From Pelagibacterium halotolerans B2 (GTDB taxonomy: Bacteria; Pseudomonadota; Alphaproteobacteria; Rhizobiales; Devosiaceae), in contig NC_016078.1 in assembly GCF_000230555.1 (NCBI RefSeq), positions 1,860,001 to 1,924,000 on the forward strand: a stretch of 64,000 nt of DNA. Direction: 5' to 3'. Below, one piece after another: positions 1 through 64,000 of the stretch. The notes below the pieces were generated by a model, which was given only the letters and a program-made list of their open reading frames with translations, did not search any database and was not told where the DNA came from. The position numbers and the translations under genes are program-made. How positions within the stretch are numbered: the first letter of the stretch is position 1; each line of letters starts with the position of its first letter.

Positions 1-626
1 CCCGGCGCCGCGCCCTGCAGCGTCTCGGTGCCGTCAAGGTCGCCATCGTCCGAGAGCGTCGTGGCGAAATCGGCAGCCAGGCCGACGGCCGGCGTATCGG
101 GCAGGTTGACCTCGTAGTCGATGCGCTGGGTTGCCTTGGCCGGGATCAACCCGTTGGAAACCTGCACCATCTGGGGCACCGAGCCGGCGACATTGCCCGT
201 GGTGGCATCGATGGGCACGCCCTTGAGATAATAGCCGGCGCCGTTGCGCAGATAACCCTCGCGGTCCATCTCGAAGTCGCCGCGCCGCGTGTAATAATTC
301 GCGTCGCCGAACACCGAGGTCCCGTCGGTCGTGCCGGTCTTTTCAGCGACAACGAAAAAGCCCGAGCCGTTCAGCGCAACATGGGTGCCGGTCGAGGAGG
401 TGATGATGTCGCCACGCACATCGTTGGTCGAGCGCGAATAGGCGAGCACCGCCCCAGGCTTCTGCCGACCCACCGCCGCATCGGGGATCAGGTCGATGAA
501 GCCGGTTTCCATGCGCTTGTAGCCGGTGGTCTGCGAATTGGCGATGTTGCCCGAGATATTCTCGAGCGCGAACGACTGCGCCGCCATGCCGGTCACGGCC
601 GTCGACAATGCCCCATAGATACCCAT
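1..626 (-). CDS. flgE: Flagellar hook protein FlgE (N-terminal part, cut by window edge)
   Basis: The first 208 codons of a gene that runs off the left edge. The start ATG at 626 has a GGAGAG ribosome site seven bases upstream. The N-terminus has the rod/hook D0 helix with NISGNIANSQTTGYKR, the shared signature of the FlgE/FlgF/FlgG family, followed at about residues 85-95 by the NGSGFFVV motif. The N-terminal wording and the VNLPDTP stretch near residue 178 resemble rhizobial FlgE more than FlgF or FlgG. The product builds the extracellular flexible hook between basal body and filament. FlgF is the main alternative, because the C-terminus is not visible. It implies a motile ancestor and a flagellar locus to the left. 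Confidence 0.85.
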   Translation of the reverse strand, partial: MGIYGALSTAVTGMAAQSFALENISGNIANSQTTGYKRMETGFIDLIPDAAVGRQKPGAVLAYSRSTNDVRGDIITSSTGTHVALNGSGFFVVAEKTGTTDGTSVFGDANYYTRRGDFEMDREGYLRNGAGYYLKGVPIDATTGNVAGSVPQMVQVSNGLIPAKATQRIDYEVNLPDTPAVGLAADFATTLSDDGDLDGTETLQGAAP

Positions 627-1061
627 TTTACTCTCCGTCGTACCAGCGACCCCAATAGCGATCGCGACAGCCCCAAACATCTGCACGCCAAGCACGCGCA
701 TTCGCAAAGAGATGATGCAAGGGGAGTGCCAGACTCCAAGAGCATTGATTTTATTGGCTTTTATTCAGAAGGATGGATGGCAAAGACCGGATTTCCGGGA
801 AATTTCCGCCGCCCACCCGGCAAATTTTTCCTCTTGGCTGCCCCCACCCACCGCCGTCATCCCGGGCGAAGACCCGGGACCCAGTAACCGGCAGCGCCGG
901 TGCTTTTTTCTCTGGCGTGGAGTGTACTGGACCCCGGATCGGGTCCGGGGTGACAGACCGAGGTCTTGGGGCATCCCCAGCGAATGACTGGACGCCCGTC
1001 TTATAAGAATCTAAGCAGTCAGCCCTATAGGATTTTCGTAAGTTTGCCCGGGACCCGCCCC
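627..1061. other. Intergenic region with a palindromic repeat
   Basis: This 435-bp stretch separates flgE (leftward) from the ATPase gene (rightward). Short open frames exist in it but none has a ribosome site or a recognisable product. It contains a pair of palindromes (850-957). A divergent promoter region is expected here, but I see no clear -35/-10 pair. Confidence 0.5.
850..957. repeat. Dispersed palindromic element, family D, copy 1
   Basis: Two GC-rich arms face each other: CCGTCATCCCGGGCGAAGAC near 855 and GGACCCCGGATCGGGTCCGG near 930, each a short palindrome in itself. The same architecture (CCGTCATCCCGG or its complement around a GACCCGGGATCC-like core) recurs at 7337-7384, 13007-13141 and 17161-17274. 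Such extragenic palindromes are typical dispersed repeats of alphaproteobacteria. They are probably non-coding and may act in mRNA 3' processing. Confidence 0.6.
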
Positions 1062-1940
1062 ATGCTGTTTGCCTCCGCCGATCAATTCCGCGCCCTCCCC
1101 CGCAAGGCCGTCACGGTCTTCGGCATGGCCGGCGTGGGCAAGACGCGTCTGGGCAACATATTGCGCCGCGCCGACTGGTTTCATTTCTCGGTCGATTTCC
1201 GCATCGGCACGCGGCACATGGGCGAATACATCGTCGACAATTTCAAGCGCGAGGCGATGAAGGTCCCTTTCCTTGCCGACCTGCTGCGCTCGGATTCAAT
1301 CTCGATCCAGTCCAACATTTCCTTCGACAATCTCGACCCGCTCTCGAGCTATCTCGGCACGCCGGGCAATCCGGCCAAGGGCGGGCTGACCTTTTCCGAA
1401 TACCAGCGCCGTCAGGAACAGCACCGCGTGGCCGAAATCTACGCCCTGCTCGACGTTCCCTATTTCATCGAGCGCGCCAAGGCGCTCTATGGTTATGACG
1501 ATTTCCTGTGCGACACCGGCGGTTCGCTGATCGAGGTGCTCGACCCGCACAATCCCGAAGATCCTGTGGTCAAGGCTTTGACCGACACCACAGCCCTGCT
1601 CTACCTGCGCGGCACCGAGGGCGATGCCCAGCGCCTGATCGACAGGTACAAGGCCAACCCCAAACCCATGTACTACCCGCCCGATTTCCTCGTTGCCAAA
1701 TGGGACGAGTTCAAGCGCGAAAACGGCGTCACCCACGATGACGACGTCGATCCCGACGCATTCGGCGTGTGGGGCTTCGAGGCCCTGCTGCGCGACCGGC
1801 TCCCGCGCTATCAGGCGCTTGCCGACAATTTCGGCTATCAGGTCGACGCGTCCGAGCTTTCCGACGTGCGCGACGAAAAGGATTTCATGGAGCTCATGTG
1901 CAGGGCCATCGCCAATCGTCTGGCGGTGGCCGCATCCTAG
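1062..1940 (+). CDS. P-loop ATPase of unknown role
   Basis: A 292-residue protein with a Walker A motif GMAGVGKT at residues 21-28 directly after a short beta strand (AVTVFG). There is no transmembrane segment and no signal peptide. The rest is rich in acidic and aromatic residues and matches no named enzyme that I recognise. The start was placed at ATG 1062 because the Walker A motif then sits near the N-terminus as is usual; the frame is open further upstream but lacks a ribosome site. The TAG stop lies in the first bases of a dispersed repeat (1936-1998). Conserved hypothetical ATPases of this type occur in alphaproteobacteria. Its substrate is unknown. Confidence 0.7.
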   Translation: MLFASADQFRALPRKAVTVFGMAGVGKTRLGNILRRADWFHFSVDFRIGTRHMGEYIVDNFKREAMKVPFLADLLRSDSISIQSNISFDNLDPLSSYLGTPGNPAKGGLTFSEYQRRQEQHRVAEIYALLDVPYFIERAKALYGYDDFLCDTGGSLIEVLDPHNPEDPVVKALTDTTALLYLRGTEGDAQRLIDRYKANPKPMYYPPDFLVAKWDEFKRENGVTHDDDVDPDAFGVWGFEALLRDRLPRYQALADNFGYQVDASELSDVRDEKDFMELMCRAIANRLAVAAS

Positions 1941-1998
1941 AGGGTTTCCAGGATAAGTGGACACCACTTATCCGTTTCGGAAACGCGACAGACTAAGA
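1936..1998. repeat. Dispersed repeat family A, short copy
   Basis: CCTAGAGGGTTTCCAGGATAAGTGG... followed by CGTTTCGGAAACGCGACA repeats the layout seen in full at 17043, 45838 and 48571 (CTAGAGC-type edge, GTCC-type arm, an AAGTGG block, then an inverted arm before a GCGACA/GCGATAAAAC block). It contains the near-palindrome GATAAGTGGACACCACTTATC. Its CTAG edge supplies the TAG stop codon of the upstream ATPase gene. Confidence 0.6.
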
Positions 1999-2045
1999 TC
2001 AATAGGGCCGCACTTATATAAGAGTTCACTGAAAGACATCCGAAA

Positions 2046-2966
2046 ATGCCAATCCGCATTCCCGACCAGTTGCCGGCGCGAAAAACTCTCGAAACCGAGG
2101 GCGTCGTGGTCATGGACCAGTCCCGTTCCGCCCGGCAGGACATCCGCCCGCTGCAATTCGGCCTGCTCAACCTGATGCCCAACAAGCAGCGCACCGAAAC
2201 CCAGTTCGCGCGCCTCATCGCCTCCACCCCGCTCCAGATCGATCTGACGCTGGTCCGGGTTGCCGATCCCCTGTCCAAAAGCACGCCCGAGGACTACCTC
2301 CAGAACTTCTATTCCACCTGGGAAGACGTCCGCGCGAAAAAGTTCGACGGCTTCGTGGTCACCGGCGCCCCCATCGCCAACATGCCGTTCGAGGACGTGC
2401 GCTACTGGCCCGAAATGCTTGAAATCATGGACTGGACGCAAACCAACGTCCACCACACCATGTTCATCTGCTGGGGCGCCCAGGCCGCGCTGCACCATTT
2501 GCACGGCGTCAAACGCTACCGCATGGAGCATAAGGCGTTCGGGGTCTATCGCCACAAGGTGCTCGACACCCGCCACCCCTTCCTGCGCGGCTTTTCCGAC
2601 GATCTGGCCGTCCCCGTGTCGCGCTACAACGACATCGACCGTCAAAGCCTTTCGCCCGATCTCGACATCCTCATCGACAGCGACGAGGTCGGCATCTGCA
2701 TGCTCGACGACCGCAAATACCGCGCCGCCTACATGCTCAACCACCTCGAATACGACAACACATCGCTGGCCGACGAATATCATCGCGACATCGAAGCCGG
2801 GCTCGACACGCCCCTGCCGGTCAACCTGTTCCCCGGCAACGACCCGTCCAGAATGCCCGAAAACCGCTGGCGCAGCCACGCCCACCTGCTGTTCCAGAAC
2901 TGGATCAACGAGATCTACCAGACAACGCCGTATGAATTGGAGAAGGTCGGCACGGGCGAGTGGTAA
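2046..2966 (+). CDS. metA: Homoserine O-acyltransferase MetA
   Basis: This 306-residue MetA-family enzyme activates the hydroxyl of L-homoserine by acyl transfer, the first committed step of methionine synthesis. The catalytic cysteine is C142 in FICWGAQAAL, and the His/Glu pair is H233 and E235 in LNHLEYD. Length and the absence of gaps fit the family. Residue 111, which selects the acyl donor (Gly in the E. coli succinyl enzyme, Glu in acetyl enzymes), is Ala here (TGAPIANMPF). The donor therefore cannot be assigned from this position alone; agrobacterial MetA uses acetyl-CoA. The start ATG at 2046 lacks a strong ribosome site. No SAM-II riboswitch is visible in the 100 bases upstream, which are largely repeat sequence. 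Confidence 0.95.
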   Translation: MPIRIPDQLPARKTLETEGVVVMDQSRSARQDIRPLQFGLLNLMPNKQRTETQFARLIASTPLQIDLTLVRVADPLSKSTPEDYLQNFYSTWEDVRAKKFDGFVVTGAPIANMPFEDVRYWPEMLEIMDWTQTNVHHTMFICWGAQAALHHLHGVKRYRMEHKAFGVYRHKVLDTRHPFLRGFSDDLAVPVSRYNDIDRQSLSPDLDILIDSDEVGICMLDDRKYRAAYMLNHLEYDNTSLADEYHRDIEAGLDTPLPVNLFPGNDPSRMPENRWRSHAHLLFQNWINEIYQTTPYELEKVGTGEW

Positions 2967-2983
2967 GCAGACTGCAAGCGCTC

Positions 2984-3118
2984 AAGGCCCCCTCACCCGT
3001 CGCTGCGCGCCGACCTCTCCCCCAAAGGGAGAGGTAAGAATACCGCTAGCGCCGGGAACCACCTCTCCCTTAGGGGAGAGGTCGGATGGCGCAGCCAGAC
3101 GGGTGAGGGGGCCTTGAG
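2984..3118. repeat. Dispersed repeat family C (large inverted repeat)
   Basis: AAGGCCCCCTCACCCGTC at the left end and its inverse GACGGGTGAGGGGGCCTT at the right end enclose two hairpins with CCTCTCCC/GGGAGAGG arms. The same unit recurs at 14847-14937. It lies between metA and the convergent antitoxin gene and may serve as a two-way 3' end structure. Confidence 0.7.
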
Positions 3119-3155
3119 CCCTAGCCTAGCTCCCCGTCAAAGCCGAAGCCTCGGC

Positions 3156-3404
3156 TCACTCCAGCCCCGCCGCCTTGCGCAGCGCCGCATTGATCCGCTC
3201 CTGCCAGCCCGGGCCGTCATCCTGGAAATGCTCGAGCACGTCGCGATCGATGCGCAGCGAGACCATTTCCTTGCCTTGGGGAATGGGGTTGGTCTTTGGC
3301 TTTGGCGCTTCGTCAGCCTTGGTGGTCGCGGCCCTGAACAGCGCTTCGGCACGCTCCTTGCCGCTGGTCGGCCGGCGCGGGGTATAGGCCATCATGGTCA
3401 CCAT
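3156..3404 (-). CDS. BrnA-like (DUF4415) antitoxin without a toxin partner
   Basis: An 82-residue basic protein. Its C-terminal half (about residues 42-80) matches the BrnA antitoxin pattern: VSLRIDRDVLEHFQDDGPGW, then QERINAALRKAAG, a ribbon-helix-helix-type DNA-binding fold. BrnA normally neutralises the BrnT ribonuclease and represses its own promoter, with brnT just upstream in the same operon. No BrnT-like frame is found upstream on this strand, where the ycjX gene runs in the opposite direction, so this is an orphan. Three in-frame ATGs occur close together (3404, 3395, 3392), and none has a clear ribosome site. It may act as a stand-alone regulator. Confidence 0.7.
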   Translation of the reverse strand: MVTMMAYTPRRPTSGKERAEALFRAATTKADEAPKPKTNPIPQGKEMVSLRIDRDVLEHFQDDGPGWQERINAALRKAAGLE

Positions 3405-3596
3405 GCTGTGCAAAATGAATGACCCGGCCAGGAGGTGGAATCTCCGACCGGGCCAAAGCCCCCGATCGGCGAAGATCGAAGACGCCGCATCGATAATCCA
3501 GACCGGCCCCAAGGGCAAGCGATATCGCGCCAACACCTCTCTTGCATTCTCCCCCACACCCCCTACCTTCACTCCGAACCCGCCGGAGACCTCTTT

Positions 3597-5054
3597 TTGC
3601 CCAGCCTGCCCACCACCATCGCCGACGAACTGGGCATCGCCCTTGGCAATCTCGCCGATGCGGCGACCGGAACCGTCACCCCAACCCTGCGGCTCGGCGT
3701 CACCGGCCTGTCGCGGGCCGGCAAGACCATCTTCATCACCGCGCTGATCCACAATCTCTTGACCGGAGCCCGCCTCCCCGGCTTTGCGCCCATGGCCGAA
3801 GGCCGGCTGATCGGCGCGCGGCTGGCCGAGCACCCCGACAACGCCACGCCCCGTTTCGCCTATGAAAACCACCTTGCCGCCCTCATGGGCACGCCCCCGG
3901 TCTGGCCCGAAAGCACGCGCCGCATCTCCCAATTGCGCCTCACCCTGCGCTACCAGTCGGCAAGCTGGATCAAATCGCAGTTCGGCACATCGACCCTCAA
4001 TCTCGACATCGTCGATTATCCCGGCGAATGGCTGCTCGACCTGCCGCTTCTGACCAAATCCTATGCCCAATGGAGCGAGGAGGCCCTGTCCCTCGCCAAC
4101 CGCCCCGCCCGCGCCCAGGAGGCAAAACCGTTTCTCGACGCGCTCGGATCGTTCGATCCCGCCCGTGAAGCCGACGACGCGGCCGCCGAAACCCTCGCCA
4201 CCGCCTTCACCGCCTATTTGCGCGCCTCAAAAGGCGACGCCCGCGCGCTCTCCACGCTCCCGCCGGGCCGCTTTCTGATGCCCGGCGATCTCGAAGGCTC
4301 CCCGGCTCTCACCTTCGCGCCCCTGCCCGCACCGGCCGCAACACCGCGCCATTCGAGCCTTTATGCAATGCTCGAGCGCCGCTACGAGGCTTATAAATCC
4401 GTCGTCGTGCGCCCCTTCTTCCGCGATCATTTCGCCCGGCTCGACCGCCAGATCGTGCTTGTCGATGCCCTGCGCGCCCTCAACGCCGGCCCCGAAGCGG
4501 TGGCCGATCTCGAAACGGCGCTCACTTCGGTGCTGTCCTGCTTCCGGCAGGGTTCGTCCAATCCGATTTCGCGGCTCTTCACCCGCAAGATCGACCGCAT
4601 CCTGTTCGCCGCCACCAAGGCCGATCTCTTGCACCACACCTCCCACGCCCGGCTCGAAACCATCCTCAACCGCCTCGTCGCCAACGCCTCGCGCCGCGCC
4701 AAATTCCACGGCGCCGAAACCCGCTCTCTGGCCATCGCCGCCATCCGCGCCACCCACGAGGGCAGTGTCAAACATGGAGGCGAAACGCTGCCCACCATCA
4801 TCGGCACCCCAGAAAACGGCCAGCGCCTCGGCGAAACCACCTATGATGGCAAAACCGAAATCGCCTTGTTTCCCGGTGACTTGCCCGAGAACCCCGATTC
4901 ACTTTTCAAATCGGTTGACTCAACACCTGAGCTCAACTTCCTGCGCTTCTTGCCCCCAAAAACCCTCTCGCCGAGCCAGACCGGAGACCCCGTGTTCCCC
5001 CATATCCGCCTCGACCGCGCGCTGGATTTTCTCATCGGGGACAAAATGGCATGA
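3597..5054 (+). CDS. ycjX: YcjX-family P-loop protein (DUF463)
   Basis: A 485-residue protein of the YcjX/DUF463 family, predicted GTPase-like ATPases linked to the phage-shock (Psp) response in enterobacteria. Walker A is GLSRAGKT at residues 37-44, followed by the family motif VDYPGEWLLDLPLL near residue 140. A TTG start at 3597 is chosen: GGAG lies eight bases upstream and it gives the usual family length (E. coli YcjX is 465). The open frame extends upstream but without a ribosome site. It overlaps ycjF by four bases (ATGA), so the two are translationally coupled. Confidence 0.88.
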   Translation: MPSLPTTIADELGIALGNLADAATGTVTPTLRLGVTGLSRAGKTIFITALIHNLLTGARLPGFAPMAEGRLIGARLAEHPDNATPRFAYENHLAALMGTPPVWPESTRRISQLRLTLRYQSASWIKSQFGTSTLNLDIVDYPGEWLLDLPLLTKSYAQWSEEALSLANRPARAQEAKPFLDALGSFDPAREADDAAAETLATAFTAYLRASKGDARALSTLPPGRFLMPGDLEGSPALTFAPLPAPAATPRHSSLYAMLERRYEAYKSVVVRPFFRDHFARLDRQIVLVDALRALNAGPEAVADLETALTSVLSCFRQGSSNPISRLFTRKIDRILFAATKADLLHHTSHARLETILNRLVANASRRAKFHGAETRSLAIAAIRATHEGSVKHGGETLPTIIGTPENGQRLGETTYDGKTEIALFPGDLPENPDSLFKSVDSTPELNFLRFLPPKTLSPSQTGDPVFPHIRLDRALDFLIGDKMA

Positions 5055-6064
5055 GAGAGCCCCGCGCCATCCCCACGCAAACCCGCACCGATCATTCCAC
5101 GGCCCGCAGCCCGCGCGCCTTTGAGACCACGCTGGCCGAACCGGCCCCCGATGTTTTCGAGGCGACGCCCGAGGATCTTGCCGATACCGACGTGGCGCCC
5201 ACCCTCAAACGTCGTGGCCGCTTCTGGCGCAACCTGGCCCTGTGGACCGGCGGCACTCTGGTTTCGCTCGGCCTGGGGCTGGCCGCCGACCGGCTGATCC
5301 GCGATCTGTTCGCTGCCTACGATTGGCTGGGCTGGTTCGGGCTCGGCGTGCTTGGCGTGTTTATCGCCGCCCTGTCGGTCCTCACCATCCGCGAACTGAT
5401 CGGACTGGCGCGGTTGCGCACAATGGACAGGCTGCGCGACAAGGCAGCCTCGGCCTTGATCGCCGACGACCTGCCCGCCGCGCAAGCAATCGTTGCAGAC
5501 CTCGACGGGCTTTACGCGCACCGCGCCGATCTGGCCCGCGCCCGCACCGGGCTCAAATCCGATGCCGCATCGATCCTTGACGGCGCCGAACTGATCCTGA
5601 CCGCGGAGCGCACGCTCATGGCACCGCTCGATGCCCGCGCCCGCGCGCTCACCGCATCGAGCGCCCGCCGCGTCGCGCTGGTCACGGCGGTCGCGCCACG
5701 CGCCCTGATCGATATCGCCTTCGTCGTGTTCGAGAGTTTTCGCCTCGCCCGCAATCTCGCCGATCTCTACGGCGCCCGGCCGGGCTTTTTCGGCTTTATC
5801 CGGCTGATGGGGGCCATCGTGGCCCATCTCGCCGTTACCGGTGGGCTGGTGCTGACCGATGGGGTCGTTGAGCAATTGATCGGCCATGGCGTGGCCGCCA
5901 AGCTCTCGGCCCGTCTGGGCGAAGGCGTGCTCAACGGGCTGATGACGGTCAGGGTCGGCATTGCCGCGATCAAGCTGGTCCGCCCCCTGCCCTTTGCCGC
6001 CCGCACTTCGCCAGTGGTTTCCGACTTCGTTGCCGATCTGGGCAAGGTGGCGGCCACAAAATAA
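5051..6064 (+). CDS. ycjF: YcjF-family inner membrane protein (DUF697)
   Basis: A 337-residue protein that starts inside the last codons of ycjX. Its N-terminal 55 residues are polar. Two hydrophobic segments follow at about residues 60-80 and 90-115, and then a DUF697-type domain containing the family-like stretches FVVFESFRLARNLADLYGARPG and TGGLVLTDGVVEQLIG. E. coli YcjF is 353 residues and pairs with YcjX, so size and order are conserved. It is likely an inner membrane partner of YcjX. The biochemical role of the pair is not known. The start at 5051 is set by the ATGA overlap. Confidence 0.88.
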   Translation: MREPRAIPTQTRTDHSTARSPRAFETTLAEPAPDVFEATPEDLADTDVAPTLKRRGRFWRNLALWTGGTLVSLGLGLAADRLIRDLFAAYDWLGWFGLGVLGVFIAALSVLTIRELIGLARLRTMDRLRDKAASALIADDLPAAQAIVADLDGLYAHRADLARARTGLKSDAASILDGAELILTAERTLMAPLDARARALTASSARRVALVTAVAPRALIDIAFVVFESFRLARNLADLYGARPGFFGFIRLMGAIVAHLAVTGGLVLTDGVVEQLIGHGVAAKLSARLGEGVLNGLMTVRVGIAAIKLVRPLPFAARTSPVVSDFVADLGKVAATK

Positions 6065-6065
6065 A

Positions 6066-6087
6066 GGGCAGCGCCGAAGCGCTGCCC
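6066..6087 (-). terminator. Rho-independent terminator
   Basis: A nine-pair stem GGGCAGCGC/GCGCTGCCC with a four-base loop, followed on the minus strand by TTTATTTT. It fits the end of the leftward gene at 6113-6454 and may also stop ycjF transcripts. Confidence 0.75.
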
Positions 6088-6112
6088 AAAAGGCCTGGAA
6101 AGAAAAGCGCTC

Positions 6113-6454
6113 TTATTCGGCGTCTTCTTCCTCGACGTCACCCTCGGTCACGCCGTCGTCCATTTCCCCGTCATCCGAACCACCGGTTACCGGACCGTCC
6201 ACAAGGCCGGCTTCAACGCAGTCGTCGCGGGTGATTGTCGAAAGATCGATGGTCGAGGTCGACAATTCTTCGGTGGAACTCGGTGCTTCATCGACCGAAT
6301 CCGCCTGGGTCTCCTCGCCCAGCGTCATGCAGTATTCCTCGACATAGGGCCAGTCTTCTGCGCCGACGGTGACGCCGCCGATTTCCTGAGCCATTGCAGG
6401 CGCGGCAAGGCCAGCCGTGAGAGCGATCGAAGCAAAAAGAGCGGTGCGTTTCAT
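6113..6454 (-). CDS. Small secreted protein with acidic tail
   Basis: A 113-residue precursor with a clear Sec signal peptide (positive MKR, hydrophobic core, AMA cleavage after residue 22). The mature part has W35, a VEEYC motif at 38-42 and a DDC...AGLVDG motif, giving two cysteines that could form a disulfide. It ends in a strongly acidic tail (EMDDGVTEGDVEEEDAE). Its neighbour at 6725-6985 has the same signal, W-x-YVxEYC and DCxxAGL pattern without the tail, so the two are tandem paralogs. I know of no named family. Periplasmic or secreted location is inferred. Confidence 0.8.
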   Translation of the reverse strand: MKRTALFASIALTAGLAAPAMAQEIGGVTVGAEDWPYVEEYCMTLGEETQADSVDEAPSSTEELSTSTIDLSTITRDDCVEAGLVDGPVTGGSDDGEMDDGVTEGDVEEEDAE

Positions 6455-6666
6455 GGTTTTTCTCCATTGGTTCTTATCGGCTGTATTGAAAACAGCCAGA
6501 TATTATAACGCCTTGAATGCCGAACGATCCGTTGTACGGGCCGGCGGCTCGGCGTTGCAGAACCAATGCGCTCATGCGCCGGAGGTTGCAGCCTCAAATT
6601 TGATCATTTTAGGGCGTCGATGTGGCGAAGCGCCATCTCGGGTCCAGCAAGACCGCCTCATCCAGC

Positions 6667-6700
6667 AAAAAGGGCGGCTCCTTTGGAACCGCCCTTTTTT
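6667..6700. terminator. Bidirectional terminator
   Basis: AAGGGCGG(C/T)TCC arms flank a short loop and the structure carries A-runs on one side and T-runs on the other. It lies just downstream of the leftward small-protein gene at 6725-6985 and ends with TTTTT on the minus strand. Confidence 0.8.
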
Positions 6701-6724
6701 CATCTTTTGCAATGGCGTTTCCGA

Positions 6725-6985
6725 TCAGATCAGGCCCGCGTTCTGACAGTCGCTCTGGCTGATGGAAGCCAGGTTCACATTCGGAGTAGAAAGCTCGGCC
6801 ACGGCCGAAGGCTCGGTGTCGAAAGCGTCGGACACTGAAAGGCCGTCGAGGTCTTCACAGTATTCGGCCACATATGACCATTCCTGGTCCGAAACGGTGA
6901 TCGTGCCGATGGTGTTGGCCATTGCCGGAGCGGCAAAGCCGGCGGCAACGATTGCGAAGGAGGCGAGAAGGGCATTGAGCTTCAT
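6725..6985 (-). CDS. Small secreted protein, paralog of the 6113-6454 product
   Basis: An 86-residue precursor with a Sec signal peptide cleaved after AMA (residue 23). The mature protein keeps the paralog's landmarks in order: TIGTITVS, W36, YVAEYC (C43), an acidic Ser-rich middle (DTEPSAVAELS) and a C-terminal SDCQNAGLI. It lacks the acidic tail of the neighbour. Both genes read leftward and each has its own terminator, so they are probably separate transcription units that arose by duplication. Two conserved cysteines suggest an intramolecular disulfide in the periplasm. Function unknown. Confidence 0.8.
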   Translation of the reverse strand: MKLNALLASFAIVAAGFAAPAMANTIGTITVSDQEWSYVAEYCEDLDGLSVSDAFDTEPSAVAELSTPNVNLASISQSDCQNAGLI

Positions 6986-7097
6986 TTTAAGTATCCTTGT
7001 CTTGAATGTCCCTCATTGGAGACAAAACAAGAGATAGGCTCTCCCGCGCCGATTTCCAGATTAAATATGTTAGTTTTTTGTCATTTGATGACGACGG

Positions 7098-7120
7098 GCG
7101 TCACACTTGAAATGTGACGC
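7098..7120. repeat. Perfect inverted repeat GCGTCACA-N7-TGTGACGC
   Basis: Eight-base arms with a seven-base centre, about 110 bases upstream of the small secreted protein gene. No T-run follows on either strand, so an operator or a transcript hairpin is more likely than a terminator. Confidence 0.4.
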
Positions 7121-7336
7121 GGCGGCCCGCCCCCGAACTGCGGGACTTTCGCCCGATCCGGGTCCATCGGCCAACATGGTTAAATTTTAGCAATCCGAGT
7201 TCCGGGGCAATTGGCATCCCACCAAATAAGAACCCGGCCTTGCCAACCCACAATCTGTCACCCCCGGCAAGGATCAGGGGTCCAGCATACTCGATGCCCG
7301 AGACCAGAGCGCATCCAGGATACTGAAATGCTCTAG

Positions 7337-7384
7337 GCGCCAGCTCGCCCGGTTACTGGATCCCGGCGCGAGGCCGGGATGTCA
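7337..7384. repeat. Dispersed palindromic element, family D, copy 2
   Basis: GGCGCCAGCTCGCCCGGTTACTGGATCCCGGC...GCCGGGATGTCATGA. The ACTGGATCCCGG and CCGGGATGTCAT parts are the complement of the arms at 850-957. It sits 25 bases past the end of the LysE gene. Confidence 0.55.
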
Positions 7385-7408
7385 TGAGCGCAAGAAAACC
7401 GCGTCGGC

Positions 7409-8023
7409 CTACGGCTTGAGCACGATATAGGCGGCTGCGCCCGCCATCGCGCCGGCCGCGCCGCGATTGAGGGCCTTGAGCGCGCGCGGATTGCGCAGGA
7501 AGTCGCGCGCCTTGGCGGCCAGCGCCACATACGGCACGACAACCAGATAAAGCACGATGATGGTGGTAAGGACCAACCCCACGAACCGCTCGGGGGTAAC
7601 CTCCTGCAGGTCGACAACGGAGGGCAGCAGCGCCATATAGAAAATGATGGTCTTGGGATTGCCCAGCGTCACCGAATAGCCGCCCAGCATCGAGGCCAGC
7701 GCACCGCTGCCCTTGCCGCTCTCGACCTTTTCCGGATCGATCCCGGCCCGCCAGAAGCTCCAGGCGAGATAGGCCAGGTACGCGGCGCCGAAAATCTTGA
7801 TGACAACGAAAACGCCCGAAAACGCCGCCGCGACCGCAGCCAGCCCCAACACCGCCAGCGTCAGATAGGTCAGGTCACCCAGCACCAGCCCCGTGCCGAA
7901 CCACACCGCCGGCCGGAACCCCGACCCAAGGGCCTTGCCCACCGCCGCCGCGATCCCCGGACCGGGAATGGCTGCGGCGATTGCCAGCGCGATTGCATAG
8001 GGGAGATAGTCAAGAAGGCTCAT
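7409..8023 (-). CDS. LysE/RhtB-family amino-acid exporter
   Basis: A 204-residue inner membrane protein with about six hydrophobic segments. The family N-terminus (IPGPGIAAAVGKALGSGFRP) contains the PGP motif after the first helix. A second family motif, GYSVTLGNPKTIIFYMALLP, lies near residues 115-134. LysE/RhtB proteins export basic or neutral amino acids or derivatives by proton exchange. The substrate cannot be told from the sequence. ATG 8023 is the natural start. The gene stands alone between a repeat and a ferredoxin gene, and a second member of the family is at 27965-28561. Confidence 0.9.
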   Translation of the reverse strand: MSLLDYLPYAIALAIAAAIPGPGIAAAVGKALGSGFRPAVWFGTGLVLGDLTYLTLAVLGLAAVAAAFSGVFVVIKIFGAAYLAYLAWSFWRAGIDPEKVESGKGSGALASMLGGYSVTLGNPKTIIFYMALLPSVVDLQEVTPERFVGLVLTTIIVLYLVVVPYVALAAKARDFLRNPRALKALNRGAAGAMAGAAAYIVLKP

Positions 8024-8107
8024 GGCAGAAATCCGGGTTGTCGGTCAGATCAGAGCCCGCTCATACACCGGCGCGCCGGAACCTCAAAGCACCACTTGCT
8101 ACCGATT

Positions 8108-8437
8108 TCAGGCTGCCTCGTCCTGCCGCGCGGAATCCGCAAGCGTAACCTTGAGCCCGTCCAGCTCCTCGCTCATCAGGATCTGGCACGACAGGCGCGA
8201 ATTGGCCTCGTAATCGGCGACCGTATCGAGCATATCCTCTTCCTCGTCGGTCGGCGGGTTGAGCTTGTCCTGCCATTCGGCATCGACGAACACATGGCAG
8301 GTGGCGCAGGCGCAAGACCCGCCGCATTCGGCCTTGATGTTGAGCCCCCAGTCCCGGATCACTTCCATCACCCGCCAGCCCTCAAGGGCTTCGAGCTCGT
8401 GTTCGGTCCCATCCTGGTCGGTGACGAATATCCGCAT
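8108..8437 (-). CDS. 2Fe-2S ferredoxin, adrenodoxin type
   Basis: A 109-residue acidic ferredoxin. The cluster ligands are C38, C44 and C47 in ECGGSCACATC (C-X5-C-X2-C) and C84 in RLSCQI, the adrenodoxin/FdVI arrangement. The ribosome site AGGACC precedes ATG 8437. It lies just downstream of a ferredoxin-NADP reductase gene and near the sulfite reductase operon, all read leftward. It may therefore carry electrons from NADPH to CysI, although adrenodoxin-type ferredoxins also serve P450s and Fe-S assembly. A second, related ferredoxin is at 17299-17619. Confidence 0.93.
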   Translation of the reverse strand: MRIFVTDQDGTEHELEALEGWRVMEVIRDWGLNIKAECGGSCACATCHVFVDAEWQDKLNPPTDEEEDMLDTVADYEANSRLSCQILMSEELDGLKVTLADSARQDEAA

Positions 8438-8508
8438 TGTGAGGTCCTGTTCGCGTGAGGTCGTTAGGTCCCTGGCTTGGCCCGGATGAGTCGAAAATGG
8501 TGATGCCC

Positions 8509-8557
8509 GAGAACCGGAGCGGAGCGTATTAAAAATACGTGAGCACCGGAAGCGCAG
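8509..8557. repeat. Dispersed repeat family B, copy 1
   Basis: GAGAACCGGAGCGGAGCGTA and TACGTGAGCACCGGAAGCGC around a short AT-rich loop. Almost the same sequence is at 56033-56081. The GCGTA/TACGT core forms a hairpin. The unit resembles a very common rhizobial intergenic repeat. Confidence 0.75.
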
Positions 8558-8584
8558 GTCATTGCCATTTGCAGACCATCCCGG

Positions 8585-9689
<1,105 letters not shown>

Positions 9690-9696
9690 GTATGGA

Positions 9697-10966
9697 TCAA
9701 ACGGATGGGCGCCGGAGGAAGGGCCGCGTCCCGGCGGGAATTTCAACGCGGGCCCCGACCGGCTGGTAATAGCGCGATACCTCGGCCAGCGCATCTTTTT
9801 CCAGCGCCACGCGAGTGGGGCCGTTGACGACGACGAAGGCATCGATGCCGCAGCGGCGCATGAAGGGGATCTGGTCGGTCAGGATATCGCCCACCGCCCG
9901 TAACTCGCCTTCGTATCCATAGCGCTCACGCAACAGCCGCGCGCTCGAATAGCCGCGCCCGTCGGTGAAGGCGGGGAAATTGATGGCAATCGAGGAGAAC
10001 CGGCCAAGATCGTCGGCGACGTCCTCGACCTTTTCTCCCGGGCTCACCAGCAACCCGATCGGGTGCGGGCTGGCCAGGAAGACTTCGCGGTTCTCGACGA
10101 ACACGGTGAGCGGCACATGGGTATAGCGCACATCGGCCGCCACATCGCCTTCGGCCCACAGCCGCCAGGGATCGGCCTTGAACGCCCCGTCCTTATAGAG
10201 AGTCAAAGAAGATTGGCTCACCGGTTTCGCGATGCTCCCATTGAAATCGAAATGAATGCCGCACTCACGCTTGTCGCGCCCGCGCCAACGGCCGGCCCGG
10301 GGGTCTTCCCCGTCCGCCACGGCGCTGGTGCACGGAGCACAGCCTATGGATTTGTACCCGCGCTCGAACAGAGGATGCTCGGGCAGCCCATGGGTCGCCT
10401 TGTACGCGTCAATGTCCTCATGGGTAAAGTAGGCCAATGGATTGACCTTGATGCGATCGTCGCTCGTCAGTTCGAAATGCGGCAGCACGCCACGCTCGGC
10501 GGTCTGGAACCGCTTGCGCCCCGTCACCCAGCCGCCATAGCCCTCGAGCACCTTTTCGAGCGGTTCGGTCTTGCGGATATGGCAGCACGAATCCGGGTCG
10601 TTCTCCCACAGCGTGCCGTCGGGATCGAAGCGTTTGAGGTCAGCGCTGTCGGGATGCAGCGTGATTACATTGGTCAGCCCCAGCGTCGATTTGAGCGTTT
10701 CCACATAATCGAGCGTCTCGGCAAAATGCTTGCCCGTCTCGAGGAAATAGACCGGCAGGTTCTTGTCGACCTGGCTCACCAGATGCAAAAGCACCGCCGA
10801 ATCCGCCCCGAATGAGGACACCATGGCGATCTCGCCCGGCAGCAATTCCTCCACCGCCTGACGCAGCACGCCCTCGGCGTCCATCTCGTCGAACATGCCG
10901 TTGAGCGAGAGGATACCGAGCTGGCGCAACTTGTCCTGCTTGGGTTCGGCAGCGGTGATGATCGGG

Positions 10967-10980
<14 letters not shown>
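9697..10980 (-). CDS. cysH: CysH-DUF934 fusion: APS reductase with C-terminal sulfite-reduction-associated domain
   Basis: A 427-residue two-domain protein. Residues about 40-250 are an assimilatory (phospho)adenylylsulfate reductase: PP-loop VSSFGADSAV at 53-62, paired cysteines C132-C133 and C214/C217 (CC...CxxC), and the catalytic Cys in KRECGIH (C240). The CC...CxxC set binds a 4Fe-4S cluster and is the mark of APS rather than PAPS reductases. Residues about 265-427 match DUF934, the small protein usually encoded separately between cysI and cysH in alphaproteobacteria. ATG 10980 is chosen because AAGGAGG lies seven bases upstream. The gene overlaps cysI by 14 bases. The longer open frame upstream is within cysI. 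Confidence 0.9.
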
Positions 10981-12611
<1,631 letters not shown>

Positions 12612-12625
<14 letters not shown>

Positions 12626-12920
12626 GTTCGTCCTCGCCCAGATGCTGGCGGTCAAAGCGCGGCGCCGTCGGCCCTTCCGACCTTATGCGCTCGCGGATGC
12701 GGTTGGCGTGGATCACGCCGTTGATCGTTTCGACGTCCTCGGTCTCAAGGCTCAGGATTCGCCCGGTCGCCTTGGTCCCCGCCATCGCGGCCTCGAGCGC
12801 CTCGGTCTCGTCCTTGCCAAACACCCGCGCGGCCTGAATGTCCTCGACCCACTTGCCATTGGCGTCCAGATATACAGTCGCCCCGGAGAGCAGTTCATTG
12901 CCTGTGAGGATTTTCGTCAT
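12612..12920 (-). CDS. DUF2849 protein of the sulfate-assimilation operon
   Basis: A 102-residue protein of the DUF2849 family, found in alphaproteobacteria between cysG and cysI. Recognisable stretches are ILTGNELLSGATVYLD at the N-terminus and the central ARVFGKDETEALEAA. There is no signal peptide and no cysteine. Its function is unknown, but its fixed position points to siroheme or sulfite reductase maturation. ATG 12920 is preferred over an upstream TTG. Its end overlaps the cysI start by 14 bases, so the two are probably translationally coupled. Confidence 0.85.
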
Positions 12921-13006
12921 TTCACTCAATACGTTACAGAAACCATCGGATTCATTTTAGAGGCGACATCTGGACGACATTCGACAGCGCTGCCCAACCC
13001 AACCAC

Positions 13007-13141
13007 CGTCATCCTCGGGCTCGACCCGGGGATCCGCCGCGCCGCCACTGTACGCAGCAGAAGTGTGTCGCACGGCTGGTGCCGCGAATACCGTCTGCGC
13101 CAGCGGTGCCACTGCAGATTGCCGGGTCAAGCCCGACAATG
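13007..13141. repeat. Dispersed palindromic element, family D, copy 3
   Basis: CCGTCATCCTCGGGCTCGAC at the left end, CGGGTCAAGCCCGACAATGAC at the right end, and GACCCGGGGATCCG inside. It occupies the 254-bp gap between cysG and DUF2849. If the genes form one operon, the element is transcribed within it. Confidence 0.6.
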
Positions 13142-13174
13142 ACGCTACGATTGAAACGCCAAGCGCAATCGCCA

Positions 13175-14569
13175 TCACGCCACCCGCTCCGCCTGCGCCG
13201 CAATCGCCTCGGCCTGTGCCCAATCGCCCGCGGCCACCGCTTCGCCGATAAAGATGATCGCCGGCCCATCGGCAAAATCGATTGCGCCCGACGCCAGCCC
13301 GCCCACAGTTCCCGCGTAAAGCGCCTTGTCGGCCCGCCCGGCATTGACCACGATCCCCACTGGCACCGCGCCCGAAAGCCCCTGCGCCATGAGATCGCCG
13401 GCCACCTGCCCGGCAATCGACTTGCCCATGTAAAGCCCCAGCGTCAGACCCGACTGTGCCAGCGAGGCCCAATGGGCGAGGTCGGAATTGTCCGCGCCAT
13501 GCGCCGTGGCGAAAACGAACCCCGAGGACACCTTGCGCAGCGTCACCGGCGTTGCCGTATCGGCTGCCGCTGCCAGCGCCGATGTGACGCCCGGCACTAT
13601 GGAATAGGCGATCCCCGCCTTGCGCAGCGCCGCGATTTCCTCGCCGGCCCGCCCGAACACCATCGGATCGCCCGATTTGAGCCGCGCCACCTTCTTGCCT
13701 TCACCCGCCAGTCTCACGATCAGCGTATTGATCTGGGCCTGCGAAAACGAGTGATGTCCTTTGGCCTTGCCCACCGAAATCCGGTCGGCATCGCGCCGAC
13801 CCATTTCGACGACAGCGGAGGGCACCAACTGGTCGTGAACGATAACGTCCGCTTCCTGCAACAGGCGCTGCGCGCGCAGCGTCAGCAGATCCTCTGCCCC
13901 CGGCCCGGCCCCGATCAGCCACACCAGGCCATTGCCCGATGCCGCACCGGCATGTTCGGCCAGCAGCGCATCGGCCCGCGCCTCGCCCTCTCCGGCGGCA
14001 AGCGCACCTTCGATTCCCGGCGCCGTCACCAGCGCCTCGTAATAGCGCCGCCGCGCCACCCCATCGGAAAGCAATCCAGCAACCTTGTCGCGCATCGATC
14101 CGGCCAGCCGCGCAATATCGCCAAGCCGGGGCGAAAGCATCGCCTCGATTTTCGCCCGCACCAGCCGCGCCAGCACCGGCGCATCGCCTTCGGACGAAAT
14201 GGCAATCGAGATCGGCGCCCGGTCCACGATGGCCGGGGTGAAGAAATCGCAGTTTTCGGGAACATCCACCTCGTTGACCGGCACACCGGCAGCCCGCGCC
14301 AGCGTCAAAGCCCGCGCGCCATCCGGCCCATGATCGGCCACAAAGGCCAGCGCCGCATTGGCAAAATCTTCAGCTTCGACCGACCGCGCAACCAGCGTGA
14401 CATCCAGCCCGGAAAAATCGGCCTCGAACTCAGGAGCGAACAGCACCACTTCCGCGCTGGTCTTGACCGCCAGCCGCGCCTTGGCCAGGGCTTCCTCATC
14501 ACCGCCCACAATGACGATGCGCCGCCCTTTGACGGCGACCGAGATCGGGAATGTGTTAAGCCGTGCCAC
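13175..14569 (-). CDS. cysG: Siroheme synthase CysG (multifunctional)
   Basis: A 464-residue enzyme that makes siroheme from uroporphyrinogen III. The N-terminal half (CysG-B) has a Rossmann NAD site near residues 17-27 (RIVIVGGDEEA) and the dehydrogenase/ferrochelatase helices. The C-terminal half is the SAM-dependent uroporphyrinogen methyltransferase: LIGAGPGAEDLLT near residue 220, KSGDPMVFGRAGEE and a C-terminal GPAIIFIGE. GTG 14569 is taken as start, with CAGGAG about nine bases upstream, and it gives the standard family length. It provides the cofactor for CysI two genes downstream. An open extension upstream of 14569 lacks family similarity. Confidence 0.93.
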   Translation of the reverse strand: MARLNTFPISVAVKGRRIVIVGGDEEALAKARLAVKTSAEVVLFAPEFEADFSGLDVTLVARSVEAEDFANAALAFVADHGPDGARALTLARAAGVPVNEVDVPENCDFFTPAIVDRAPISIAISSEGDAPVLARLVRAKIEAMLSPRLGDIARLAGSMRDKVAGLLSDGVARRRYYEALVTAPGIEGALAAGEGEARADALLAEHAGAASGNGLVWLIGAGPGAEDLLTLRAQRLLQEADVIVHDQLVPSAVVEMGRRDADRISVGKAKGHHSFSQAQINTLIVRLAGEGKKVARLKSGDPMVFGRAGEEIAALRKAGIAYSIVPGVTSALAAAADTATPVTLRKVSSGFVFATAHGADNSDLAHWASLAQSGLTLGLYMGKSIAGQVAGDLMAQGLSGAVPVGIVVNAGRADKALYAGTVGGLASGAIDFADGPAIIFIGEAVAAGDWAQAEAIAAQAERVA

Positions 14570-15164
14570 GGGTGAGGTTCTCCTGGCGCAAACGGGATCG
14601 GGTTCAGTTTTTTGGAACTGGCGGCGGGATCGGGAGGACACGCGCACAGCCAAACATGCGCAAAATTAAGGGTTTCCGGCCCATACAGCAAGCGCAAGAA
14701 CCGCGTTCGGTGACTTATTTCCCTCGACTGCAACCGCTTGGAACACCGCGCGCGGCCAAGGTCGCAATGCGCGAATAAATTTCCCTCTCCCAACCGCCAT
14801 TAAAAACACGACTCGCGCGCTGGAGAATAACCAAAAGCCCCCCTCAGGGAGAGGTGAGAACCCGCAAGCACCCAGCTTCACCTCTCCCTTGGGGGAGAGG
14901 TCGGGTGGCGAAGCCAGACGGGTGAGGGGGCCTTCCCTTTATGCACAGCCGGTGCTTATCCCCACCATCGCGGCAAGAAAAAACCCTCGCCCCTCCGGGG
15001 AGAGCGTGCCCGGCAGGGCGGTGAGGGGGGCAGCTCGGCCAAAAGCACCAGGGGGAGAGAAAGGCGACTGCCGCCCTGTCACCGCGCTGACATACCCCTG
15101 TCACGCCCCTGTAAACCGCCGACCGTACAGCCATCCCATCTCTTCCCGATGGAGACTGGACGCA
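14570..15164. other. Intergenic region with family C repeats
   Basis: About 595 bases between the divergent cysG and metallophosphoesterase genes. No supported gene. It contains a family C inverted repeat (14847-14937) and a related GC-rich element near 14974-15055 (CCCTCGCCCCTCCGGGGAGA...GGGCGGTGAGGGGG). The promoters of both genes must lie here, but I cannot assign them with confidence. Confidence 0.5.
14847..14937. repeat. Dispersed repeat family C, copy 2
   Basis: AGGGAGAGGTGAGAA...CCTCTCCCTTGGGGGAGAGG...GACGGGTGAGGGGGCCTT. The right half is almost identical to the element at 2984-3118 (same AGCCAGACGGGTGAGGGGG end). It is truncated at the left. Confidence 0.7.
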
Positions 15165-16982
15165 ATGATTCCCTCCCCCAAGACCCGTTTTCTGGCCGGC
15201 CTTCTCGCCGCCACAGCCCTTTTCGCCCCCATCCCCGCCATGGCCCAGGCAGATCGGGCCGACGAGCGCCTGTTGACCGACCCCTTCCTGCAGCTTCCCA
15301 CCGAAGACGGCGTCCACGTCGTCTGGTTCACCGAATTTGAAGGCGAAGATCACGCTGTCATTATGGGCGAACGTGAATTTGCCGCCGAGACCATGAAAAT
15401 GAGCCGGCTGGCTGAAGACAACCAGTCCTGGGTCGGCACCCAGAATGGCGACGGCTCGGTCTATCCCGCCACCGCCGCCCGCGACGTGTGGCGCCACCAG
15501 GCCTATGTGGACGACCTCACGGCCGGCGAGCGGGCGCCCTATTTCGTGCGCTCGACCGACACCGGTGGCGAGACCGTCGAAAGCCGGGAATTTTCCCTCG
15601 CCCCGCTGCCCGCCGAAGGTCAGCCCCTGCGCATCCTTTTGACTTCCGATCATCAGCTCAAGCCGATGACGCCCACCAACATGCAAAAGATCGCCGAAAA
15701 TGTCGGCGAACTCGATGCCGTGTTCTTTTCCGGCGATCTCCAGAACATCCCGGACCGCGCGTCGGAATGGTTCGACGACAATCGCGGCTTTGCCTTTTTC
15801 CCCGGCCTTCAGGGCCACGCCGCCTATGCGCTGGCCCAGTCGCGCACCGAGGGCGATATCACCTTTGACACCACGACCACCTATCACGGCGGCGAAATCA
15901 TCCAGAACGCCCCGCTGTTCCCGGTCATCGGCAACCACGAAGTGATGGGCCGCTACAATCCCGCCGCCACGCTGGGCAGCCAATTCAACGACCCGCGTCC
16001 CCGCGCCGTCGCCGAAGCGCTCTACGAGGCCAATGCCGACCTCTATAATCCGTCGGGCGACGCGCAAATCCGCGAACAGTGGATCGCCGACAATTCGTTC
16101 AACACCACCACCTATGAGGAAATCTTCACCCTACCGTCCGACGGCCCCGGTGAAGAGACCTACTACGCCATCCGCTATGGCGATGTGTTCATGATCGGGC
16201 TTTACGGCACCCGCATCTGGCGCTCCCCCTCGCAGGGTGAAGGCGTTCGCGGCAAATACCGTGAGGCGGCAGCCGACCTCGACACCCCCGACAATTGGGG
16301 ATGGGGCGAATTCATCTTCGAGGATATGGCCGAAGGCTCCGAGCAGTATGACTGGCTGGTTTCCGTGCTCGAAAGCGAGGAATTCAAGTCGGCTCCGGTC
16401 AAGCTCGCGCTCATGCACCACCCGTCACACGGCATGGGCGACAATTCCATTCCCGCCTACGCCAACCCCGAACAGATCCTCGACTATGACGACGCGGGGC
16501 GCCTTTCCGGCGTGCGCTACGACTACCCGGTCGATGCCGATATGTTCGTCAACCACGTCGAACCGCTGCTGTCGGACGCCGGCGTTCAGCTCGTCCACAC
16601 CGGCCATTCCCATGTCTGGTATCGCTTCGTGAACCCGGCCGGCATGAACATCCTGGAAACTTCAAATGTCGGCAACAATTACGGTTGCTACGTCGAAGGC
16701 CACCAAGCCCGCGGCAACGCACCCTCGGGGTTTGACTACGACCCCGCCGACTACGCCGTCACCGGCGATCCGCACGGCTACGAACCCATCATGCCGACCG
16801 AGTTTTCGCCCATGACCAATGCGTCCTCGGGCGAAGACCTCCCCTGCATCGCCAGCAACGAGCTGACAGCGTTCTCGGTCCTCGAAACCGGCGCGGACGG
16901 CACGACCGTCAGCTCCTACGTCTTCGACACCACCGACCCGCAAGGCGAAGTCGAACTCTTCGACAGGTTCGAACTGAACTGA
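15165..16982 (+). CDS. Secreted calcineurin-like metallophosphoesterase
   Basis: A 605-residue exported phosphoesterase. A Sec signal peptide (MIPSPKTRF, hydrophobic core, AMA cleavage after residue 27) is followed by a short beta-sandwich-like region and then the metal-binding motifs in family order: TSDHQL, SGDLQN, GNHEV, HHPSHG and HTGHSHVW. These match binuclear purple-acid-phosphatase-like enzymes. ATG 15165 has GGAG ten bases upstream and is the start that yields the signal peptide; the open frame before it is repeat sequence. It likely hydrolyses phosphate esters in the periplasm. No phosphate-box sequence was recognised upstream. A strong terminator follows. Confidence 0.85.
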   Translation: MIPSPKTRFLAGLLAATALFAPIPAMAQADRADERLLTDPFLQLPTEDGVHVVWFTEFEGEDHAVIMGEREFAAETMKMSRLAEDNQSWVGTQNGDGSVYPATAARDVWRHQAYVDDLTAGERAPYFVRSTDTGGETVESREFSLAPLPAEGQPLRILLTSDHQLKPMTPTNMQKIAENVGELDAVFFSGDLQNIPDRASEWFDDNRGFAFFPGLQGHAAYALAQSRTEGDITFDTTTTYHGGEIIQNAPLFPVIGNHEVMGRYNPAATLGSQFNDPRPRAVAEALYEANADLYNPSGDAQIREQWIADNSFNTTTYEEIFTLPSDGPGEETYYAIRYGDVFMIGLYGTRIWRSPSQGEGVRGKYREAAADLDTPDNWGWGEFIFEDMAEGSEQYDWLVSVLESEEFKSAPVKLALMHHPSHGMGDNSIPAYANPEQILDYDDAGRLSGVRYDYPVDADMFVNHVEPLLSDAGVQLVHTGHSHVWYRFVNPAGMNILETSNVGNNYGCYVEGHQARGNAPSGFDYDPADYAVTGDPHGYEPIMPTEFSPMTNASSGEDLPCIASNELTAFSVLETGADGTTVSSYVFDTTDPQGEVELFDRFELN

Positions 16983-16996
16983 TTGCCTCTGCTAAA

Positions 16997-17024
16997 AAAA
17001 GGCCCCGCCTCGGCGGGGCTTTTT
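16997..17024 (+). terminator. Rho-independent terminator
   Basis: Stem GCCCCGCC/GGCGGGGC with a two-base loop, A-run before and TTTTT after, 15 bases past the phosphoesterase stop. Confidence 0.9.
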
Positions 17025-17042
17025 ACGTTCCGCCTCGCAGGC

Positions 17043-17147
17043 TAGAGCAAGTCCGGAAAAGTGGGAACCGGTTTTCCGATAAGACTTGCGATGAAACAAA
17101 AGGTTAGATCGTGTCAGCGATTCAATGAAACGCTGACGCGATCTAGG
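17043..17147. repeat. Dispersed repeat family A, copy 2
   Basis: TAGAGCAAGTCCGGAAAAGTGG, then an ACCGGTTTTCCG block, GATGAAACAAAAGGTTAG and a terminal hairpin AGATCGTGTCAGCG/CGCTGACGCGATCT. The order of blocks is that of the copies at 45838 and 48571, with diverged arms that keep their pairing. Confidence 0.75.
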
Positions 17148-17160
17148 CGGGCTTTGCGAC

Positions 17161-17274
17161 CTTCGCTTCCCCGGCGAAAGCCGGGGCCCATGGAAGCTTC
17201 GTCAAGCGCAAGTTCCCCGGGCCATGCTGCTGGACCCCGGTTTTCGCCGGGGCAGCGATGGAGAGGGCGGAAAT
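17161..17274. repeat. Dispersed palindromic element, family D-like
   Basis: CCCCGGCGAAAGCCGGGGCC and GGACCCCGGTTTTCGCCGGG face each other across about 45 bases. It resembles the other family D copies with a CCCCGGCGAAAGCCGGGG core. Confidence 0.5.
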
Positions 17275-17298
17275 CGTTCTGATAGACCTTGGCCCGCC

Positions 17299-17619
17299 CT
17301 ACCCTTGGCGGCTCGGCACGTTCACGACCAGCCCGTCCAGATCATCCCGAATCTTGATCTGGCACGAGAGCCGGCTGGTGTCTTTGACGTCGAAGGCGAA
17401 ATCGAGCATGTCCTCTTCCATCGAGGACGGTCCGCCTGTCACTCCGAACCATTCCTCCTCCACATAGACATGACACGTCGCGCAGGTGCACGCCCCGCCG
17501 CATTCCGCCACGATGCCGCGCACCCCGTTGCGGATCGCCGTCTCCATGAGCGTTGCGCCATTTTCCGCTTCCACTTCGCGGCGCGCGCCATCGGGTTCAA
17601 CGAACGTGATCATAGGCAT
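17299..17619 (-). CDS. 2Fe-2S ferredoxin, adrenodoxin/FdVI type
   Basis: A 106-residue ferredoxin with ligands C40, C46 and C49 in ECGGACTCATC and C86 in RLSCQI. The C-terminal DDLDGLVVNVP is typical of FdVI-like ferredoxins. ATG 17619 (MPMITFVEPDG) has GGAG eleven bases upstream; an open extension before it is not conserved in this family. It is a paralog of the 8108-8437 ferredoxin and stands alone between a repeat region and the Hpt gene. The partner is unknown; P450s, Fe-S assembly and aromatic hydroxylases are known clients of this type. Confidence 0.93.
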   Translation of the reverse strand: MPMITFVEPDGARREVEAENGATLMETAIRNGVRGIVAECGGACTCATCHVYVEEEWFGVTGGPSSMEEDMLDFAFDVKDTSRLSCQIKIRDDLDGLVVNVPSRQG

Positions 17620-17763
17620 AAAAGGATGCTCCGGGGATAAATCTGCGAGGTGCCCCGGATATAGGAAAACCATCCCGCACACACAAGCGCGCCAACAAAC
17701 GCAAATGTTGGGTCACCGAACGCACAAGTCCATAGATTTTGGCGCCATTGTTGGCGCGAAAAT

Positions 17764-18156
17764 TCAGTCCGAAACGATCGAGCAGATGTAGCCGCACACC
17801 TCGGAAACCGCCATTCCCAGATCGGCCAGCGTCTCCTCATCGAGCTTTCCATCGCGCGCGAACTCAATCTCCGCCGCCCGCGCCTGCGAAGCCAGAGCCA
17901 TGGCGCCGACCCCTTGCGCTGCGCCCTTAAGCGTATGAAGTCCAAGGGTTATTTCATGCGGATCGGTCGCGGCGCTCACCCGCTCGAAATAGATCGCGAC
18001 CTGCTTTTCGAACATGCGCAACACTTCGCATTCCAGCGCCCTGTCCCCAAGCGTCTGGCGCGCCAGATGCACGAGATCGATGGGTCGGCTGGTCCTGTCC
18101 ACCCGCAGGGAATCGAGCCCCCCTTTCCTGCCCGGCTCCATCATCTCCACCACCAT
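17764..18156 (-). CDS. Hpt (histidine phosphotransfer) domain protein
   Basis: A 130-residue single-domain Hpt protein. The phospho-accepting histidine is H74 in LGLHTLKGAAQGVGA, the classical HxxKG motif, placed in a four-helix arrangement from about residue 25. There are no kinase, receiver or membrane parts, so it would relay phosphate between a hybrid kinase and a response regulator encoded elsewhere. The gene diverges from the hendecad protein gene at 18477, and a perfect CtrA-type box lies between them. ATG 18156 is chosen; the neighbouring GTG and two further in-frame ATGs (18144, 18141) cannot be excluded because no ribosome site is clear. Confidence 0.85.
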   Translation of the reverse strand: MVVEMMEPGRKGGLDSLRVDRTSRPIDLVHLARQTLGDRALECEVLRMFEKQVAIYFERVSAATDPHEITLGLHTLKGAAQGVGAMALASQARAAEIEFARDGKLDEETLADLGMAVSEVCGYICSIVSD

Positions 18157-18476
18157 CACACAACCGTCACAATCACTACCGCCAGCTTAACCCTGATTGG
18201 ATAAAAAGACCCTTAATCACTGATATCTGCTATATTTTCGCTTCCCGAGGGCACACGAAAAAAGTCGTTAACGGTCTTTTAATAAAGATTTCAGCAATGG
18301 CCCCAAACCGTGTATAACTCAGGATAGAGAAGTGGCCATCGGGATCGTTTGCGGGGGTGTTTCCGCGTGTTTTCGTCCCGGCAGGCAATGCGTCCGAAGC
18401 GGTTAGCTCCCGCCAAGGTATTGCCGCAAAAGCCCTTTTCTAAAGATGCGGCGCAGAAGTAAAGAGTATTAAGAGT
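18157..18476. other. Divergent promoter region with a CtrA-type box
   Basis: 320 bases between the Hpt gene and the hendecad protein gene, AT-richer than the surroundings. It contains the TTAA-N7-TTAA box at 18268-18282 and no open frame of interest. No palindromic repeat element is present, unlike most gaps in this window. Confidence 0.6.
18268..18282 (+). promoter_or_regulatory. CtrA-type binding site TTAA-N7-TTAA
   Basis: TTAACGGTCTTTTAA matches the full CtrA consensus (TTAA, seven bases, TTAA). It is 195 bases before the hendecad protein start and 112 bases before the Hpt start. CtrA is the phospho-regulated master cell-cycle regulator of alphaproteobacteria. Control of either gene by CtrA is inferred. 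Confidence 0.55.
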
Positions 18477-21400
18477 ATGGCGAAAAAGTCGACCCCACCC
18501 AAGGACGATCCGGCAGCGCTTGCGTTTTCAGCTGTCGAAAACGCACTCAAGGACTCGGTCTTCTCGATGGATGACAAGCCCGCCCGCAAGGTAGAAAGCC
18601 AGCCGGCAAGCCGTGAACCCAAGCACCAACAGCGGCGCGAAACGCCCACCAACACCGAACGCCTGCGCGCAGCCGACAAGATCGCCGCCCAGGCTTCATC
18701 GGTCGCCAATGACGATCGCTCCACCGCCGCATCCGCGCTTTACGCCCTTCAGTCGCGCGCTTCCAATGCACCGATCTGGTTCGCCATCACCACCTCCCTT
18801 CTCTGGCTGGTCGGCGTCGGCCTGATCGCAGCGCTCCGCTACGGCCCGCGCTTCACCGAAGGGCTCTCGGTCGCCGAATTCGTCCAGAGCCTTGATTTTG
18901 CAGCGCTCGCCGCGATCATCGCGCTGCCCATTCTGGCAATGATTTCCATTGCCTTTCTGGTGCGCCGCGCCCAGGATCTGCGCCTCGCCGCCGCCTCGAT
19001 GACCCAGGCCGCCATGCGCCTGACCGAGCCCGAATCCGCCGCCGCCCACAAGATCGCCACCGTCGGCCAGGCCGTCCGCCGCGAGGTGAACGCTATCGGC
19101 GACGGCCTCGAACGCGCCCTGTCGCGGGCCGGCGAACTCGAAGTCATGGTCCACAACGAAGTGACCGCCCTCGAACGCACCTATTCCGACAACGAGACGC
19201 GCATGCGTCAATTGATCGAGGAACTGGCCAGCCAGCGCGACGCCGTCGTCACCAATTCCGAGCGCATGCGCGAGGCCATCGCCGCAGTGCATGGCAATGT
19301 GACCACCGATCTCAACGAGATCGGCACATCGATCACCGACCGCCTCAAGACGACCGGCGGTGAGATCACCCAGGCCATTTCCGATCGCGCCACAGCCATG
19401 ACGGAATCGATCGAAACGGCCGGAACGACGATAGAAACCACGTTCGAGCGCCGCGCGCAGAGCTTCACCGAAACCATCGAGGGCCGCACCGCCGACCTCA
19501 TCATGGCGCTCGACGACAGCGCCGGCCGCCTCGACGGCACGTTGACCGACAAGGCAGAAGCGCTGGCCACCGCCATCGACACCTCGACCGACCGGCTCGA
19601 TACCGTGCTCACCTCCAGCGCTTCGAGCGTCCAGATCGCGCTCGAAGGGCATTCGAGCATGGTGGAATCCGCCCTCAGCGACACGACGGGCGCGCTCAAC
19701 ACCCTGTTCGACACCAGGACCGCCGACCTCACAAACGCGCTGGACAGCCGCAATCAGATTCTCGAAGACGCCCTTGGCGCCGGCGTTGGCCGCATCGAAT
19801 CCGCCTTCGAGGGCCGCGCCGAGGCCATTGCCAGGGTTCTGGGCACCGGCGTCGAGGATGTTCAAGCCGCTTTTTCCGGGCGTGCCGAAGCGCTGGCCGA
19901 AGCTCTGGGAACCGGCGTGGCCGAGGTTCGGGCCGCGTTCGAGGGCCGGGCCGAATCGCTCGCCGACGCGTTGGGCGTGGGCGTGGACAGCATCGAATCC
20001 GCCTTCGGACGCCGCACCGATGCTTTGACCGAAGCGCTCGACCAGAGGGCTGGCGAGGTCACCGAAATGGTCGATGCGCGCATCAACACGTTGGTTAATT
20101 CGCTCGATGCTCACACGATTTCGTTTTCGGCGGCCATTGAGGAAAAATCGGCGACCATCGGCGACGTCCTCAGGGGATCGACCGAATCCATTCTCGTGGA
20201 CTTCTCGCGGCGGTCAGAAGCGCTCGGGTCCAGCTTCGCTGCCCTGGGAGAAACCGTTTCCAATGGCATCGCCAGCCGCGCCGAAGAGGCCGAGGCAACG
20301 CTCAGCCGGATCACCAATCGCCTGGACGAAACCTTCTCGATCCAGTCCAACGCCCTCCAGAGCCAGATCGAATCCATGAGCCTGCGCCTCGACGGCGCGC
20401 TCGAGGAATCGACCGAGCGGACGCGCGACGCGCTGACGCGTGCGGGTACCGATACGCTGGCCCAGCTCAATGCGCGCGTCGATGAAATCTCGGTCATCCT
20501 CGACAGCCGCATCGGACAGGTCGATACCATCGTGGGCGAAAAGGGCGAAAAGCTCATTTCCTCGCTCGACGCCCACACCTCCGAGATCGCCGACCGCTCC
20601 AACCGGCTCGAAACCCTGCTCGACGACAAGGGCCGCGCCCTGGCGAGCGCTCTTGAAACCGGCGGTGAAAGCTTCGGCGCCATGGCCGACGCCAAGACCG
20701 CGGCCCTCACCGAGGCTCTCGACGCGCGTGCGGAAGCCATCACATCGGCTGTCGACCTGCGCACCGATGCCCTGTCTGCGGCGCTCGACACGCGCGCCGA
20801 CGCGCTCAATTCAAGCCTCGACATCCGCACCGAAGCGCTCACATCGGCCTTTGACGGTCGTGCCGAGCAGATCGGCGCCGCCCTTGACGGCCGCGCCGAG
20901 GAAATCGCATCGGCCATTGAAAGCCGCACGAGCAATCTGACGTCGGCCATCGACAGCCGGGCCGAGCAGCTTGCTTCCGCGCTGGACGGGCGCACCGAGA
21001 CCTTTACATCCGCCCTCGATGGGCGCACCGAGCAGTTCACATCGGCCCTCGACACCCGCAGCGAGCAGCTCACCTCCGCCCTCGACGCGCGCACGGCACA
21101 GCTCGATACCGCACTGTCGGCCCGCACCACCCAGCTCGACGACACCCTGGCCGAGCGCGCCAACGCCATGAATTCGATGCTCGACATCACATCGAGCCAG
21201 CTTTCCGAGACCCTGACAGAGCGCACCCGCTATATGGGCGGGGTGATCGACGAATCCGCCGAACGCCTGGAACGCTCGATCGCCGAGCGGGCGCGCGGTC
21301 TCGAAGTATTGCTGGACGAGAAGTCCCGCCACATGGCGGAATCCATTTCCGGCCGGACCAGCGAACTGACCACCGCCGTCGATGCCTCGGGCGAGCGCAT

Positions 21401-23777
21401 CCGCGCCACGATCGACGGCAGCCTGGTCAATGTAACCGAGACCATGGAAACCCGTTCGAGCCAGGTGTCCGAGCTCATCGAAAGCAAGGTGGCCGAACTC
21501 AACTCCAATATCGGCCGCGAAATCGACGCCGCCGTCGACAAGATCAGCGGCGCGGAATCGGGCGTAACCGCCAGGATCGGCGAGGCGGCCTCCTCGGTCA
21601 GCCAGAGCGCGCGCGATGCGGCGGACCTTGTGGAATCGCGCCTCACCGAAGCACGCAGCGCCATCACCGAGATGGTGGACGATCGCCTCGGCACCCTGCC
21701 CGAAGCGATCACTACCCGCGCCGAAATCACCGCCGAGCGTCTGGCCGGTCTCAACGAGGCGATCCACGGCACGATCACCGATTCCATGCGCGACCTCGAA
21801 AGCGGTGCCGACCGGATCGAATCCACCCTCACGGGCTCGATCCACAGCGCCATCGGCCAGTCCATGTCCGACCTCGAATCCGGCGCCAGCCGCATCGAGG
21901 AGGTGCTCAACGACAAGCTGGCCAACGTCACCGCCAATATCTCGGCCGACGTCGAACAGACGGCGATGCGCATGGATGCTGTGGTCCGCAAGGCCATGGA
22001 AGAGCTCAAGGTGGCCTCGGTCCATATCGAGGATCTCGTGGAAGTGCGCGCCGTCGCTACGGCGGACGAGCTTGGCCGCAAGGCCTCCGAAATCAACAGG
22101 ATCGTATCGGAACATACCGATAAGTTCGCAGAGCTTATCGACACCAAGCAGAACCAGCTCACCAACGCGCTGGGCAGCCAGACCAACCTGTTGCGCGCCG
22201 CGCTCGAAGCCAATGCCCGCGACGCCGAAGACATCATGTCGGAATCGTCCAACCGCATTCAGCACGAGATCACCGACTCGTTGCGCAAGCTCAACGACGC
22301 CAATCTTCTGCTCCAGCGCGTTCTGGAAGCCTCGACAGGCAATCTGGCCCGCCTGCAGGGCAATGTGGGCGAGCAGACGCAGGCCTATACCACCGCCGTT
22401 CGCGACGCGATGGCGGGCACTGAGCAGGCTGGCACAATGATGAGCCAGCACGTGGAGGCCCTGCAGAACACCATGTCTGCAATGCTTGCGCAGTTCGGTG
22501 AGCTTTCGGGCAAGCTGGATTCGGAAACTGCCGGATTCACCGATGCCGCGGCGAACCTTGCCGAAGTGTCGAACAGCACGATGGACACGCTGGAAAACCG
22601 CCGCGGGGCCATGGAATCGCTCGCCGAGGGCTTTGCGGTCCGGACCGAGGAAATCGATGGTCGCCTGCGCAGCTTCGCCCAGTCGATCGCCGAGACCGTC
22701 AACCAGACCGAGCGCCGCCTCATCGCCGCCCGCAAGGCCATGGAAGAGGCCCTTGCCTCGACATCGGATGCCGTCACCGGCCAGATTTCGACAATCGGCG
22801 ACCTGGCTTCGGGCGAGGGCCAGCGCGCCAGCGACGCCCTGCGCCAGACCCAGGCCGATCTGCTCGCCGACATCGAGCGCGCTTACGCCGACGCCACCCG
22901 CCGCTTTGGCGATACCGCCGACGCCATGCGCATGACCGCCTCCCAGCTCGGCCAGGAACTCGAAGCGACCCGCAACGAGCTGCAGCGCTCCGTACTCGAC
23001 CTGCCCGAGGAGACCCGCGCCAGTGCCGCCGCGATGCGCCGCGTGGTTGCCGAACAGATCGAGGCCCTGTCCGAACTCAATGCCATCGTGCGCGCTCAGC
23101 CGGGCACCCATGAGGTATCGGGCCGCTCGACCCCGCGCGCACCCTCGGCACGGCTCGCCGCTGCCGAACCGGTCCGTCGCGCCGAGTCCGCGCCCCAGCC
23201 CGCGCGCCCTGCCCCAAATCGGCAGCCCGAACCTGCGCGCCAGCAAGCGCCGGTCGCAGCCCCGGCCCGTCCGGCAGAAACGCCACGTTCGCCCTCCGAA
23301 CGGCTTAACGAAGCACTGGCCCAGTCGCGAAGCTCCCAGCAGCAGCCGACACAGGCCGCCCCCGCAGCATCTCAGGAAGGCGGATGGCTCCGCGACGTCC
23401 TGCGCAACGCCTCGGCAAGCCAGGCCGGCAACCAGCGTCCGCTGAACCTGTCGAGCCTGACCGAAGACATCGCCCGCGCCATCGACGACGATGCCCTCGC
23501 TGCTGCCTGGAACCGCTACCAGGATGGAGAATCGGGTGCTTTCAATCGCCGGCTCTACACGATTACCGGCCAGTCGACCTTCGACGAGGTGCGCCGCAAA
23601 CTCCAGCGCGATCCCGAATTCTCGCGCACCGCAAGCGCCTATATGAGTGAGTTCGAGCAACTGCTCGGCGAGGCCGCCAGCGGCCCCAACGGCATGCAGC
23701 AGACCTTTAACCAGCTCGTGAGCAATCGGGGGAAGGTCTATACCATGCTCGCCCATGCAAGCGGCCGGTTGAACTAA
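18477..23777 (+). CDS. Giant membrane-anchored hendecad-repeat coiled-coil protein
   Basis: A 1766-residue protein without a named family. A polar N-terminus (1-98) is followed by two transmembrane helices (about 99-120 and 141-162) and then a very long alpha-helical region. Residues 300-1010 are about 64 back-to-back 11-residue units of the type ALDGRTEQFTS, kept in phase with one 7-residue insertion near residue 718; between residues 344 and 1000 the spacing is exactly 59 x 11 + 7. Helical heptad-like sequence continues to about 1530. A Pro/Ala/Gln linker (1541-1640) leads to a conserved-looking C-terminal domain (about 1655-1766, ending HASGRLN). Similar proteins in Devosia-like genomes are labelled apolipoprotein- or kinesin-like by coiled-coil matches only. 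Topology puts both ends on the same side. A scaffold at the membrane or cell pole is a guess. Confidence 0.85.
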   Translation: MAKKSTPPKDDPAALAFSAVENALKDSVFSMDDKPARKVESQPASREPKHQQRRETPTNTERLRAADKIAAQASSVANDDRSTAASALYALQSRASNAPIWFAITTSLLWLVGVGLIAALRYGPRFTEGLSVAEFVQSLDFAALAAIIALPILAMISIAFLVRRAQDLRLAAASMTQAAMRLTEPESAAAHKIATVGQAVRREVNAIGDGLERALSRAGELEVMVHNEVTALERTYSDNETRMRQLIEELASQRDAVVTNSERMREAIAAVHGNVTTDLNEIGTSITDRLKTTGGEITQAISDRATAMTESIETAGTTIETTFERRAQSFTETIEGRTADLIMALDDSAGRLDGTLTDKAEALATAIDTSTDRLDTVLTSSASSVQIALEGHSSMVESALSDTTGALNTLFDTRTADLTNALDSRNQILEDALGAGVGRIESAFEGRAEAIARVLGTGVEDVQAAFSGRAEALAEALGTGVAEVRAAFEGRAESLADALGVGVDSIESAFGRRTDALTEALDQRAGEVTEMVDARINTLVNSLDAHTISFSAAIEEKSATIGDVLRGSTESILVDFSRRSEALGSSFAALGETVSNGIASRAEEAEATLSRITNRLDETFSIQSNALQSQIESMSLRLDGALEESTERTRDALTRAGTDTLAQLNARVDEISVILDSRIGQVDTIVGEKGEKLISSLDAHTSEIADRSNRLETLLDDKGRALASALETGGESFGAMADAKTAALTEALDARAEAITSAVDLRTDALSAALDTRADALNSSLDIRTEALTSAFDGRAEQIGAALDGRAEEIASAIESRTSNLTSAIDSRAEQLASALDGRTETFTSALDGRTEQFTSALDTRSEQLTSALDARTAQLDTALSARTTQLDDTLAERANAMNSMLDITSSQLSETLTERTRYMGGVIDESAERLERSIAERARGLEVLLDEKSRHMAESISGRTSELTTAVDASGERIRATIDGSLVNVTETMETRSSQVSELIESKVAELNSNIGREIDAAVDKISGAESGVTARIGEAASSVSQSARDAADLVESRLTEARSAITEMVDDRLGTLPEAITTRAEITAERLAGLNEAIHGTITDSMRDLESGADRIESTLTGSIHSAIGQSMSDLESGASRIEEVLNDKLANVTANISADVEQTAMRMDAVVRKAMEELKVASVHIEDLVEVRAVATADELGRKASEINRIVSEHTDKFAELIDTKQNQLTNALGSQTNLLRAALEANARDAEDIMSESSNRIQHEITDSLRKLNDANLLLQRVLEASTGNLARLQGNVGEQTQAYTTAVRDAMAGTEQAGTMMSQHVEALQNTMSAMLAQFGELSGKLDSETAGFTDAAANLAEVSNSTMDTLENRRGAMESLAEGFAVRTEEIDGRLRSFAQSIAETVNQTERRLIAARKAMEEALASTSDAVTGQISTIGDLASGEGQRASDALRQTQADLLADIERAYADATRRFGDTADAMRMTASQLGQELEATRNELQRSVLDLPEETRASAAAMRRVVAEQIEALSELNAIVRAQPGTHEVSGRSTPRAPSARLAAAEPVRRAESAPQPARPAPNRQPEPARQQAPVAAPARPAETPRSPSERLNEALAQSRSSQQQPTQAAPAASQEGGWLRDVLRNASASQAGNQRPLNLSSLTEDIARAIDDDALAAAWNRYQDGESGAFNRRLYTITGQSTFDEVRRKLQRDPEFSRTASAYMSEFEQLLGEAASGPNGMQQTFNQLVSNRGKVYTMLAHASGRLN
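19374..21506 (+). repeat. 33-bp tandem repeat array encoding 11-residue units
   Basis: The coding DNA for residues 300-1010 is a diverged array of 33-bp units. Units near 20820-21110 are nearly identical in protein (ALDGRTETFTS, ALDGRTEQFTS, ALDTRSEQLTS). Units near 19770-20035 form a higher-order 22-residue repeat, in which ALGxGVxxxxx alternates with AFxGRAExLAx about four times (66-bp period). Confidence 0.85.
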
Positions 23778-23798
23778 GCCCGCCCGACCTTGAATTGA

Positions 23799-23826
23799 AA
23801 AAACGCACCCCTCGGGGTGCGTTTTT
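23799..23826 (+). terminator. Bidirectional rho-independent terminator
   Basis: AAACGCACCCC/GGGGTGCGTTT stem with A-run and T-run on either side, between the ends of the convergent hendecad and glycosyltransferase genes. Confidence 0.9.
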
Positions 23827-23835
23827 GTTTCCGCT

Positions 23836-24861
23836 TTATGCCGCCACCATGGCTTGCGAGCGGATCGGTGCCAGGCGCCGTGCAAACTGGTCCGCCGCCG
23901 CGTCCCACGTAAAGCCTTTCGACCTTTCAATCGCCTCGGATCGTGGGATAGAAAGCGCCCGCCTCACGGCCGCGCCCAAATCCTCGTCCAGCGCCCCACC
24001 CTTTCCCGATCCGATCACGTCGACCGGCCCCATGACCGGGTAAGCCGCGACCGGCGTGCCGCATGCCATGGATTCGAGCATGACATTGCCGAAGGTGTCG
24101 GTGCGCGAGGGGAAGACGAAAACATCGGCGCTGCGATAAGCATCCCGCAACGCCACTCCCGTCAGTTGCCCCGTGAAAACCACATCGGGAAAGCGCTGCA
24201 TGAGCGCTCCCCGCTCCGGGCCCTCGCCAACCACGATCTTGGTGCCTGGATGGTCAATCTCGAGAAACGCTTCGATGTTTTTTTCCACCGCAACCCGCCC
24301 GACATAGAGAAGGTGCGGCCCCGGCAGGCCCGCAAACATCGCCTTGGGGCCCGGGCTGAACGCCGATAGATCCACTCCGCGCGACCAGACGGCCAGATGA
24401 CGAAAAAACCGCCGCCGCAAATATTTGAGTACCGAGGAGGTGGGCACCATGGTTGCCGATGCAGCGGCGTGGAACCAGCGCAGATACCCATAACTCCACT
24501 CGACCGGCACCGGCAGTCGTGCCGCAAGATATTCGGGAAAGCGCGTGTGATAGCTGGTGGTAAAAACAAGGCCCTGCGCCACGCAAAGCGTGCGCGCCGC
24601 CAGCCCCAGCGGGCCCTCGGTGGCAATGTGGATATGGTCTGGCGCAAAGCCTGCGATCATGTCCTGAACCACCCTGAGCGATGGCAGAGGCACCCGGATA
24701 TCGGGATAGGTCGGCAGGGGCAGCGTCCAGAACGGCTCGGGCGTCAGGTATCTCACCTCATAGCCGCGCCGCGTCAATGTGTTGCCCACATTCTCGAGCG
24801 AGCGGACGACACCGTTGACCTGCGGGTGCCAGGCATCCGAAACGATGAGCAGCCGCTTCAT
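23836..24861 (-). CDS. Glycosyltransferase family 4, probably lipid-directed
   Basis: A 341-residue GT-B glycosyltransferase. The N-terminal domain starts with LLIVSDAWHPQVNGVVRSL. The C-terminal domain has VVGEGPER and the nucleotide-sugar site PSRTDTFGNVMLESMACGTPV with the EX7E-like spacing. Relatives of this type (SqdX/PimA/Agt-like) add sugars to diacylglycerol or phosphatidylinositol. It overlaps the upstream phosphoesterase gene by four bases (ATGA at 24858-24861), so the two are coupled. The pair resembles plcP-agt, which replaces phospholipids by glycolipids under phosphate limitation. That reading is inferred from order and family. Start ATG 24861 is set by the overlap. Confidence 0.85.
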   Translation of the reverse strand: MKRLLIVSDAWHPQVNGVVRSLENVGNTLTRRGYEVRYLTPEPFWTLPLPTYPDIRVPLPSLRVVQDMIAGFAPDHIHIATEGPLGLAARTLCVAQGLVFTTSYHTRFPEYLAARLPVPVEWSYGYLRWFHAAASATMVPTSSVLKYLRRRFFRHLAVWSRGVDLSAFSPGPKAMFAGLPGPHLLYVGRVAVEKNIEAFLEIDHPGTKIVVGEGPERGALMQRFPDVVFTGQLTGVALRDAYRSADVFVFPSRTDTFGNVMLESMACGTPVAAYPVMGPVDVIGSGKGGALDEDLGAAVRRALSIPRSEAIERSKGFTWDAAADQFARRLAPIRSQAMVAA

Positions 24862-25661
24862 GGGATGGCCTCCTGCATCGGAGGCAGGACCGCCTGACGA
24901 CCGGGCACGGTCACCTCGGCCCAGCGGATCAACTCGAACCGCCCTTCCCGTGTCTCGGCGATGGCCGTGCAATTTTCGACCCAGTCACCGCAATTGAGAT
25001 AGGTGATGCTTCCATGGGCGGCGATTGCGGCAGCATGAATGTGGCCGCAGACCACACCATCGAAGCCCTGCTCGTCCGCTTCCCGCACCAGCGCCGTTTC
25101 GAACCGCTCGATAAGCGCGGCCGCCCGGCCCACATTGGCCCGCGCCCAGGCCGAAAGCGACCAGCGCGGTCGGCCGAGCCGCTGCCGCACCCTGTTGACC
25201 AGCATGGCACCGCGCAGCGCCAGATTGTAGGAGATATCGCCAAGCCAGGATACCCAGCGGGCATGCCGCACGACAACGTCGAACTGGTCCCCATGAATCA
25301 CAAGATAGCGTCGTCCGTCGGCCCCGGTGTGGACGGCCCGTTCTCGAACGTCGATGCCGCCAAACCGAAGCGCTGCGAACTCGCGCAGGAATTCATCGTG
25401 ATTGCCCGGCACATAAACGATGCGCGCGCCCTTGCGCGTGCAATCGAGCAGATGCTGGATCACGCGGTTGCAGGCTGGTGGCCAGTGCCAGCTTTTTCTA
25501 AGCTTCCACCCGTCGACAAAGTCGCCGACCAGATAGATGCATTCGGCCTCGACCGATTGGAGAAAATCGAGCAATGCGCCCGCCTGGGCGCCGCGCATAC
25601 CCAGATGCGTATCGCTGATAAACAGAGCGCGCAACTGACGTGGCTTTTGTGCGGAATGCAT
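24858..25661 (-). CDS. PlcP/LpxH-like metallophosphoesterase
   Basis: A 267-residue enzyme of the COG2908 group (annotated UDP-2,3-diacylglucosamine diphosphatase). Metal-binding motifs appear in order: FISDTHLG (15-22), VGDFVDGW, PGNHDEFLRE, VIHGDQFD and CGHIHAAA. Alphaproteobacteria usually make lipid A with LpxI, and rhizobial members of this group include PlcP, a phospholipase C that releases diacylglycerol from phosphatidylcholine. Coupling to a glycosyltransferase by a four-base overlap favours the PlcP reading. It is about half identical by eye to the protein at 27034-27834. Confident as a phosphoesterase, tentative as to substrate. Confidence 0.85.
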   Translation of the reverse strand: MHSAQKPRQLRALFISDTHLGMRGAQAGALLDFLQSVEAECIYLVGDFVDGWKLRKSWHWPPACNRVIQHLLDCTRKGARIVYVPGNHDEFLREFAALRFGGIDVRERAVHTGADGRRYLVIHGDQFDVVVRHARWVSWLGDISYNLALRGAMLVNRVRQRLGRPRWSLSAWARANVGRAAALIERFETALVREADEQGFDGVVCGHIHAAAIAAHGSITYLNCGDWVENCTAIAETREGRFELIRWAEVTVPGRQAVLPPMQEAIP

Positions 25662-25718
25662 CGGATGTACCGCAAGGCTGTTGGCTCGCGACTGTCCGAA
25701 TGCCTGATTTGCGCAACT

Positions 25719-26939
25719 CTATTGTGACAGCGGTCGCGATTCGTTTTGTGCCTTGGTGGACCAGATCGAGAGTGAAATCAGGATCATCCCCGCACCGATG
25801 GCCGAAAGCAGCCCCGCCGCCCAGAAGCTCTGCAATCCGAAATGGGCCACCAACATGCCGAAAAACAGCAGCGCGATGACCGAGCAGATCTGCTTCATGA
25901 CCACATAAAAACTCTGGGCCTGCGCCGCGATCTCCTCGCTGGTCCAATTGGCGATAAAGGTGACGATGCCCATATAGGCCAGACCGAACGTCATCATGTG
26001 GAAAGCTTGCAGCAGGCCCAATTGCCAGACTTCGGTTGCATAGGCCATGCCGACCCAGCGCAGAACGCCACTGACACAGGCCGCCAGGAGCAGATGCCGG
26101 GCCGAGAACCGACGTGCGAAGTGGGAAAAGAACAGCATGGTGACGATCTCACAGACCGGCGCCACGATCCACAATATGCCCACCGCCGCGTCCGGCACCC
26201 CTGCTCTGAGCCACAAGAGCGCGCCAAAACTGATGAGCAGCATATGGCTGGCCTGTAATATGGCAGCCCCGAGGAGCGTCAGGACGAACCACGGCCGCGC
26301 CACCTGCCGCAGGGTCTGGGCTGCACCCGGAGCATTCACCAGCGGTGCGCCCGCCTGCCCCGACCCGTTTTGCGACCGAAAATATGGCAGCGGCAACGCG
26401 GAAAGTCCGCGCAACAGGGCCGTGGCGATCAGCAGCGGCACGAACACCGCAATGCCCAGCCAGCCGAACGTCCACCCGGCCAGCGCCGTCGCCCCGATAT
26501 AGCCGAATGTGCCCCAGATTCTCACCCGCGCAAAGTCGGTGCCGCGCCGACGCGTCATCCTTATGGTCGCTGCATCGATCACCGGCTCTATGGCCATTAC
26601 AGGGATAACGAGCAGGGTGTTGAAGAGCAGAATGCCCCAGAACGCATCGACAAAAACGAACCCCAACGAGACCACGGCACTGACCAACGAGCCCGCGACG
26701 ATCACCCCGCGCCAGTCGCTCGCCTTGTCGGCCACACGCCCGACGAGCAGATTGAGCACGATCATGATGAAGATGGGCGTCGCACTGATGATGCCGATTT
26801 GTTCTTCGCTTATGCCCCTGCCGTCCAGCCACACGGGCAAGAGCAGCGTGGAGACGCCGATCGGCAGATACATGGCAGCATAGAACAGGCCCGTGCGCAT
26901 TTCGGGCGTGGTCAGCCGCTCGGGCAGTCTCGGCAGCAT
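25719..26939 (-). CDS. MFS transporter, HcaT/MFS_1-like
   Basis: A 406-residue protein with about 12 hydrophobic segments. N-terminal FYAAMYLPIGVSTLLLPVWL and the motif-A-like NLLVGRVADKASDWR between helices 2 and 3 fit the PPP (phenylpropionate permease)-like branch of the major facilitator superfamily. Substrate unknown. ATG 26939 starts just before the first helix; upstream in-frame starts exist and no ribosome site is clear. It lies between two paralogous phosphoesterase genes on the same strand and may belong to the same lipid-related cluster. Intergenic gaps of about 60 and 95 bases leave operon structure open. Confidence 0.85.
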   Translation of the reverse strand: MLPRLPERLTTPEMRTGLFYAAMYLPIGVSTLLLPVWLDGRGISEEQIGIISATPIFIMIVLNLLVGRVADKASDWRGVIVAGSLVSAVVSLGFVFVDAFWGILLFNTLLVIPVMAIEPVIDAATIRMTRRRGTDFARVRIWGTFGYIGATALAGWTFGWLGIAVFVPLLIATALLRGLSALPLPYFRSQNGSGQAGAPLVNAPGAAQTLRQVARPWFVLTLLGAAILQASHMLLISFGALLWLRAGVPDAAVGILWIVAPVCEIVTMLFFSHFARRFSARHLLLAACVSGVLRWVGMAYATEVWQLGLLQAFHMMTFGLAYMGIVTFIANWTSEEIAAQAQSFYVVMKQICSVIALLFFGMLVAHFGLQSFWAAGLLSAIGAGMILISLSIWSTKAQNESRPLSQ

Positions 26940-27033
26940 TGGAGAAGGGTCCGCAAGGCAGGATCGAAGAACGCGACCATGCGCTGCGCGGCTCACCCTT
27001 GCAAGCGGCAACTACCGTCAATTTCGTAAGAAT

Positions 27034-27834
27034 TCAGTTGGCCCGTAACCGGCCCAGCCCACGGCGCCTGCGCGGCGGGGCGGAAACATCCTTCCAGCGG
27101 ATCAACTCGAACGCCCCGTCATGCTCTTCAACCACGGCGGTGCAGCTTTCCACCCAGTCGCCCGAATTGATGTAGTGAATGCCGAATTTGTGGTGCATGG
27201 CGGCCTGATGGATATGGCCGCAGATCACACCCTCGACCTTGGAGTTGCGCGCTTCGAGCGAGAGGGCTTCCTCGAACCGCCCCATGACCGACACCGCGCT
27301 CTTGACCTTTTGCTTGGCCCAGGCCGATAGCGACCAGTATCTAAGCCCCATCCGTCGCCGGACCCAGTTGATCGGCGCATTGATGGTCAGGGCGAAATTA
27401 TAGGCCCAGTCCCCGATATGGGCGAGCCATTTGGCGTTGGCCACGACCACGTCGAACTGATCGCCATGGATCACCAGGTAGCGCTTGCCGTCAGCGGTGA
27501 TGTGGATCATGCGGTCGACGATCTCGACGCCGCCGAAATAGGTGCCCAGATAATCGCGCAGAAACTCGTCGTGATTGCCGGCGAGATAGACGATGCGCGC
27601 CCCTGCCCGTGCCTTGGCGAACAGCGCGTTGGCCAGCGCATCATATTCGGGCGGCCAGTTCCATTCCTTCTGCAGCCGCCACCCGTCGATCAGATCGCCA
27701 ACGATATAGATCGTGTCGGCATCATGAACCGCCAGGAACTTGAGCAGTTCCTCGACCTGGATCGCCTGCATCCCCAGATGGACATCGCTGATAAAGAGCG
27801 CCCTTACATGCCGGACGGTCCCCGTTTCTTCCAT
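27034..27834 (-). CDS. PlcP/LpxH-like metallophosphoesterase, second copy
   Basis: A 266-residue COG2908 phosphoesterase with the motif series FISDVHLG, VGDLIDGW, AGNHDEFLRD, VIHGDQFD and CGHIHQAA. Against the copy at 24858-25661 the shared core includes KRYLVIHGDQFDVVV and WSLSAWA(K/R), and the C-termini diverge; this one ends in a basic PRRRRGLGRLRAN tail. The tail may bind anionic membrane surface. It is transcribed leftward into the MFS gene. Having two copies within 3 kb suggests two lipid head-group substrates, or one copy for synthesis and one for turnover. Not a typical alphaproteobacterial lipid A gene. Confidence 0.85.
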   Translation of the reverse strand: MEETGTVRHVRALFISDVHLGMQAIQVEELLKFLAVHDADTIYIVGDLIDGWRLQKEWNWPPEYDALANALFAKARAGARIVYLAGNHDEFLRDYLGTYFGGVEIVDRMIHITADGKRYLVIHGDQFDVVVANAKWLAHIGDWAYNFALTINAPINWVRRRMGLRYWSLSAWAKQKVKSAVSVMGRFEEALSLEARNSKVEGVICGHIHQAAMHHKFGIHYINSGDWVESCTAVVEEHDGAFELIRWKDVSAPPRRRRGLGRLRAN

Positions 27835-27964
27835 GCAGAAAGTACCTTGTCCTACCTGGGGCGCATCCTGATTCCCGGTCTGCGCGGCAGGAGCACTTTA
27901 GCCGAGCCCTTGCCGATGGCAAAACCGTTTCGGCCCACCGGGCGTCTTCGGTCTCGCGTCTGTG

Positions 27965-28561
27965 TCAGATGAGAAACAGCACCACCGATGCCAGCATCAG
28001 GCAGGCCAGTATGATGCCGAGATATTTCTCGGTTCCGGTGGTGCGCAGGAAGGCGATCAGCCCGCGCCCGAAGATCATCCATGTCCCGACCGAAAAAACG
28101 CTGACCAGCGCGCATCCGAGACAGACCAGCAAGAGATTGACCAGGCGTCCCTCACCCGCCGGCACGAACAACGCCACAAAGCTTAGCGCCATGGCCCATG
28201 CCTTGGGATTGACCCACTGAAATCCCGCGGCCTCGTGCAGACGCATAGGACGTTCACTGCCCTGTACATTCCCGATGCGGATGCCGAGCATCGTCCAGGC
28301 CATCCACACGAAATAGAGCGCAGCGGCGTAGCGCATGACAGTGTTGATCCACGGATAGGCTTCGAGCACGCCTGCGAGCCCGAAACCGACGACAAATACC
28401 ATGATGGGAAACCCCACCATGATCCCCACACCGTGCGGCACCGTCGCCGCAAGCCCGAATTTGGCGCTCGAGCTCATGACCATCAGATTATTCGGGCCGG
28501 GAGAAAATGACGCGGTGGCACATGCCAGGAAAAACGCGGCCACCAGAGAAGTGTTCAGCAT
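27965..28561 (-). CDS. LysE/RhtB-family exporter, second copy
   Basis: A 198-residue six-helix inner membrane protein with the family N-terminus SFSPGPNNLMVMSSSAKFG (PGP motif) and the mid-protein FQWVNPKAWAMALS motif. These mark the RhtB/LeuE-type branch of amino-acid exporters. It differs strongly from the LysE protein at 7409-8023 (PGPN rather than PGPG). ATG 28561 is used; the upstream TTG adds two residues. The substrate cannot be assigned. It reads leftward from about 70 bases past the DUF1697 gene. Confidence 0.9.
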   Translation of the reverse strand: MLNTSLVAAFFLACATASFSPGPNNLMVMSSSAKFGLAATVPHGVGIMVGFPIMVFVVGFGLAGVLEAYPWINTVMRYAAALYFVWMAWTMLGIRIGNVQGSERPMRLHEAAGFQWVNPKAWAMALSFVALFVPAGEGRLVNLLLVCLGCALVSVFSVGTWMIFGRGLIAFLRTTGTEKYLGIILACLMLASVVLFLI

Positions 28562-28631
28562 GTTCAACGACGCCCCACAACGTCAGCAATACTGACCTAA
28601 TAACACCCTCTTGCCGATTTGCCAATCCGCA

Positions 28632-29165
28632 TCACAGCGCGTCGGCGATCTTTCTGACCGTGTTCCAATTGCGTGACGTGCCAATGCCCGTCCGCCGCGA
28701 TGTCAGAACACCCGCCAGCTTCGATCCGGCAGCTCCATCGCCAAAATAGATCCAGGGATCGCCATCGATCACCCGCACGATCTCGGTCTCGCTCGCACGA
28801 TCTTCGAAAAGCCTTTGCGCTTCGGTTGTCACCGGCTCGCGCATTACCCGAACGGCGACATGCGAGCCGTCGGCTTCCGATTGTTCGGCAAAGGGATTGA
28901 CGGCAACCAGCCTTTCCCAGCGCTCGCCCTCGCGCACGATAAAATCGATATGGCGGCCGAATGCTTCGGCAAAAGCAGGCTCGAACGCCTTCTCAATAAC
29001 GCGCGGATCGGTTTCACTTGCCGTAAAAACGACATTGCCGGTGGCCAGCAGCGCCGTGACCTCGCTATGTCCCAAAGCTTCGAGCAGGCCGCAAAGCGGC
29101 GCGTTGAGAACCCGCTTTCCGTCCGGCAGAGAGATGGAATACAGCAGTCCCACGAACCGTGTCAC
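28632..29165 (-). CDS. DUF1697 family protein
   Basis: A 177-residue protein of DUF1697. The family N-terminus (VGLLYSISLPDGKRVLNAPL...LLEALGHSEV) and the central TGNVVFTASE are visible. The start is GTG 29165, which overlaps the nagZ stop by four bases (GTGA), so it is translationally coupled to nagZ. DUF1697 proteins have no established function. The usual ISLLRGINVGG opening is degraded here to LLYSISLPDG. The C-terminal TSRNWNTVRKI is typical. Confidence 0.85.
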   Translation of the reverse strand: MTRFVGLLYSISLPDGKRVLNAPLCGLLEALGHSEVTALLATGNVVFTASETDPRVIEKAFEPAFAEAFGRHIDFIVREGERWERLVAVNPFAEQSEADGSHVAVRVMREPVTTEAQRLFEDRASETEIVRVIDGDPWIYFGDGAAGSKLAGVLTSRRTGIGTSRNWNTVRKIADAL

Positions 29166-30259
29166 GGGATGATCCCGATCTTGCGCTTCAGCGCAATGAT
29201 GCGCCCGTAGCTCTGGGCGATCCGGGCGGCGAATGCCGGGTCGGCCCGCCCTTCCTCGACAAGAACCCGGTGGATTTCGCTGCCCAGCGCCGGATCGTAG
29301 GCAGCGGTATTGGAAAACAGCAGAATGTCCATGCCCGCCTCCACGGCCCTGACGACCGTATCGTGAAGATCGAAACGCGAGCGGATGGCTCCCATCTCCA
29401 GATCGTCGCTGATCGCCACGCCGGTAAAGCCCAGTTCGTCGCGCAGGACGCCTTCGATCCAGGTCCGCGAAAGACTGGCCGGCAACTGGCGCGAATCTCC
29501 GCCCTGGACGTCACCGTTAAACAGGTGGGCCACCATGACCATATCGGCCAGCCCCCCATCGATCATCGCGCGATAGGGCTCGAGCTCCACAGGTTGCCAG
29601 AGCCCCGTGACGTCCACGAACCCGTCATGTGTATCCCCAGCGCTCGAACCATGCCCCGGAAAATGCTTGAGCGCGGTGGCGATCCCCGCGTCGCGATGCG
29701 CCTCGACAAAGGCCGATGCAAGGGCGACGACCTGGTCGGGATCGGAGCCGAAGGCCCGTTGGTAGCGGGCGATGATCGGATTGTCGGGATTGAGGTCGAG
29801 ATCGACCACCGGACCGAAATTGGCGTTGAACCCCAGCCGCGCCAATTCGTCGGCCAGGCCGGCATAGATGGCCCGCGCCCGATCCGGCGCATCGCTTGCA
29901 ACCGCACGCGCCGATGGGATTTCCCCAAAGCCCACCGCAGCCGTCAGGCGTTCGATTTCGCCCCCTTCCTGGTCGAGCGCGATGAAGGGCGGCAACCATG
30001 GCCGGGCGGCAATCAGGCGGCGATTGATGCCGCGCACCGCCGCAAGGCTGTCCACATTTGTGCGCAGATACATAACGCCGCCAATCTCGCCGCGCGCAAT
30101 CTGTTCACGCACCGCGCGCACGCCGGCGGCATCGGCGGTGTCACCGGAAAATCCCACCATGACCATCTGCCCTGCCATGTCCTCGAGACTTTGTGCCGGC
30201 GCGGCGGAGCTGCTTACGGCAAGGCCAAGGACAAGACAAAGGGAGGCAAAAATGCGCAT
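29162..30259 (-). CDS. nagZ: Beta-N-acetylhexosaminidase NagZ (GH3)
   Basis: A 365-residue glycoside hydrolase family 3 enzyme that removes GlcNAc from anhydro-muropeptides in peptidoglycan recycling. The catalytic loop histidine lies in KHFPGHGSSAGDTH and the nucleophile aspartate in AISDDLEMG. A substrate motif, ALDQEGGEIERL, is intact. The N-terminus MRIFASLCLVLGLAVSSSAAPA looks like a cleavable Sec signal, which is unusual because E. coli NagZ is cytosolic, so the enzyme may act in the periplasm. It is followed by DUF1697 with a four-base overlap. Confidence 0.92.
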   Translation of the reverse strand: MRIFASLCLVLGLAVSSSAAPAQSLEDMAGQMVMVGFSGDTADAAGVRAVREQIARGEIGGVMYLRTNVDSLAAVRGINRRLIAARPWLPPFIALDQEGGEIERLTAAVGFGEIPSARAVASDAPDRARAIYAGLADELARLGFNANFGPVVDLDLNPDNPIIARYQRAFGSDPDQVVALASAFVEAHRDAGIATALKHFPGHGSSAGDTHDGFVDVTGLWQPVELEPYRAMIDGGLADMVMVAHLFNGDVQGGDSRQLPASLSRTWIEGVLRDELGFTGVAISDDLEMGAIRSRFDLHDTVVRAVEAGMDILLFSNTAAYDPALGSEIHRVLVEEGRADPAFAARIAQSYGRIIALKRKIGIIP

Positions 30260-30346
30260 GGCCTGCTTTCAGTTTGCGGCGGGAATGGCAAATGTGCCCG
30301 ATTCCCTTGCCGGACGGGGCAGCCTTTCGCAACTTTGGGGCACAAA

Positions 30347-33124
30347 TCAGCCCACGCGCAATGTGGACAACCTGTCGTGTTCGTCAGCGAGCAGTCTGGC
30401 GAGTATGTCCTGGGCCGGTCCGGGGCGCGAAAAGAAATAACCCTGGCCTGTCTTGCACCCGGCAAGCCGCAGCAGCCAGGCCTGATCCTGGTTTTCGATA
30501 CCCTCGGCAACGACATGCTTTCCCAGTGAATCCGAAAGCATGAGCACCGCTCGAATGATCGCCGAAGCCTCGCCATCTCCGGGGAGCCCGCGCACGAAGC
30601 TTTGGTCGATCTTGATCGTATCGACGGGCAGCCGTCCCAGATAGCTCAATGAGGAATAGCCGGTGCCGAAATCGTCAAGCGCAACCCCCACCCCTTCCGC
30701 GCGCAGGATCTTGAGCTTTTCGGTGACATGGGAGGTTTCGGTGACCAGAAGGCTCTCGGTAATCTCGACCTGCAGCCGCTCGGCGGGCAATCCCGATTCC
30801 TGGAGCGCCGAGCGGACATCGTCAACGATATTGCCGTGTTCGAACTGGAGGGGAGAAACATTGACCGAGAGGCGCAGGGGCCGCGGCCAACGCGCCACTT
30901 CCCTTGCCGCGACATGGAGTATCCAGCGGCCCAGTTCGATGATGAGCCCCGTTTCTTCAGCGGCCGGAATAAACTGCGCAGGAGACACAGATCCCAGTTC
31001 GGGATGCGTCCAGCGCGCCAGCGCTTCAACCCCGATGATCGCCCCGCTCTCGAGATCGACCTGCGGCTGGTAATGGACGGAAAATTCCTCGCGCGCCAGG
31101 GCGGCGCGCAGCGCGATTTCCATATCCTGCTTGGACTTGATGCGCGTATCCATTTCCTTTGAAAAGGCGAGGGCAAAATTGCCGGTCTGATCGGATGCGA
31201 TTGAAAGCGCCACCCCTGCATGGCTCACAAGCGCATCGGCGGCGCTGCCCGAAAGGTCGGAATCCGTCATGCCCACACGGGCGCCGACAATCGCCCGGTG
31301 TTCGTCGAGCGTATAGGGGCGGACGATTTCCGAAATCAGCATGTCGGCAAAGCCGCCACCGCCATCTTCGCCCAGCAATCCTTCCCGGAGCACCGCAAAG
31401 GCATTGCCCTCCAGCCGGGCCACGCTGATCGGCCCCAGGAGCTCGAGCCGCCCAACCACCTGCTTGAGCAGGGCGTCGCCATAGGCGTGACCCAGCGTGT
31501 CATTGACCGTCTTGAGGCGCGAGAGTCCCACGAGATAGACGCTGGCGCCGCGCACGCGGCCCGAAGGCGTGGCCAGGAGAGCAGCCACCGTTTCGACGAA
31601 TTTTACCCGCGAGGCCGCCCCGGTAAGCGGATCGTGCTGGGCGAGATAGGTCAATCGATGCTCGACCTGCCGGCGTTCTGTCACATCGCGGAAGGTCAGG
31701 CATGCCACCCGCCCCGCCGATTCCGCGCTGACCTCGCCGGCATCGACATCCGAGAGCGTCACGACGAACTCCACGGTCCGGCTCTGGCCATTACAGACAA
31801 TGACGACCTCGGAGGTCGCTTCCATGGCCTCCCCCTCATCGAGCGCCAGGTTCAGCGCCTCGCGGAACGGAGGTGGAAGGACATGGTCGATATTTTCACC
31901 CCGCAGCCCCGGCGATATCAGATCCTCGGCCAGCCTGCTGGCGGCGCGTATGGATTTGTTGTGGTCGACGACGACGACCCCGTCGAAATTGTCTGCGACC
32001 ACGCGAGCCAGAATGCCTCGCATGGAATCGCGTTCCCGCGCTGCGTGCGACAGCGACCGGCCACGGGCCTCCAGTTCATGCCAGAACGCGGTCGCCAGAA
32101 ATCCGATCTGCGCTATATGGATGGCCGCCGTATCGAGCAGCATGCCCGAATGAACCTGCATGGCCAGCGCCGTGAATTCGAGGATACCCGCATAGGCTAG
32201 GGAGCCCGCGATCGCGGACCCCAGCGTCATGCGCGGCCGCAGGCAGGCGAAAAGAATCGCCATGCCGAACACGATAATCATTGCGGGCAACCGCCCCATA
32301 TCGGCCAGCGCCCGGTCCTGCCGCACGGTTTCTGCCGCCAGCAACTGCAGCGATGGAGTCGAAACCATCCCGTAACGCGGCACCGAGTGGCTCGATTGCT
32401 GCGAATAGCTGGCCTGGCCGACGATCACTTGCCGCCCTGCGAATAGGCCGGGCTCGTAACTTCCACCGATCACGTCGGACAAGCTGACCCGCGGGATCGT
32501 GGCCAGATCGATCGAGAAATCGATAAGGAATGACGGGCGTGACACGGAATGATCGGGCGAGAGCGTCGTGGCAAGGGATTCGATGACCCAGCCGTCATGG
32601 ACGGTCCGCGTGCGATAGACGCCGGACTGTCGATCGCCGCCCGTGGCGTCGATATAGACCGGAGGCGCCAGGGCAGCGAACCTGTTCATGGGCATGCTGA
32701 GAGCCAATTCGGCTTCAGACGATCGGGTCTGCGTTGCGACCGTATGCACCTTGCCCGCAGCCCGCTCCAGGGCCTCTACAAGCGCGTTATCGTCGAAATA
32801 ACCCTGAGTTCCCTGAAGAGCAGCGTCGAGCACCACGGTGACGGCGCCGGCTTTGGTCAGCGTATCGATGGCCTGCGCATAAATGCTGCGGGCCCGGGAC
32901 TGGTTGCCCGCTTGCGCCATGGCCGCCGCATCGATCTCGACAAAGACGATATCTCCGCTGGCCGGGCGGGAGGTCAGCGAAAATCGCATCTCACGAAGCC
33001 CGGAATCGAGCGCGGCAAACCACCCGATCGCCACCGCCACGAGTACGGTTGCGCAAACGATCGCCGTCACGAAAAGATGTCGAGCCCGCGCCACCGTTTC
33101 TTGGTGCCTCCCTGCTTTGCTCAC
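30347..33124 (-). CDS. CHASE2-PAS-GGDEF-EAL protein, probable c-di-GMP phosphodiesterase
   Basis: About 925 residues. An N-terminal membrane helix (about 17-39) and a CHASE2 sensor region are followed by three membrane helices (about 280-360), a PAS-like segment, then GGDEF and EAL domains. The GGDEF signature is degenerate (RLEGNAFAVL in place of RLGGDEF), so cyclase activity is unlikely. The EAL domain keeps GVEALARWTHP, NVSPLQF, EITES, DDFGTGYSSLSYL and KIDQSFV, so it should hydrolyse c-di-GMP. GTG 33124 is the preferred start, but a GTG at 33190 in the same frame is possible and neither has a good ribosome site. It probably lowers c-di-GMP in response to a periplasmic cue. Confidence 0.88.
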   Translation of the reverse strand: MSKAGRHQETVARARHLFVTAIVCATVLVAVAIGWFAALDSGLREMRFSLTSRPASGDIVFVEIDAAAMAQAGNQSRARSIYAQAIDTLTKAGAVTVVLDAALQGTQGYFDDNALVEALERAAGKVHTVATQTRSSEAELALSMPMNRFAALAPPVYIDATGGDRQSGVYRTRTVHDGWVIESLATTLSPDHSVSRPSFLIDFSIDLATIPRVSLSDVIGGSYEPGLFAGRQVIVGQASYSQQSSHSVPRYGMVSTPSLQLLAAETVRQDRALADMGRLPAMIIVFGMAILFACLRPRMTLGSAIAGSLAYAGILEFTALAMQVHSGMLLDTAAIHIAQIGFLATAFWHELEARGRSLSHAARERDSMRGILARVVADNFDGVVVVDHNKSIRAASRLAEDLISPGLRGENIDHVLPPPFREALNLALDEGEAMEATSEVVIVCNGQSRTVEFVVTLSDVDAGEVSAESAGRVACLTFRDVTERRQVEHRLTYLAQHDPLTGAASRVKFVETVAALLATPSGRVRGASVYLVGLSRLKTVNDTLGHAYGDALLKQVVGRLELLGPISVARLEGNAFAVLREGLLGEDGGGGFADMLISEIVRPYTLDEHRAIVGARVGMTDSDLSGSAADALVSHAGVALSIASDQTGNFALAFSKEMDTRIKSKQDMEIALRAALAREEFSVHYQPQVDLESGAIIGVEALARWTHPELGSVSPAQFIPAAEETGLIIELGRWILHVAAREVARWPRPLRLSVNVSPLQFEHGNIVDDVRSALQESGLPAERLQVEITESLLVTETSHVTEKLKILRAEGVGVALDDFGTGYSSLSYLGRLPVDTIKIDQSFVRGLPGDGEASAIIRAVLMLSDSLGKHVVAEGIENQDQAWLLRLAGCKTGQGYFFSRPGPAQDILARLLADEHDRLSTLRVG

Positions 33125-33186
33125 ACCTGGCGGCGTGAGCCCCCTTCCTTTATCTCCCAAGCAATTGAATAAGCTGTAAATGCAGA

Positions 33187-33218
33187 GCACCGGACACCGC
33201 GATCACGGTGCCCGGTGC
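33187..33218 (-). terminator. Strong hairpin after acs
   Basis: GCACCGG-A-CACCG and CGGTG-C-CCGGTGC arms pair with a short loop. It lies about 27 bases past the acs stop. No T-run follows on the minus strand, so it may stabilise the 3' end rather than terminate. Confidence 0.5.
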
Positions 33219-33244
33219 AGCGGCAAAAATCCTCCTCTTGGCGT

Positions 33245-35191
33245 CTAGCGGTTCTTGCGATTGGCGATCAGGTCATCGACCACGCCGGGATCGGCCAGTG
33301 TCGAAGTATCGCCAAGCGCGCCATAATCGTTCTCAGCCACCTTGCGCAGGATGCGGCGCATGATCTTTCCCGATCGCGTCTTTGGCAGGCCCGGCGCGAA
33401 CTGGATATGATCGGGCGAGGCAATCGGCCCGATCTCCTTGCGCACCCAATTGCGCAACTCGCCTGCCAGATCGTCCGATGCCGCTTCGCCTGCCATGAGG
33501 GTCACGTAGCAATAGATGCCCTGCCCCTTGACGTCGTGAGGGAAGCCGACCACCGCGGCTTCTGAGACTTTTGGGTGCGCGACCAGCGCGCTTTCCACTT
33601 CCGCGGTGCCCAGACGATGCCCGGACACGTTGAGCACATCGTCCACGCGGCCCGTGATCCAGTAATAGCCGTCCTCATCCCGACGGCAGCCGTCGCCGGT
33701 GAAGTAGTAGCCCTTGTATTGCTGGAAATAGGTTTCCTTGAACCGCTGGTGATCTCCATAAACGGTCCGCATCTGTCCCGGCCAGCTATCGGCAATGGCC
33801 AGGACGCCTGCCGCTTCGGTCTCCTCGATCACCTTGCCGCTTTCAGGCTCCAGAACCACCGGCTGCACTCCGAAAAACGGCTTGGTTGCCGAACCGGGCT
33901 TGGTGGGAATGGCCCCGGGCAGCGGTGTGATCATGAACCCGCCGGTTTCCGTCTGCCACCAGGTGTCGACGACGATGCACCGCTCGCGGCCCACCTGCTT
34001 GTGATACCACATCCAGGCTTCGGGATTGATCGGCTCGCCCACCGACCCCAAGAGCCGCAGGCTGGACAGATCGGCCCGCTCGACGAACTGATTGCCCGCC
34101 CCCATCAGCGCCCGGATCGCCGTGGGTGCCGTATAAAAGATGTTGACCTTGTGCTTGTCGACAACCTCCCAGAACCGCCCGGCATCGGGATAGTTCGGTA
34201 CGCCTTCGAACATCAGCGTCGTCGCGCCATTGGCCAGCGGGCCATAGACGATATAGCTGTGCCCGGTCACCCAGCCCACATCGGCGGTACACCAGAAAAC
34301 CTCACCCTGCCGATAGTCGAAGGTCAACTCATGGGTGAGCGAAGCATAAACCAGATAACCGCCAGTCGTGTGCAGGACGCCCTTGGGCTTTCCGGTCGAA
34401 CCGGACGTATAAAGGATAAACAGCGGATCTTCCGCGTTCATCGGCTCGGGCTCGCAAACCGCCTCAACCCCGGCCTCCGCCTCATGCAGCCAGACGTCGC
34501 GCCCGCTTGTCATGGCGATGTCGGAGCCGGTGTTTCTGACCACCAGCACCTTTTCCACCCCCGGACAGTCCTCAAGCGCCTTGTCGACATTGACCTTGAG
34601 CGGCACCTTCTTTCCGCCGCGGCAACCTTCGTCGGCGGTGATAACCACGCGGGAATCGCAGTCGTTGACCCGTCCGGCCAGCGCGTCGGGCGAGAACCCG
34701 CCGAACACCACCGAATGGACCGCGCCGATGCGCGCGCAGGCAAGCATGGCATAGGCGGCCTCGGGGATCATCGGCATATAGATCGTGACCCGTTCGCCCT
34801 TTTGTACGCCGAGCTCTTTGAGCACATTGGCAAACCGGCAGACTTCGCCATGGAGCAGGCGATAGGTGATATGCCGGGTTTCCGCCTCGGGATCGTCGGG
34901 CTCGAAGATGATGGCGACCGTGTCGCCATGCTCTTTGAGATGCCGATCTATACAATTGGCGGCAACATTGAGCTGGCCATCCTCGAACCATTTGATCGAG
35001 ACGTCGGGCCATTCAAAGCTGGTATTCTTGACCTTGGTGAAGGGCTTGATCCAGTCGATACGCTGCGCCTGCTCCCCCCAGAACCCGTCTGGGTCCGAGA
35101 CCGAGCGCCTGTACATCCGGTCATACTGCTCAGCGGTGACCCTGGTTTTGGCGACCACCTCATCCGAGGGTGCAAACACTTCCGAACTCAT
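33245..35191 (-). CDS. acs: Acetyl-CoA synthetase
   Basis: A 648-residue AMP-forming acetate-CoA ligase that activates acetate for the TCA/glyoxylate cycle. The P-loop [12 protein letters not shown] and the adenylate motif [10 protein letters not shown] are present, followed by [20 protein letters not shown] with the hinge. The regulatory lysine motif [15 protein letters not shown] is intact and could be acetylated by Pat. ATG 35191 has GGAGGAG directly upstream and gives the typical family length. The gene is divergent from a GNAT gene, but that GNAT shows no Pat-like features beyond the fold. Confidence 0.96.
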
Positions 35192-35373
35192 GACAACTCC
35201 TCCACCATATTGGCTTGTTACCCCTGTCTTAACCCGCCGATTCCGCCGACCGCAAGGCACGGCCGGGCGGCAAACCGCGCAAGTTTCGATTTGATCGATT
35301 TTGCCTGGTCAGCCCGCAAACTCTTTTTTAGCGGACCATCGGCTAGTCTGCCCCGCAAACCGGGGGAAAGACG

Positions 35374-35946
35374 ATGAGCGAAGCAAAGATGACCTCGCGA
35401 GCGGCCACCCATGCCGACATCGCCGATGTCCATCGCGAGCTGATGGATCTGATCGAGTCCATGCCCTATTACGGCGAGCGCTTCAAAGCGTTCGAGAAGG
35501 CCCGTTTCAACCGCACTTTCCTGCGCACCCTGCTCGAAATCGACCCCTGGCACATCCTCCTGCTCGAAATGGATGGTGTGACCGGCGGCTTTCTGATTTC
35601 GGGTCCCGCCAACGGAACGATCTTCCAGTTCTGGTCGGCCATCTATCCCGATTATCGCGGCACCCCGCTGGGCCGTTTCGGCATGGATGCCTTCATTTCC
35701 CATTGGGACAATTCGCGCTTCCACAAAGCCTCGACCTACACCCGCCCCGACAACCGGCCGGCCCTGGTCCTGCTCAAGCGCTATGGCTATGTTCAGGTCG
35801 CCCACCTCGAAGATCATATTTTCGGGGAGGATTATTTCGTCATGGAACGCAAGTTCACCAAGGTGACCGATGGTTACGACAATGGCATTTCGCTTCCATT
35901 GGCCACCCGCCTCAAGCTCAAGGCACGGGCACTGCTCGACCGTTAA
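35374..35946 (+). CDS. GNAT-family N-acetyltransferase
   Basis: A 190-residue protein with a GNAT fold. The acyl-CoA loop region is YRGTPLGRFGMDAFISHW near residue 95, and the C-terminal NRPALVLLKRYGYVQ is the family beta-alpha end. GGGGAAAG lies seven bases before ATG 35374. The substrate is unknown. It stands alone on the plus strand. Its TAA stop (35944-35946) and the stop of the convergent flippase gene share the palindrome TTAA (35943-35946), so the two genes overlap by four bases. Confidence 0.82.
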   Translation: MSEAKMTSRAATHADIADVHRELMDLIESMPYYGERFKAFEKARFNRTFLRTLLEIDPWHILLLEMDGVTGGFLISGPANGTIFQFWSAIYPDYRGTPLGRFGMDAFISHWDNSRFHKASTYTRPDNRPALVLLKRYGYVQVAHLEDHIFGEDYFVMERKFTKVTDGYDNGISLPLATRLKLKARALLDR

Positions 35947-37247
35947 ACAGCGGCCGCGCGAAAGCGCCCGAAGATCGAAACATCGATCTTCGCCCGATAA
36001 AGCGCCGTTGCCCAAAGAGACACCGACCACAGCGAAATCGCCATAAACGCCGCAATCGCCGCGCCCATCAGCCCGTAAGGCGGCACGAGGGTGAAATTGC
36101 CAACAATCAGCGCGGCAAGCCCCAGCCCCACCGACGGCAGGCTGGCCCAGGGTCGGTCATGCATCGAGAGCACCAGAGAGGCTGGGCCGAACGCCGCCCT
36201 GACCACAAGCCCAAGGCACAATATGGCCACCGGCAGCGCTCCATCGGCAAATTCGTCCCCGAACAGGATCAGCGCGTAGCGCCCGACCAGCAAAACGCCG
36301 ACAAACAGCGCCAGCGCCAGCCCCGTCGCCACTAGATTGGCCTCCCCCACCCGCTTGCCGAAAGCGCCGCGATCGGCGTCGCGTTCCGCATCGAACATAT
36401 TGGGCAGCGTCAGCGCATAGACCGCGACCACCCCGAAAGAGGCGAGCGCAAAAATCCGTGTACTCACCCCGAAAATTGCCAGATCGGTACGGTCGAGCAG
36501 TCCGGCCAGCAGGATCAGATTGATGTCGAAGAAATAATCCGAGGCCAGCGTAATGAGCACCCAGGGTGCCGCAAAACGCCACCAGCGTTTCGGCTCGATT
36601 GGGCGCACGCTGTCGGCACGCGGCACCGCCACCACGGCCCGGCGCACCCACAATCCCTGAACGCCGAACAGCACCAGAAGCGCGCCAGCCAACACCCACA
36701 ACATAAGGCCCAGATCGGCAACCGGGCTCATCAGCGCCACGACGCCGAATGCGAAAAGCGTCAGCGCCGGGCGGAAAATCATATCCGGCAGATACCCCGC
36801 CATGGGCTGCTTGAGCCCCACCAGCGTCGTCGTGCCGATATAGGTGATGGCCGTCGCAATTCCGATCAGCGCCGTCTGGATCCAGATCGGGCGCAGATGC
36901 GCTCCCGCCTCCCCCAGAAGGAAGGTCAGCGGCCAGCCCAGCGCCAGCACCACTGCCCCCATCACCGCCATCTGGATATAGGCTCGACCCACGAAACGCC
37001 GCAGATGATTACCCTCACCACGCGAGCCGTACTCGGCGGAAAAATAGGTGGCGACCGTCTGGAACCCCAGCGGCAACACAACGGCGATCAGATTGGCCGC
37101 CGCGATGACCAGTAGAAAGTCGCCCAGCGATTGGGCACCCCACACCCGCGAAATGGCCACCTGCACAAGAAAGATGAACCCCGCGCCGAAAATGCGCAGG
37201 GCAAAGATCATTACCGATTTCGAGGCAAGCCGTCCGGCTATGGACAT
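35943..37247 (-). CDS. Polysaccharide flippase, Wzx/MVF-type
   Basis: A 434-residue integral membrane protein with 12-14 hydrophobic segments. It opens with ALRIFGAGFIFLVQVAISRVWGAQSLGDFLL, the pattern of polysaccharide biosynthesis (Wzx-like) flippases. These move lipid-linked oligosaccharide across the inner membrane for capsule, O-antigen or exopolysaccharide. ATG 37247 fits. Right upstream on the same strand is a broken FemAB-like gene whose kin also occur in exopolysaccharide loci, so the pair could be the remains of an envelope-polysaccharide operon. Substrate unknown. Confidence 0.85.
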   Translation of the reverse strand: MSIAGRLASKSVMIFALRIFGAGFIFLVQVAISRVWGAQSLGDFLLVIAAANLIAVVLPLGFQTVATYFSAEYGSRGEGNHLRRFVGRAYIQMAVMGAVVLALGWPLTFLLGEAGAHLRPIWIQTALIGIATAITYIGTTTLVGLKQPMAGYLPDMIFRPALTLFAFGVVALMSPVADLGLMLWVLAGALLVLFGVQGLWVRRAVVAVPRADSVRPIEPKRWWRFAAPWVLITLASDYFFDINLILLAGLLDRTDLAIFGVSTRIFALASFGVVAVYALTLPNMFDAERDADRGAFGKRVGEANLVATGLALALFVGVLLVGRYALILFGDEFADGALPVAILCLGLVVRAAFGPASLVLSMHDRPWASLPSVGLGLAALIVGNFTLVPPYGLMGAAIAAFMAISLWSVSLWATALYRAKIDVSIFGRFRAAAV

Positions 37248-37265
37248 CGCTGAAAATCCCCCGCG

Positions 37266-38469
37266 TCAGGCTCCCGGGCCGCGCCTGAACCGCTTCTGCA
37301 TTTCGAGCCGCGCCGCAAGCACTCCATCGCGACTTCGCGTCAGTAACTCACGCGCCTTATAGGCAGCGGTTCCAGCCACATAGGCCGGCAGGTGCGCGGC
37401 AAAATTCATTGTCGGCGGCAGCGGGCTGATATGGCCCGCGTCGCCCACCATGCCGCTCTTGAACTGATGCAGCCCGGCAAAGCCGTCGGTCCCGCCCAGA
37501 TCGTAGAACCGGGCCCCCGTGTTGTCCCGCAACCATCTGATGATGTGCCAATGCAGCAGATAGCCGGCGCGCAGGCCGAGCGCCGCATCGTCGGTTGCGC
37601 CATATAGATAGCAGGCCGTCCGCCCCGCGGTGAAGATCGCCGCCCCCGCGATGGTCTTGTCCCCTTGCGAAACGAAAAACAGCTCGGGCCGCGCCGTCCC
37701 GTCCGGCATGGCCATCAACCCCTCGAGCGTATCGATACCCGAATAATCGGGAAACAGCTTGCGCTCGCTCATCGCCTGATAAAGCGTCATGAACCGGCCG
37801 ATATCGCCCGGCGTCCCCACGGTGAACTCGAGCCCGGCCTTCATCGATTTGCGCAGATTGTAGCGCCATTTCTGGCCGAACGCAGCCAGTCGGGCATCAT
37901 CGTCGAGCGAAACATCGACCACATAGCGCATCGGGAATTTGACGCCGACGCCGGGCTTGAACCCGCGTGCAGCAAGCATTTCGGCCATGCCATTGACCTC
38001 ACCGGCCTCAGCATGGGGCATGATCGAAACCATCATGGATCGCTTTTGCGCATATTCCGCCACCAGCGTATCGACCATCCGCCCCATTACAGCATCGCGA
38101 TCGACGCCCTCGGTTCGGGCCAGAAACGGTCCCCATTTGACCAGCGCCACGCTCGCCACTCCCAGCGGCAGCCGCTGCAGCATGACCAGGGCACCGCCCA
38201 GGGGTTCATCACCATCCGAAAACAGAACCGGCTCAAGCGCCATCATCACCATCCGAAAACAGAACCGGCTCAAGCGCCACCCCCGGCCATCGCAGGCTCG
38301 CATAGGCATAAAGCTGTTCCTGGCAGACGCCGTCGAAACCGGAAACGGCCCTGTCCCACACCGCCCCGTCGAGCACACGGTGGTCCAGCACTGTTCCGTT
38401 GGCTCTCGAAACGTCCGATGCTGCGGAAGCAACTGCGGTCATCGCTGGCGAATGGCTGGTCAAGGACAT
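37266..38469 (-). pseudogene. FemAB/BioF2-like peptidoglycan- or lipid-directed acyltransferase, broken by 37-bp duplication
   Basis: Two in-order pieces of one gene. The N-terminal piece reads from about 38469 to SLRWPGVALEPVLFSDGD and then runs into DGA and a stop at 38233. The C-terminal piece continues in another frame from LEPVLFSDGD to EPLGGALVMLQRLPLG and on to the end at 37266. The break coincides with a 37-bp tandem duplication (38207-38280), and 37 is not a multiple of three. Removing one copy restores a single protein of about 400 residues with a double GNAT fold (KWRYNLRKSMKAGLEF and FYDLGGTDGFAGLHQFKSGMVG motifs). Kin attach amino acids or acyl groups in envelope polymers. A slippage-type reversion remains possible. 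The start ATG 38469 is tentative. Confidence 0.8.
38207..38280. repeat. 37-bp perfect tandem duplication (two copies)
   Basis: CATCACCATCCGAAAACAGA... begins at 38207 and again at 38244; 36 of 37 bases match between copies (the last base differs). It lies inside a coding sequence and shifts the frame by one base. No extra copy or other repeat sits around it. Confidence 0.9.
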
Positions 38470-38654
38470 TGGCGTCACCGGGTCAGATCAAATCTGGCCC
38501 TACCCTAACGGCCAGCCCCTATGGAATGCTTTCCACGCAGCGCCGGAACCCCGTCAATTTCCAAAGTGGTAAACCAGGCCTTGAAACGGCAAAAAAATTG
38601 TTGCCAAACAGATTCAAGATCGGCTTGCAAGACTCTGGTTATCTTGGAGGATTT

Positions 38655-38730
<76 letters not shown>

Positions 38731-38871
38731 GATCCATCGGGCAGCGCGTCTCCGCACCGCCAGAGTGGCGCCTCTCTAGCAAACGCTATTCAAGCTGTCC
38801 ACCCACAACTGCGCTTTTTCACGACAACAAGGCTCGGGATCATCAGAACGCTTCAAACAAGCGTCAAGCGC

Positions 38872-39486
38872 TCAGGGAAAAGGATTCTCGCTCGTCCCCA
38901 GGAAGGCCTGGTCGCCCCACAACTCCCGGATCACCACGTCGCGTCCGCACCCGATCCTATAGCGCTCATAGTGTGCCGCGTTGGTCTTGTAGAAATCCTG
39001 ATGTTCGGGTCCCGCCGGATAGAAGGTGGCAGCCGGCTTGATTTCGGTCACGATCGTATAACCGCTGGATTCGGCGATGGCCGCCTTACTGGCTTCGGCA
39101 ATTGCCGCCTGCTCATCATTGAGGGCAAAGATCGCCGGCTTGTACATCGGCCCCTTGTCGCAGAATTGCCCCGCGGCATCGGTCGGATCGGTCGTGTGCC
39201 AATAAACGGTCAGCAGGTCCTCATAGCTCACCACCTCGGGGTCGAAGGTGACCTCCACGCTCTCATAATGACCGGTATCGCCACCATAGGCGACTTCATT
39301 GTATGTCGGGTTTTCGACATGACCACCGGCAAAGCCCGATACGGCCTCGGACACCCCTTCAACCTTTTCGAAATTGGATTCCACGCTCCAAAAGCACCCG
39401 CCGGCGAAAAGCGCGGTATCGGCCAGCGCCGGGGTGGCGGCGAACGCGCTCGTGGCGGCCGCCAGGGCAATAAGTGTGCGATGCAT
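38872..39486 (-). CDS. msrA: Periplasmic peptide methionine sulfoxide reductase A
   Basis: A 204-residue MsrA with the catalytic cysteine in AGGCFWSVESNF and the family landmarks GHVENPTYNEV, HYESVEV and WHTTDPTDAAGQFCDKG. It reduces Met-S-sulfoxide in proteins. An N-terminal Sec signal (MHRTLIALAAATSAFAATPALA) predicts export, which is unusual for MsrA and suggests repair of envelope proteins. Two further cysteines (GQFCDKG and YRIGCGRD) could act as resolving residues. ATG 39486 has AGGAGGTG eight bases upstream, which decides the start. It stands alone after the tRNA. Confidence 0.93.
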   Translation of the reverse strand: MHRTLIALAAATSAFAATPALADTALFAGGCFWSVESNFEKVEGVSEAVSGFAGGHVENPTYNEVAYGGDTGHYESVEVTFDPEVVSYEDLLTVYWHTTDPTDAAGQFCDKGPMYKPAIFALNDEQAAIAEASKAAIAESSGYTIVTEIKPAATFYPAGPEHQDFYKTNAAHYERYRIGCGRDVVIRELWGDQAFLGTSENPFP

Positions 39487-39647
39487 GCTGCACCTCCTCG
39501 TTTGTACCAGTTGGCCCCGCCATGTCCGATCGGGCAAGTCAAAGCCGCGTGAACATGCGGGATTGTACGTATTTTAAGCAATTACGGTAAGCGGGCGGCA
39601 ATGGTTTCGGCCTAGTGTGCGCCCAGTTTGCCCCCGGACCCATTTTC

Positions 39648-40511
39648 ATGACCAGCGCTCACCAAGCCGGCCCTTCGCAACAGGGTAACTACAGCATCGC
39701 ACGCCTGGCGCTTGCCACGGCCTATTGGCTCAAGCCTCATCGCGTGCGCCATGTTCCGGCTCTGGTTGCGGGCCTGGTGGGCGACAGGCTGGCTCGGCCC
39801 GCCCCGATTCCCGACGCTTCGCGCATCCGCAAATCCCCGCCGGGATTTGCCGGGTTGGCCGATGATCTGTCGACGCCCGTGGTTCTCGAAGCCATGTCGC
39901 GCGGTTTTTATCCCCAGGGCCATTGGGGCGCCATGAAATGGTGGTCGCCACCCCAACGCGCCATAATGGATCTGGCTTCTGTCCATATCGCCAAGCGGTT
40001 CCGCCGCACAATGCGCGGCTCGGACATGCGCGTGGCCTTCGATACCGATTTTGCCGGCGTGATCGATGGCTGCGCGGCGCCCCGCGATCCCTCGCGCCCC
40101 CACCTCACCTGGATCACCCCGAAAGCCCGGACGCTCTATACGCGGCTATACGCGGAGGGCCATGCCCATTCGGTGGAGGTTTTCGACGCCGGGAACAACC
40201 TCGTCGGCGGATTGTTCGGCGTGACGGTCGGGCCGGTATTCTCGGCGCTCTCGATGTTTCATACCGCCGACAACGCCTCCAAATTCGCAATCGTCAGTCT
40301 CTACCATCACCTCGCCGACGCCGGATTCGTCGCTGTCGACCATCAAATCATGTCGCCCTGGGTCGAAGCGCTCGGCGGTACGGTGCTTGCGCGCGCCGAC
40401 TATGCCGCGCTCCTTGTCCGACCGGGCAAAGCGCAACCCGAGCCCGGCCATTGGAGCGCGAAGTTTTCGCTGGCCGATACCGCCGGCTGGTCGCCCGAAA
40501 CCCCCGCCTGA
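39648..40511 (+). CDS. aat: Leucyl/phenylalanyl-tRNA-protein transferase
   Basis: A 287-residue L/F-transferase that adds Leu or Phe from tRNA to proteins with N-terminal Arg or Lys, marking them for ClpSP degradation. Family motifs are FYPQGHWGAMKWWSPPQRAI, HLTWITPKARTLYTRLYAEG, HSVEVFDAGNNLVGGLFGV, DNASKFAIVSL and VDHQIMSPWVEALGG. The N-terminus has about 60 extra residues compared with E. coli Aat (234), without a recognised motif. ATG 39648 is the natural start. It is convergent with the EEP gene, with stop codons one base apart. Confidence 0.94.
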   Translation: MTSAHQAGPSQQGNYSIARLALATAYWLKPHRVRHVPALVAGLVGDRLARPAPIPDASRIRKSPPGFAGLADDLSTPVVLEAMSRGFYPQGHWGAMKWWSPPQRAIMDLASVHIAKRFRRTMRGSDMRVAFDTDFAGVIDGCAAPRDPSRPHLTWITPKARTLYTRLYAEGHAHSVEVFDAGNNLVGGLFGVTVGPVFSALSMFHTADNASKFAIVSLYHHLADAGFVAVDHQIMSPWVEALGGTVLARADYAALLVRPGKAQPEPGHWSAKFSLADTAGWSPETPA

Positions 40512-40512
40512 C

Positions 40513-41460
40513 CTATTCCGCCGCGATCCCGAGTCGCGCGATCAGTCCCAGATGGTTCGACCCCAGCGGATCCGATAGCGCCTCGATCTCTTCGATGAGG
40601 ATCGGTGCGCGCGAAAACATGAGATCTATCGGTATGCCCAGCGGACCCAATTCGGTCGGCCAGGTCGCGTTGTAGCGCGGAGGGGGCAGCAGATCGGAAC
40701 CCCGCACCAGATCGTCGATGGCATCGGCCCAGGGTGCGGAATTGAAATCCCCCGCCAGCACCAGCGCGCCCTCGATTCCCGCCAGTTGCCGGGCCAGCCG
40801 CCGCGCTTCGAACAGGCCCGCATCGTCGAAATAGGGCTTGGTCAGGTGGGCGGCCACCAGCGTCAGCGGCTCCCCCTCGATCTCGGCCTGCGCAACGATC
40901 ATCCGGTTGGGATGGGTGTTGCCCAGCGAGCGGATTTCGGCATTTTCCAGCGGCAGCTTTGACAGCATCATCAGGTCGCATTCGACGCTCGGTTCGCACC
41001 CCACTCGATAGGGATAGACGGCGTGCAGGTCGTCGAGATGCTGGCGCAACTGCGCCGCCTCCATGATGAAGGCAAAATCCGCCCCCGATCCGGCGATGTA
41101 GTCGGTAACGTCCTCATGCCGGTCGTTGGAATTGAGAACGTTAAAGCTCAAAAGCGTGAACCCGGCCGCGCGTTCCAGCTCCTGCAAGGCCCCTCGACCC
41201 TCATATTGCGCCGCGACGCGCCACATAACATGTCCGCCCGCGAATATCGCCATGGCGGCCACCAGCCCGGCCCGCCACGGTGCCCTTGCCAGCGCAAGCA
41301 AAAGGGCGAGCCCCAAAAGGCCCGCCCCGATGTGAAGCTGCAGTGACTGCAGCAGCGACTGGCCGGGCAGACCGAGATCGACCCGCGCCAGCACCAGAAC
41401 GCCTGCGGCAACAAGGCCAAAGCCTGTGAGCACGCCACGGATCTCGGCCCCGATTGCCAC
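40513..41460 (-). CDS. Membrane-anchored endonuclease/exonuclease/phosphatase family protein
   Basis: A 315-residue protein. Three hydrophobic N-terminal segments (about 8-28, 40-58, 65-82) anchor an EEP-fold domain. The domain starts at FTLLSFNVLNSNDR, then ADFAFIMEAAQLRQHL, LTLVAAHLTKP, LVLAGDFNSAPWAD and a C-terminal DPLGSNHLGLIARL. The His/Asp pairs for metal and catalysis are present. Its substrate may be nucleic acid or a phospholipid/inositol phosphate. A GTG at 41460 is the assumed start. Neighbouring genes give no clue. Confidence 0.82.
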   Translation of the reverse strand: MAIGAEIRGVLTGFGLVAAGVLVLARVDLGLPGQSLLQSLQLHIGAGLLGLALLLALARAPWRAGLVAAMAIFAGGHVMWRVAAQYEGRGALQELERAAGFTLLSFNVLNSNDRHEDVTDYIAGSGADFAFIMEAAQLRQHLDDLHAVYPYRVGCEPSVECDLMMLSKLPLENAEIRSLGNTHPNRMIVAQAEIEGEPLTLVAAHLTKPYFDDAGLFEARRLARQLAGIEGALVLAGDFNSAPWADAIDDLVRGSDLLPPPRYNATWPTELGPLGIPIDLMFSRAPILIEEIEALSDPLGSNHLGLIARLGIAAE

Positions 41461-41486
41461 TATACGATCGCCCCCCGGAGCGCTTT

Positions 41487-41598
41487 TCCTGTAAATCGAA
41501 CCCTCTTATTCGGTTCGGGAACGCGACAAAACGATGACGAGCAGGATTTTCGCTGTTGCGGAAAGCAAAAATCCCGCTCGTATCCCATTGAAGCCTGC
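41487..41598. repeat. Dispersed repeat family A, variant, with long hairpin
   Basis: GAACCCTCTTATTCGGTTCGGGAACGCGACAAAACGATG, then the hairpin GACGAGCAGGATTTTCGCTG/AGCAAAAATCCCGCTCGT. The GGAACGCGACAAAAC block matches other family A copies. It is four bases past the leuA stop and could end leuA transcription. Confidence 0.55.
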
Positions 41599-41603
41599 AG
41601 GGA

Positions 41604-43157
41604 TCAGCCCGCGAGCGCACCCTGCGCCGGAGCGCCGCGTTCGACCAGCAACCGGTTATAGGCATTGAGATAGGCCCGGGCGGACGCCACCAGTGTATCG
41701 GGTTCGGTCGCATTGCCCGAGGCGATACGCCCGTTCATTTCCAGCCGCACATGGGCGTTGGCCTGCGCGTCGGTGCCGCCCGTCACGCCATCCACAGCGT
41801 AGAGCACCAGATGCGGATCGGCTTTGACCGCCGCCTTTATGGCGTTAAAGATCGCATCGACCGACCCCGTGCCGTCGAACGACACTTCGACCGGCGCACC
41901 GTCCACGGCCACCTTGAGCTCGCACCGGTGCACCCCGCCGGTCTTGGAGGTCACGCTCATATCCACCAGCTTGATGCGGTCGGCGCCCGAGCCCATTTCG
42001 TCATCGACCAGCGCGACGATATCGTCGTCATAGACGTGCTTTTTGCGATCGGCCAGGTCCTTGAAGCGCTGGAAGGCTTCCTGGAACTGGTTATCGGCCA
42101 GCTCATACCCCAGATCCTTGAGCTTTTCCTTGAACGCATGGCGACCCGAATGCTTACCCATCACCAGAGAGGTCGATTTGATCCCCACGCTTTCGGGCGT
42201 CATGATCTCATAGGTCGAGGCGTTTTTCAGCATGCCATCCTGATGGATGCCGCTTTCATGGGCAAAGGCGTTCTTGCCAACGATGGCCTTGTTGTATTGC
42301 ACCGGGAAGTTGGCCGCAGCCGACACCACGCGCGAGGCGCGCGAGAGATGGGTCGTCTCGATTTCGGTGTGATAGGGCATGGCATCGGCCCGCGTGCGCA
42401 GCGCCATCACCACCTCCTCGAGTGCCGCGTTGCCCGCGCGCTCCCCGATACCGTTGATCGTGCATTCCACCTGCCGCGCCCCGGCCCGAACGCCGGCCAG
42501 CGAATTGGCCACGGCCATGCCCAGATCGTTGTGACAATGGGTGGAAAAAATCGCCTTGTCGGAATTGGGCACCATCGCGATCAAATCGTGGATCAGCTGG
42601 TAATAATCTTCCGGCGTCGAATAGCCCACGGTGTCGGGGATATTGATCGTCGTCGCCCCCGCCTTGATCGCCGCTTCGGTGCAGCGGGCCAGAAATTCGA
42701 TGGGCGTGCGCGTCGCGTCCATGCCCGACCACTCCACGTCGTCGATCAGATTGCGGGCCTGCGTCACCGTCTTGGTGACGATTTCAAGCACCTCGTCCTC
42801 GGTCTTTTTCATCTGGTGCGCCAGATGGATCGGCGAGGTCGAAACAAACGTATGAATGCGTCCGCGCCGTGCAAAGCGCACCGCTTCCCCGGCGCGGTCG
42901 ATATCGGCGGAAATGGCGCGAGCCAGCCCGCAGATCACCGCGTTCTTGGCGCGCTTGGCAACGGTGGCCACGGCCTCGAAATCACCGTTCGAGGCAATGG
43001 GAAACCCGGCCTCGATGATATCGACACCCATCGTGTCGAGGATTTCGGCGACCTGGAGCTTTTCTTCCAGCGTCATGGTGGCGCCGGGGCTTTGCTCCCC
43101 GTCGCGCAGGGTGGTGTCGAAAATAAAGACGCGGTCGGTATTGGCTTGGCTGGTCAT
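41604..43157 (-). CDS. leuA: 2-Isopropylmalate synthase
   Basis: A 517-residue LeuA that condenses acetyl-CoA with 2-oxoisovalerate, the first step of leucine synthesis. The N-terminal TIM barrel has FDTTLRDGEQSPGA, the metal-binding HCHNDLGMAVANSL and GIGERAGNAALEEV. HESGIHQDGMLKN follows, and the C-terminal allosteric domain starts near residue 390. AAGGAAG lies eight bases before ATG 43157. A 42-codon leucine-rich leader (43291-43419) lies upstream with a hairpin in between, so regulation by attenuation is likely. Leucine feedback inhibition is also expected from the C-terminal domain. Confidence 0.96.
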   Translation of the reverse strand: MTSQANTDRVFIFDTTLRDGEQSPGATMTLEEKLQVAEILDTMGVDIIEAGFPIASNGDFEAVATVAKRAKNAVICGLARAISADIDRAGEAVRFARRGRIHTFVSTSPIHLAHQMKKTEDEVLEIVTKTVTQARNLIDDVEWSGMDATRTPIEFLARCTEAAIKAGATTINIPDTVGYSTPEDYYQLIHDLIAMVPNSDKAIFSTHCHNDLGMAVANSLAGVRAGARQVECTINGIGERAGNAALEEVVMALRTRADAMPYHTEIETTHLSRASRVVSAAANFPVQYNKAIVGKNAFAHESGIHQDGMLKNASTYEIMTPESVGIKSTSLVMGKHSGRHAFKEKLKDLGYELADNQFQEAFQRFKDLADRKKHVYDDDIVALVDDEMGSGADRIKLVDMSVTSKTGGVHRCELKVAVDGAPVEVSFDGTGSVDAIFNAIKAAVKADPHLVLYAVDGVTGGTDAQANAHVRLEMNGRIASGNATEPDTLVASARAYLNAYNRLLVERGAPAQGALAG

Positions 43158-43249
43158 CTTGTTCTTCCTTGATCGGCCACCTGCGCGGTTTCGCTGTGCG
43201 TTTGCAGCAGGTTATGGCCGGACATTGATGTTCGGCGTTATGGCAAAAT

Positions 43250-43297
43250 CCCCTGACCACCCGTCCGCGTTTGAAGCGAACCGCCGGTTATCAGGGG
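43250..43297 (-). promoter_or_regulatory. Probable attenuator hairpin of leuA
   Basis: CCCCTGATAACC near the leader stop pairs with GGTGGTCAGGGG about 24 bases on, one mismatch and one wobble in 12 pairs. The 5' arm includes the last two leader codons and the stop codon, so ribosome position would control folding. A weak ATTTTG follows. The exact terminator is uncertain. Confidence 0.5.
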
Positions 43298-43419
43298 CTG
43301 ATAAGGAGAAGTAGGAGGGCAGCGGAAAGCAGCAGCGCTGAACCCGTGAGGATACGGGCCTGCAAGGCTTTTTGCCTGCTGGCGGCTATGGCGATTGCGC
43401 GGTTTGCACTGCGGCGCAT
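43291..43419 (-). CDS. leuL: LeuA leader peptide (42 residues), unannotated
   Basis: Starts at ATG 43419 (GAAGGGCAAGG upstream) and ends at TGA 43291-43293, 133 bases before leuA. The C-terminal third is SALLLSAALLLLLISP: eight Leu codons within 14, using CTG, CTT, CTC and a rare CTA. This is the usual form of a leucine attenuator leader. The N-terminal half is basic (RRSANRAIAIAASRQ) and lacks a conserved function. Leader peptides before leuA are known in alphaproteobacteria. The sensing role is inferred from codon content, position and the hairpin that overlaps its end. Confidence 0.75.
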   Translation of the reverse strand: MRRSANRAIAIAASRQKALQARILTGSALLLSAALLLLLISP

Positions 43420-43544
43420 CGGTACGGCCTTGCCCTTCCTGATAAATCAACAGCCGAACAATGGGCCAATTGCGCGCGATGCGCAAGACTTCGCGCAACA
43501 ATAATAGCGCTTTAGGCTCCGACTTTGGTTCATCATCGGCCCGC

Positions 43545-44438
43545 TTAATCGTCGAAGTCGAGCACACCCTCGGCAAGCACGACCGCGGCACCGCCGATCC
43601 CGGCATGCTTGAGCTGGCCGCCTTCTATGTTGAACTGCATGCCGATTTCGCTCGGCCGGCCCATTTCACGGCCCTGACGGATCTTGAGCGTATGGCTGCC
43701 ATCACCATACCCGCCGTGCTCGGCCAGAAGCCCGATTAGCGCCGCTGCGGCGGACCCGGTTGCCGCGTCCTCGCCGGTGCCGTGGGAGACGTGAAACATG
43801 CGCGCCGCATAGTCGTTCCCGCGCTCTTTTGGGGTCTTGGCAAAGACATAAACCGCATTTCGCGGTCCGGAAAACGTGTCGGCCCAGCCACGCCGCTCCA
43901 GCGTCATGTCAGTAAGCAGGGACGCATCGCGCAACGGAACCAGATAGAACGGATTGCCCGCCGAATACTGCGCAGGCATCATTCCGTCGCACCCGATATC
44001 GTCAACGGAAATGCCTAAACGCTCGGCGATGCCTGCAAGGTCGGCCAATTCCCCGACCCGTTCGGGCTTGCGCGGCAGCGCGAATTTGGCTTCCCCGGTC
44101 CGCTTGTCGATCCGTTCCATGACGGCGGTAACGTTGCCGACACCCAATTCGAGCCGCACGGCGCTCTGCTTGTGCTGCAAACCCAGAAGAACCGCCGCTC
44201 CAACCGTGGGATGCCCGGCAAAGGGCAATTCGCTCACGGGCGTGAAAATGCGCAGGGCCGCGGTGTGCCGCTCGCCTTTCGGTGCGCACACAAAAACCGT
44301 TTCCGAGAGGTTGAACTCTCCCGCGATCGCCTGCATCCGGGTCGTCGAAAGCTCGTCGGCCCTTAGCACGACCGCCAGCGGATTGCCGCTTAGCCGGTCA
44401 CGGGTGAAAACGTCGAGAATGAAATAGGTCAGCTTCAT
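43545..44438 (-). CDS. PhzF-family protein
   Basis: A 297-residue PhzF/YddE-type protein with two similar halves. Visible are YFILDVFTRDRLSGNPLAVV, the conserved glutamate in FNLSETVFV, FTPVSELPFAGHPTVGAA near residue 70 and EDAATGSAAAALIGLLAE in the second half. PhzF acts as an isomerase in phenazine synthesis; most chromosomal members have unknown isomerase or epimerase roles. ATG 44438 (MKLTYF) is the start that fits the family; the open frame upstream adds about 30 residues without similarity. It is divergent from the monooxygenase gene. Confidence 0.9.
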   Translation of the reverse strand: MKLTYFILDVFTRDRLSGNPLAVVLRADELSTTRMQAIAGEFNLSETVFVCAPKGERHTAALRIFTPVSELPFAGHPTVGAAVLLGLQHKQSAVRLELGVGNVTAVMERIDKRTGEAKFALPRKPERVGELADLAGIAERLGISVDDIGCDGMMPAQYSAGNPFYLVPLRDASLLTDMTLERRGWADTFSGPRNAVYVFAKTPKERGNDYAARMFHVSHGTGEDAATGSAAAALIGLLAEHGGYGDGSHTLKIRQGREMGRPSEIGMQFNIEGGQLKHAGIGGAAVVLAEGVLDFDD

Positions 44439-44611
44439 CTTTCGGCCGGTCCTGGGAGACGATTGGGAGGCGATATCCATCGATATACTCAAAACACTAC
44501 GCCTATCGTTCCACTGGTTACCACCCACATAATTCCTCCCTCCCGCTTATGCTTTTCCCCCGCGACACGTCGTCATACATTTGCGACAATGCGCGTGGGG
44601 GGAGAGGTCGC

Positions 44612-45841
44612 ATGAAACGCACGACGTGCCTGATTGCCGGTGGCGGTCCTGCCGGCATAATGCTGGGCCTGCTGCTGGCGCGGGGTGGCGTCGAGGTGAT
44701 CGTTTGTGAAAAGCACGCCGATTTCCTGCGCGACTTCCGGGGCGATACCGTGCACCCCTCCACCATCAGGCTTCTCGACGAGCTGGGTCTGGGGGCCGAG
44801 TTCGCCCAATTGCCGCAGAGCCGACTGCAAAGTCTGCGCGTGCCCACGACAAACGGACAGAGCATCGATTTCGGTGATTTTTCCGCCCTCCCGCCACCCT
44901 ACAATTACGTCGCCATGATTCCGCAATGGGATTTTCTCGCGTTTTTGGCCGGCCACGCCCGACGCGAGTCGAGCTTTACCCTGCTGATGGAGACCGAAGT
45001 GACGGGGCTTTTGTGGCAGGATGGCAAGGTCACCGGCGTCTCCACACGCACACAAGAACACGAAGAACCGATCACAGCCGATCTGGTCGTTGCCTGCGAT
45101 GGCCGCCATTCCGTGCTGCGCGAACAGGCCGGCTTCATTCCGCGTGATTATCAAGTGCCCTTCGATGTCTGGTGGTTCCGCCTCCCGCGTCACGCAGACG
45201 AACAAGCAGAGCCAGCCAGTCTGGTCCCCAGCTTTGCCGGGCGCGACATCCTGCTCTCGATCGCCCGGGAGGGATTCTACCAGATGGCCGCCTTCATTCC
45301 CAAGGGCACCGACGCGCAGCGTCGGGCCGAGGGCACAAAACCCCTGCGGGCCATGATTGCCAGGCTGCGCCCGGATCTGGCCGATCGGGTGGACACGCTG
45401 ACGTCGATGGACCAGGTCAAGACCCTCGACGTCCGGCTCGACCGGCTCAAGCGTTGGCACCGCCCCGGCCTGCTCTGCATCGGCGACGCCGCCCATGCCA
45501 TGTCGCCCGCTGGCGGCGTCGGTATCAATCTTGCCATCCAGGATGCCGTCGCCGCCGCCCGCATCCTGCGTCATCCACTGCGCGCCGGAACGCTTTCCGA
45601 GAGTGATCTTGAGGCGGTGCAACGCCGCCGCATGCTGCCGACCCGGGTCATCCAGACCATGCAGCGCATTCTCCATCGCATCATTTTCCAGAACGGGTTT
45701 GAAACCGGCCGCGCCGGACCGCCGCGTTTCATGCTGTTTCTCGCCCGCCATGTCCCCGGCTTCCGCAAGCTCCCGGCCCGCTTCATCGGGTTCGGCCCGC
45801 GCCCCGAATCCGCGCCCGATTTCGCCCGCCGCCCCCGCTAA
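44612..45841 (+). CDS. FAD-dependent aromatic-type monooxygenase
   Basis: A 409-residue flavoprotein of the PHBH/UbiH-like group. The dinucleotide site CLIAGGGPAGIMLGLLLARGG is at the N-terminus, the second motif DLVVACDGRHSVLR is near residue 160, and the FAD motif LLCIGDAAHAMSPAGGVGIN is near residue 290. These enzymes hydroxylate or oxidise an aromatic or quinone-like substrate with NAD(P)H and O2; the substrate is unknown. GGAGAGGTCG sits eight bases before ATG 44612. The TAA stop lies at the edge of a family A repeat. Confidence 0.88.
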   Translation: MKRTTCLIAGGGPAGIMLGLLLARGGVEVIVCEKHADFLRDFRGDTVHPSTIRLLDELGLGAEFAQLPQSRLQSLRVPTTNGQSIDFGDFSALPPPYNYVAMIPQWDFLAFLAGHARRESSFTLLMETEVTGLLWQDGKVTGVSTRTQEHEEPITADLVVACDGRHSVLREQAGFIPRDYQVPFDVWWFRLPRHADEQAEPASLVPSFAGRDILLSIAREGFYQMAAFIPKGTDAQRRAEGTKPLRAMIARLRPDLADRVDTLTSMDQVKTLDVRLDRLKRWHRPGLLCIGDAAHAMSPAGGVGINLAIQDAVAAARILRHPLRAGTLSESDLEAVQRRRMLPTRVIQTMQRILHRIIFQNGFETGRAGPPRFMLFLARHVPGFRKLPARFIGFGPRPESAPDFARRPR

Positions 45842-45965
45842 AGCGTGTCCAGCAAAAGCATGTCCTCGACGCGATCGGGGATGGAAACGGTTTTGCGGTT
45901 CGGACACGCGATAAAACAAAGGCTTAGAGCCAAGGATTTGATTCAATCAAATCCTTGGCTCTAAG
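45838..45965. repeat. Dispersed repeat family A, long copy with 20-bp perfect inverted repeat
   Basis: Starts CTAAAGCGTGTCCAGCAAAAG, continues AAACGGTTTTGCGGTTCGGA, CACGCGATAAAACAAAGG and ends with the inverted repeat TTAGAGCCAAGGATTTGATT-C-AATCAAATCCTTGGCTCTAA (45924-45964), perfect over 20 pairs. The last part recurs at 48571-48676. The TAA stop of the monooxygenase lies in the left edge. Confidence 0.85.
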
Positions 45966-46010
45966 GCCGAAAGGCACCGCAATCTTAATCGGCGCATAAA
46001 AACTTAGGTA

Positions 46011-46042
46011 TTGACTTAACTGTTAGCGCGCTGATAGTTAAG
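46011..46042 (+). promoter_or_regulatory. Promoter with overlapping inverted repeat before the ArsR gene
   Basis: TTGACT (46011-46016) and GATAGT (46033-46038) are spaced by 16 bases. The dyad CTTAACT-N14-AGTTAAG (46015-46021 and 46036-46042) covers the -10 and the start region, and ATG follows at 46046. It suits autorepression by the ArsR-type protein. Confidence 0.6.
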
Positions 46043-46045
46043 CGT

Positions 46046-46387
46046 ATGGCTAACCATTCTTCACAGCTCGATCTCATGTTCCGCGCCCTGGCAGATGGCA
46101 ATCGCCGCGCCATGATCGATCGGCTGAGCAAATCGAGTGCCAGCGCCGGAGATTTTTCCGCCCAGCTCGGCATTTCCCTGCCTGCCACCCTCCAGCACAT
46201 TGCCGTGCTTGAACAGGCCGGGCTCGTTGTCACCAAAAAGGAAGGCCGCGTGCGCACTTGCACCCTCGATACCGGTGCGCTGAGCCGGGCCGAACACTGG
46301 ATCAACGAACGCCGCACCTTATGGGGGCGGCGGCTCGATGCCCTAGGAGCCCTTCTCGAAAACGACGTCATAGAGGAAGACGAATGA
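46046..46387 (+). CDS. ArsR-family winged-helix regulator
   Basis: A 113-residue HTH protein. The helix-turn-helix is in the region SASAGDFSAQLGISLPATLQHIAVLEQAGLV, followed by the wing VTKKEGRVRTCTL. No metal-binding cysteine pair is present, so it belongs to the non-metal ArsR group that often controls AHSA1-type genes. It overlaps the next gene by four bases (ATGA), and a dyad covers its promoter. It likely represses its own operon until an unknown ligand binds. Confidence 0.9.
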   Translation: MANHSSQLDLMFRALADGNRRAMIDRLSKSSASAGDFSAQLGISLPATLQHIAVLEQAGLVVTKKEGRVRTCTLDTGALSRAEHWINERRTLWGRRLDALGALLENDVIEEDE

Positions 46388-46848
46388 CCGACCGCAACGT
46401 GGTACACGCCACCTTCACCCTCCAGCGCACCTATCGCGCATCACGGCATAAGGTTTTCGCCGCGTTTTCCGATTTCAAGACCAAGCAGAAATGGTTCGGA
46501 AGCGATGCTCCTGAAGGCGCCGCCGCCAATATGGATTTCCGTGTCGGAGGACGTGAGCACAGCCACGGCGTTGCCGAACAGCACGGCAGCACCCACGCCT
46601 ATCGCTTCGATGCCATCTATCTCGACATCATCGAGAACGAGCGCATCATCTATGCCTATGACATGGACGCCGACGGAAACCACATCTCTGCATCGCTCAC
46701 CACCATCGAGCTGACCGATGCGCCCGAGGGAACTCATCTGAAACTGACCGAACAGGGCGCTTATCTCGACGGCTTCGACGATCCCAAAATCCGTGAAGAC
46801 GGAACCGCCGGCCTTCTGTCCGCACTTGCCAGAATCGTGGAGGATTGA
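46384..46848 (+). CDS. SRPBCC/AHSA1-family protein
   Basis: A 154-residue START-like protein of the Aha1/AHSA1 family with the opening VVHATFTLQRTYRASRHKVFAAFSDFKTKQKWFG and the ending HLKLTEQGAYLDG. These bind a hydrophobic ligand in a helix-grip cavity and commonly pair with an ArsR regulator in one operon, as here. A ligand is not known. The start is set by the ATGA overlap with the ArsR gene. Detoxification or co-chaperone roles are possible but unproven. Confidence 0.9.
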   Translation: MTDRNVVHATFTLQRTYRASRHKVFAAFSDFKTKQKWFGSDAPEGAAANMDFRVGGREHSHGVAEQHGSTHAYRFDAIYLDIIENERIIYAYDMDADGNHISASLTTIELTDAPEGTHLKLTEQGAYLDGFDDPKIREDGTAGLLSALARIVED

Positions 46849-46851
46849 CCG

Positions 46852-47415
46852 ATGGGCAAACTGATCGTCTGGAATATCGCGAGCCTCGACGGCTATTTCG
46901 AAGGCCCCGAGCCCTGGGACCTTTCCCTGCATGAAACCATCTGGGGAGACGAACTCTCTGAATTTTCCGAAACCCAGCTTGCCGATACCGAGGCATTGGT
47001 TTTCGGGCGCCGCACCTATGAAGGCATGGCGTCGTACTGGGCCAACGAAACCGAAACCGGCCCCATCACCGACGCCATGAACGCCCTGCCCAAATATGTC
47101 GTCTCCAACACCCTGACGGCGGCGGACTGGAACAACACCAAAATCGTCAGCGGCGATATCGTCCAGGCGCTACGCGACATAAAGGCCGGATCGGAACGCA
47201 ATCTCTACGTCTTCGGCAGCGCCGATCTGCTGGCGACGCTCCTGCCCGCCGGGCTCGTCGATGAATATCGCCTCGGTCTCGCCCCGCTCCTGCTCGGCCG
47301 CGGCAATCTCTTGTTCAAGCCGTCCGACCTCCGGATCGACCTCGACCTGATCAAGACCCAACCGCTCAAGAATGGCGGAATCGTCATCACCTGCGGATTG
47401 AAAAACGCGCGATAG
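46852..47415 (+). CDS. Dihydrofolate-reductase-like (RibD C-terminal) protein
   Basis: A 187-residue protein of the DHFR/RibD-C fold. Motifs include NIASLDGYFEGPEPWD at the N-terminus, TEALVFGRRTYEGMASYW and the NADPH site LYVFGSADLLATLLPAGLVDEYRL. It probably reduces a pteridine-like or other carbonyl substrate with NADPH; the true substrate is unknown. It starts three bases after the AHSA1 stop, so it is the third gene of the ArsR operon. A strong terminator follows. Confidence 0.88.
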   Translation: MGKLIVWNIASLDGYFEGPEPWDLSLHETIWGDELSEFSETQLADTEALVFGRRTYEGMASYWANETETGPITDAMNALPKYVVSNTLTAADWNNTKIVSGDIVQALRDIKAGSERNLYVFGSADLLATLLPAGLVDEYRLGLAPLLLGRGNLLFKPSDLRIDLDLIKTQPLKNGGIVITCGLKNAR

Positions 47416-47463
47416 CTCACGGCGCGACCGAAATCTGGCCGCTCAACGAGTGGTAGCTCAGAA

Positions 47464-47493
47464 AAAAGGGCCGGCAAAACCGGCCCTTTTTCA
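47464..47493. terminator. Bidirectional terminator
   Basis: AAAAGGGCCGG/CCGGCCCTTTT stem of 11 pairs with a five-base loop (CAAAA), right after the DHFR-like gene. It also lies between that gene and the IS element. Confidence 0.9.
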
Positions 47494-47517
47494 AACTTCA
47501 ACTTCAACTGCGGAAGC

Positions 47518-48486
47518 CTAGATGTGGTGCCTCAACAGGTTGTCCTCGGTCAGGCCGAGGCGACTGATGGGTGGCTTGGAGTTTAGGCTGCCATGGGGTC
47601 TGTGCCAATTGTACATATGGTTCCAGATTGGCAGATGGGCAGCGCGCTGATCGGATGTTTTGTAGGCGCGGGCATAAGCCCATTCCCTGATTGCGGTCTG
47701 GATGAATCGTTCGGCCTTGCCATTGGTTTGGGGCGTATAGGGCTTGGTGCGGATGTGTGTGAGGCCCAATTGGCGGCAGGCATCGCGGAAGGCGCGGGAC
47801 TGGTAGCATGGCCCGTTGTCGGTCATCACCCGCTCGACGGTGACCCCCAAGAGTCGGTACCAGGCGAGGGCGGCCTTGAGATGGGCGACGGCACTGACGG
47901 CCTTTTCGTCAGGGTGGATCTGGGTAAATGACAGCCGTGAATGGTCGTCGATAGCGACATGGACGAACTCCCAGCCGGGCGCAGTGCCGTTTCCGCGCTG
48001 GCTGCTCTGCCGGCGCCGGTCACCGGTGATGCGGTGACCGCTCCGATTGAATTTGCCCAACTTCTTGATGTCTATATGGATCATCTCGCCGGGACGCTTG
48101 CGTTCATAGCGACGCACCGGCTCGGCCGGGTCGATGTCTCTTAGCCGCGAAAGGCCGGCCCGCTTGAGCACTCTGCTGACCGTGGCCGGCGATACGCCAA
48201 CCTCCATGGCGATATGGTTGCCGGTCCACCGTAGACGCCGCAGCGCGATGACGCGCGCGATGGTTGTTTGCGGGACAGGGCAATGTAGCCGGTGGGGCCG
48301 CGACGAACGGTCGGTCATGCCCGCTCGGCCCTCTGATGTGTAGCGCTCTACCCAGCGCGCCACGATTTTTGGCGATACACCGTAGCTCCGCGCTGCCTGG
48401 GCTTTGGAAAGACCGCCTTCGATGACGCAAAGCGCCATCTCCTCTCGACGCAGCGGCGTCAGACGGGCATTCTTGTGGATGTTCAT
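47518..48486 (-). CDS. IS481-family transposase
   Basis: A 322-residue transposase. An N-terminal helix-turn-helix (KAQAARSYGVSPKIVARWVERY) is followed by a DDE catalytic domain with VAIDDHSRLSF, VMTDNGPCYQS and TNGKAERFIQ, the IS481 D-D-E pattern. ATG 48486 is the natural start. Its TAG stop (47518-47520) lies outside the inverted repeat, in the duplicated target CCTAGA. The reading frame is intact, so the element could be active. Confidence 0.93.
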   Translation of the reverse strand: MNIHKNARLTPLRREEMALCVIEGGLSKAQAARSYGVSPKIVARWVERYTSEGRAGMTDRSSRPHRLHCPVPQTTIARVIALRRLRWTGNHIAMEVGVSPATVSRVLKRAGLSRLRDIDPAEPVRRYERKRPGEMIHIDIKKLGKFNRSGHRITGDRRRQSSQRGNGTAPGWEFVHVAIDDHSRLSFTQIHPDEKAVSAVAHLKAALAWYRLLGVTVERVMTDNGPCYQSRAFRDACRQLGLTHIRTKPYTPQTNGKAERFIQTAIREWAYARAYKTSDQRAAHLPIWNHMYNWHRPHGSLNSKPPISRLGLTEDNLLRHHI

Positions 48487-48569
48487 TCGGACCCTCCGGT
48501 GAGTGCTGAAGCTTGGTAACTCCAGTCTCCCCGTTCCGGTCCGAATGGACAACCTATTGAGAGCTCACA
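47523..48569. mobile_element. IS481-family insertion sequence with 6-bp target duplication
   Basis: 1047 bp. The left end begins TGTGGTGC and the right end, read inward, TGTGAGCT; both share CTCAA-N-AGGTTGTCC just inside. The flanks are CCTAGA on both sides (47517-47522 and 48570-48575), a 6-bp target duplication that fits the NCTAGN site known for IS481 of Bordetella. One transposase gene fills the element. The right flank is the CTAGAG edge of a family A repeat. Confidence 0.9.
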
Positions 48570-48570
48570 C

Positions 48571-48673
48571 CTAGAGCGTGTCCAGCAAAAGTGGAAACGG
48601 TTTTGCGGTTCGGACACGCGACAAAACAAAGGCTTAGAGCCAAGGATTTGATTCAATCAAATCCTGAACGGCT

Positions 48674-48676
<3 letters not shown>
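48571..48676. repeat. Dispersed repeat family A, copy interrupted at its edge by the IS
   Basis: CTAGAGCGTGTCCAGCAAAAG, GTGGAAACGGTTTTGCGGTT, CGGACACGCGACAAAACAAAGG and a terminal hairpin GAGCCAAGGATTTGATT/AATCAAATCC...GGCTC. It parallels 45838-45965 with a shorter centre. Its right end GGCTCTAG supplies the TAG stop of ilvC (48674-48676). Confidence 0.85.
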
Positions 48677-50360
<1,684 letters not shown>

Positions 50361-50440
50361 GCGTGACTCGCTCTCTGTTCTCGATTATCATGGCCGGAAA
50401 GCCTTGCTCCAAGGGAGCAGACACCGCCTCCGAGCGAGGC

Positions 50441-50454
50441 GTACCGTACGGTAC
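50441..50454. promoter_or_regulatory. Perfect palindrome, likely TetR operator
   Basis: GTACCGTACGGTAC is a 14-bp perfect palindrome, of the size and symmetry of TetR-family operators, placed upstream of the TetR gene start (50360). An adjacent TACGG extends partial symmetry on one side. Binding is inferred. Confidence 0.55.
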
Positions 50455-50589
50455 GGTTCGGCAATTTTCAAGAGCGATTTTACCGCGATTTCACACTCGG
50501 GCCTGAAACCATGAACCGCCGCCTCTTCCAAGGCGACGGCCATATTTCATCGGGCTTTGGCCGCGCCATGAGGCGCGGCTACCGGCAGA

Positions 50590-52467
50590 TCAGGGGACAA
50601 TAACGGTCAGTTCGCCGTCGGCCGCCTCAACCTCCAGGCCATTGCCTTGTGCGTCGGTCACAGAAGCGAACGCGCCGGTGATCGACCCTGCCCGCAAAAT
50701 CGAGACCGTGCTGCCGGCTTCGGCGTCCGCCAGATCGACCACCAGCGCGCCACCTTCGATTTCGACGTCACCGGCGATATCGAGGCCGCGCGCGGAAATC
50801 TCCAGCACGCCGCCGCTCACCAGCAGGTCACCCTGCCCCAGTGCCGTGGTCGTTGCAGCCACCAGCGTACCCTCTTGCAGGCGCGTGCCACCTTCGTAGG
50901 AATTATAACCGCGCAGCGTCAGCGTGCCCGAACCGGCCTTGGTCAGCATGCCGGGGCCGGAAATGTCGTGCACCCAGATATCTTCCGCGTGCATTTCGCC
51001 CAAATCCGCATCCATGGTCACCGAAACGTCGCCCGGAAAGGCTCCATAGCCACCAGCCGCGGCCACAAGATCGATTCGCCCCCAGCCATTGGTTTCATCG
51101 AGCACCGGATAGCCGCTGGGCACGCCGGTGGTGTAGAGCACCACGCGGCGCTGTTCGGCGGTCAGATAGGGCTGGCGTGTTTCGAGCAGCACCTCAGCGC
51201 CCATCGGCACGACCATCTCCTGCCCCATATCCGCTGCGTCCTGCGGCAGGCCATAATGGGTCCGCAAGCGATAGAGCGCAGCGTTGGCGGCATCATTGGC
51301 CCAGCGGTCTCCCGGCTGGTCCTCGGCAACGGCGGCAATCGTTGTGTCCTCGCCCACATTGGCCGCCATCACGGCCTGCATGTTCTCGAACGCCGCCTCT
51401 TTGAGTTCGGCGTGCTCGGGGTCGGAAAGCAGCGCGCTCGCCATGGCCATCGACATGGTGCGTCCTCCCATCACATCGAGCGGCGAGTGCATGCCGGTCA
51501 CGATACGATTTTCGCCCAACTCGGACGCACGGGTCAAAAGCTCTTCGTAGCGCTGCGGCAGCGCATAGGCATAGGCGATGGCCGCGAGATAGCCCGCATT
51601 GGCGTGCCCGGAAGGATAGCCGCCATCCTTGTGCCGGCCGCGTGTTTCGCGCGCGCTGAGCAGCGCCGGGATCACCTCGACATTGCTGTCATAGCGCTCA
51701 AAGCTGTTGGGTCCGATAACATCGGTGCCTGTTTCCACCACCTGCCCGGTATCGCTCATGCGCCACGGGCGCGGCGAGGCGTAGAAATATTTCGAGGGAG
51801 ACGTCGTGCCCTCCGGTCCACGCATCATGGCCATGAAAGCCACGAAATCGAGCATGGTTTCCCCGCCCGTTCCCGCTTCGGTGCCATGATCGTCTTCCTT
51901 GACCGGCAGCACCATATTGGGATCGAACGTGCCCAGTGTGTGATTGATCGTCGTGAAAGCCTGCGCTTCGGCGGCGTAGATATTGGCCAGCACCGGTCCC
52001 ATGCCGCTGATAACCGAAAAGCCCTGCGAACGGCGATCGTCCAGATAGGCCTCCAGCGCCTCCTGATCGTCGCGCGCGCTGCCGGTCACCGAGAGAACAT
52101 AGTCCATGTTGGCCGCCCACACGGCCGGATCGACAATTTCGACATTGGAATAGTCGAGAGCGCCGTCCCCGTTTGCACCACCCGAGCGCCAGGTTTCGTC
52201 GCCCAGGTTCCAGACTTCGTCAAAGCCGCGATGCAGCTCGAGAACCGGGTTTTCCGCGCGGTCATAGCGATTGATTTCGGCCCCGTCGGCGCCGATGCCC
52301 GCCTGATGCGTATAGTTTTCGACCACGGGCAGCGGATAGGCGACATCGGGCAGCGGCACTGTAAATTCCCCGACACCAAGCGGTGCGGCGAGCGCCGTGC
52401 CGGCCAGCAGGGAGAACACCAGCGCACCCGACAGGCGGCCGGGAATTGTGGAGGATTTGCGGATCAT
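50590..52467 (-). CDS. Secreted PAP2-type acid phosphatase with autotransporter-like repeat
   Basis: A 625-residue exported protein (Sec signal MIRKSS..., cleavage after ALA 27). The class A acid phosphatase (PAP2) triad is intact: K226-X6-R233-P234, PSGH at 285-288, and R321 with H327 and D331. After about residue 400 the sequence loses the phosphatase pattern. A passenger-associated beta-strand repeat (GPGMLTKAGSGTLTLRGYNS) appears near residues 510-545. No beta-barrel domain follows, so it is probably not a true autotransporter. ATG 52467 has GGAG upstream. It may be a periplasmic or surface phosphatase with a beta-helical C-terminal part. Confidence 0.85.
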   Translation of the reverse strand: MIRKSSTIPGRLSGALVFSLLAGTALAAPLGVGEFTVPLPDVAYPLPVVENYTHQAGIGADGAEINRYDRAENPVLELHRGFDEVWNLGDETWRSGGANGDGALDYSNVEIVDPAVWAANMDYVLSVTGSARDDQEALEAYLDDRRSQGFSVISGMGPVLANIYAAEAQAFTTINHTLGTFDPNMVLPVKEDDHGTEAGTGGETMLDFVAFMAMMRGPEGTTSPSKYFYASPRPWRMSDTGQVVETGTDVIGPNSFERYDSNVEVIPALLSARETRGRHKDGGYPSGHANAGYLAAIAYAYALPQRYEELLTRASELGENRIVTGMHSPLDVMGGRTMSMAMASALLSDPEHAELKEAAFENMQAVMAANVGEDTTIAAVAEDQPGDRWANDAANAALYRLRTHYGLPQDAADMGQEMVVPMGAEVLLETRQPYLTAEQRRVVLYTTGVPSGYPVLDETNGWGRIDLVAAAGGYGAFPGDVSVTMDADLGEMHAEDIWVHDISGPGMLTKAGSGTLTLRGYNSYEGGTRLQEGTLVAATTTALGQGDLLVSGGVLEISARGLDIAGDVEIEGGALVVDLADAEAGSTVSILRAGSITGAFASVTDAQGNGLEVEAADGELTVIVP

Positions 52468-52635
52468 GAAAATGGCTCCAGTATGAACAATGGAGCTGCC
52501 CTTTAGGGTGGTCCAATGACACCGCGGTGACACTTTCCACAAACTTGATCACGCCGAACCGAAACGATTTGCAATCACCACAATTTGGGCCAAACATCGC
52601 CCCACGCTGCTCTCTCCAAACGCGAACGAGGCCCC

Positions 52636-53052
52636 ATGATGCGACCGACTATCCTTAAAATTCTTGCCTTTGCGGCACTTTTTGCATCTCCCGCCATGGC
52701 CCAGGAGGCCGAGGGCATGACCTCTGCTCCCATGATCGGCGCTTCTCTCACCGAAAAGTTCTGGGTGCAGTCCGAACAAGATGCCGGCCTGCCCGGCTCA
52801 ATGGTTGTGTTCCTGTCCGAGGGCACAATGCTTCAGGACTCATGCTGGGAAACCTATCGCCTCTCCAACTGGCAGATGACCGGCGAGGAATCTTTAAGCT
52901 GGCAAGAGGACACCATGACCATTGAGGCCGACATCGTCGAACTCAACGAGGCCGAACTTGTTCTGGCCCTGCATCTTGTCGGCGGCGAAATTGTCGAAAA
53001 GCGCTATGCGGCCTCCCCCGTCCCGTACGTTTGCCCCGACATGCCGCGCTAG
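52636..53052 (+). CDS. Small exported protein of unknown function
   Basis: A 138-residue precursor with a Sec signal (MMRPTILKILAFAALFASPAMA). The mature part has two cysteines (QDSCWETY and PYVCPDMPR) and is acidic, with no family I recognise. GAGG precedes ATG 52636. It is convergent with the next gene, and the two stop codons share CTAG (53049-53052). No lipobox is seen, so it is probably periplasmic. The role of its neighbours is not clear. Confidence 0.75.
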   Translation: MMRPTILKILAFAALFASPAMAQEAEGMTSAPMIGASLTEKFWVQSEQDAGLPGSMVVFLSEGTMLQDSCWETYRLSNWQMTGEESLSWQEDTMTIEADIVELNEAELVLALHLVGGEIVEKRYAASPVPYVCPDMPR

Positions 53053-53570
53053 TTGGAGAAGTCGCAGATATATTGCGGTTCACCGCCAAACGTGCCGTAA
53101 ACCGCGCTTGCTCCTACCAGATTGTCGGGATCGGCCTGCATGATGGCCTCGGACTGCGCGGCAAGCGGCCCCATCGCGGCATCGAGCTCCTCCTGATCGG
53201 GCACGAACACAACGCCGATGGAACTGTAGCCATTGTCTATGCCGGCGATCACCGAGATCGCCGCAACCTCGTGTTCCATCCAGGTGCCCGCTACCGGTAC
53301 GCGCAATTCCCGATGGTCCTCGCGCACCGCGATCTGCGCGTCGGAAAAATACCGGCCCGCATCTGCGGGCACGATGATCGTGCCATCGGCCACCAATTGT
53401 TCCCAGAACACCCCAAGATCGCTCGAAATCTCGCACCCCCGTTCCAGCCCGGCAAGGAACGTGTCCATCTCGTAGCGGGATGGTGTGTCCGGCCCCAAAC
53501 CTACCACCGAGAGCGTGGACAGGGCCGTGCCCATCAGAAAATCGCCCGTCGTCTCCAGCCAATCGAGCAT
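53049..53570 (-). CDS. Hypothetical protein
   Basis: A 173-residue protein that I do not recognise. It starts MLDWLETTGDFLMGTALSTLSVVGLGPDTPSRYEMD; a moderately hydrophobic stretch near 14-27 could be a signal anchor. Downstream it has AGLERGCEISSDLG, GRYFSDAQIAVREDHREL and a Cys near the C-terminus (QYICDFSN). GGGAAG sits seven bases before ATG 53570. It overlaps the convergent gene by four bases at the shared stop sequence CTAG. Confidence 0.65.
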   Translation of the reverse strand: MLDWLETTGDFLMGTALSTLSVVGLGPDTPSRYEMDTFLAGLERGCEISSDLGVFWEQLVADGTIIVPADAGRYFSDAQIAVREDHRELRVPVAGTWMEHEVAAISVIAGIDNGYSSIGVVFVPDQEELDAAMGPLAAQSEAIMQADPDNLVGASAVYGTFGGEPQYICDFSN

Positions 53571-53634
53571 CGCACTTCCCTTTGCGCCCAACCCTGCTCT
53601 GGCTTTAGGCAGCGAGCATGGCCAAATGGCGGCA

Positions 53635-53666
53635 ACAAAAAAAGGGCCGCCCTTATGGACGGCCCT
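53635..53666 (-). terminator. Rho-independent terminator
   Basis: AGGGCCG/CGGCCCT stem, followed on the minus strand by TTTTTTTGTT. It ends the FMN reductase gene at 53691-54299. Confidence 0.85.
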
Positions 53667-53690
53667 CGTCAACTCTGCGGCTTGTCGAGC

Positions 53691-54299
53691 TTATTCGGCG
53701 GCGATGGCTTCGATCTTGCCGTCGCGGGCAGCCTTGGTGGCACCGGCCCACCAGGCAAGGTTGTCGAACAGGTCCTTAAGGCTCGGCCCGATGGCCGGCT
53801 CGATGGCTTCCATCGGCTCGTTCTTGCCGCCGCCCCAGACGGTGAAGAATTCCGAACCGCCGATGTGTACGCCGTGACGCACGGGCACCATCTGAAGTTC
53901 GATGTTGATCAGGCGAAGCTGTTCGATTGCGCGCGCGGCACCGACCGAACCGTAGCCCACATACGCCGCCGGCTTCTTGGTCCATTCGACATAGGCCTGG
54001 TCGAGGGCGTTCTTGAGCGCTGCGGTGATCGAGCGGTTGTATTCGGCAACCAGAAAGATGTAGCCGTCGAACTCGCCGACCTTTTTCTGCCAGGCAATGG
54101 CCTTGGGGTCCTGGCTGGGCGCCCACATGTTGGAGGCCACTTCGTCAAAGAAGGGCAGATCGAAATCGCGCAGGTCGACCAGCTCGACGTCGAATTCGGT
54201 GCGTTCCTTCGCCTTGGCGAGCAGCCACTGGGCCGGCTTGTCGGCAAAGCGCGTTGCGCGGGTTGAGGAAATGATGATTGCGATTTTTGGCTTGGACAT
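53691..54299 (-). CDS. NADPH-dependent FMN reductase-type flavoprotein
   Basis: A 202-residue flavodoxin-fold protein. The family opening IAIIISSTRATRFADKPAQWL is at the N-terminus. EYNRSITAALKNALDQAYVEW near residue 85 holds the FMN-phosphate loop and the dimer contact. Such proteins reduce quinones, azo dyes or chromate with NAD(P)H. ATG 54299 is the natural start. Upstream of the promoter region are dyads of a TAGGCA type (54368-54406), so an HxlR- or MarR-like regulator may control it. Confidence 0.9.
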   Translation of the reverse strand: MSKPKIAIIISSTRATRFADKPAQWLLAKAKERTEFDVELVDLRDFDLPFFDEVASNMWAPSQDPKAIAWQKKVGEFDGYIFLVAEYNRSITAALKNALDQAYVEWTKKPAAYVGYGSVGAARAIEQLRLINIELQMVPVRHGVHIGGSEFFTVWGGGKNEPMEAIEPAIGPSLKDLFDNLAWWAGATKAARDGKIEAIAAE

Positions 54300-54367
54300 G
54301 ATGATTCCCTACGTGGTTACGAACAGTAAGTAGGGCTGCATATGTGACTTTTGGCATCGCGCTCAAG

Positions 54368-54406
54368 TAGGCACACGCCTGTTAGCTAGGCATATACGCC
54401 TGCCTA
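54368..54406. promoter_or_regulatory. Possible operator repeats before the FMN reductase gene
   Basis: TAGGCACACGCCTG and TAGGCATATACGCCTG are near-direct repeats, and the second extends to the dyad TAGGCA-N8-TGCCTA (54387-54406). They lie about 70-110 bases before the FMN reductase start. Symmetry and tandem layout suggest regulator binding. No regulator gene is adjacent. Confidence 0.45.
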
Positions 54407-54544
54407 TGGGATATCTCCCGAAAGCTCAACTCATTGAAATAAAATGGAATTTTTAGTCCGTTTCCGACGATTTCCTGTCGTTCGGTGATATCGAACAAAC
54501 AAACAACGGGGTTGAAACGACAAAAATACTGACCTGTTCCGATC

Positions 54545-55288
54545 CTACCGGCCCAGGACGCCCAGATATTTCCGCACAGCCTCGGCAAATCCCGAAATCA
54601 GCGCGTCGGCGGTGATTCCGTGGCCGATCGAGACCTCGTCGACAAACGGCACTGTGGATTGGAACGCAGGCAGGTTGGCCAGTGTCAAGTCATGCCCGGC
54701 ATTGATTCCCAGCCCCAGCGCATGGGCCGCATGCGCCGTTTCCGCAAGATCGGCCAGCGCGGAAACCGCGGCCTCGCTGTTATCGTAGCACGCGCCATAT
54801 GGCCCGGTGTAGAGCTCTACCCGGTCGGCGCCCGCCGCCTTGGCCGCCTCCAGTGCCGCTCCGCTGGCATCGGGGTCGCAGAACATCGCCACCCGCCGCC
54901 CCGGCGTTGCGAGTTGGGCCACAACATCGCTCAGCAATGCTTTGTGTGCCACAAAATCCCATCCATGGTCGGACGTCGCCTGTTCAGGGGCATCGGGCAC
55001 CAGCGTGACCTGATGGGGATTGGCCGCCGCCACCAGTTCGAGAAACGCCTGTGTGGGATAGCCCTCGATATTGAGTTCGGCCTGCGGATATTCGGCGCGC
55101 AACAGATTGACCAGGTCGAAAACGTCAGAACGCCTGATATGGCGTTCATCGGGCCGCGGATGGACGGTCACTCCAACCGCTCCCGCATCGAGCACGATAC
55201 GCGCCATTCCCGTAACGCTCGGCCAGGGCAGGTTCCGGCGATTGCGCAACTGCGCCACGGCATTGAGATTGACGGAAAGCTTTGTCAT
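54545..55288 (-). CDS. pdxJ: Pyridoxine 5'-phosphate synthase
   Basis: A 247-residue PdxJ that condenses 1-deoxyxylulose 5-phosphate with 3-amino-2-oxopropyl phosphate in vitamin B6 synthesis. Motifs: [15 protein letters not shown] at the N-terminus (catalytic Asn/Arg region), [41 protein letters not shown] and [11 protein letters not shown] 55288. A monocistronic gene between the FMN reductase and ilvH; no partner pathway gene is adjacent. Length and all motifs agree with the family. Confidence 0.96.
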
Positions 55289-55410
55289 GGCGGCAGTCTG
55301 GAAAAGTAAGGACCGTACGAAGTGTACGGCCCTCGTCTATCGCGAAATGAGGTTCGCGCAAACCTCAACTTTCGGAGCGCGGTCAGGTCGGGACCGATTG
55401 TGCTCCGCGC

Positions 55411-55965
55411 CTACATGCCCTCGGGCCCGCGCGTGATCGCAACGAGCCCGGTGCGCACCACCTCCACAAGCCCCAGCGGTGTCATCAGCGTGATGAACTG
55501 GTCGATCTTGCCCGGCTTGCCGGTGATCTCGAACACGAAGCTCTCGGTCGAGGCGTCGACCACCTGCGCCCGGAACGCATCGGCCAGCCGCAGCGTTTCC
55601 ACCCGGTTCTCGCCCCGGCCCGCGACCTTGAGCAGAGCCAGCTCACGCTCCAGCGATTCCCCTTCCGCCGTCAGATCGTGCACCTTGTGCACCGGCACCA
55701 GCCGTTCGAGCTGCAGCTTGATCTGCGCCAGAACTTTGGGCGTTGCAACGGTGACGATGGTGATGCGCGAGCGATGCTTGTCATGCTCGGTTTCGCTGAC
55801 CGTCAGCGAGTCGATATTGTATCCGCGCGCCGAAAACAGCCCCACGACACGGGCGAGAACCCCCGGTTCGTTGTCGACAAGAACCGTCAGCGTGTGGCGT
55901 TCGGTAGCCTGGGTTTCGGTGGTCAGGAAATAGGCCGAACCCGTCGGTTTCAGATGTGCGTTCAT
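55411..55965 (-). CDS. ilvH: Acetolactate synthase small (regulatory) subunit
   Basis: A 184-residue regulatory subunit with N-terminal ACT domain: TLTVLVDNEPGVLARVVGLFSARGYNIDSLTV, then ITIVTVATPKVLAQI and a C-terminal ALS_ss_C domain. It confers valine feedback inhibition on the large subunit. GAGGAA precedes ATG 55965. Downstream of ilvI on the same strand, separated by a 160-bp gap that contains a family B repeat, so the pair is probably one operon with the repeat inside. Confidence 0.95.
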   Translation of the reverse strand: MNAHLKPTGSAYFLTTETQATERHTLTVLVDNEPGVLARVVGLFSARGYNIDSLTVSETEHDKHRSRITIVTVATPKVLAQIKLQLERLVPVHKVHDLTAEGESLERELALLKVAGRGENRVETLRLADAFRAQVVDASTESFVFEITGKPGKIDQFITLMTPLGLVEVVRTGLVAITRGPEGM

Positions 55966-56032
55966 AATGGTTCCTCGTGAGCGTGCTAGGCGAGTGGCAA
56001 TTCGCTTCGCCGAGTCGGCTGGCGTGGTCTTC

Positions 56033-56081
56033 GAGAACCGGAGCGGAGCGTACAGCAAAGTACGTGAGCACCGGAAGCGCA
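56033..56081. repeat. Dispersed repeat family B, copy 2, inside the ilvIH operon
   Basis: GAGAACCGGAGCGGAGCGTA and TACGTGAGCACCGGAAGCGC around CAGCAAAG. It matches 8509-8557 almost base for base. If ilvI and ilvH form an operon this unit is transcribed between them. Confidence 0.8.
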
Positions 56082-56123
56082 GAAGATCGCGCCAGACGGC
56101 CGGCGGAGTAGAGTTGCCGCCGC

Positions 56124-57893
56124 CTAGACCAGTTGGCGCCCCTTTTCGTCGATGATTGAGCCGATATTGGCGGTGTCGGACAAAATGATCTCGTTATGCG
56201 CCTTGCCCGAGGGGATCATGGGCAGGCAGTTCTCGTCCTTTTCGACGATGACGTCGAACAGGACCGGCCCGTCATAATCGAGCATCTCGGCAATCGCCGC
56301 ATCGAGCTCCGCTGGATTTTCGCAACGCACGCCCTTGGCGCCATAGGCTTCGGCCAGCTTGACGAAATCGGGAAGCGATTCCGAATAGGAATGCGCGTAG
56401 CGAGATCCATGCAACAGATCCTGCCACTGGCGAACCATGCCCATGCGCTCGTTGTTGAGGATGAAGATCTTGACCGGCAGACGATACTGCACCGCCGTCG
56501 AAACCTCCTGCATCGTCATCTGCACGCTCGCCTCGCCGGCAATATCGATAACCAGCGCATCGCGATGCGCGACCTGCACACCCACCGCGGCGGGCAAACC
56601 ATAGCCCATGGTCCCCAGCCCACCCGATGTCATCCAGCGATTGGGCTTGTCGAAATGGAAGTGCTGGGCCGCCCACATCTGGTGCTGCCCGACCTCGGTG
56701 GTGATGAACACCTCCTTGCTCTGTGCCTTGGTCGCTTCATAAAGGCGCTGGATGGCGTATTGCGGCTTGATCGTCGTGTCGGAATTTTCAAAGCCCAGCG
56801 AATTGACCGCGCGCCATTTCTCGATCTGCTTCCACCACGGCGCAATCGCCTCGGTGCGCGGCTGATTGGTCTTGCTGCGGTAAATGCGGATCATTTCCGC
56901 GAGCACCCGCGCGCAATCGCCGATGATCGGGATATCGACATTGATCACCTTGTTGATCGAGGAGGGATCGATATCGACATGAATCTTGCGGCTGCCCGGT
57001 GAGAACGCATCGATCCGCCCGGTGATGCGGTCATCGAACCGCGCCCCGATATTGATCATCACGTCGCATTCATGCATCGCCAGATTGGCTTCATAGGTTC
57101 CGTGCATGCCCAGCATGCCCAGCCATTGCGGGTTCGATGCCGGGAACGCGCCCAGCCCCATCAGGGTCGAAGTCACCGGAAAACCCGTCAGTTCGGCCAG
57201 TTCACGCAAATGCTCGGATGCTTCGGGTCCGGCATTGATGACCCCGCCCCCGGTGTAGAAAACCGGGCGTTCCGCCCGCAGCATCAGATCGACGGCGGCT
57301 TCGATGGCGGCCAGATCACCGTCCATTTGCGGTCGGTAGCTCTGGTGGCGCAGCTTCTCGATATCGGGCGTATAATAGTCGCCCAGCGCGAACTGTATGT
57401 CCTTGGGAATATCGATCACCACCGGCCCCGGCCGGCCCGTTGTGGCGATAAGAAAAGCTTCATGCAGGATGCGCGGCAGGTCCTCGACGCGCTTGACCAG
57501 GTAATTGTGCTTGGTGCAACTGCGGGTGATCCCGACAGTGTCGCATTCCTGGAATCCGTCTGTCCCGATCAGGTTTGTGGGCACCTGCGCGGTGATGCAG
57601 ACAAGCGGGATCGAATCCATGAGCGCATCGGTCAGCCCGGTCACGGCATTTGTCGCCCCCGGTCCTGACGTCACAAGAACGACCCCGCATTTGCCGGTCG
57701 ACCGCGCATAGCCCTCGGCCATGTGGGTCGCGCCCTGCTCGTGCCGGACGAGGATGTGCTCGATCTTGTCCTGCTGAAACATTGCATCGTAGATCGGCAG
57801 GGCCGCCCCGCCGGGATAGCCGAAAATATGCTCCACTCCATTGTCGGTCAGCGCCCTGATAACCATTTCCGCGCCGGTCATCTGTTCGGCCAT
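56124..57893 (-). CDS. ilvI: Acetolactate synthase large subunit
   Basis: A 589-residue ThDP enzyme that forms acetolactate or acetohydroxybutyrate. The catalytic glutamate is in LVRHEQGATHMAEGYAR, the FAD-binding part is in the middle, and the ThDP motif region GEASVQMTMQEVSTAV is at the C-terminus (usual GDG replaced by GEA). ATG 57893 has GGGAGTG upstream; an upstream TTG is less likely. A short leader ORF with Leu-Ile-Leu-Val-Val (58008-58055) and a hairpin with T-run (57944-57969) lie before it, so attenuation is expected. Confidence 0.95.
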   Translation of the reverse strand: MAEQMTGAEMVIRALTDNGVEHIFGYPGGAALPIYDAMFQQDKIEHILVRHEQGATHMAEGYARSTGKCGVVLVTSGPGATNAVTGLTDALMDSIPLVCITAQVPTNLIGTDGFQECDTVGITRSCTKHNYLVKRVEDLPRILHEAFLIATTGRPGPVVIDIPKDIQFALGDYYTPDIEKLRHQSYRPQMDGDLAAIEAAVDLMLRAERPVFYTGGGVINAGPEASEHLRELAELTGFPVTSTLMGLGAFPASNPQWLGMLGMHGTYEANLAMHECDVMINIGARFDDRITGRIDAFSPGSRKIHVDIDPSSINKVINVDIPIIGDCARVLAEMIRIYRSKTNQPRTEAIAPWWKQIEKWRAVNSLGFENSDTTIKPQYAIQRLYEATKAQSKEVFITTEVGQHQMWAAQHFHFDKPNRWMTSGGLGTMGYGLPAAVGVQVAHRDALVIDIAGEASVQMTMQEVSTAVQYRLPVKIFILNNERMGMVRQWQDLLHGSRYAHSYSESLPDFVKLAEAYGAKGVRCENPAELDAAIAEMLDYDGPVLFDVIVEKDENCLPMIPSGKAHNEIILSDTANIGSIIDEKGRQLV

Positions 57894-57943
57894 TTCAGCC
57901 ACTCCCTGCTTCAAATTTCATCCCGCCGCAGCCGGATTTGGAT

Positions 57944-57969
57944 AATAAAAAAGGCCCCCTGAGGGACCT
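57944..57969 (-). terminator. Attenuator terminator of ilvIH
   Basis: On the minus strand AGGTCCC-TCAG-GGGGCCT (seven pairs, one wobble) followed by TTTTTTATT, 51 bases before ilvI. The CCCTC of its 5' side can instead pair with GAGGG just after the leader stop, which gives two exclusive folds. Ribosome stalling in the leader would favour readthrough. Confidence 0.75.
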
Positions 57970-58007
57970 GTGTTCGGCGCACCGCAATTCGCACGAGGGT
58001 TATGCCC

Positions 58008-58055
58008 TCATGTTGCGATGCGCCTGCCTACTACAAGAATAAGTGCCGTCTGCAC
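58008..58055 (-). CDS. ilvL: IlvI leader peptide (15 residues), unannotated
   Basis: GTG 58055 with GGAG seven bases upstream opens a 15-codon frame: MQTALILVVGRRIAT, stop TGA at 58008-58010. The middle holds five consecutive Leu, Ile, Leu, Val and Val codons (CTT ATT CTT GTA GTA), matching the end products of the operon. A hairpin GAGGG/CCCTC (57995-58009) starts at the stop codon and a terminator lies 40 bases on. Attenuation leaders before ilvI are known in alphaproteobacteria. The function is inferred from codons and structure. Confidence 0.75.
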   Translation of the reverse strand: MQTALILVVGRRIAT

Positions 58056-58081
58056 GTCAATTCTCCAAAATTTCGGCGCTA

Positions 58082-58110
58082 TAGGTACTGCCCGGTACGG
58101 CGCCGGTCAA
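58082..58110 (-). promoter_or_regulatory. Probable promoter of the ilv leader transcript
   Basis: On the minus strand TTGACC (58110-58105), a 17-base spacer and TACCTA (58087-58082) lie about 30 bases before the leader GTG. The region between the -10 and the leader holds the leader ribosome site. Confidence 0.5.
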
Positions 58111-58134
58111 GCCAAAAAAGCCATGCACGGGAAT

Positions 58135-58173
58135 CAAAAAAGGCCCGTGCGGGGAAAGCACGAGCCCTTTTTT
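58135..58173. terminator. Bidirectional terminator
   Basis: GGCCCGTGC/GCACGAGCC stem with one mismatch, A-run on the left and T-run on the right, just past the end of the glycine-zipper lipoprotein gene (58189) on the minus strand. Confidence 0.85.
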
Positions 58174-58188
58174 CCATAGCGCGGCAGA

Positions 58189-58458
58189 TTAGCTGGCCGG
58201 GCAGGCATCCTTGTAAAGCGTTCCGTCCGAAGCGCGGTAGTAGCACTGGTTCGGCTCGCCGGCCACCTGGCCAACCAGCGCACCGGCGACACCGCCGACC
58301 ACGCCGCCAACAACGGCACCCTGCACGCTGCCGGTGGTCACGCCACCGATGACAGCACCAGCGCCAGCGCCGATGGCTGCTGTTTCCTGGGTGCGGGTAC
58401 AGGCCGAAATGGCCATAAGAGAAGTAAGGGCAACGCCAATAATAAATGCTTTTTTCAT
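58189..58458 (-). CDS. Glycine-zipper outer membrane lipoprotein
   Basis: An 89-residue lipoprotein: signal MKKAFIIGVALTSLMAISAC with the lipobox ISAC (acylated C20). The mature part has a glycine-zipper (AIGAGAGAVIGGVTTG and AVVGGVVGGVAGALVG) typical of SmpA/YMGG-like outer membrane small proteins. It ends QCYYRASDGTLYKDACPAS, whose two cysteines could form a disulfide. GGAGG precedes ATG 58458. Likely a periplasmic-facing envelope structural protein. It has its own terminator. Confidence 0.85.
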   Translation of the reverse strand: MKKAFIIGVALTSLMAISACTRTQETAAIGAGAGAVIGGVTTGSVQGAVVGGVVGGVAGALVGQVAGEPNQCYYRASDGTLYKDACPAS

Positions 58459-58776
58459 TTCCAAGCCTCCTGCGACTTTAACTCTAGAGTTCCCTCGCCC
58501 TTAAATGCGGTTAGCCGCTTTTGGTTCCGCGAGCGGGGCCCTTGGCCATACAATTTTCAACCTGAAGCGAAACTGAACGCCGTCGACAATTTCTTAACTT
58601 TCTCCATTTTGTGATTTTTTTCAAGTGGTTTAGCGCGCTCCGCCACGCCGCCGCATGCGACCGGGGCCGGTCGCGTGCTGCCGCAAAGCACGCTGACAAA
58701 ACCCCGATTCGCGTGTATCGGGTTCTGTTCACCCACCGCCATCCAGCGCTGGGAGCGGCTTGGGAAGGCCAGAACA
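58459..58776. other. Intergenic region between lipoprotein and MATE genes
   Basis: 318 bases without a supported gene. It holds the lipoprotein promoter side and, about 100 bases before the MATE start, a perfect dyad (58657-58674). Confidence 0.45.
58657..58674. promoter_or_regulatory. Perfect dyad GCGACCGG-GG-CCGGTCGC
   Basis: Eight-base arms and a two-base centre, 103 bases before the MATE gene start. Size and symmetry fit a dimeric regulator site for an exporter gene. No regulator gene is adjacent; unproven. Confidence 0.4.
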
Positions 58777-60180
58777 ATGACTATGACCGACACGACGCGG
58801 ACCGCGCCCGGCTGGGCTGCGGAACTGCGCGCTACTTTTTTGCTCGCCTGGCCCCTTGTGGTTGCGCAGGTGGCCCAGAATGCGCTGTTCACCACCGATG
58901 TCGTCATGATGGGCTGGCTCGGCCCCCAATATCTGGCCGCCGGCACGCTTGCCACATCGTTTTTCACTCCCTTCCTGCTGCTTGGCGGCGGCATCGTATC
59001 CGCCGTCGCCCCGCTCGCCGCCCAGGCGCTTGGCGCGCGCCAGATCAGGAACGTGCGCCGCACCGTGCGCCAGGGCTTTTGGGCCGCCATCGTCGTTGCG
59101 CTGCTGCTGTTCCCGCTGATCTGGCAGATCGAGCACATCCTGCTCGCCACCGGTCAGGAACCCGAACTCGCCGGCATGGCCGGCCAGTACATGCATATCG
59201 CCGTTCTGGTCCTTTTCCCCGGCCTCGGGCTTTTCGCCATCCGCTCGTTCCTGTCGGCCCTCGGTTCGACCCAGGTCATCCTTTATGTGACGATCGCCGG
59301 AGTGTTCGTGAACGCCGGCGCCAACTATGCGCTGATCTTCGGCAATTTCGGCTTCCCGCGGCTTGAACTGCAGGGCGCTGCCATCGCCACCGTTGTGACC
59401 AATCTGGTCATGTTCGCCCTGCTTCTGGCCTACGCCTTGACCCATCGGAAATATCGCCGGTTCCACATCCTCGTGCGGTTCTGGAAGCCCGATTGGCCGC
59501 GCTTCTGGGAAATCTTCAGGATCGGCACACCCATCGGGCTGACCCTGATGGCCGAAGTCGGCATGTTCGCTGTCGCCGCCATCTTCATGGGCTGGCACGG
59601 CACCGACGCGCTTGCCGCCCACGCCGTGGCTCTTCAGTGCGCCTCATTCTCCTTCATGGTGCCGCTCGGGCTCTCGATGGCCGCCACGGTGCGCGTCGGC
59701 CTCGCCTTCGGCGCCGGCAGCGATCGCGGCATTGCCCAGGCGGGCTGGGTCGCAATGATTATCGGGACCGGCTTCATGGTCATAGCCTGCGTGCTGTTTC
59801 TCACAATGCCGCAGGTCTTCACCCGCCTCTTCCTCGATCCCGCCGACCCGGGCAACCTCGCCGCTCTCGCCATGGCCACGACATTTCTTGCCATTGCCGG
59901 TCTTTTCCAGATCGCCGATGGCGCACAGGTGGTCGCCGTTCATATCCTGCGCGGGTTGAACGACACAAAGATCCCCATGTTCATCGCCCTGTTCGGCTAT
60001 TGGTGTGTCGGCATGCCCGTCGCCTGGTTTTTGGGATCCCCCGACCGCCTCGCCGGCATCGGCATCTGGCTCGGCCTCGCCGCCGGTCTTGCTTTCTGCG
60101 CAATTGTCCTCACCGCCCGCTTCGCCATGCGCGACAGGCTCGGTCTCATCGACAGGCGCAGAATGGTGGCAGCGGCTTGA
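58777..60180 (+). CDS. MATE-family efflux transporter (NorM-like)
   Basis: A 467-residue protein with about 12 membrane segments and the two-fold MATE arrangement. It opens ATFLLAWPLVVAQVAQNALFTTDVVMMGWLG, the classical first helix, and repeats the pattern in the second half (GTPIGLTLMAEVGMFAVAAIFMG). Such transporters expel cationic drugs by sodium or proton antiport. ATG 58777 follows GGGAAGG; a second ATG six bases on is possible. Substrate unknown. Confidence 0.9.
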   Translation: MTMTDTTRTAPGWAAELRATFLLAWPLVVAQVAQNALFTTDVVMMGWLGPQYLAAGTLATSFFTPFLLLGGGIVSAVAPLAAQALGARQIRNVRRTVRQGFWAAIVVALLLFPLIWQIEHILLATGQEPELAGMAGQYMHIAVLVLFPGLGLFAIRSFLSALGSTQVILYVTIAGVFVNAGANYALIFGNFGFPRLELQGAAIATVVTNLVMFALLLAYALTHRKYRRFHILVRFWKPDWPRFWEIFRIGTPIGLTLMAEVGMFAVAAIFMGWHGTDALAAHAVALQCASFSFMVPLGLSMAATVRVGLAFGAGSDRGIAQAGWVAMIIGTGFMVIACVLFLTMPQVFTRLFLDPADPGNLAALAMATTFLAIAGLFQIADGAQVVAVHILRGLNDTKIPMFIALFGYWCVGMPVAWFLGSPDRLAGIGIWLGLAAGLAFCAIVLTARFAMRDRLGLIDRRRMVAAA

Positions 60181-60196
60181 CCAGGGCCGCCCCCCG

Positions 60197-60376
60197 TCAG
60201 TTCAGCAATGCCTCAACCCGGCCCGCCGCTCCCTCGGCTGTCACGTAACAATCGCGCCCGGCCGCCTTGGCGCTGTAGAGGCGGCCATCGGCCAGCGCCA
60301 TCAGCGCGGTCGTGCTCGCGGCTTCAAGCGATAAACATGCCGGTCCGTCCCGCTCACAGGCCTCCCGCTTCGCCCC
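60197..60376 (-). pseudogene. Possible remnant of a GGDEF-domain C-terminus
   Basis: Minus-strand reading of about 59 codons to TGA 60197, without a start codon. It includes ALMALADGRLYSAKAAGRD, which resembles the end of a GGDEF domain (ADxALYxAKxxGRN). The catalytic region is gone. The gap of about 300 bases between the MATE and VOC genes holds nothing else clear; a short patch near 60385-60484 has no recognised gene. It is probably a decayed diguanylate cyclase gene. Confidence 0.4.
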
Positions 60377-60484
60377 CTATGCTTAAGCATGCGTCAGCGC
60401 CGCAGGCGTTTTAACACCTGCCACCCCAGGCGCCGGCCAGTCTCTATCGCCATTGCCGCCAGCCAGAGCGAGGGCGGTTGCTGC

Positions 60485-60874
60485 CTAATCACCGGATGTT
60501 CCGAGGTCCAGCGGCTCGCCGACTTCGATGGCGTGCCGGTCCGGATCGTAGAAACGGAAAACGCGCTGCCCCCAGTCCTGTCGCTCGATCGGGTGAATCA
60601 GATCGACATGCGGCGCGATACTGGCAAAGGCCGCGTCGACATCGTCATGCTCGAAGTACAGCAGCAGGTTTTTCTGCCCGTAGGGCGCATCGCCCTCCCG
60701 AACCTCCTTCCACACGGACCGCTGCAGCGAGCTTCCCTCATGAATGGCAAACCCGGTCTCGAACAGGACGAAATTTCCCAGATCGTGGGCAATCGTGAGC
60801 CCAAGCCGCTCCTGATAAAACGCCTTGGACAGTTCGATATCGCGAACGAACGGTATGGGATTGATAAAGCGCAC
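60485..60874 (-). CDS. VOC-superfamily (glyoxalase-like) protein
   Basis: A 129-residue vicinal-oxygen-chelate protein: FVRDIELSKAFYQERLGLTIAHDLG at the N-terminus and FRFYDPDRHAIEVGEPLD near the end. Metal-ligand-like residues (H near residue 30-45 and E in HAIEVGE) are visible. The reaction is unknown; relatives include glyoxalases, dioxygenases and antibiotic-binding proteins. GTG 60874 has AGGAGCTGAC upstream, which decides the start. It is 16 bases past pncB on the same strand. Confidence 0.85.
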   Translation of the reverse strand: MRFINPIPFVRDIELSKAFYQERLGLTIAHDLGNFVLFETGFAIHEGSSLQRSVWKEVREGDAPYGQKNLLLYFEHDDVDAAFASIAPHVDLIHPIERQDWGQRVFRFYDPDRHAIEVGEPLDLGTSGD

Positions 60875-60890
60875 GCGTCAGCTCCTGAAT

Positions 60891-62204
60891 CTAAACCACC
60901 ACCGCCTGCTCTTCCATCTCGGCATCCCCGAACACCCGCAGATAGCGCGCGATCTCTTGTGCATCACCCACCGCCTTGGCCGGATTGTCCGAGAGTTTCA
61001 CCGCAGGGCGCCCATTGGCGCTCGACACCTTGATGACCAGCGAGATCGGCTTGAGCTGGGGGGTATGCATCGGTGCCGTTCCGGCAAAATCATTGGTGAG
61101 GTTGGTGCCCCAGCCAAAACTCATCCGCACCTTGCCGTCGAAATGCCTGTAGGCCGCCTCGATGGTTTCGATATCGAGCCCATCGGAGAAGATCAGCAGC
61201 TTCTCTTTCGGATCGCGCCCATGGGCCTTCCACCATTCGATGATTTTCTCCCCGCCTTCGATGGCCGGCGCGCTGTCGGGCCGGAAACCCGTCCAGTCGG
61301 CCACCCAGTCCGGCGCATTTTCGAGAAACGATGCCGTCCCGAACGCATCGGGCAGAACGATCAGCAGATTGCCACCGTAATAGCTCTGCCAGTCGTCGAG
61401 CACCTGATAGGGCGTCTGCCTGAGTGCCCCATCGCCATCGGCCAGCGCCGCCGCCACCATGGGCAACTCATGCGCGTTGGTTCCCAGGGCCTCGAGATCG
61501 GTGTCCATGGCCAAAAGCACGTTCGACGTGCCCGTCAGCGCCTCCCCCAGCCCTTCCTTGAGGGCCTCGACGCACCAGCGCTGCCATAGGAAGGAGTGCC
61601 GCCGCCGCGTGCCGAAATCGGAGATCCTCAGGTCGGGCAGCTTTTTCAGCCGCTCGACCTTCTCCCAGGTCTTGGCCTTGGCCCGGGCATAGAGCACATC
61701 GAGCGCAAACCGCCCCATGCCCCGCATGGCGTGCCGCGACCGCAATTCGTTGATGATGGCCAGCGCCGGAATTTCCCACATGGTCGTTTCGACCCACTTC
61801 CCGGGAAAATGCAGCTCGAACTGTCCGTCGCGCTCGCTGAGCTCATAATCGGGCAATTGGAAATTTTCCAGCCACGCCAGAAACTCGGGCGAAAAGATCT
61901 GCTTGGTGCCGTAAAAGCTGTTACCGGCCAGCCAGATCATTTCCTTTTTCGTGAACCTTAGCGTGCGCGCATGGTCGAGCTGTTCGCGCAATGCGTCGAT
62001 ATCGACCTCGTCGGCCAGCCGCACGCTTGTCGTGCGGTTGGTCAGCGAGAACGTCGCATCGACGTCCCGATACAGCCCCCAGATCATCTGCAGCATCAAC
62101 AGCTTGTAAAAATCGGTATCGAGCAGCGAACGGATGATCGGGTCGAGCTTGAACGTATGGTTGAAAACGCGCCGCGCGATGTCGGTCTTGGACGACGAGC
62201 TCAA
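60891..62204 (-). CDS. pncB: Nicotinate phosphoribosyltransferase
   Basis: A 437-residue NAPRT that makes nicotinate mononucleotide in NAD salvage. Motifs: [55 protein letters not shown] (catalytic His region), [17 protein letters not shown] and [15 protein letters not shown] 62204 is the start: it overlaps the pncA stop by four bases (TTGA) and has GGGGTGGA upstream. With pncA it forms a two-gene unit that turns nicotinamide into NaMN. Confidence 0.95.
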
Positions 62205-62800
62205 ATCACGTCCACCCCGTCGGCCTTCATCTTCCCGATCATCGTCTCCATCGATCCCATCAGGTCGATCCCCCGGCAAGCCTCCAGCATCACCCGCGCC
62301 GAAAACCCCTGCCCCACAGCGTCGAGCGCCGAATAGGCGACGCAGAAATCGGTGGCCAGCCCAACGAACGTAAGCTCACTCAGCCCCCGCTCGCGCAGAT
62401 ACCCCGTCAGCCCGGTTGGCGTCGTGTGATCGTTCTCGAAAAACGCCGAATAGGAATCGATCGGTGTCCGAAACCCTTTGCGGATCACCAATTCAGCGGG
62501 CACCAGGTTCAATTCGGGATGGAAATCGGCGCCATGGCTGCCCTGGATGCAATGATCCGGCCATAGCCGCTGGCTGCCATACGCCATTTCGATATCATCG
62601 AACGGCGCCTTGCCGGGGTGTTGGGAGGCAAAGCTCGAATGGTCCGCCGTGTGCCAGTCCTGGGTCAGGATGACATGGTCGAACTGCCCCATGAGCTGGT
62701 TGATGACCGGCACCACCCGGTCGCCCTCATCCACCGCCAACGCCCCTCCTGGGCAGAAATCGTTCTGCACATCGATGACGATCAACGCTTTTGTGGCCAT
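62201..62800 (-). CDS. pncA: Nicotinamidase
   Basis: A 199-residue isochorismatase-fold hydrolase converting nicotinamide to nicotinate. The catalytic aspartate D10 is in [16 protein letters not shown], the metal site is near [17 protein letters not shown], and the catalytic cysteine is in [16 protein letters not shown] lysine (ELVIRKGF) completes the triad. ATG 62800. It is translationally coupled to pncB downstream. The motifs favour PncA over other isochorismatases. Confidence 0.95.
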
Positions 62801-62854
62801 GGGCGCCTCCCCAAATCAAAATCACGCGCACTACTGCAAGCCATGCGCGCCGCG

Positions 62855-63424
62855 TCAACTCCCCATGCGCGCATGCTCCCGCGACAGCATGCCCATGATC
62901 GCCTGGGCCGCCTCCCCCTCAACGCCCGCCGCCATCAGCACCTCGAACGCAAAGCTCGCCGGAGCGGGCGCTGGTGCCGTGATGATCCGCCCGTCCCGAA
63001 CGGCCTGGGGCTGGTCGCGGTAATGCGCCGCGCCGCGATAGCCCCCGACCGCCCGCAGATAGTCCAGTCCGTTGGAGGTATGCGCGACATCATCGAGCAA
63101 CCCCGCCCGCGCCAGCGCCAATGTTGCGCCGCAAATCCCCGCGATCACGCACCCGTTCTCGTGAGCTTGTTTCAATCGTCCTTCGATCTCGGGCGGCGTA
63201 TCACTCTCAAACGCGGGGCCACCGCAAACCACGACCACGCCACCCTTCGGTGCCGAAAACCGCTCAAGCGCTTCTGTCTTGAGCCCGGAAACTGCCGTCA
63301 CCGGCCCTCCGTCCGCAGAGACAAATCCAATCTCGGCGCCGTAATAGGCTCGCCCGGTTCCCGCCAACACCCCGATCTCCCAGTCGGAATATCCCTCGGT
63401 CAGCACAATGGTGATCGTTTCCAT
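62855..63424 (-). CDS. DJ-1/PfpI-family protein
   Basis: A 189-residue DJ-1/PfpI protein with the nucleophile elbow GICGATLALAR (Cys) and TIVLTEGYSDWEIGVL at the N-terminus with the conserved acidic residue. Family members act as deglycases, glyoxalases, proteases or chaperones; no substrate can be assigned. ATG 63424 has GGGAGAG directly upstream, which decides the start over an upstream in-frame start. Stands alone upstream of pncA on the same strand. Confidence 0.9.
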   Translation of the reverse strand: METITIVLTEGYSDWEIGVLAGTGRAYYGAEIGFVSADGGPVTAVSGLKTEALERFSAPKGGVVVVCGGPAFESDTPPEIEGRLKQAHENGCVIAGICGATLALARAGLLDDVAHTSNGLDYLRAVGGYRGAAHYRDQPQAVRDGRIITAPAPAPASFAFEVLMAAGVEGEAAQAIMGMLSREHARMGS

Positions 63425-63538
63425 CCATCTCTCCCGCGTTGCGATTTCATCGATCACTATTCTGGCTGCTGACAGTGACAGACCATGTCAGCACGTTCTC
63501 GCTTGACGCCAGCGATGCGATCGGGCTCCCTTCGCCCC

Positions 63539-64000
63539 ATGACAGACCTGCGCCAATCCGAACTCCGCGTCGCCGCCGACATTGCCCGCCACGAGCTGCC
63601 CGGCACTATCGTCGTGCTCGATCAACTCGCGACCACCGCCAGCATGGCCGCCGAAGCCCTCGGCGTCGAAATTGGCCGCATCGTCAAATCGCTGATCTTT
63701 GTCGGCGAGCAAACCGGCGAACCCATCATGGTGCTGGTCTCGGGCGCCAACCGCGTTCACGAAAAACGCACCGGACGCCAGATCGGCCAGAAGCTGGGTC
63801 GCGCCGATGCCGATCTTGTGCGCGAAACCACCGGCTTTGCCATCGGCGGCGTTTCGCCGCTGGGACAGCTCAAATCCATTCCGATTTATATGGACACCGA
63901 TCTCTTCGCGTTCCAAACCGTCTGGGCCGCAGCCGGAAACGCGCGCTCGGTATTTGAAATCGCACCGGACGATCTCGCCCGCGTCACCGGCGCACCCCGC
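63539..64000 (+). CDS. YbaK/ProX-type aminoacyl-tRNA deacylase (partial)
   Basis: The first 154 codons of a gene that runs off the right edge. It has the YbaK fold: ADIARHELPGTIVVLDQLATTASMAAEALG, IGRIVKSLIFVGE and FAIGGVSPLGQL with the loop lysine of the active site. Such enzymes hydrolyse mischarged tRNA (for example Cys-tRNA(Pro) or Ala-tRNA(Pro)). ATG 63539 starts the frame. The C-terminus is outside the window, so the exact subgroup is open. Confidence 0.9.
   Translation, partial: MTDLRQSELRVAADIARHELPGTIVVLDQLATTASMAAEALGVEIGRIVKSLIFVGEQTGEPIMVLVSGANRVHEKRTGRQIGQKLGRADADLVRETTGFAIGGVSPLGQLKSIPIYMDTDLFAFQTVWAAAGNARSVFEIAPDDLARVTGAPR

Follow-up and report, generated by a model that had tools for sequence, protein, structure and literature searches.

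We propose that the locus carries the growth-pole scaffold gene gpr/rgsE, divergent from a ShpA-like hpt gene, and that CtrA switches on gpr through CtrA-type boxes lying between the two; to this reading we assign a probability of roughly three in four. Family, synteny, conservation of the motif and presence of CtrA are established in the present analysis of the 64-kb window (the whole stretch of DNA analysed) and of further genomes; the features are collected in Table 1. GPR has been proposed as an organiser of unipolar growth in the rhizobial order (PMC8262873 and PMC7327166, in the sections covered), and our literature search, which covered its sources in part, found no paper on what sets the timing of GPR production. 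A conserved CtrA-type switch with a tied Hpt would give a direct handle on the growth pole, namely one 15-bp site and one 131-aa gene.

Table 1. Features of the hpt-gpr locus (positions in the window).
Feature	Position	Strand	Basis or remark
2Fe-2S ferredoxin gene, downstream of hpt	17299..17682	-	Pfam Fer2
Stand-alone Hpt (histidine phosphotransfer) gene, 131 aa	17764..18159	-	Pfam PF01627; phospho-histidine motif LHTLKGAAQGVGA intact
Second CtrA-type box, nearer hpt, TAAAAAGACCCTTAA, one mismatch	18202..18216	.	Motif scan and alignment
Perfect CtrA-type box TTAACGGTCTTTTAA = TTAAC-N6-TTAA (minus strand TTAA-N7-TTAAC)	18268..18282	+	
Overlapping third half-site TTAATAAAGATTTCA, one mismatch	18279..18293	+	11 bp further on, reaches the -35-like element
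Weak -35-like element TTCAGC	18290..18295	+	17 bp ahead of the -10-like element
-10-like element TATAAC, presumed gpr promoter	18313..18318	+	First two columns invariant in 19 sequences
Predicted gpr/rgsE homologue, 1766 aa, growth pole ring family	18477..23777	+	Pfam PF01442, E 4e-53
Transmembrane helix 1, residues 102-120	18780..18836	+	Hydropathy
Transmembrane helix 2, residues 144-162	18906..18962	+	Hydropathy
Hendecad / apolipoprotein-like helical region, residues about 180-1560	19014..23156	+	Fourier peak 3.664 residues
Conserved C-terminal helical domain, residues about 1650-1766	23424..23774	+	Alignment of 27 sequences and model

Judged by its sequence features, the 1766-aa protein is a homologue of the growth pole ring protein GPR/RgsE, an assignment made because of its architecture, its conserved N- and C-terminal domains and its single-copy distribution. 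The sequence-only reading had described a protein of this length with two transmembrane helices and a long hendecad coiled coil, and the open reading frame, the hydropathy peaks and the hydrophobic period of 11/3 residues found by Fourier analysis, i.e. hendecads, all agree with it; its statement that no named family covers the protein was wrong, since the Pfam Apolipoprotein family matches with 180 bits (cut-off 90) in nine stretches over most of the length. GPR of Agrobacterium tumefaciens (Atu1348, 2115 aa) is likewise very large, if longer than the window protein, and has two N-terminal transmembrane helices, a long helical region of PF01442 repeats and a proline-rich stretch ahead of the C-terminus, likenesses shared by RgsE of Sinorhizobium meliloti (SMc00190, 2089 aa). 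Traits of this family are a cytoplasmic bulk, a ring of six foci at the pole where growth takes place, and round cells on loss; ring, polar localisation and shape phenotype are established in relatives of the window protein. Of the earlier suggestion of a pole or septum scaffold, the pole agrees with the role proposed from experiments on GPR and RgsE (PMC8262873, PMC7327166, as far as covered), and the septum is less likely because both proteins were reported to localise to the growing pole and to be missing at the septum (PMC7327166, same limit).

The gpr N-terminal profile matched 119 of the 121 genomes of the order, once in each (107/107 among those of good quality), and, more weakly, 20 of 187 genomes of the class outside the order; RgsE homologues were reported in all Rhizobiales families in the part of PMC7327166 covered. 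The C-terminal domain was matched in 71 of 72 ORFs with a stop inside the locus (phmmer, E up to 1; best 80 loci among the matches listed); it has a mean column identity of 67% in the 27-sequence alignment and was modelled with pLDDT 83 and pTM 0.76. A conserved C-terminal region is needed for GPR function according to the sections of PMC8262873 covered. A profile search of the window genome gave no mreB match over the cut-off, an absence also reported for polar growers of the order (PMC9022086, covered in part).

An Hpt match was present in 30 of the 31 genomes of the relatives sample (own genome included) and was paired with gpr in 29 of them; L045 was dropped, since its weak Hpt match and its gpr N-terminus lay on different contigs. 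The pair was also found in 70 of 76 loci holding the gpr N-terminus, drawn from the best 80 among the matches listed after exclusion of three loci in 79 that had no gpr N-terminus (L082, L128, L134); the group labels of these loci (Devosiaceae, unknown, other) were assigned by hand. In a family sample taken as the first genome listed per family in the N-terminal profile search, excluding the window's own family and one matchless family (f162) and using a second genome once (f4, match at a contig edge), 42 of 50 other Hyphomicrobiales families had a divergent Hpt next to gpr; in one of the 42 (L230) this is a 22-bit Hpt fragment at a contig end. It was not found in the remaining eight, one of which has Hpt in another orientation. 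Outside the order, four of ten loci hand-picked from 20 had the divergent Hpt (one of the ten, L250, has almost no upstream DNA). The synteny, which the earlier reading had suggested following across Devosiaceae, thus reaches far beyond this family, and its occurrence in most families sampled appears to be new as far as our searches reach.

It is quite conceivable, even if we lean against it, that Hpt and gpr are adjacent through ancestral gene order alone, without any functional tie. The ferredoxin gene is conserved beside the pair too (near hpt in 27 of 29 loci of the relatives sample, matched in 44 of 50 families), and therefore the whole block may simply be stable; our literature search found no published Hpt-gpr link. 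Against this, about 2.9 kb separate the ferredoxin match from hpt in several Devosia while Hpt and gpr stay together, and only one of the four outside-order loci that keep the pair has a ferredoxin match.

The window Hpt had been called a phosphotransfer gene from the letters alone, and this is borne out by a PF01627 score of 31.6 bits (cut-off 24.6) and by the phospho-histidine present in the protein, which is the sole stand-alone Hpt of the window genome. Among solved structures its profile found 2ooc_A best (E 6.5e-12; next 6e-5), which we take to be Caulobacter ShpA, the Hpt of the ShkA-ShpA-TacA relay. The window Hpt resembles this structure at the sequence level (36% identity, about 66 residues aligned); in a one-way search of the window genome, a 78-residue fragment of 2ooc_A ranks it first. 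Unlike ShpA, the gpr-linked family has lost the histidine in some copies: it is missing from 15 of 100 aligned copies (relatives and best 80 listed loci), corresponding to 13 distinct loci because the samples overlap (L032/L101 and L035/L092 are apparently the same genomes); L110 has a gap at this column. The tested pairs of histidine-less copies are still under purifying selection, and this apparently repeated loss under selection makes the family open to tests of how a component of a phosphorelay is turned to other use. More speculatively, and we regard it as rather doubtful, the Hpt beside gpr might be a dedicated, order-wide regulator of polar growth, ShpA-like and controlled by CtrA together with gpr, that gates formation of the growth pole, in most lineages by phosphotransfer and in those without the histidine by plain binding. 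If so, a single Hpt-centred module older than the order would have two outputs, outgrowth of the stalk in Caulobacter and growth from the pole in Hyphomicrobiales.

The TTAA-N7-TTAA site noticed earlier between the divergent genes is exact and the sole perfect copy in the window, where 0.07 are expected and 7 of 100 shuffles contain at least one. With one mismatch allowed the window holds five sites (2.76 expected), a total that is unremarkable since 13 of 100 shuffles reach it; three of the five cluster within 18202-18293. The scan found no consensus sigma-70 promoter. As in CtrA-activated promoters of Caulobacter and Sinorhizobium, the TTAA-N7-TTAA element is followed by a half-site repeating at 11 bp to a weak -35; unlike in these, the box centre, in a site that is itself predicted, lies about 50 bp upstream of the presumed gpr start. 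CtrA is encoded in the window genome (profile search, 426 bits, cut-off 350). Perfect boxes are hardly more frequent genome-wide than a reversed-pattern control (29 vs 25); others adjoin a CcrM-like methylase gene, flgI and hemE, and several adjoin genes for which we know of no CtrA link. An NtrC-type regulator is encoded behind another box.

At the level of sequence the box is conserved. In the intergenic alignment it is present in all 19 Devosiaceae genomes of the relatives sample, and all nine TTAAC/TTAA positions are invariant, although no more than 22 of the 213 gap-free columns before the start-codon region are (hypergeometric 2.4e-10, with columns treated as independent, sequences that are related and in some cases nearly identical, and the C at the ninth position added after the alignment was seen). 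A second box, T(G/A)AA-N7-TTAA, is similarly placed in most of these 19 genomes, and its last half-site has three invariant columns. Among the best 80 listed loci, 16 of the 29 from Devosiaceae have a degenerate second half-site in the main box. In the 43 non-Devosiaceae loci of the same set the 7-bp spacing is not favoured (5 loci, vs 13 with 6 bp and 7 with 8 bp). There, TTAACCAT, which we take to be the half-site known for CtrA, occurs in 20 of 43 regions (0.45 expected) and ranks first of 560 permutations; the 26 kb of target sequence contain 20 copies, and 25 kb of further non-coding DNA from these loci contain one. Across the 50 families TTAACC is present in 41 and comes first of 90 permutations (runner-up 20); TTAACCAT or a perfect box is present in only 16 (1.9 expected). 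Outside Devosiaceae, predicted CtrA-type half-sites are thus the top enriched words upstream of gpr, which is new as far as our searches reach. The CtrA consensus given for S. meliloti is TAA-N7-TTAAC (PMC3616915), the gpr/rgsE gene is not named in the part of the S. meliloti CtrA regulon paper covered, and CtrA regulation of RgsE (SMc00190) is not reported in that of PMC7327166. Neither Hpt nor CtrA is mentioned in the portions of main text searched in the GPR and RgsE papers.

The boxes might instead serve mainly the Hpt gene, in which case gpr would have a constitutive promoter of its own and nothing but shared non-coding DNA would link the pair. In the window the second box is located 43-57 bp ahead of the hpt start, and several non-Devosiaceae loci have TTAACCAT nearer to the Hpt domain, at a distance of about 600 bp upstream from the gpr N-terminal block; in Devosiaceae, however, the best-conserved box is directly upstream of a conserved -35/-10-like pair pointing to gpr, and we consider such an arrangement unlikely. 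More improbable still in our view is that another regulator binds the TTAA elements, or that they belong to AT-rich promoter DNA kept for other reasons, as the near-control genome-wide total and the varying spacing outside Devosiaceae could suggest. TTAACCAT is the top word against controls of equal composition, and further boxes of the window genome lie at classical CtrA-type targets. Over other non-coding DNA, AATT and TATA are less enriched than TTAA (for AATT, 2.4-fold vs 4.2-fold in Devosiaceae and 1.3-fold vs 4.2-fold in the other loci).

For the window organism we infer CtrA binding, the sign and timing of control and the role of Hpt as follows. Phosphorylated CtrA would bind the tandem half-sites TTAA (18268), TTAA (18279) and TTCA (18290), 11 bp apart, the last of which would sit on the weak -35, and would switch gpr on late in the cell cycle; hpt would probably be switched on at the same stage through the second box. 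Newly made GPR may then build the ring by which wall synthesis is organised at the next pole to grow. The most likely role of the Hpt is to tune polar morphogenesis, through phosphotransfer where it has the histidine and as a binding partner where the histidine is lost.

To read the giant protein as a coiled-coil protein of another, generic kind, for example ZorA-like or of spirochaete type, is scarcely credible, as its NCBIfam matches to ZorA (Zorya defence; 31 bits, cut-off 190) and SpiroCoCo (30.5 bits, cut-off 75) are weak and GPR-type N- and C-terminal domains are kept across the order. The nearest named relatives of the gpr locus among the matches listed are from Rhizobium, Neorhizobium and Ciceribacter.

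The 1766-residue protein was described by the sequence-only reading as carrying two transmembrane helices and a hendecad coiled region and as belonging to no named family. The architecture is present as described, and the family can be named: the protein is almost certainly a growth pole ring (GPR/RgsE) homologue, to judge from its sequence and from the published descriptions of GPR and RgsE. Nine stretches match the apolipoprotein domain PF01442 (Pfam, 180 bits against a cut-off of 90), hydropathy places the hydrophobic helices at residues 102-120 and 144-162, and between residues 180 and 1560 hydrophobicity repeats every 3.664 residues, which equals the 11/3 periodicity of hendecads. An N-terminal block is common to the protein and seven homologues of other genomes, six of which also keep the C-terminal block; the seventh, L062, extends past the end of its locus. 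The C-terminal domain (67% identity per column in an alignment of 27 sequences) was predicted to be helical (pLDDT 83, pTM 0.76), and comparison of this model with solved structures gave no convincing match. The N-terminal-block profile matched 119 of 121 genomes sampled evenly across the order Hyphomicrobiales, once per genome, including all 107 of good quality among them; weaker matches were found in 20 of 187 genomes of the class outside it. Elsewhere the protein has been named, for example, "apolipoprotein A1/A4/E domain-containing protein" or "Kinesin-like protein".

Agrobacterium GPR comprises 2115 aa with two N-terminal transmembrane domains, PF01442 domains and a continuous helix of 1700 residues (PMC8262873). 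RgsE of S. meliloti (2089 aa) shares 42% identity with GPR, and homologues were reported from all Rhizobiales families (PMC7327166). By description, the window protein is like GPR in its two N-terminal helices, long helical part and PF01442, but is smaller than both relatives. In these relatives GPR/RgsE forms a ring at the growing pole; its loss gives round cells and its excess extra poles or branches (PMC8262873, PMC7327166). The passages covered on RgsE place it at the growing pole and not at the septum (PMC7327166). Searches of the whole genome (3.95 Mb, two contigs) gave no mreB match over the cut-off (best 44 bits against 366), in agreement with the reported absence of MreB from the order (PMC9022086).

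Positions of the features discussed (window coordinates, or contig 1 of the same genome where marked G000:C1)
Feature	Position	Strand	Remark
Ferredoxin gene	17299-17682	-	downstream of hpt
hpt	17764-18159	-	131 aa
Second CtrA-type box	18202-18216		closer to hpt
Perfect CtrA-type box	18268-18282		between hpt and gpr
GC-rich stretch	~18326-18350		
gpr	18477-23777	+	giant protein
hemE-maf region (L054)	G000:C1:3306958-3309972		perfect boxes at 3308458 and 3308493
Box before NtrC-type regulator	G000:C1:2497260		regulator at L264:3351-4838
Tandem boxes (L056)	G000:C1:3480449 and 3480466		

The Hpt gene lies beside the giant-protein gene, as the sequence-only reading had it, and the pair is kept across Devosiaceae and far beyond the family. 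The Hpt query matched 30 of 31 genomes (the window's own and 30 relatives). The gene is divergent to the gpr N-terminus in all 29 loci tested (L016-L044), and in 27 of them the ferredoxin gene follows it; the 30th match (L045) lies on a different contig from gpr of the same genome. From the best 80 of at least 519 relatives, 79 named loci were fetched with the giant protein; the gpr N-terminus is present in 76 and a divergent Hpt upstream in 70 of these 76. Among the others, L104 has Hpt beside gpr in another orientation, L130 ends early, and L123, L131, L135 and L138 showed no Hpt upstream of gpr at the threshold used. With one genome per family (50 families, Devosiaceae left out), a divergent Hpt match beside gpr was found in 42 families, although in one (L230) the match is only a fragment of 22 bits where the contig ends, and Hpt in another orientation in one further family; ferredoxin matched in 44. 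The pairing of Hpt with gpr is ancient and widely distributed, and since a divergent Hpt was also found in four of ten gpr loci from beyond the order (a selection out of 20, one of the ten lacking upstream DNA), namely L251, L253, L255 and L258, where open frames of 723-881 aa match the gpr N-terminus, it is probably older than the order.

The intergenic region suggests direct control by CtrA, to which we assign a probability of about 0.8. CtrA is encoded in the genome (426 bits against a cut-off of 350). The 15-bp TTAA-N7-TTAA site noticed earlier is indeed there, and is the one perfect copy in the 64-kb window (0.07 expected; at least one in 7 of 100 shuffles); with one mismatch allowed there are five sites against 2.76 expected, three of them within 18202-18293. 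In an alignment of 19 Devosiaceae genomes (the window's own, 12 of its genus and six others), TTAAC-N6-TTAA is kept in all 19 intergenic regions with a variable spacer sequence, and all nine box positions are invariant, against 22 invariant among 213 columns; a separate site scan, whose window missed the short locus L032, gave the box in 18 of 19. A third half-site, TTCA, 11 bp on from the second TTAA of the box, sits on a weak -35-like element, followed after 17 bp by a -10-like TATAAC with its first two positions invariant in the alignment. The second site occurs as T(G/A)AA-N7-TTAA in most of the 19. Evidence to the contrary comes from the 29 named Devosiaceae loci (best 80 of at least 519 relatives): the perfect box is found in only 13, against 0.19 expected, and the remaining 16 keep TTAACC with a changed second half; the other spacings of 0-20 bp gave 0-1 loci each, but six at 17 bp. 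All four MAG loci outside clear family assignment (same best 80 of at least 519) carry the perfect box. The GC-rich stretch (Devosia: ..CCAGCGCGCGG..), just past the point where the gpr transcript presumably begins, shows good conservation among Devosiaceae; an Rfam search of the window, this stretch included, gave no match.

Read on the minus strand, the box gives the consensus TAA-N7-TTAAC of the S. meliloti search matrix, which was derived from five verified sites, one with 6-nt spacing (PMC3616915). Among the 43 other named loci (best 80 of at least 519), the 7-bp spacing (5) was rarer than 6 bp (13) or 8 bp (7). An unbiased 8-mer count in these loci was headed by GTTAACCA (21 loci against 0.6 expected), with TTAACCAT also on top (20 of 43 against 0.45; first of 560 permutations); the latter has 20 copies in 26 kb of target, against one in the 25 kb of other non-coding DNA and none in the 511 kb of coding sequence that these loci contain. 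Across the 50 families, TTAACC was found in 41 and ranked first among its 90 permutations, of which the next reached 20 families and the median was 8. The 7-bp spacing was found in 12 families, compared with 1-5 for each alternative between 3 and 13 bp, TTAACCAT in ten (first of 560 permutations), and TTAACCAT or the perfect box in 16 against 1.9 expected. In the section and passages covered of the S. meliloti CtrA paper, gpr (SMc00190) is not among the genes named; of the characterised division genes, only minC and minD are said to be directly controlled (PMC4433202). The main text of the papers on GPR (Atu1348; PMC8262873) and RgsE (SMc00190; PMC7327166) makes no reference to CtrA, though the link may have been described before.

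Family, synteny and motif conservation are what the analysis shows. In the proposed mechanism, CtrA would switch on gpr (and hpt) late in the cell cycle, so that ring material would be ready for the new pole, and Hpt might adjust this output. That Hpt and GPR are functionally tied we consider an even bet. The genome has three Hpt domains (Pfam), two in frames of 733 and 738 aa, and the window's Hpt is the sole stand-alone one. It resembles the solved Hpt 2ooc, which we take to be ShpA of the Caulobacter relay: the family profile found this chain at 6.5e-12 (next 6e-5), and the 2ooc fragment, searched against the genome, ranked the window's Hpt first (1.5e-5; next 0.09). The ShkA-ShpA-TacA relay acts both in the formation of the stalk and in cell-cycle morphogenesis (PMC7010744); PMC5590869 refers to a crystallographic paper on ShpA.

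Of the 101 Hpt copies aligned, 85 carry the phospho-histidine, one has a gap there and 15 have another residue; these 15 represent 13 distinct loci. Seven of the 13 (L103, L105, L106, L108, L117, L127 and L139) are from Ciceribacter, Peteryoungia, Rhizobium or other Rhizobiales isolates and still have the V/I-GA motif; the rest include Devosiaceae and MAGs. Among the Hpt segments listed for the family sample, one, L205 (same genome as L043), lacks the histidine and L230 ends before it. With some pS near saturation, pN/pS was 0.04 to 0.56 in six histidine-less pairs and 0.08 to 0.55 in nine pairs with the histidine. By this measure the tested histidine-less pairs, including those from the Ciceribacter/Peteryoungia/Rhizobium group, are under purifying selection, which indicates that the gene is kept in those lineages.

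Genome-wide, perfect boxes number 29, hardly above the control of 25, and in 19 of 27 box loci fetched the site lies between predicted genes. Among the neighbours are a CcrM-like methylase, flgI, several genes for GGDEF or EAL proteins and the hemE-maf region, which has two boxes, but also genes for which we know of no CtrA link. The two boxes of L054 lie between hemE and a Maf-like gene. Because the Caulobacter replication origin adjoins hemE, this region may, by analogy, be a CtrA-bound origin. It would then be unlike that of S. meliloti, reported to be without CtrA motifs (PMC4433202). Another perfect box lies ahead of an NtrC-type response regulator with a TacA-like architecture (REC, sigma-54 AAA, Fis HTH), and an L,D-transpeptidase frame comes after the regulator. 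A predicted cell-wall hydrolase, its SleB-type match under the cut-off, lies 52 bp from the two tandem perfect boxes of L056.
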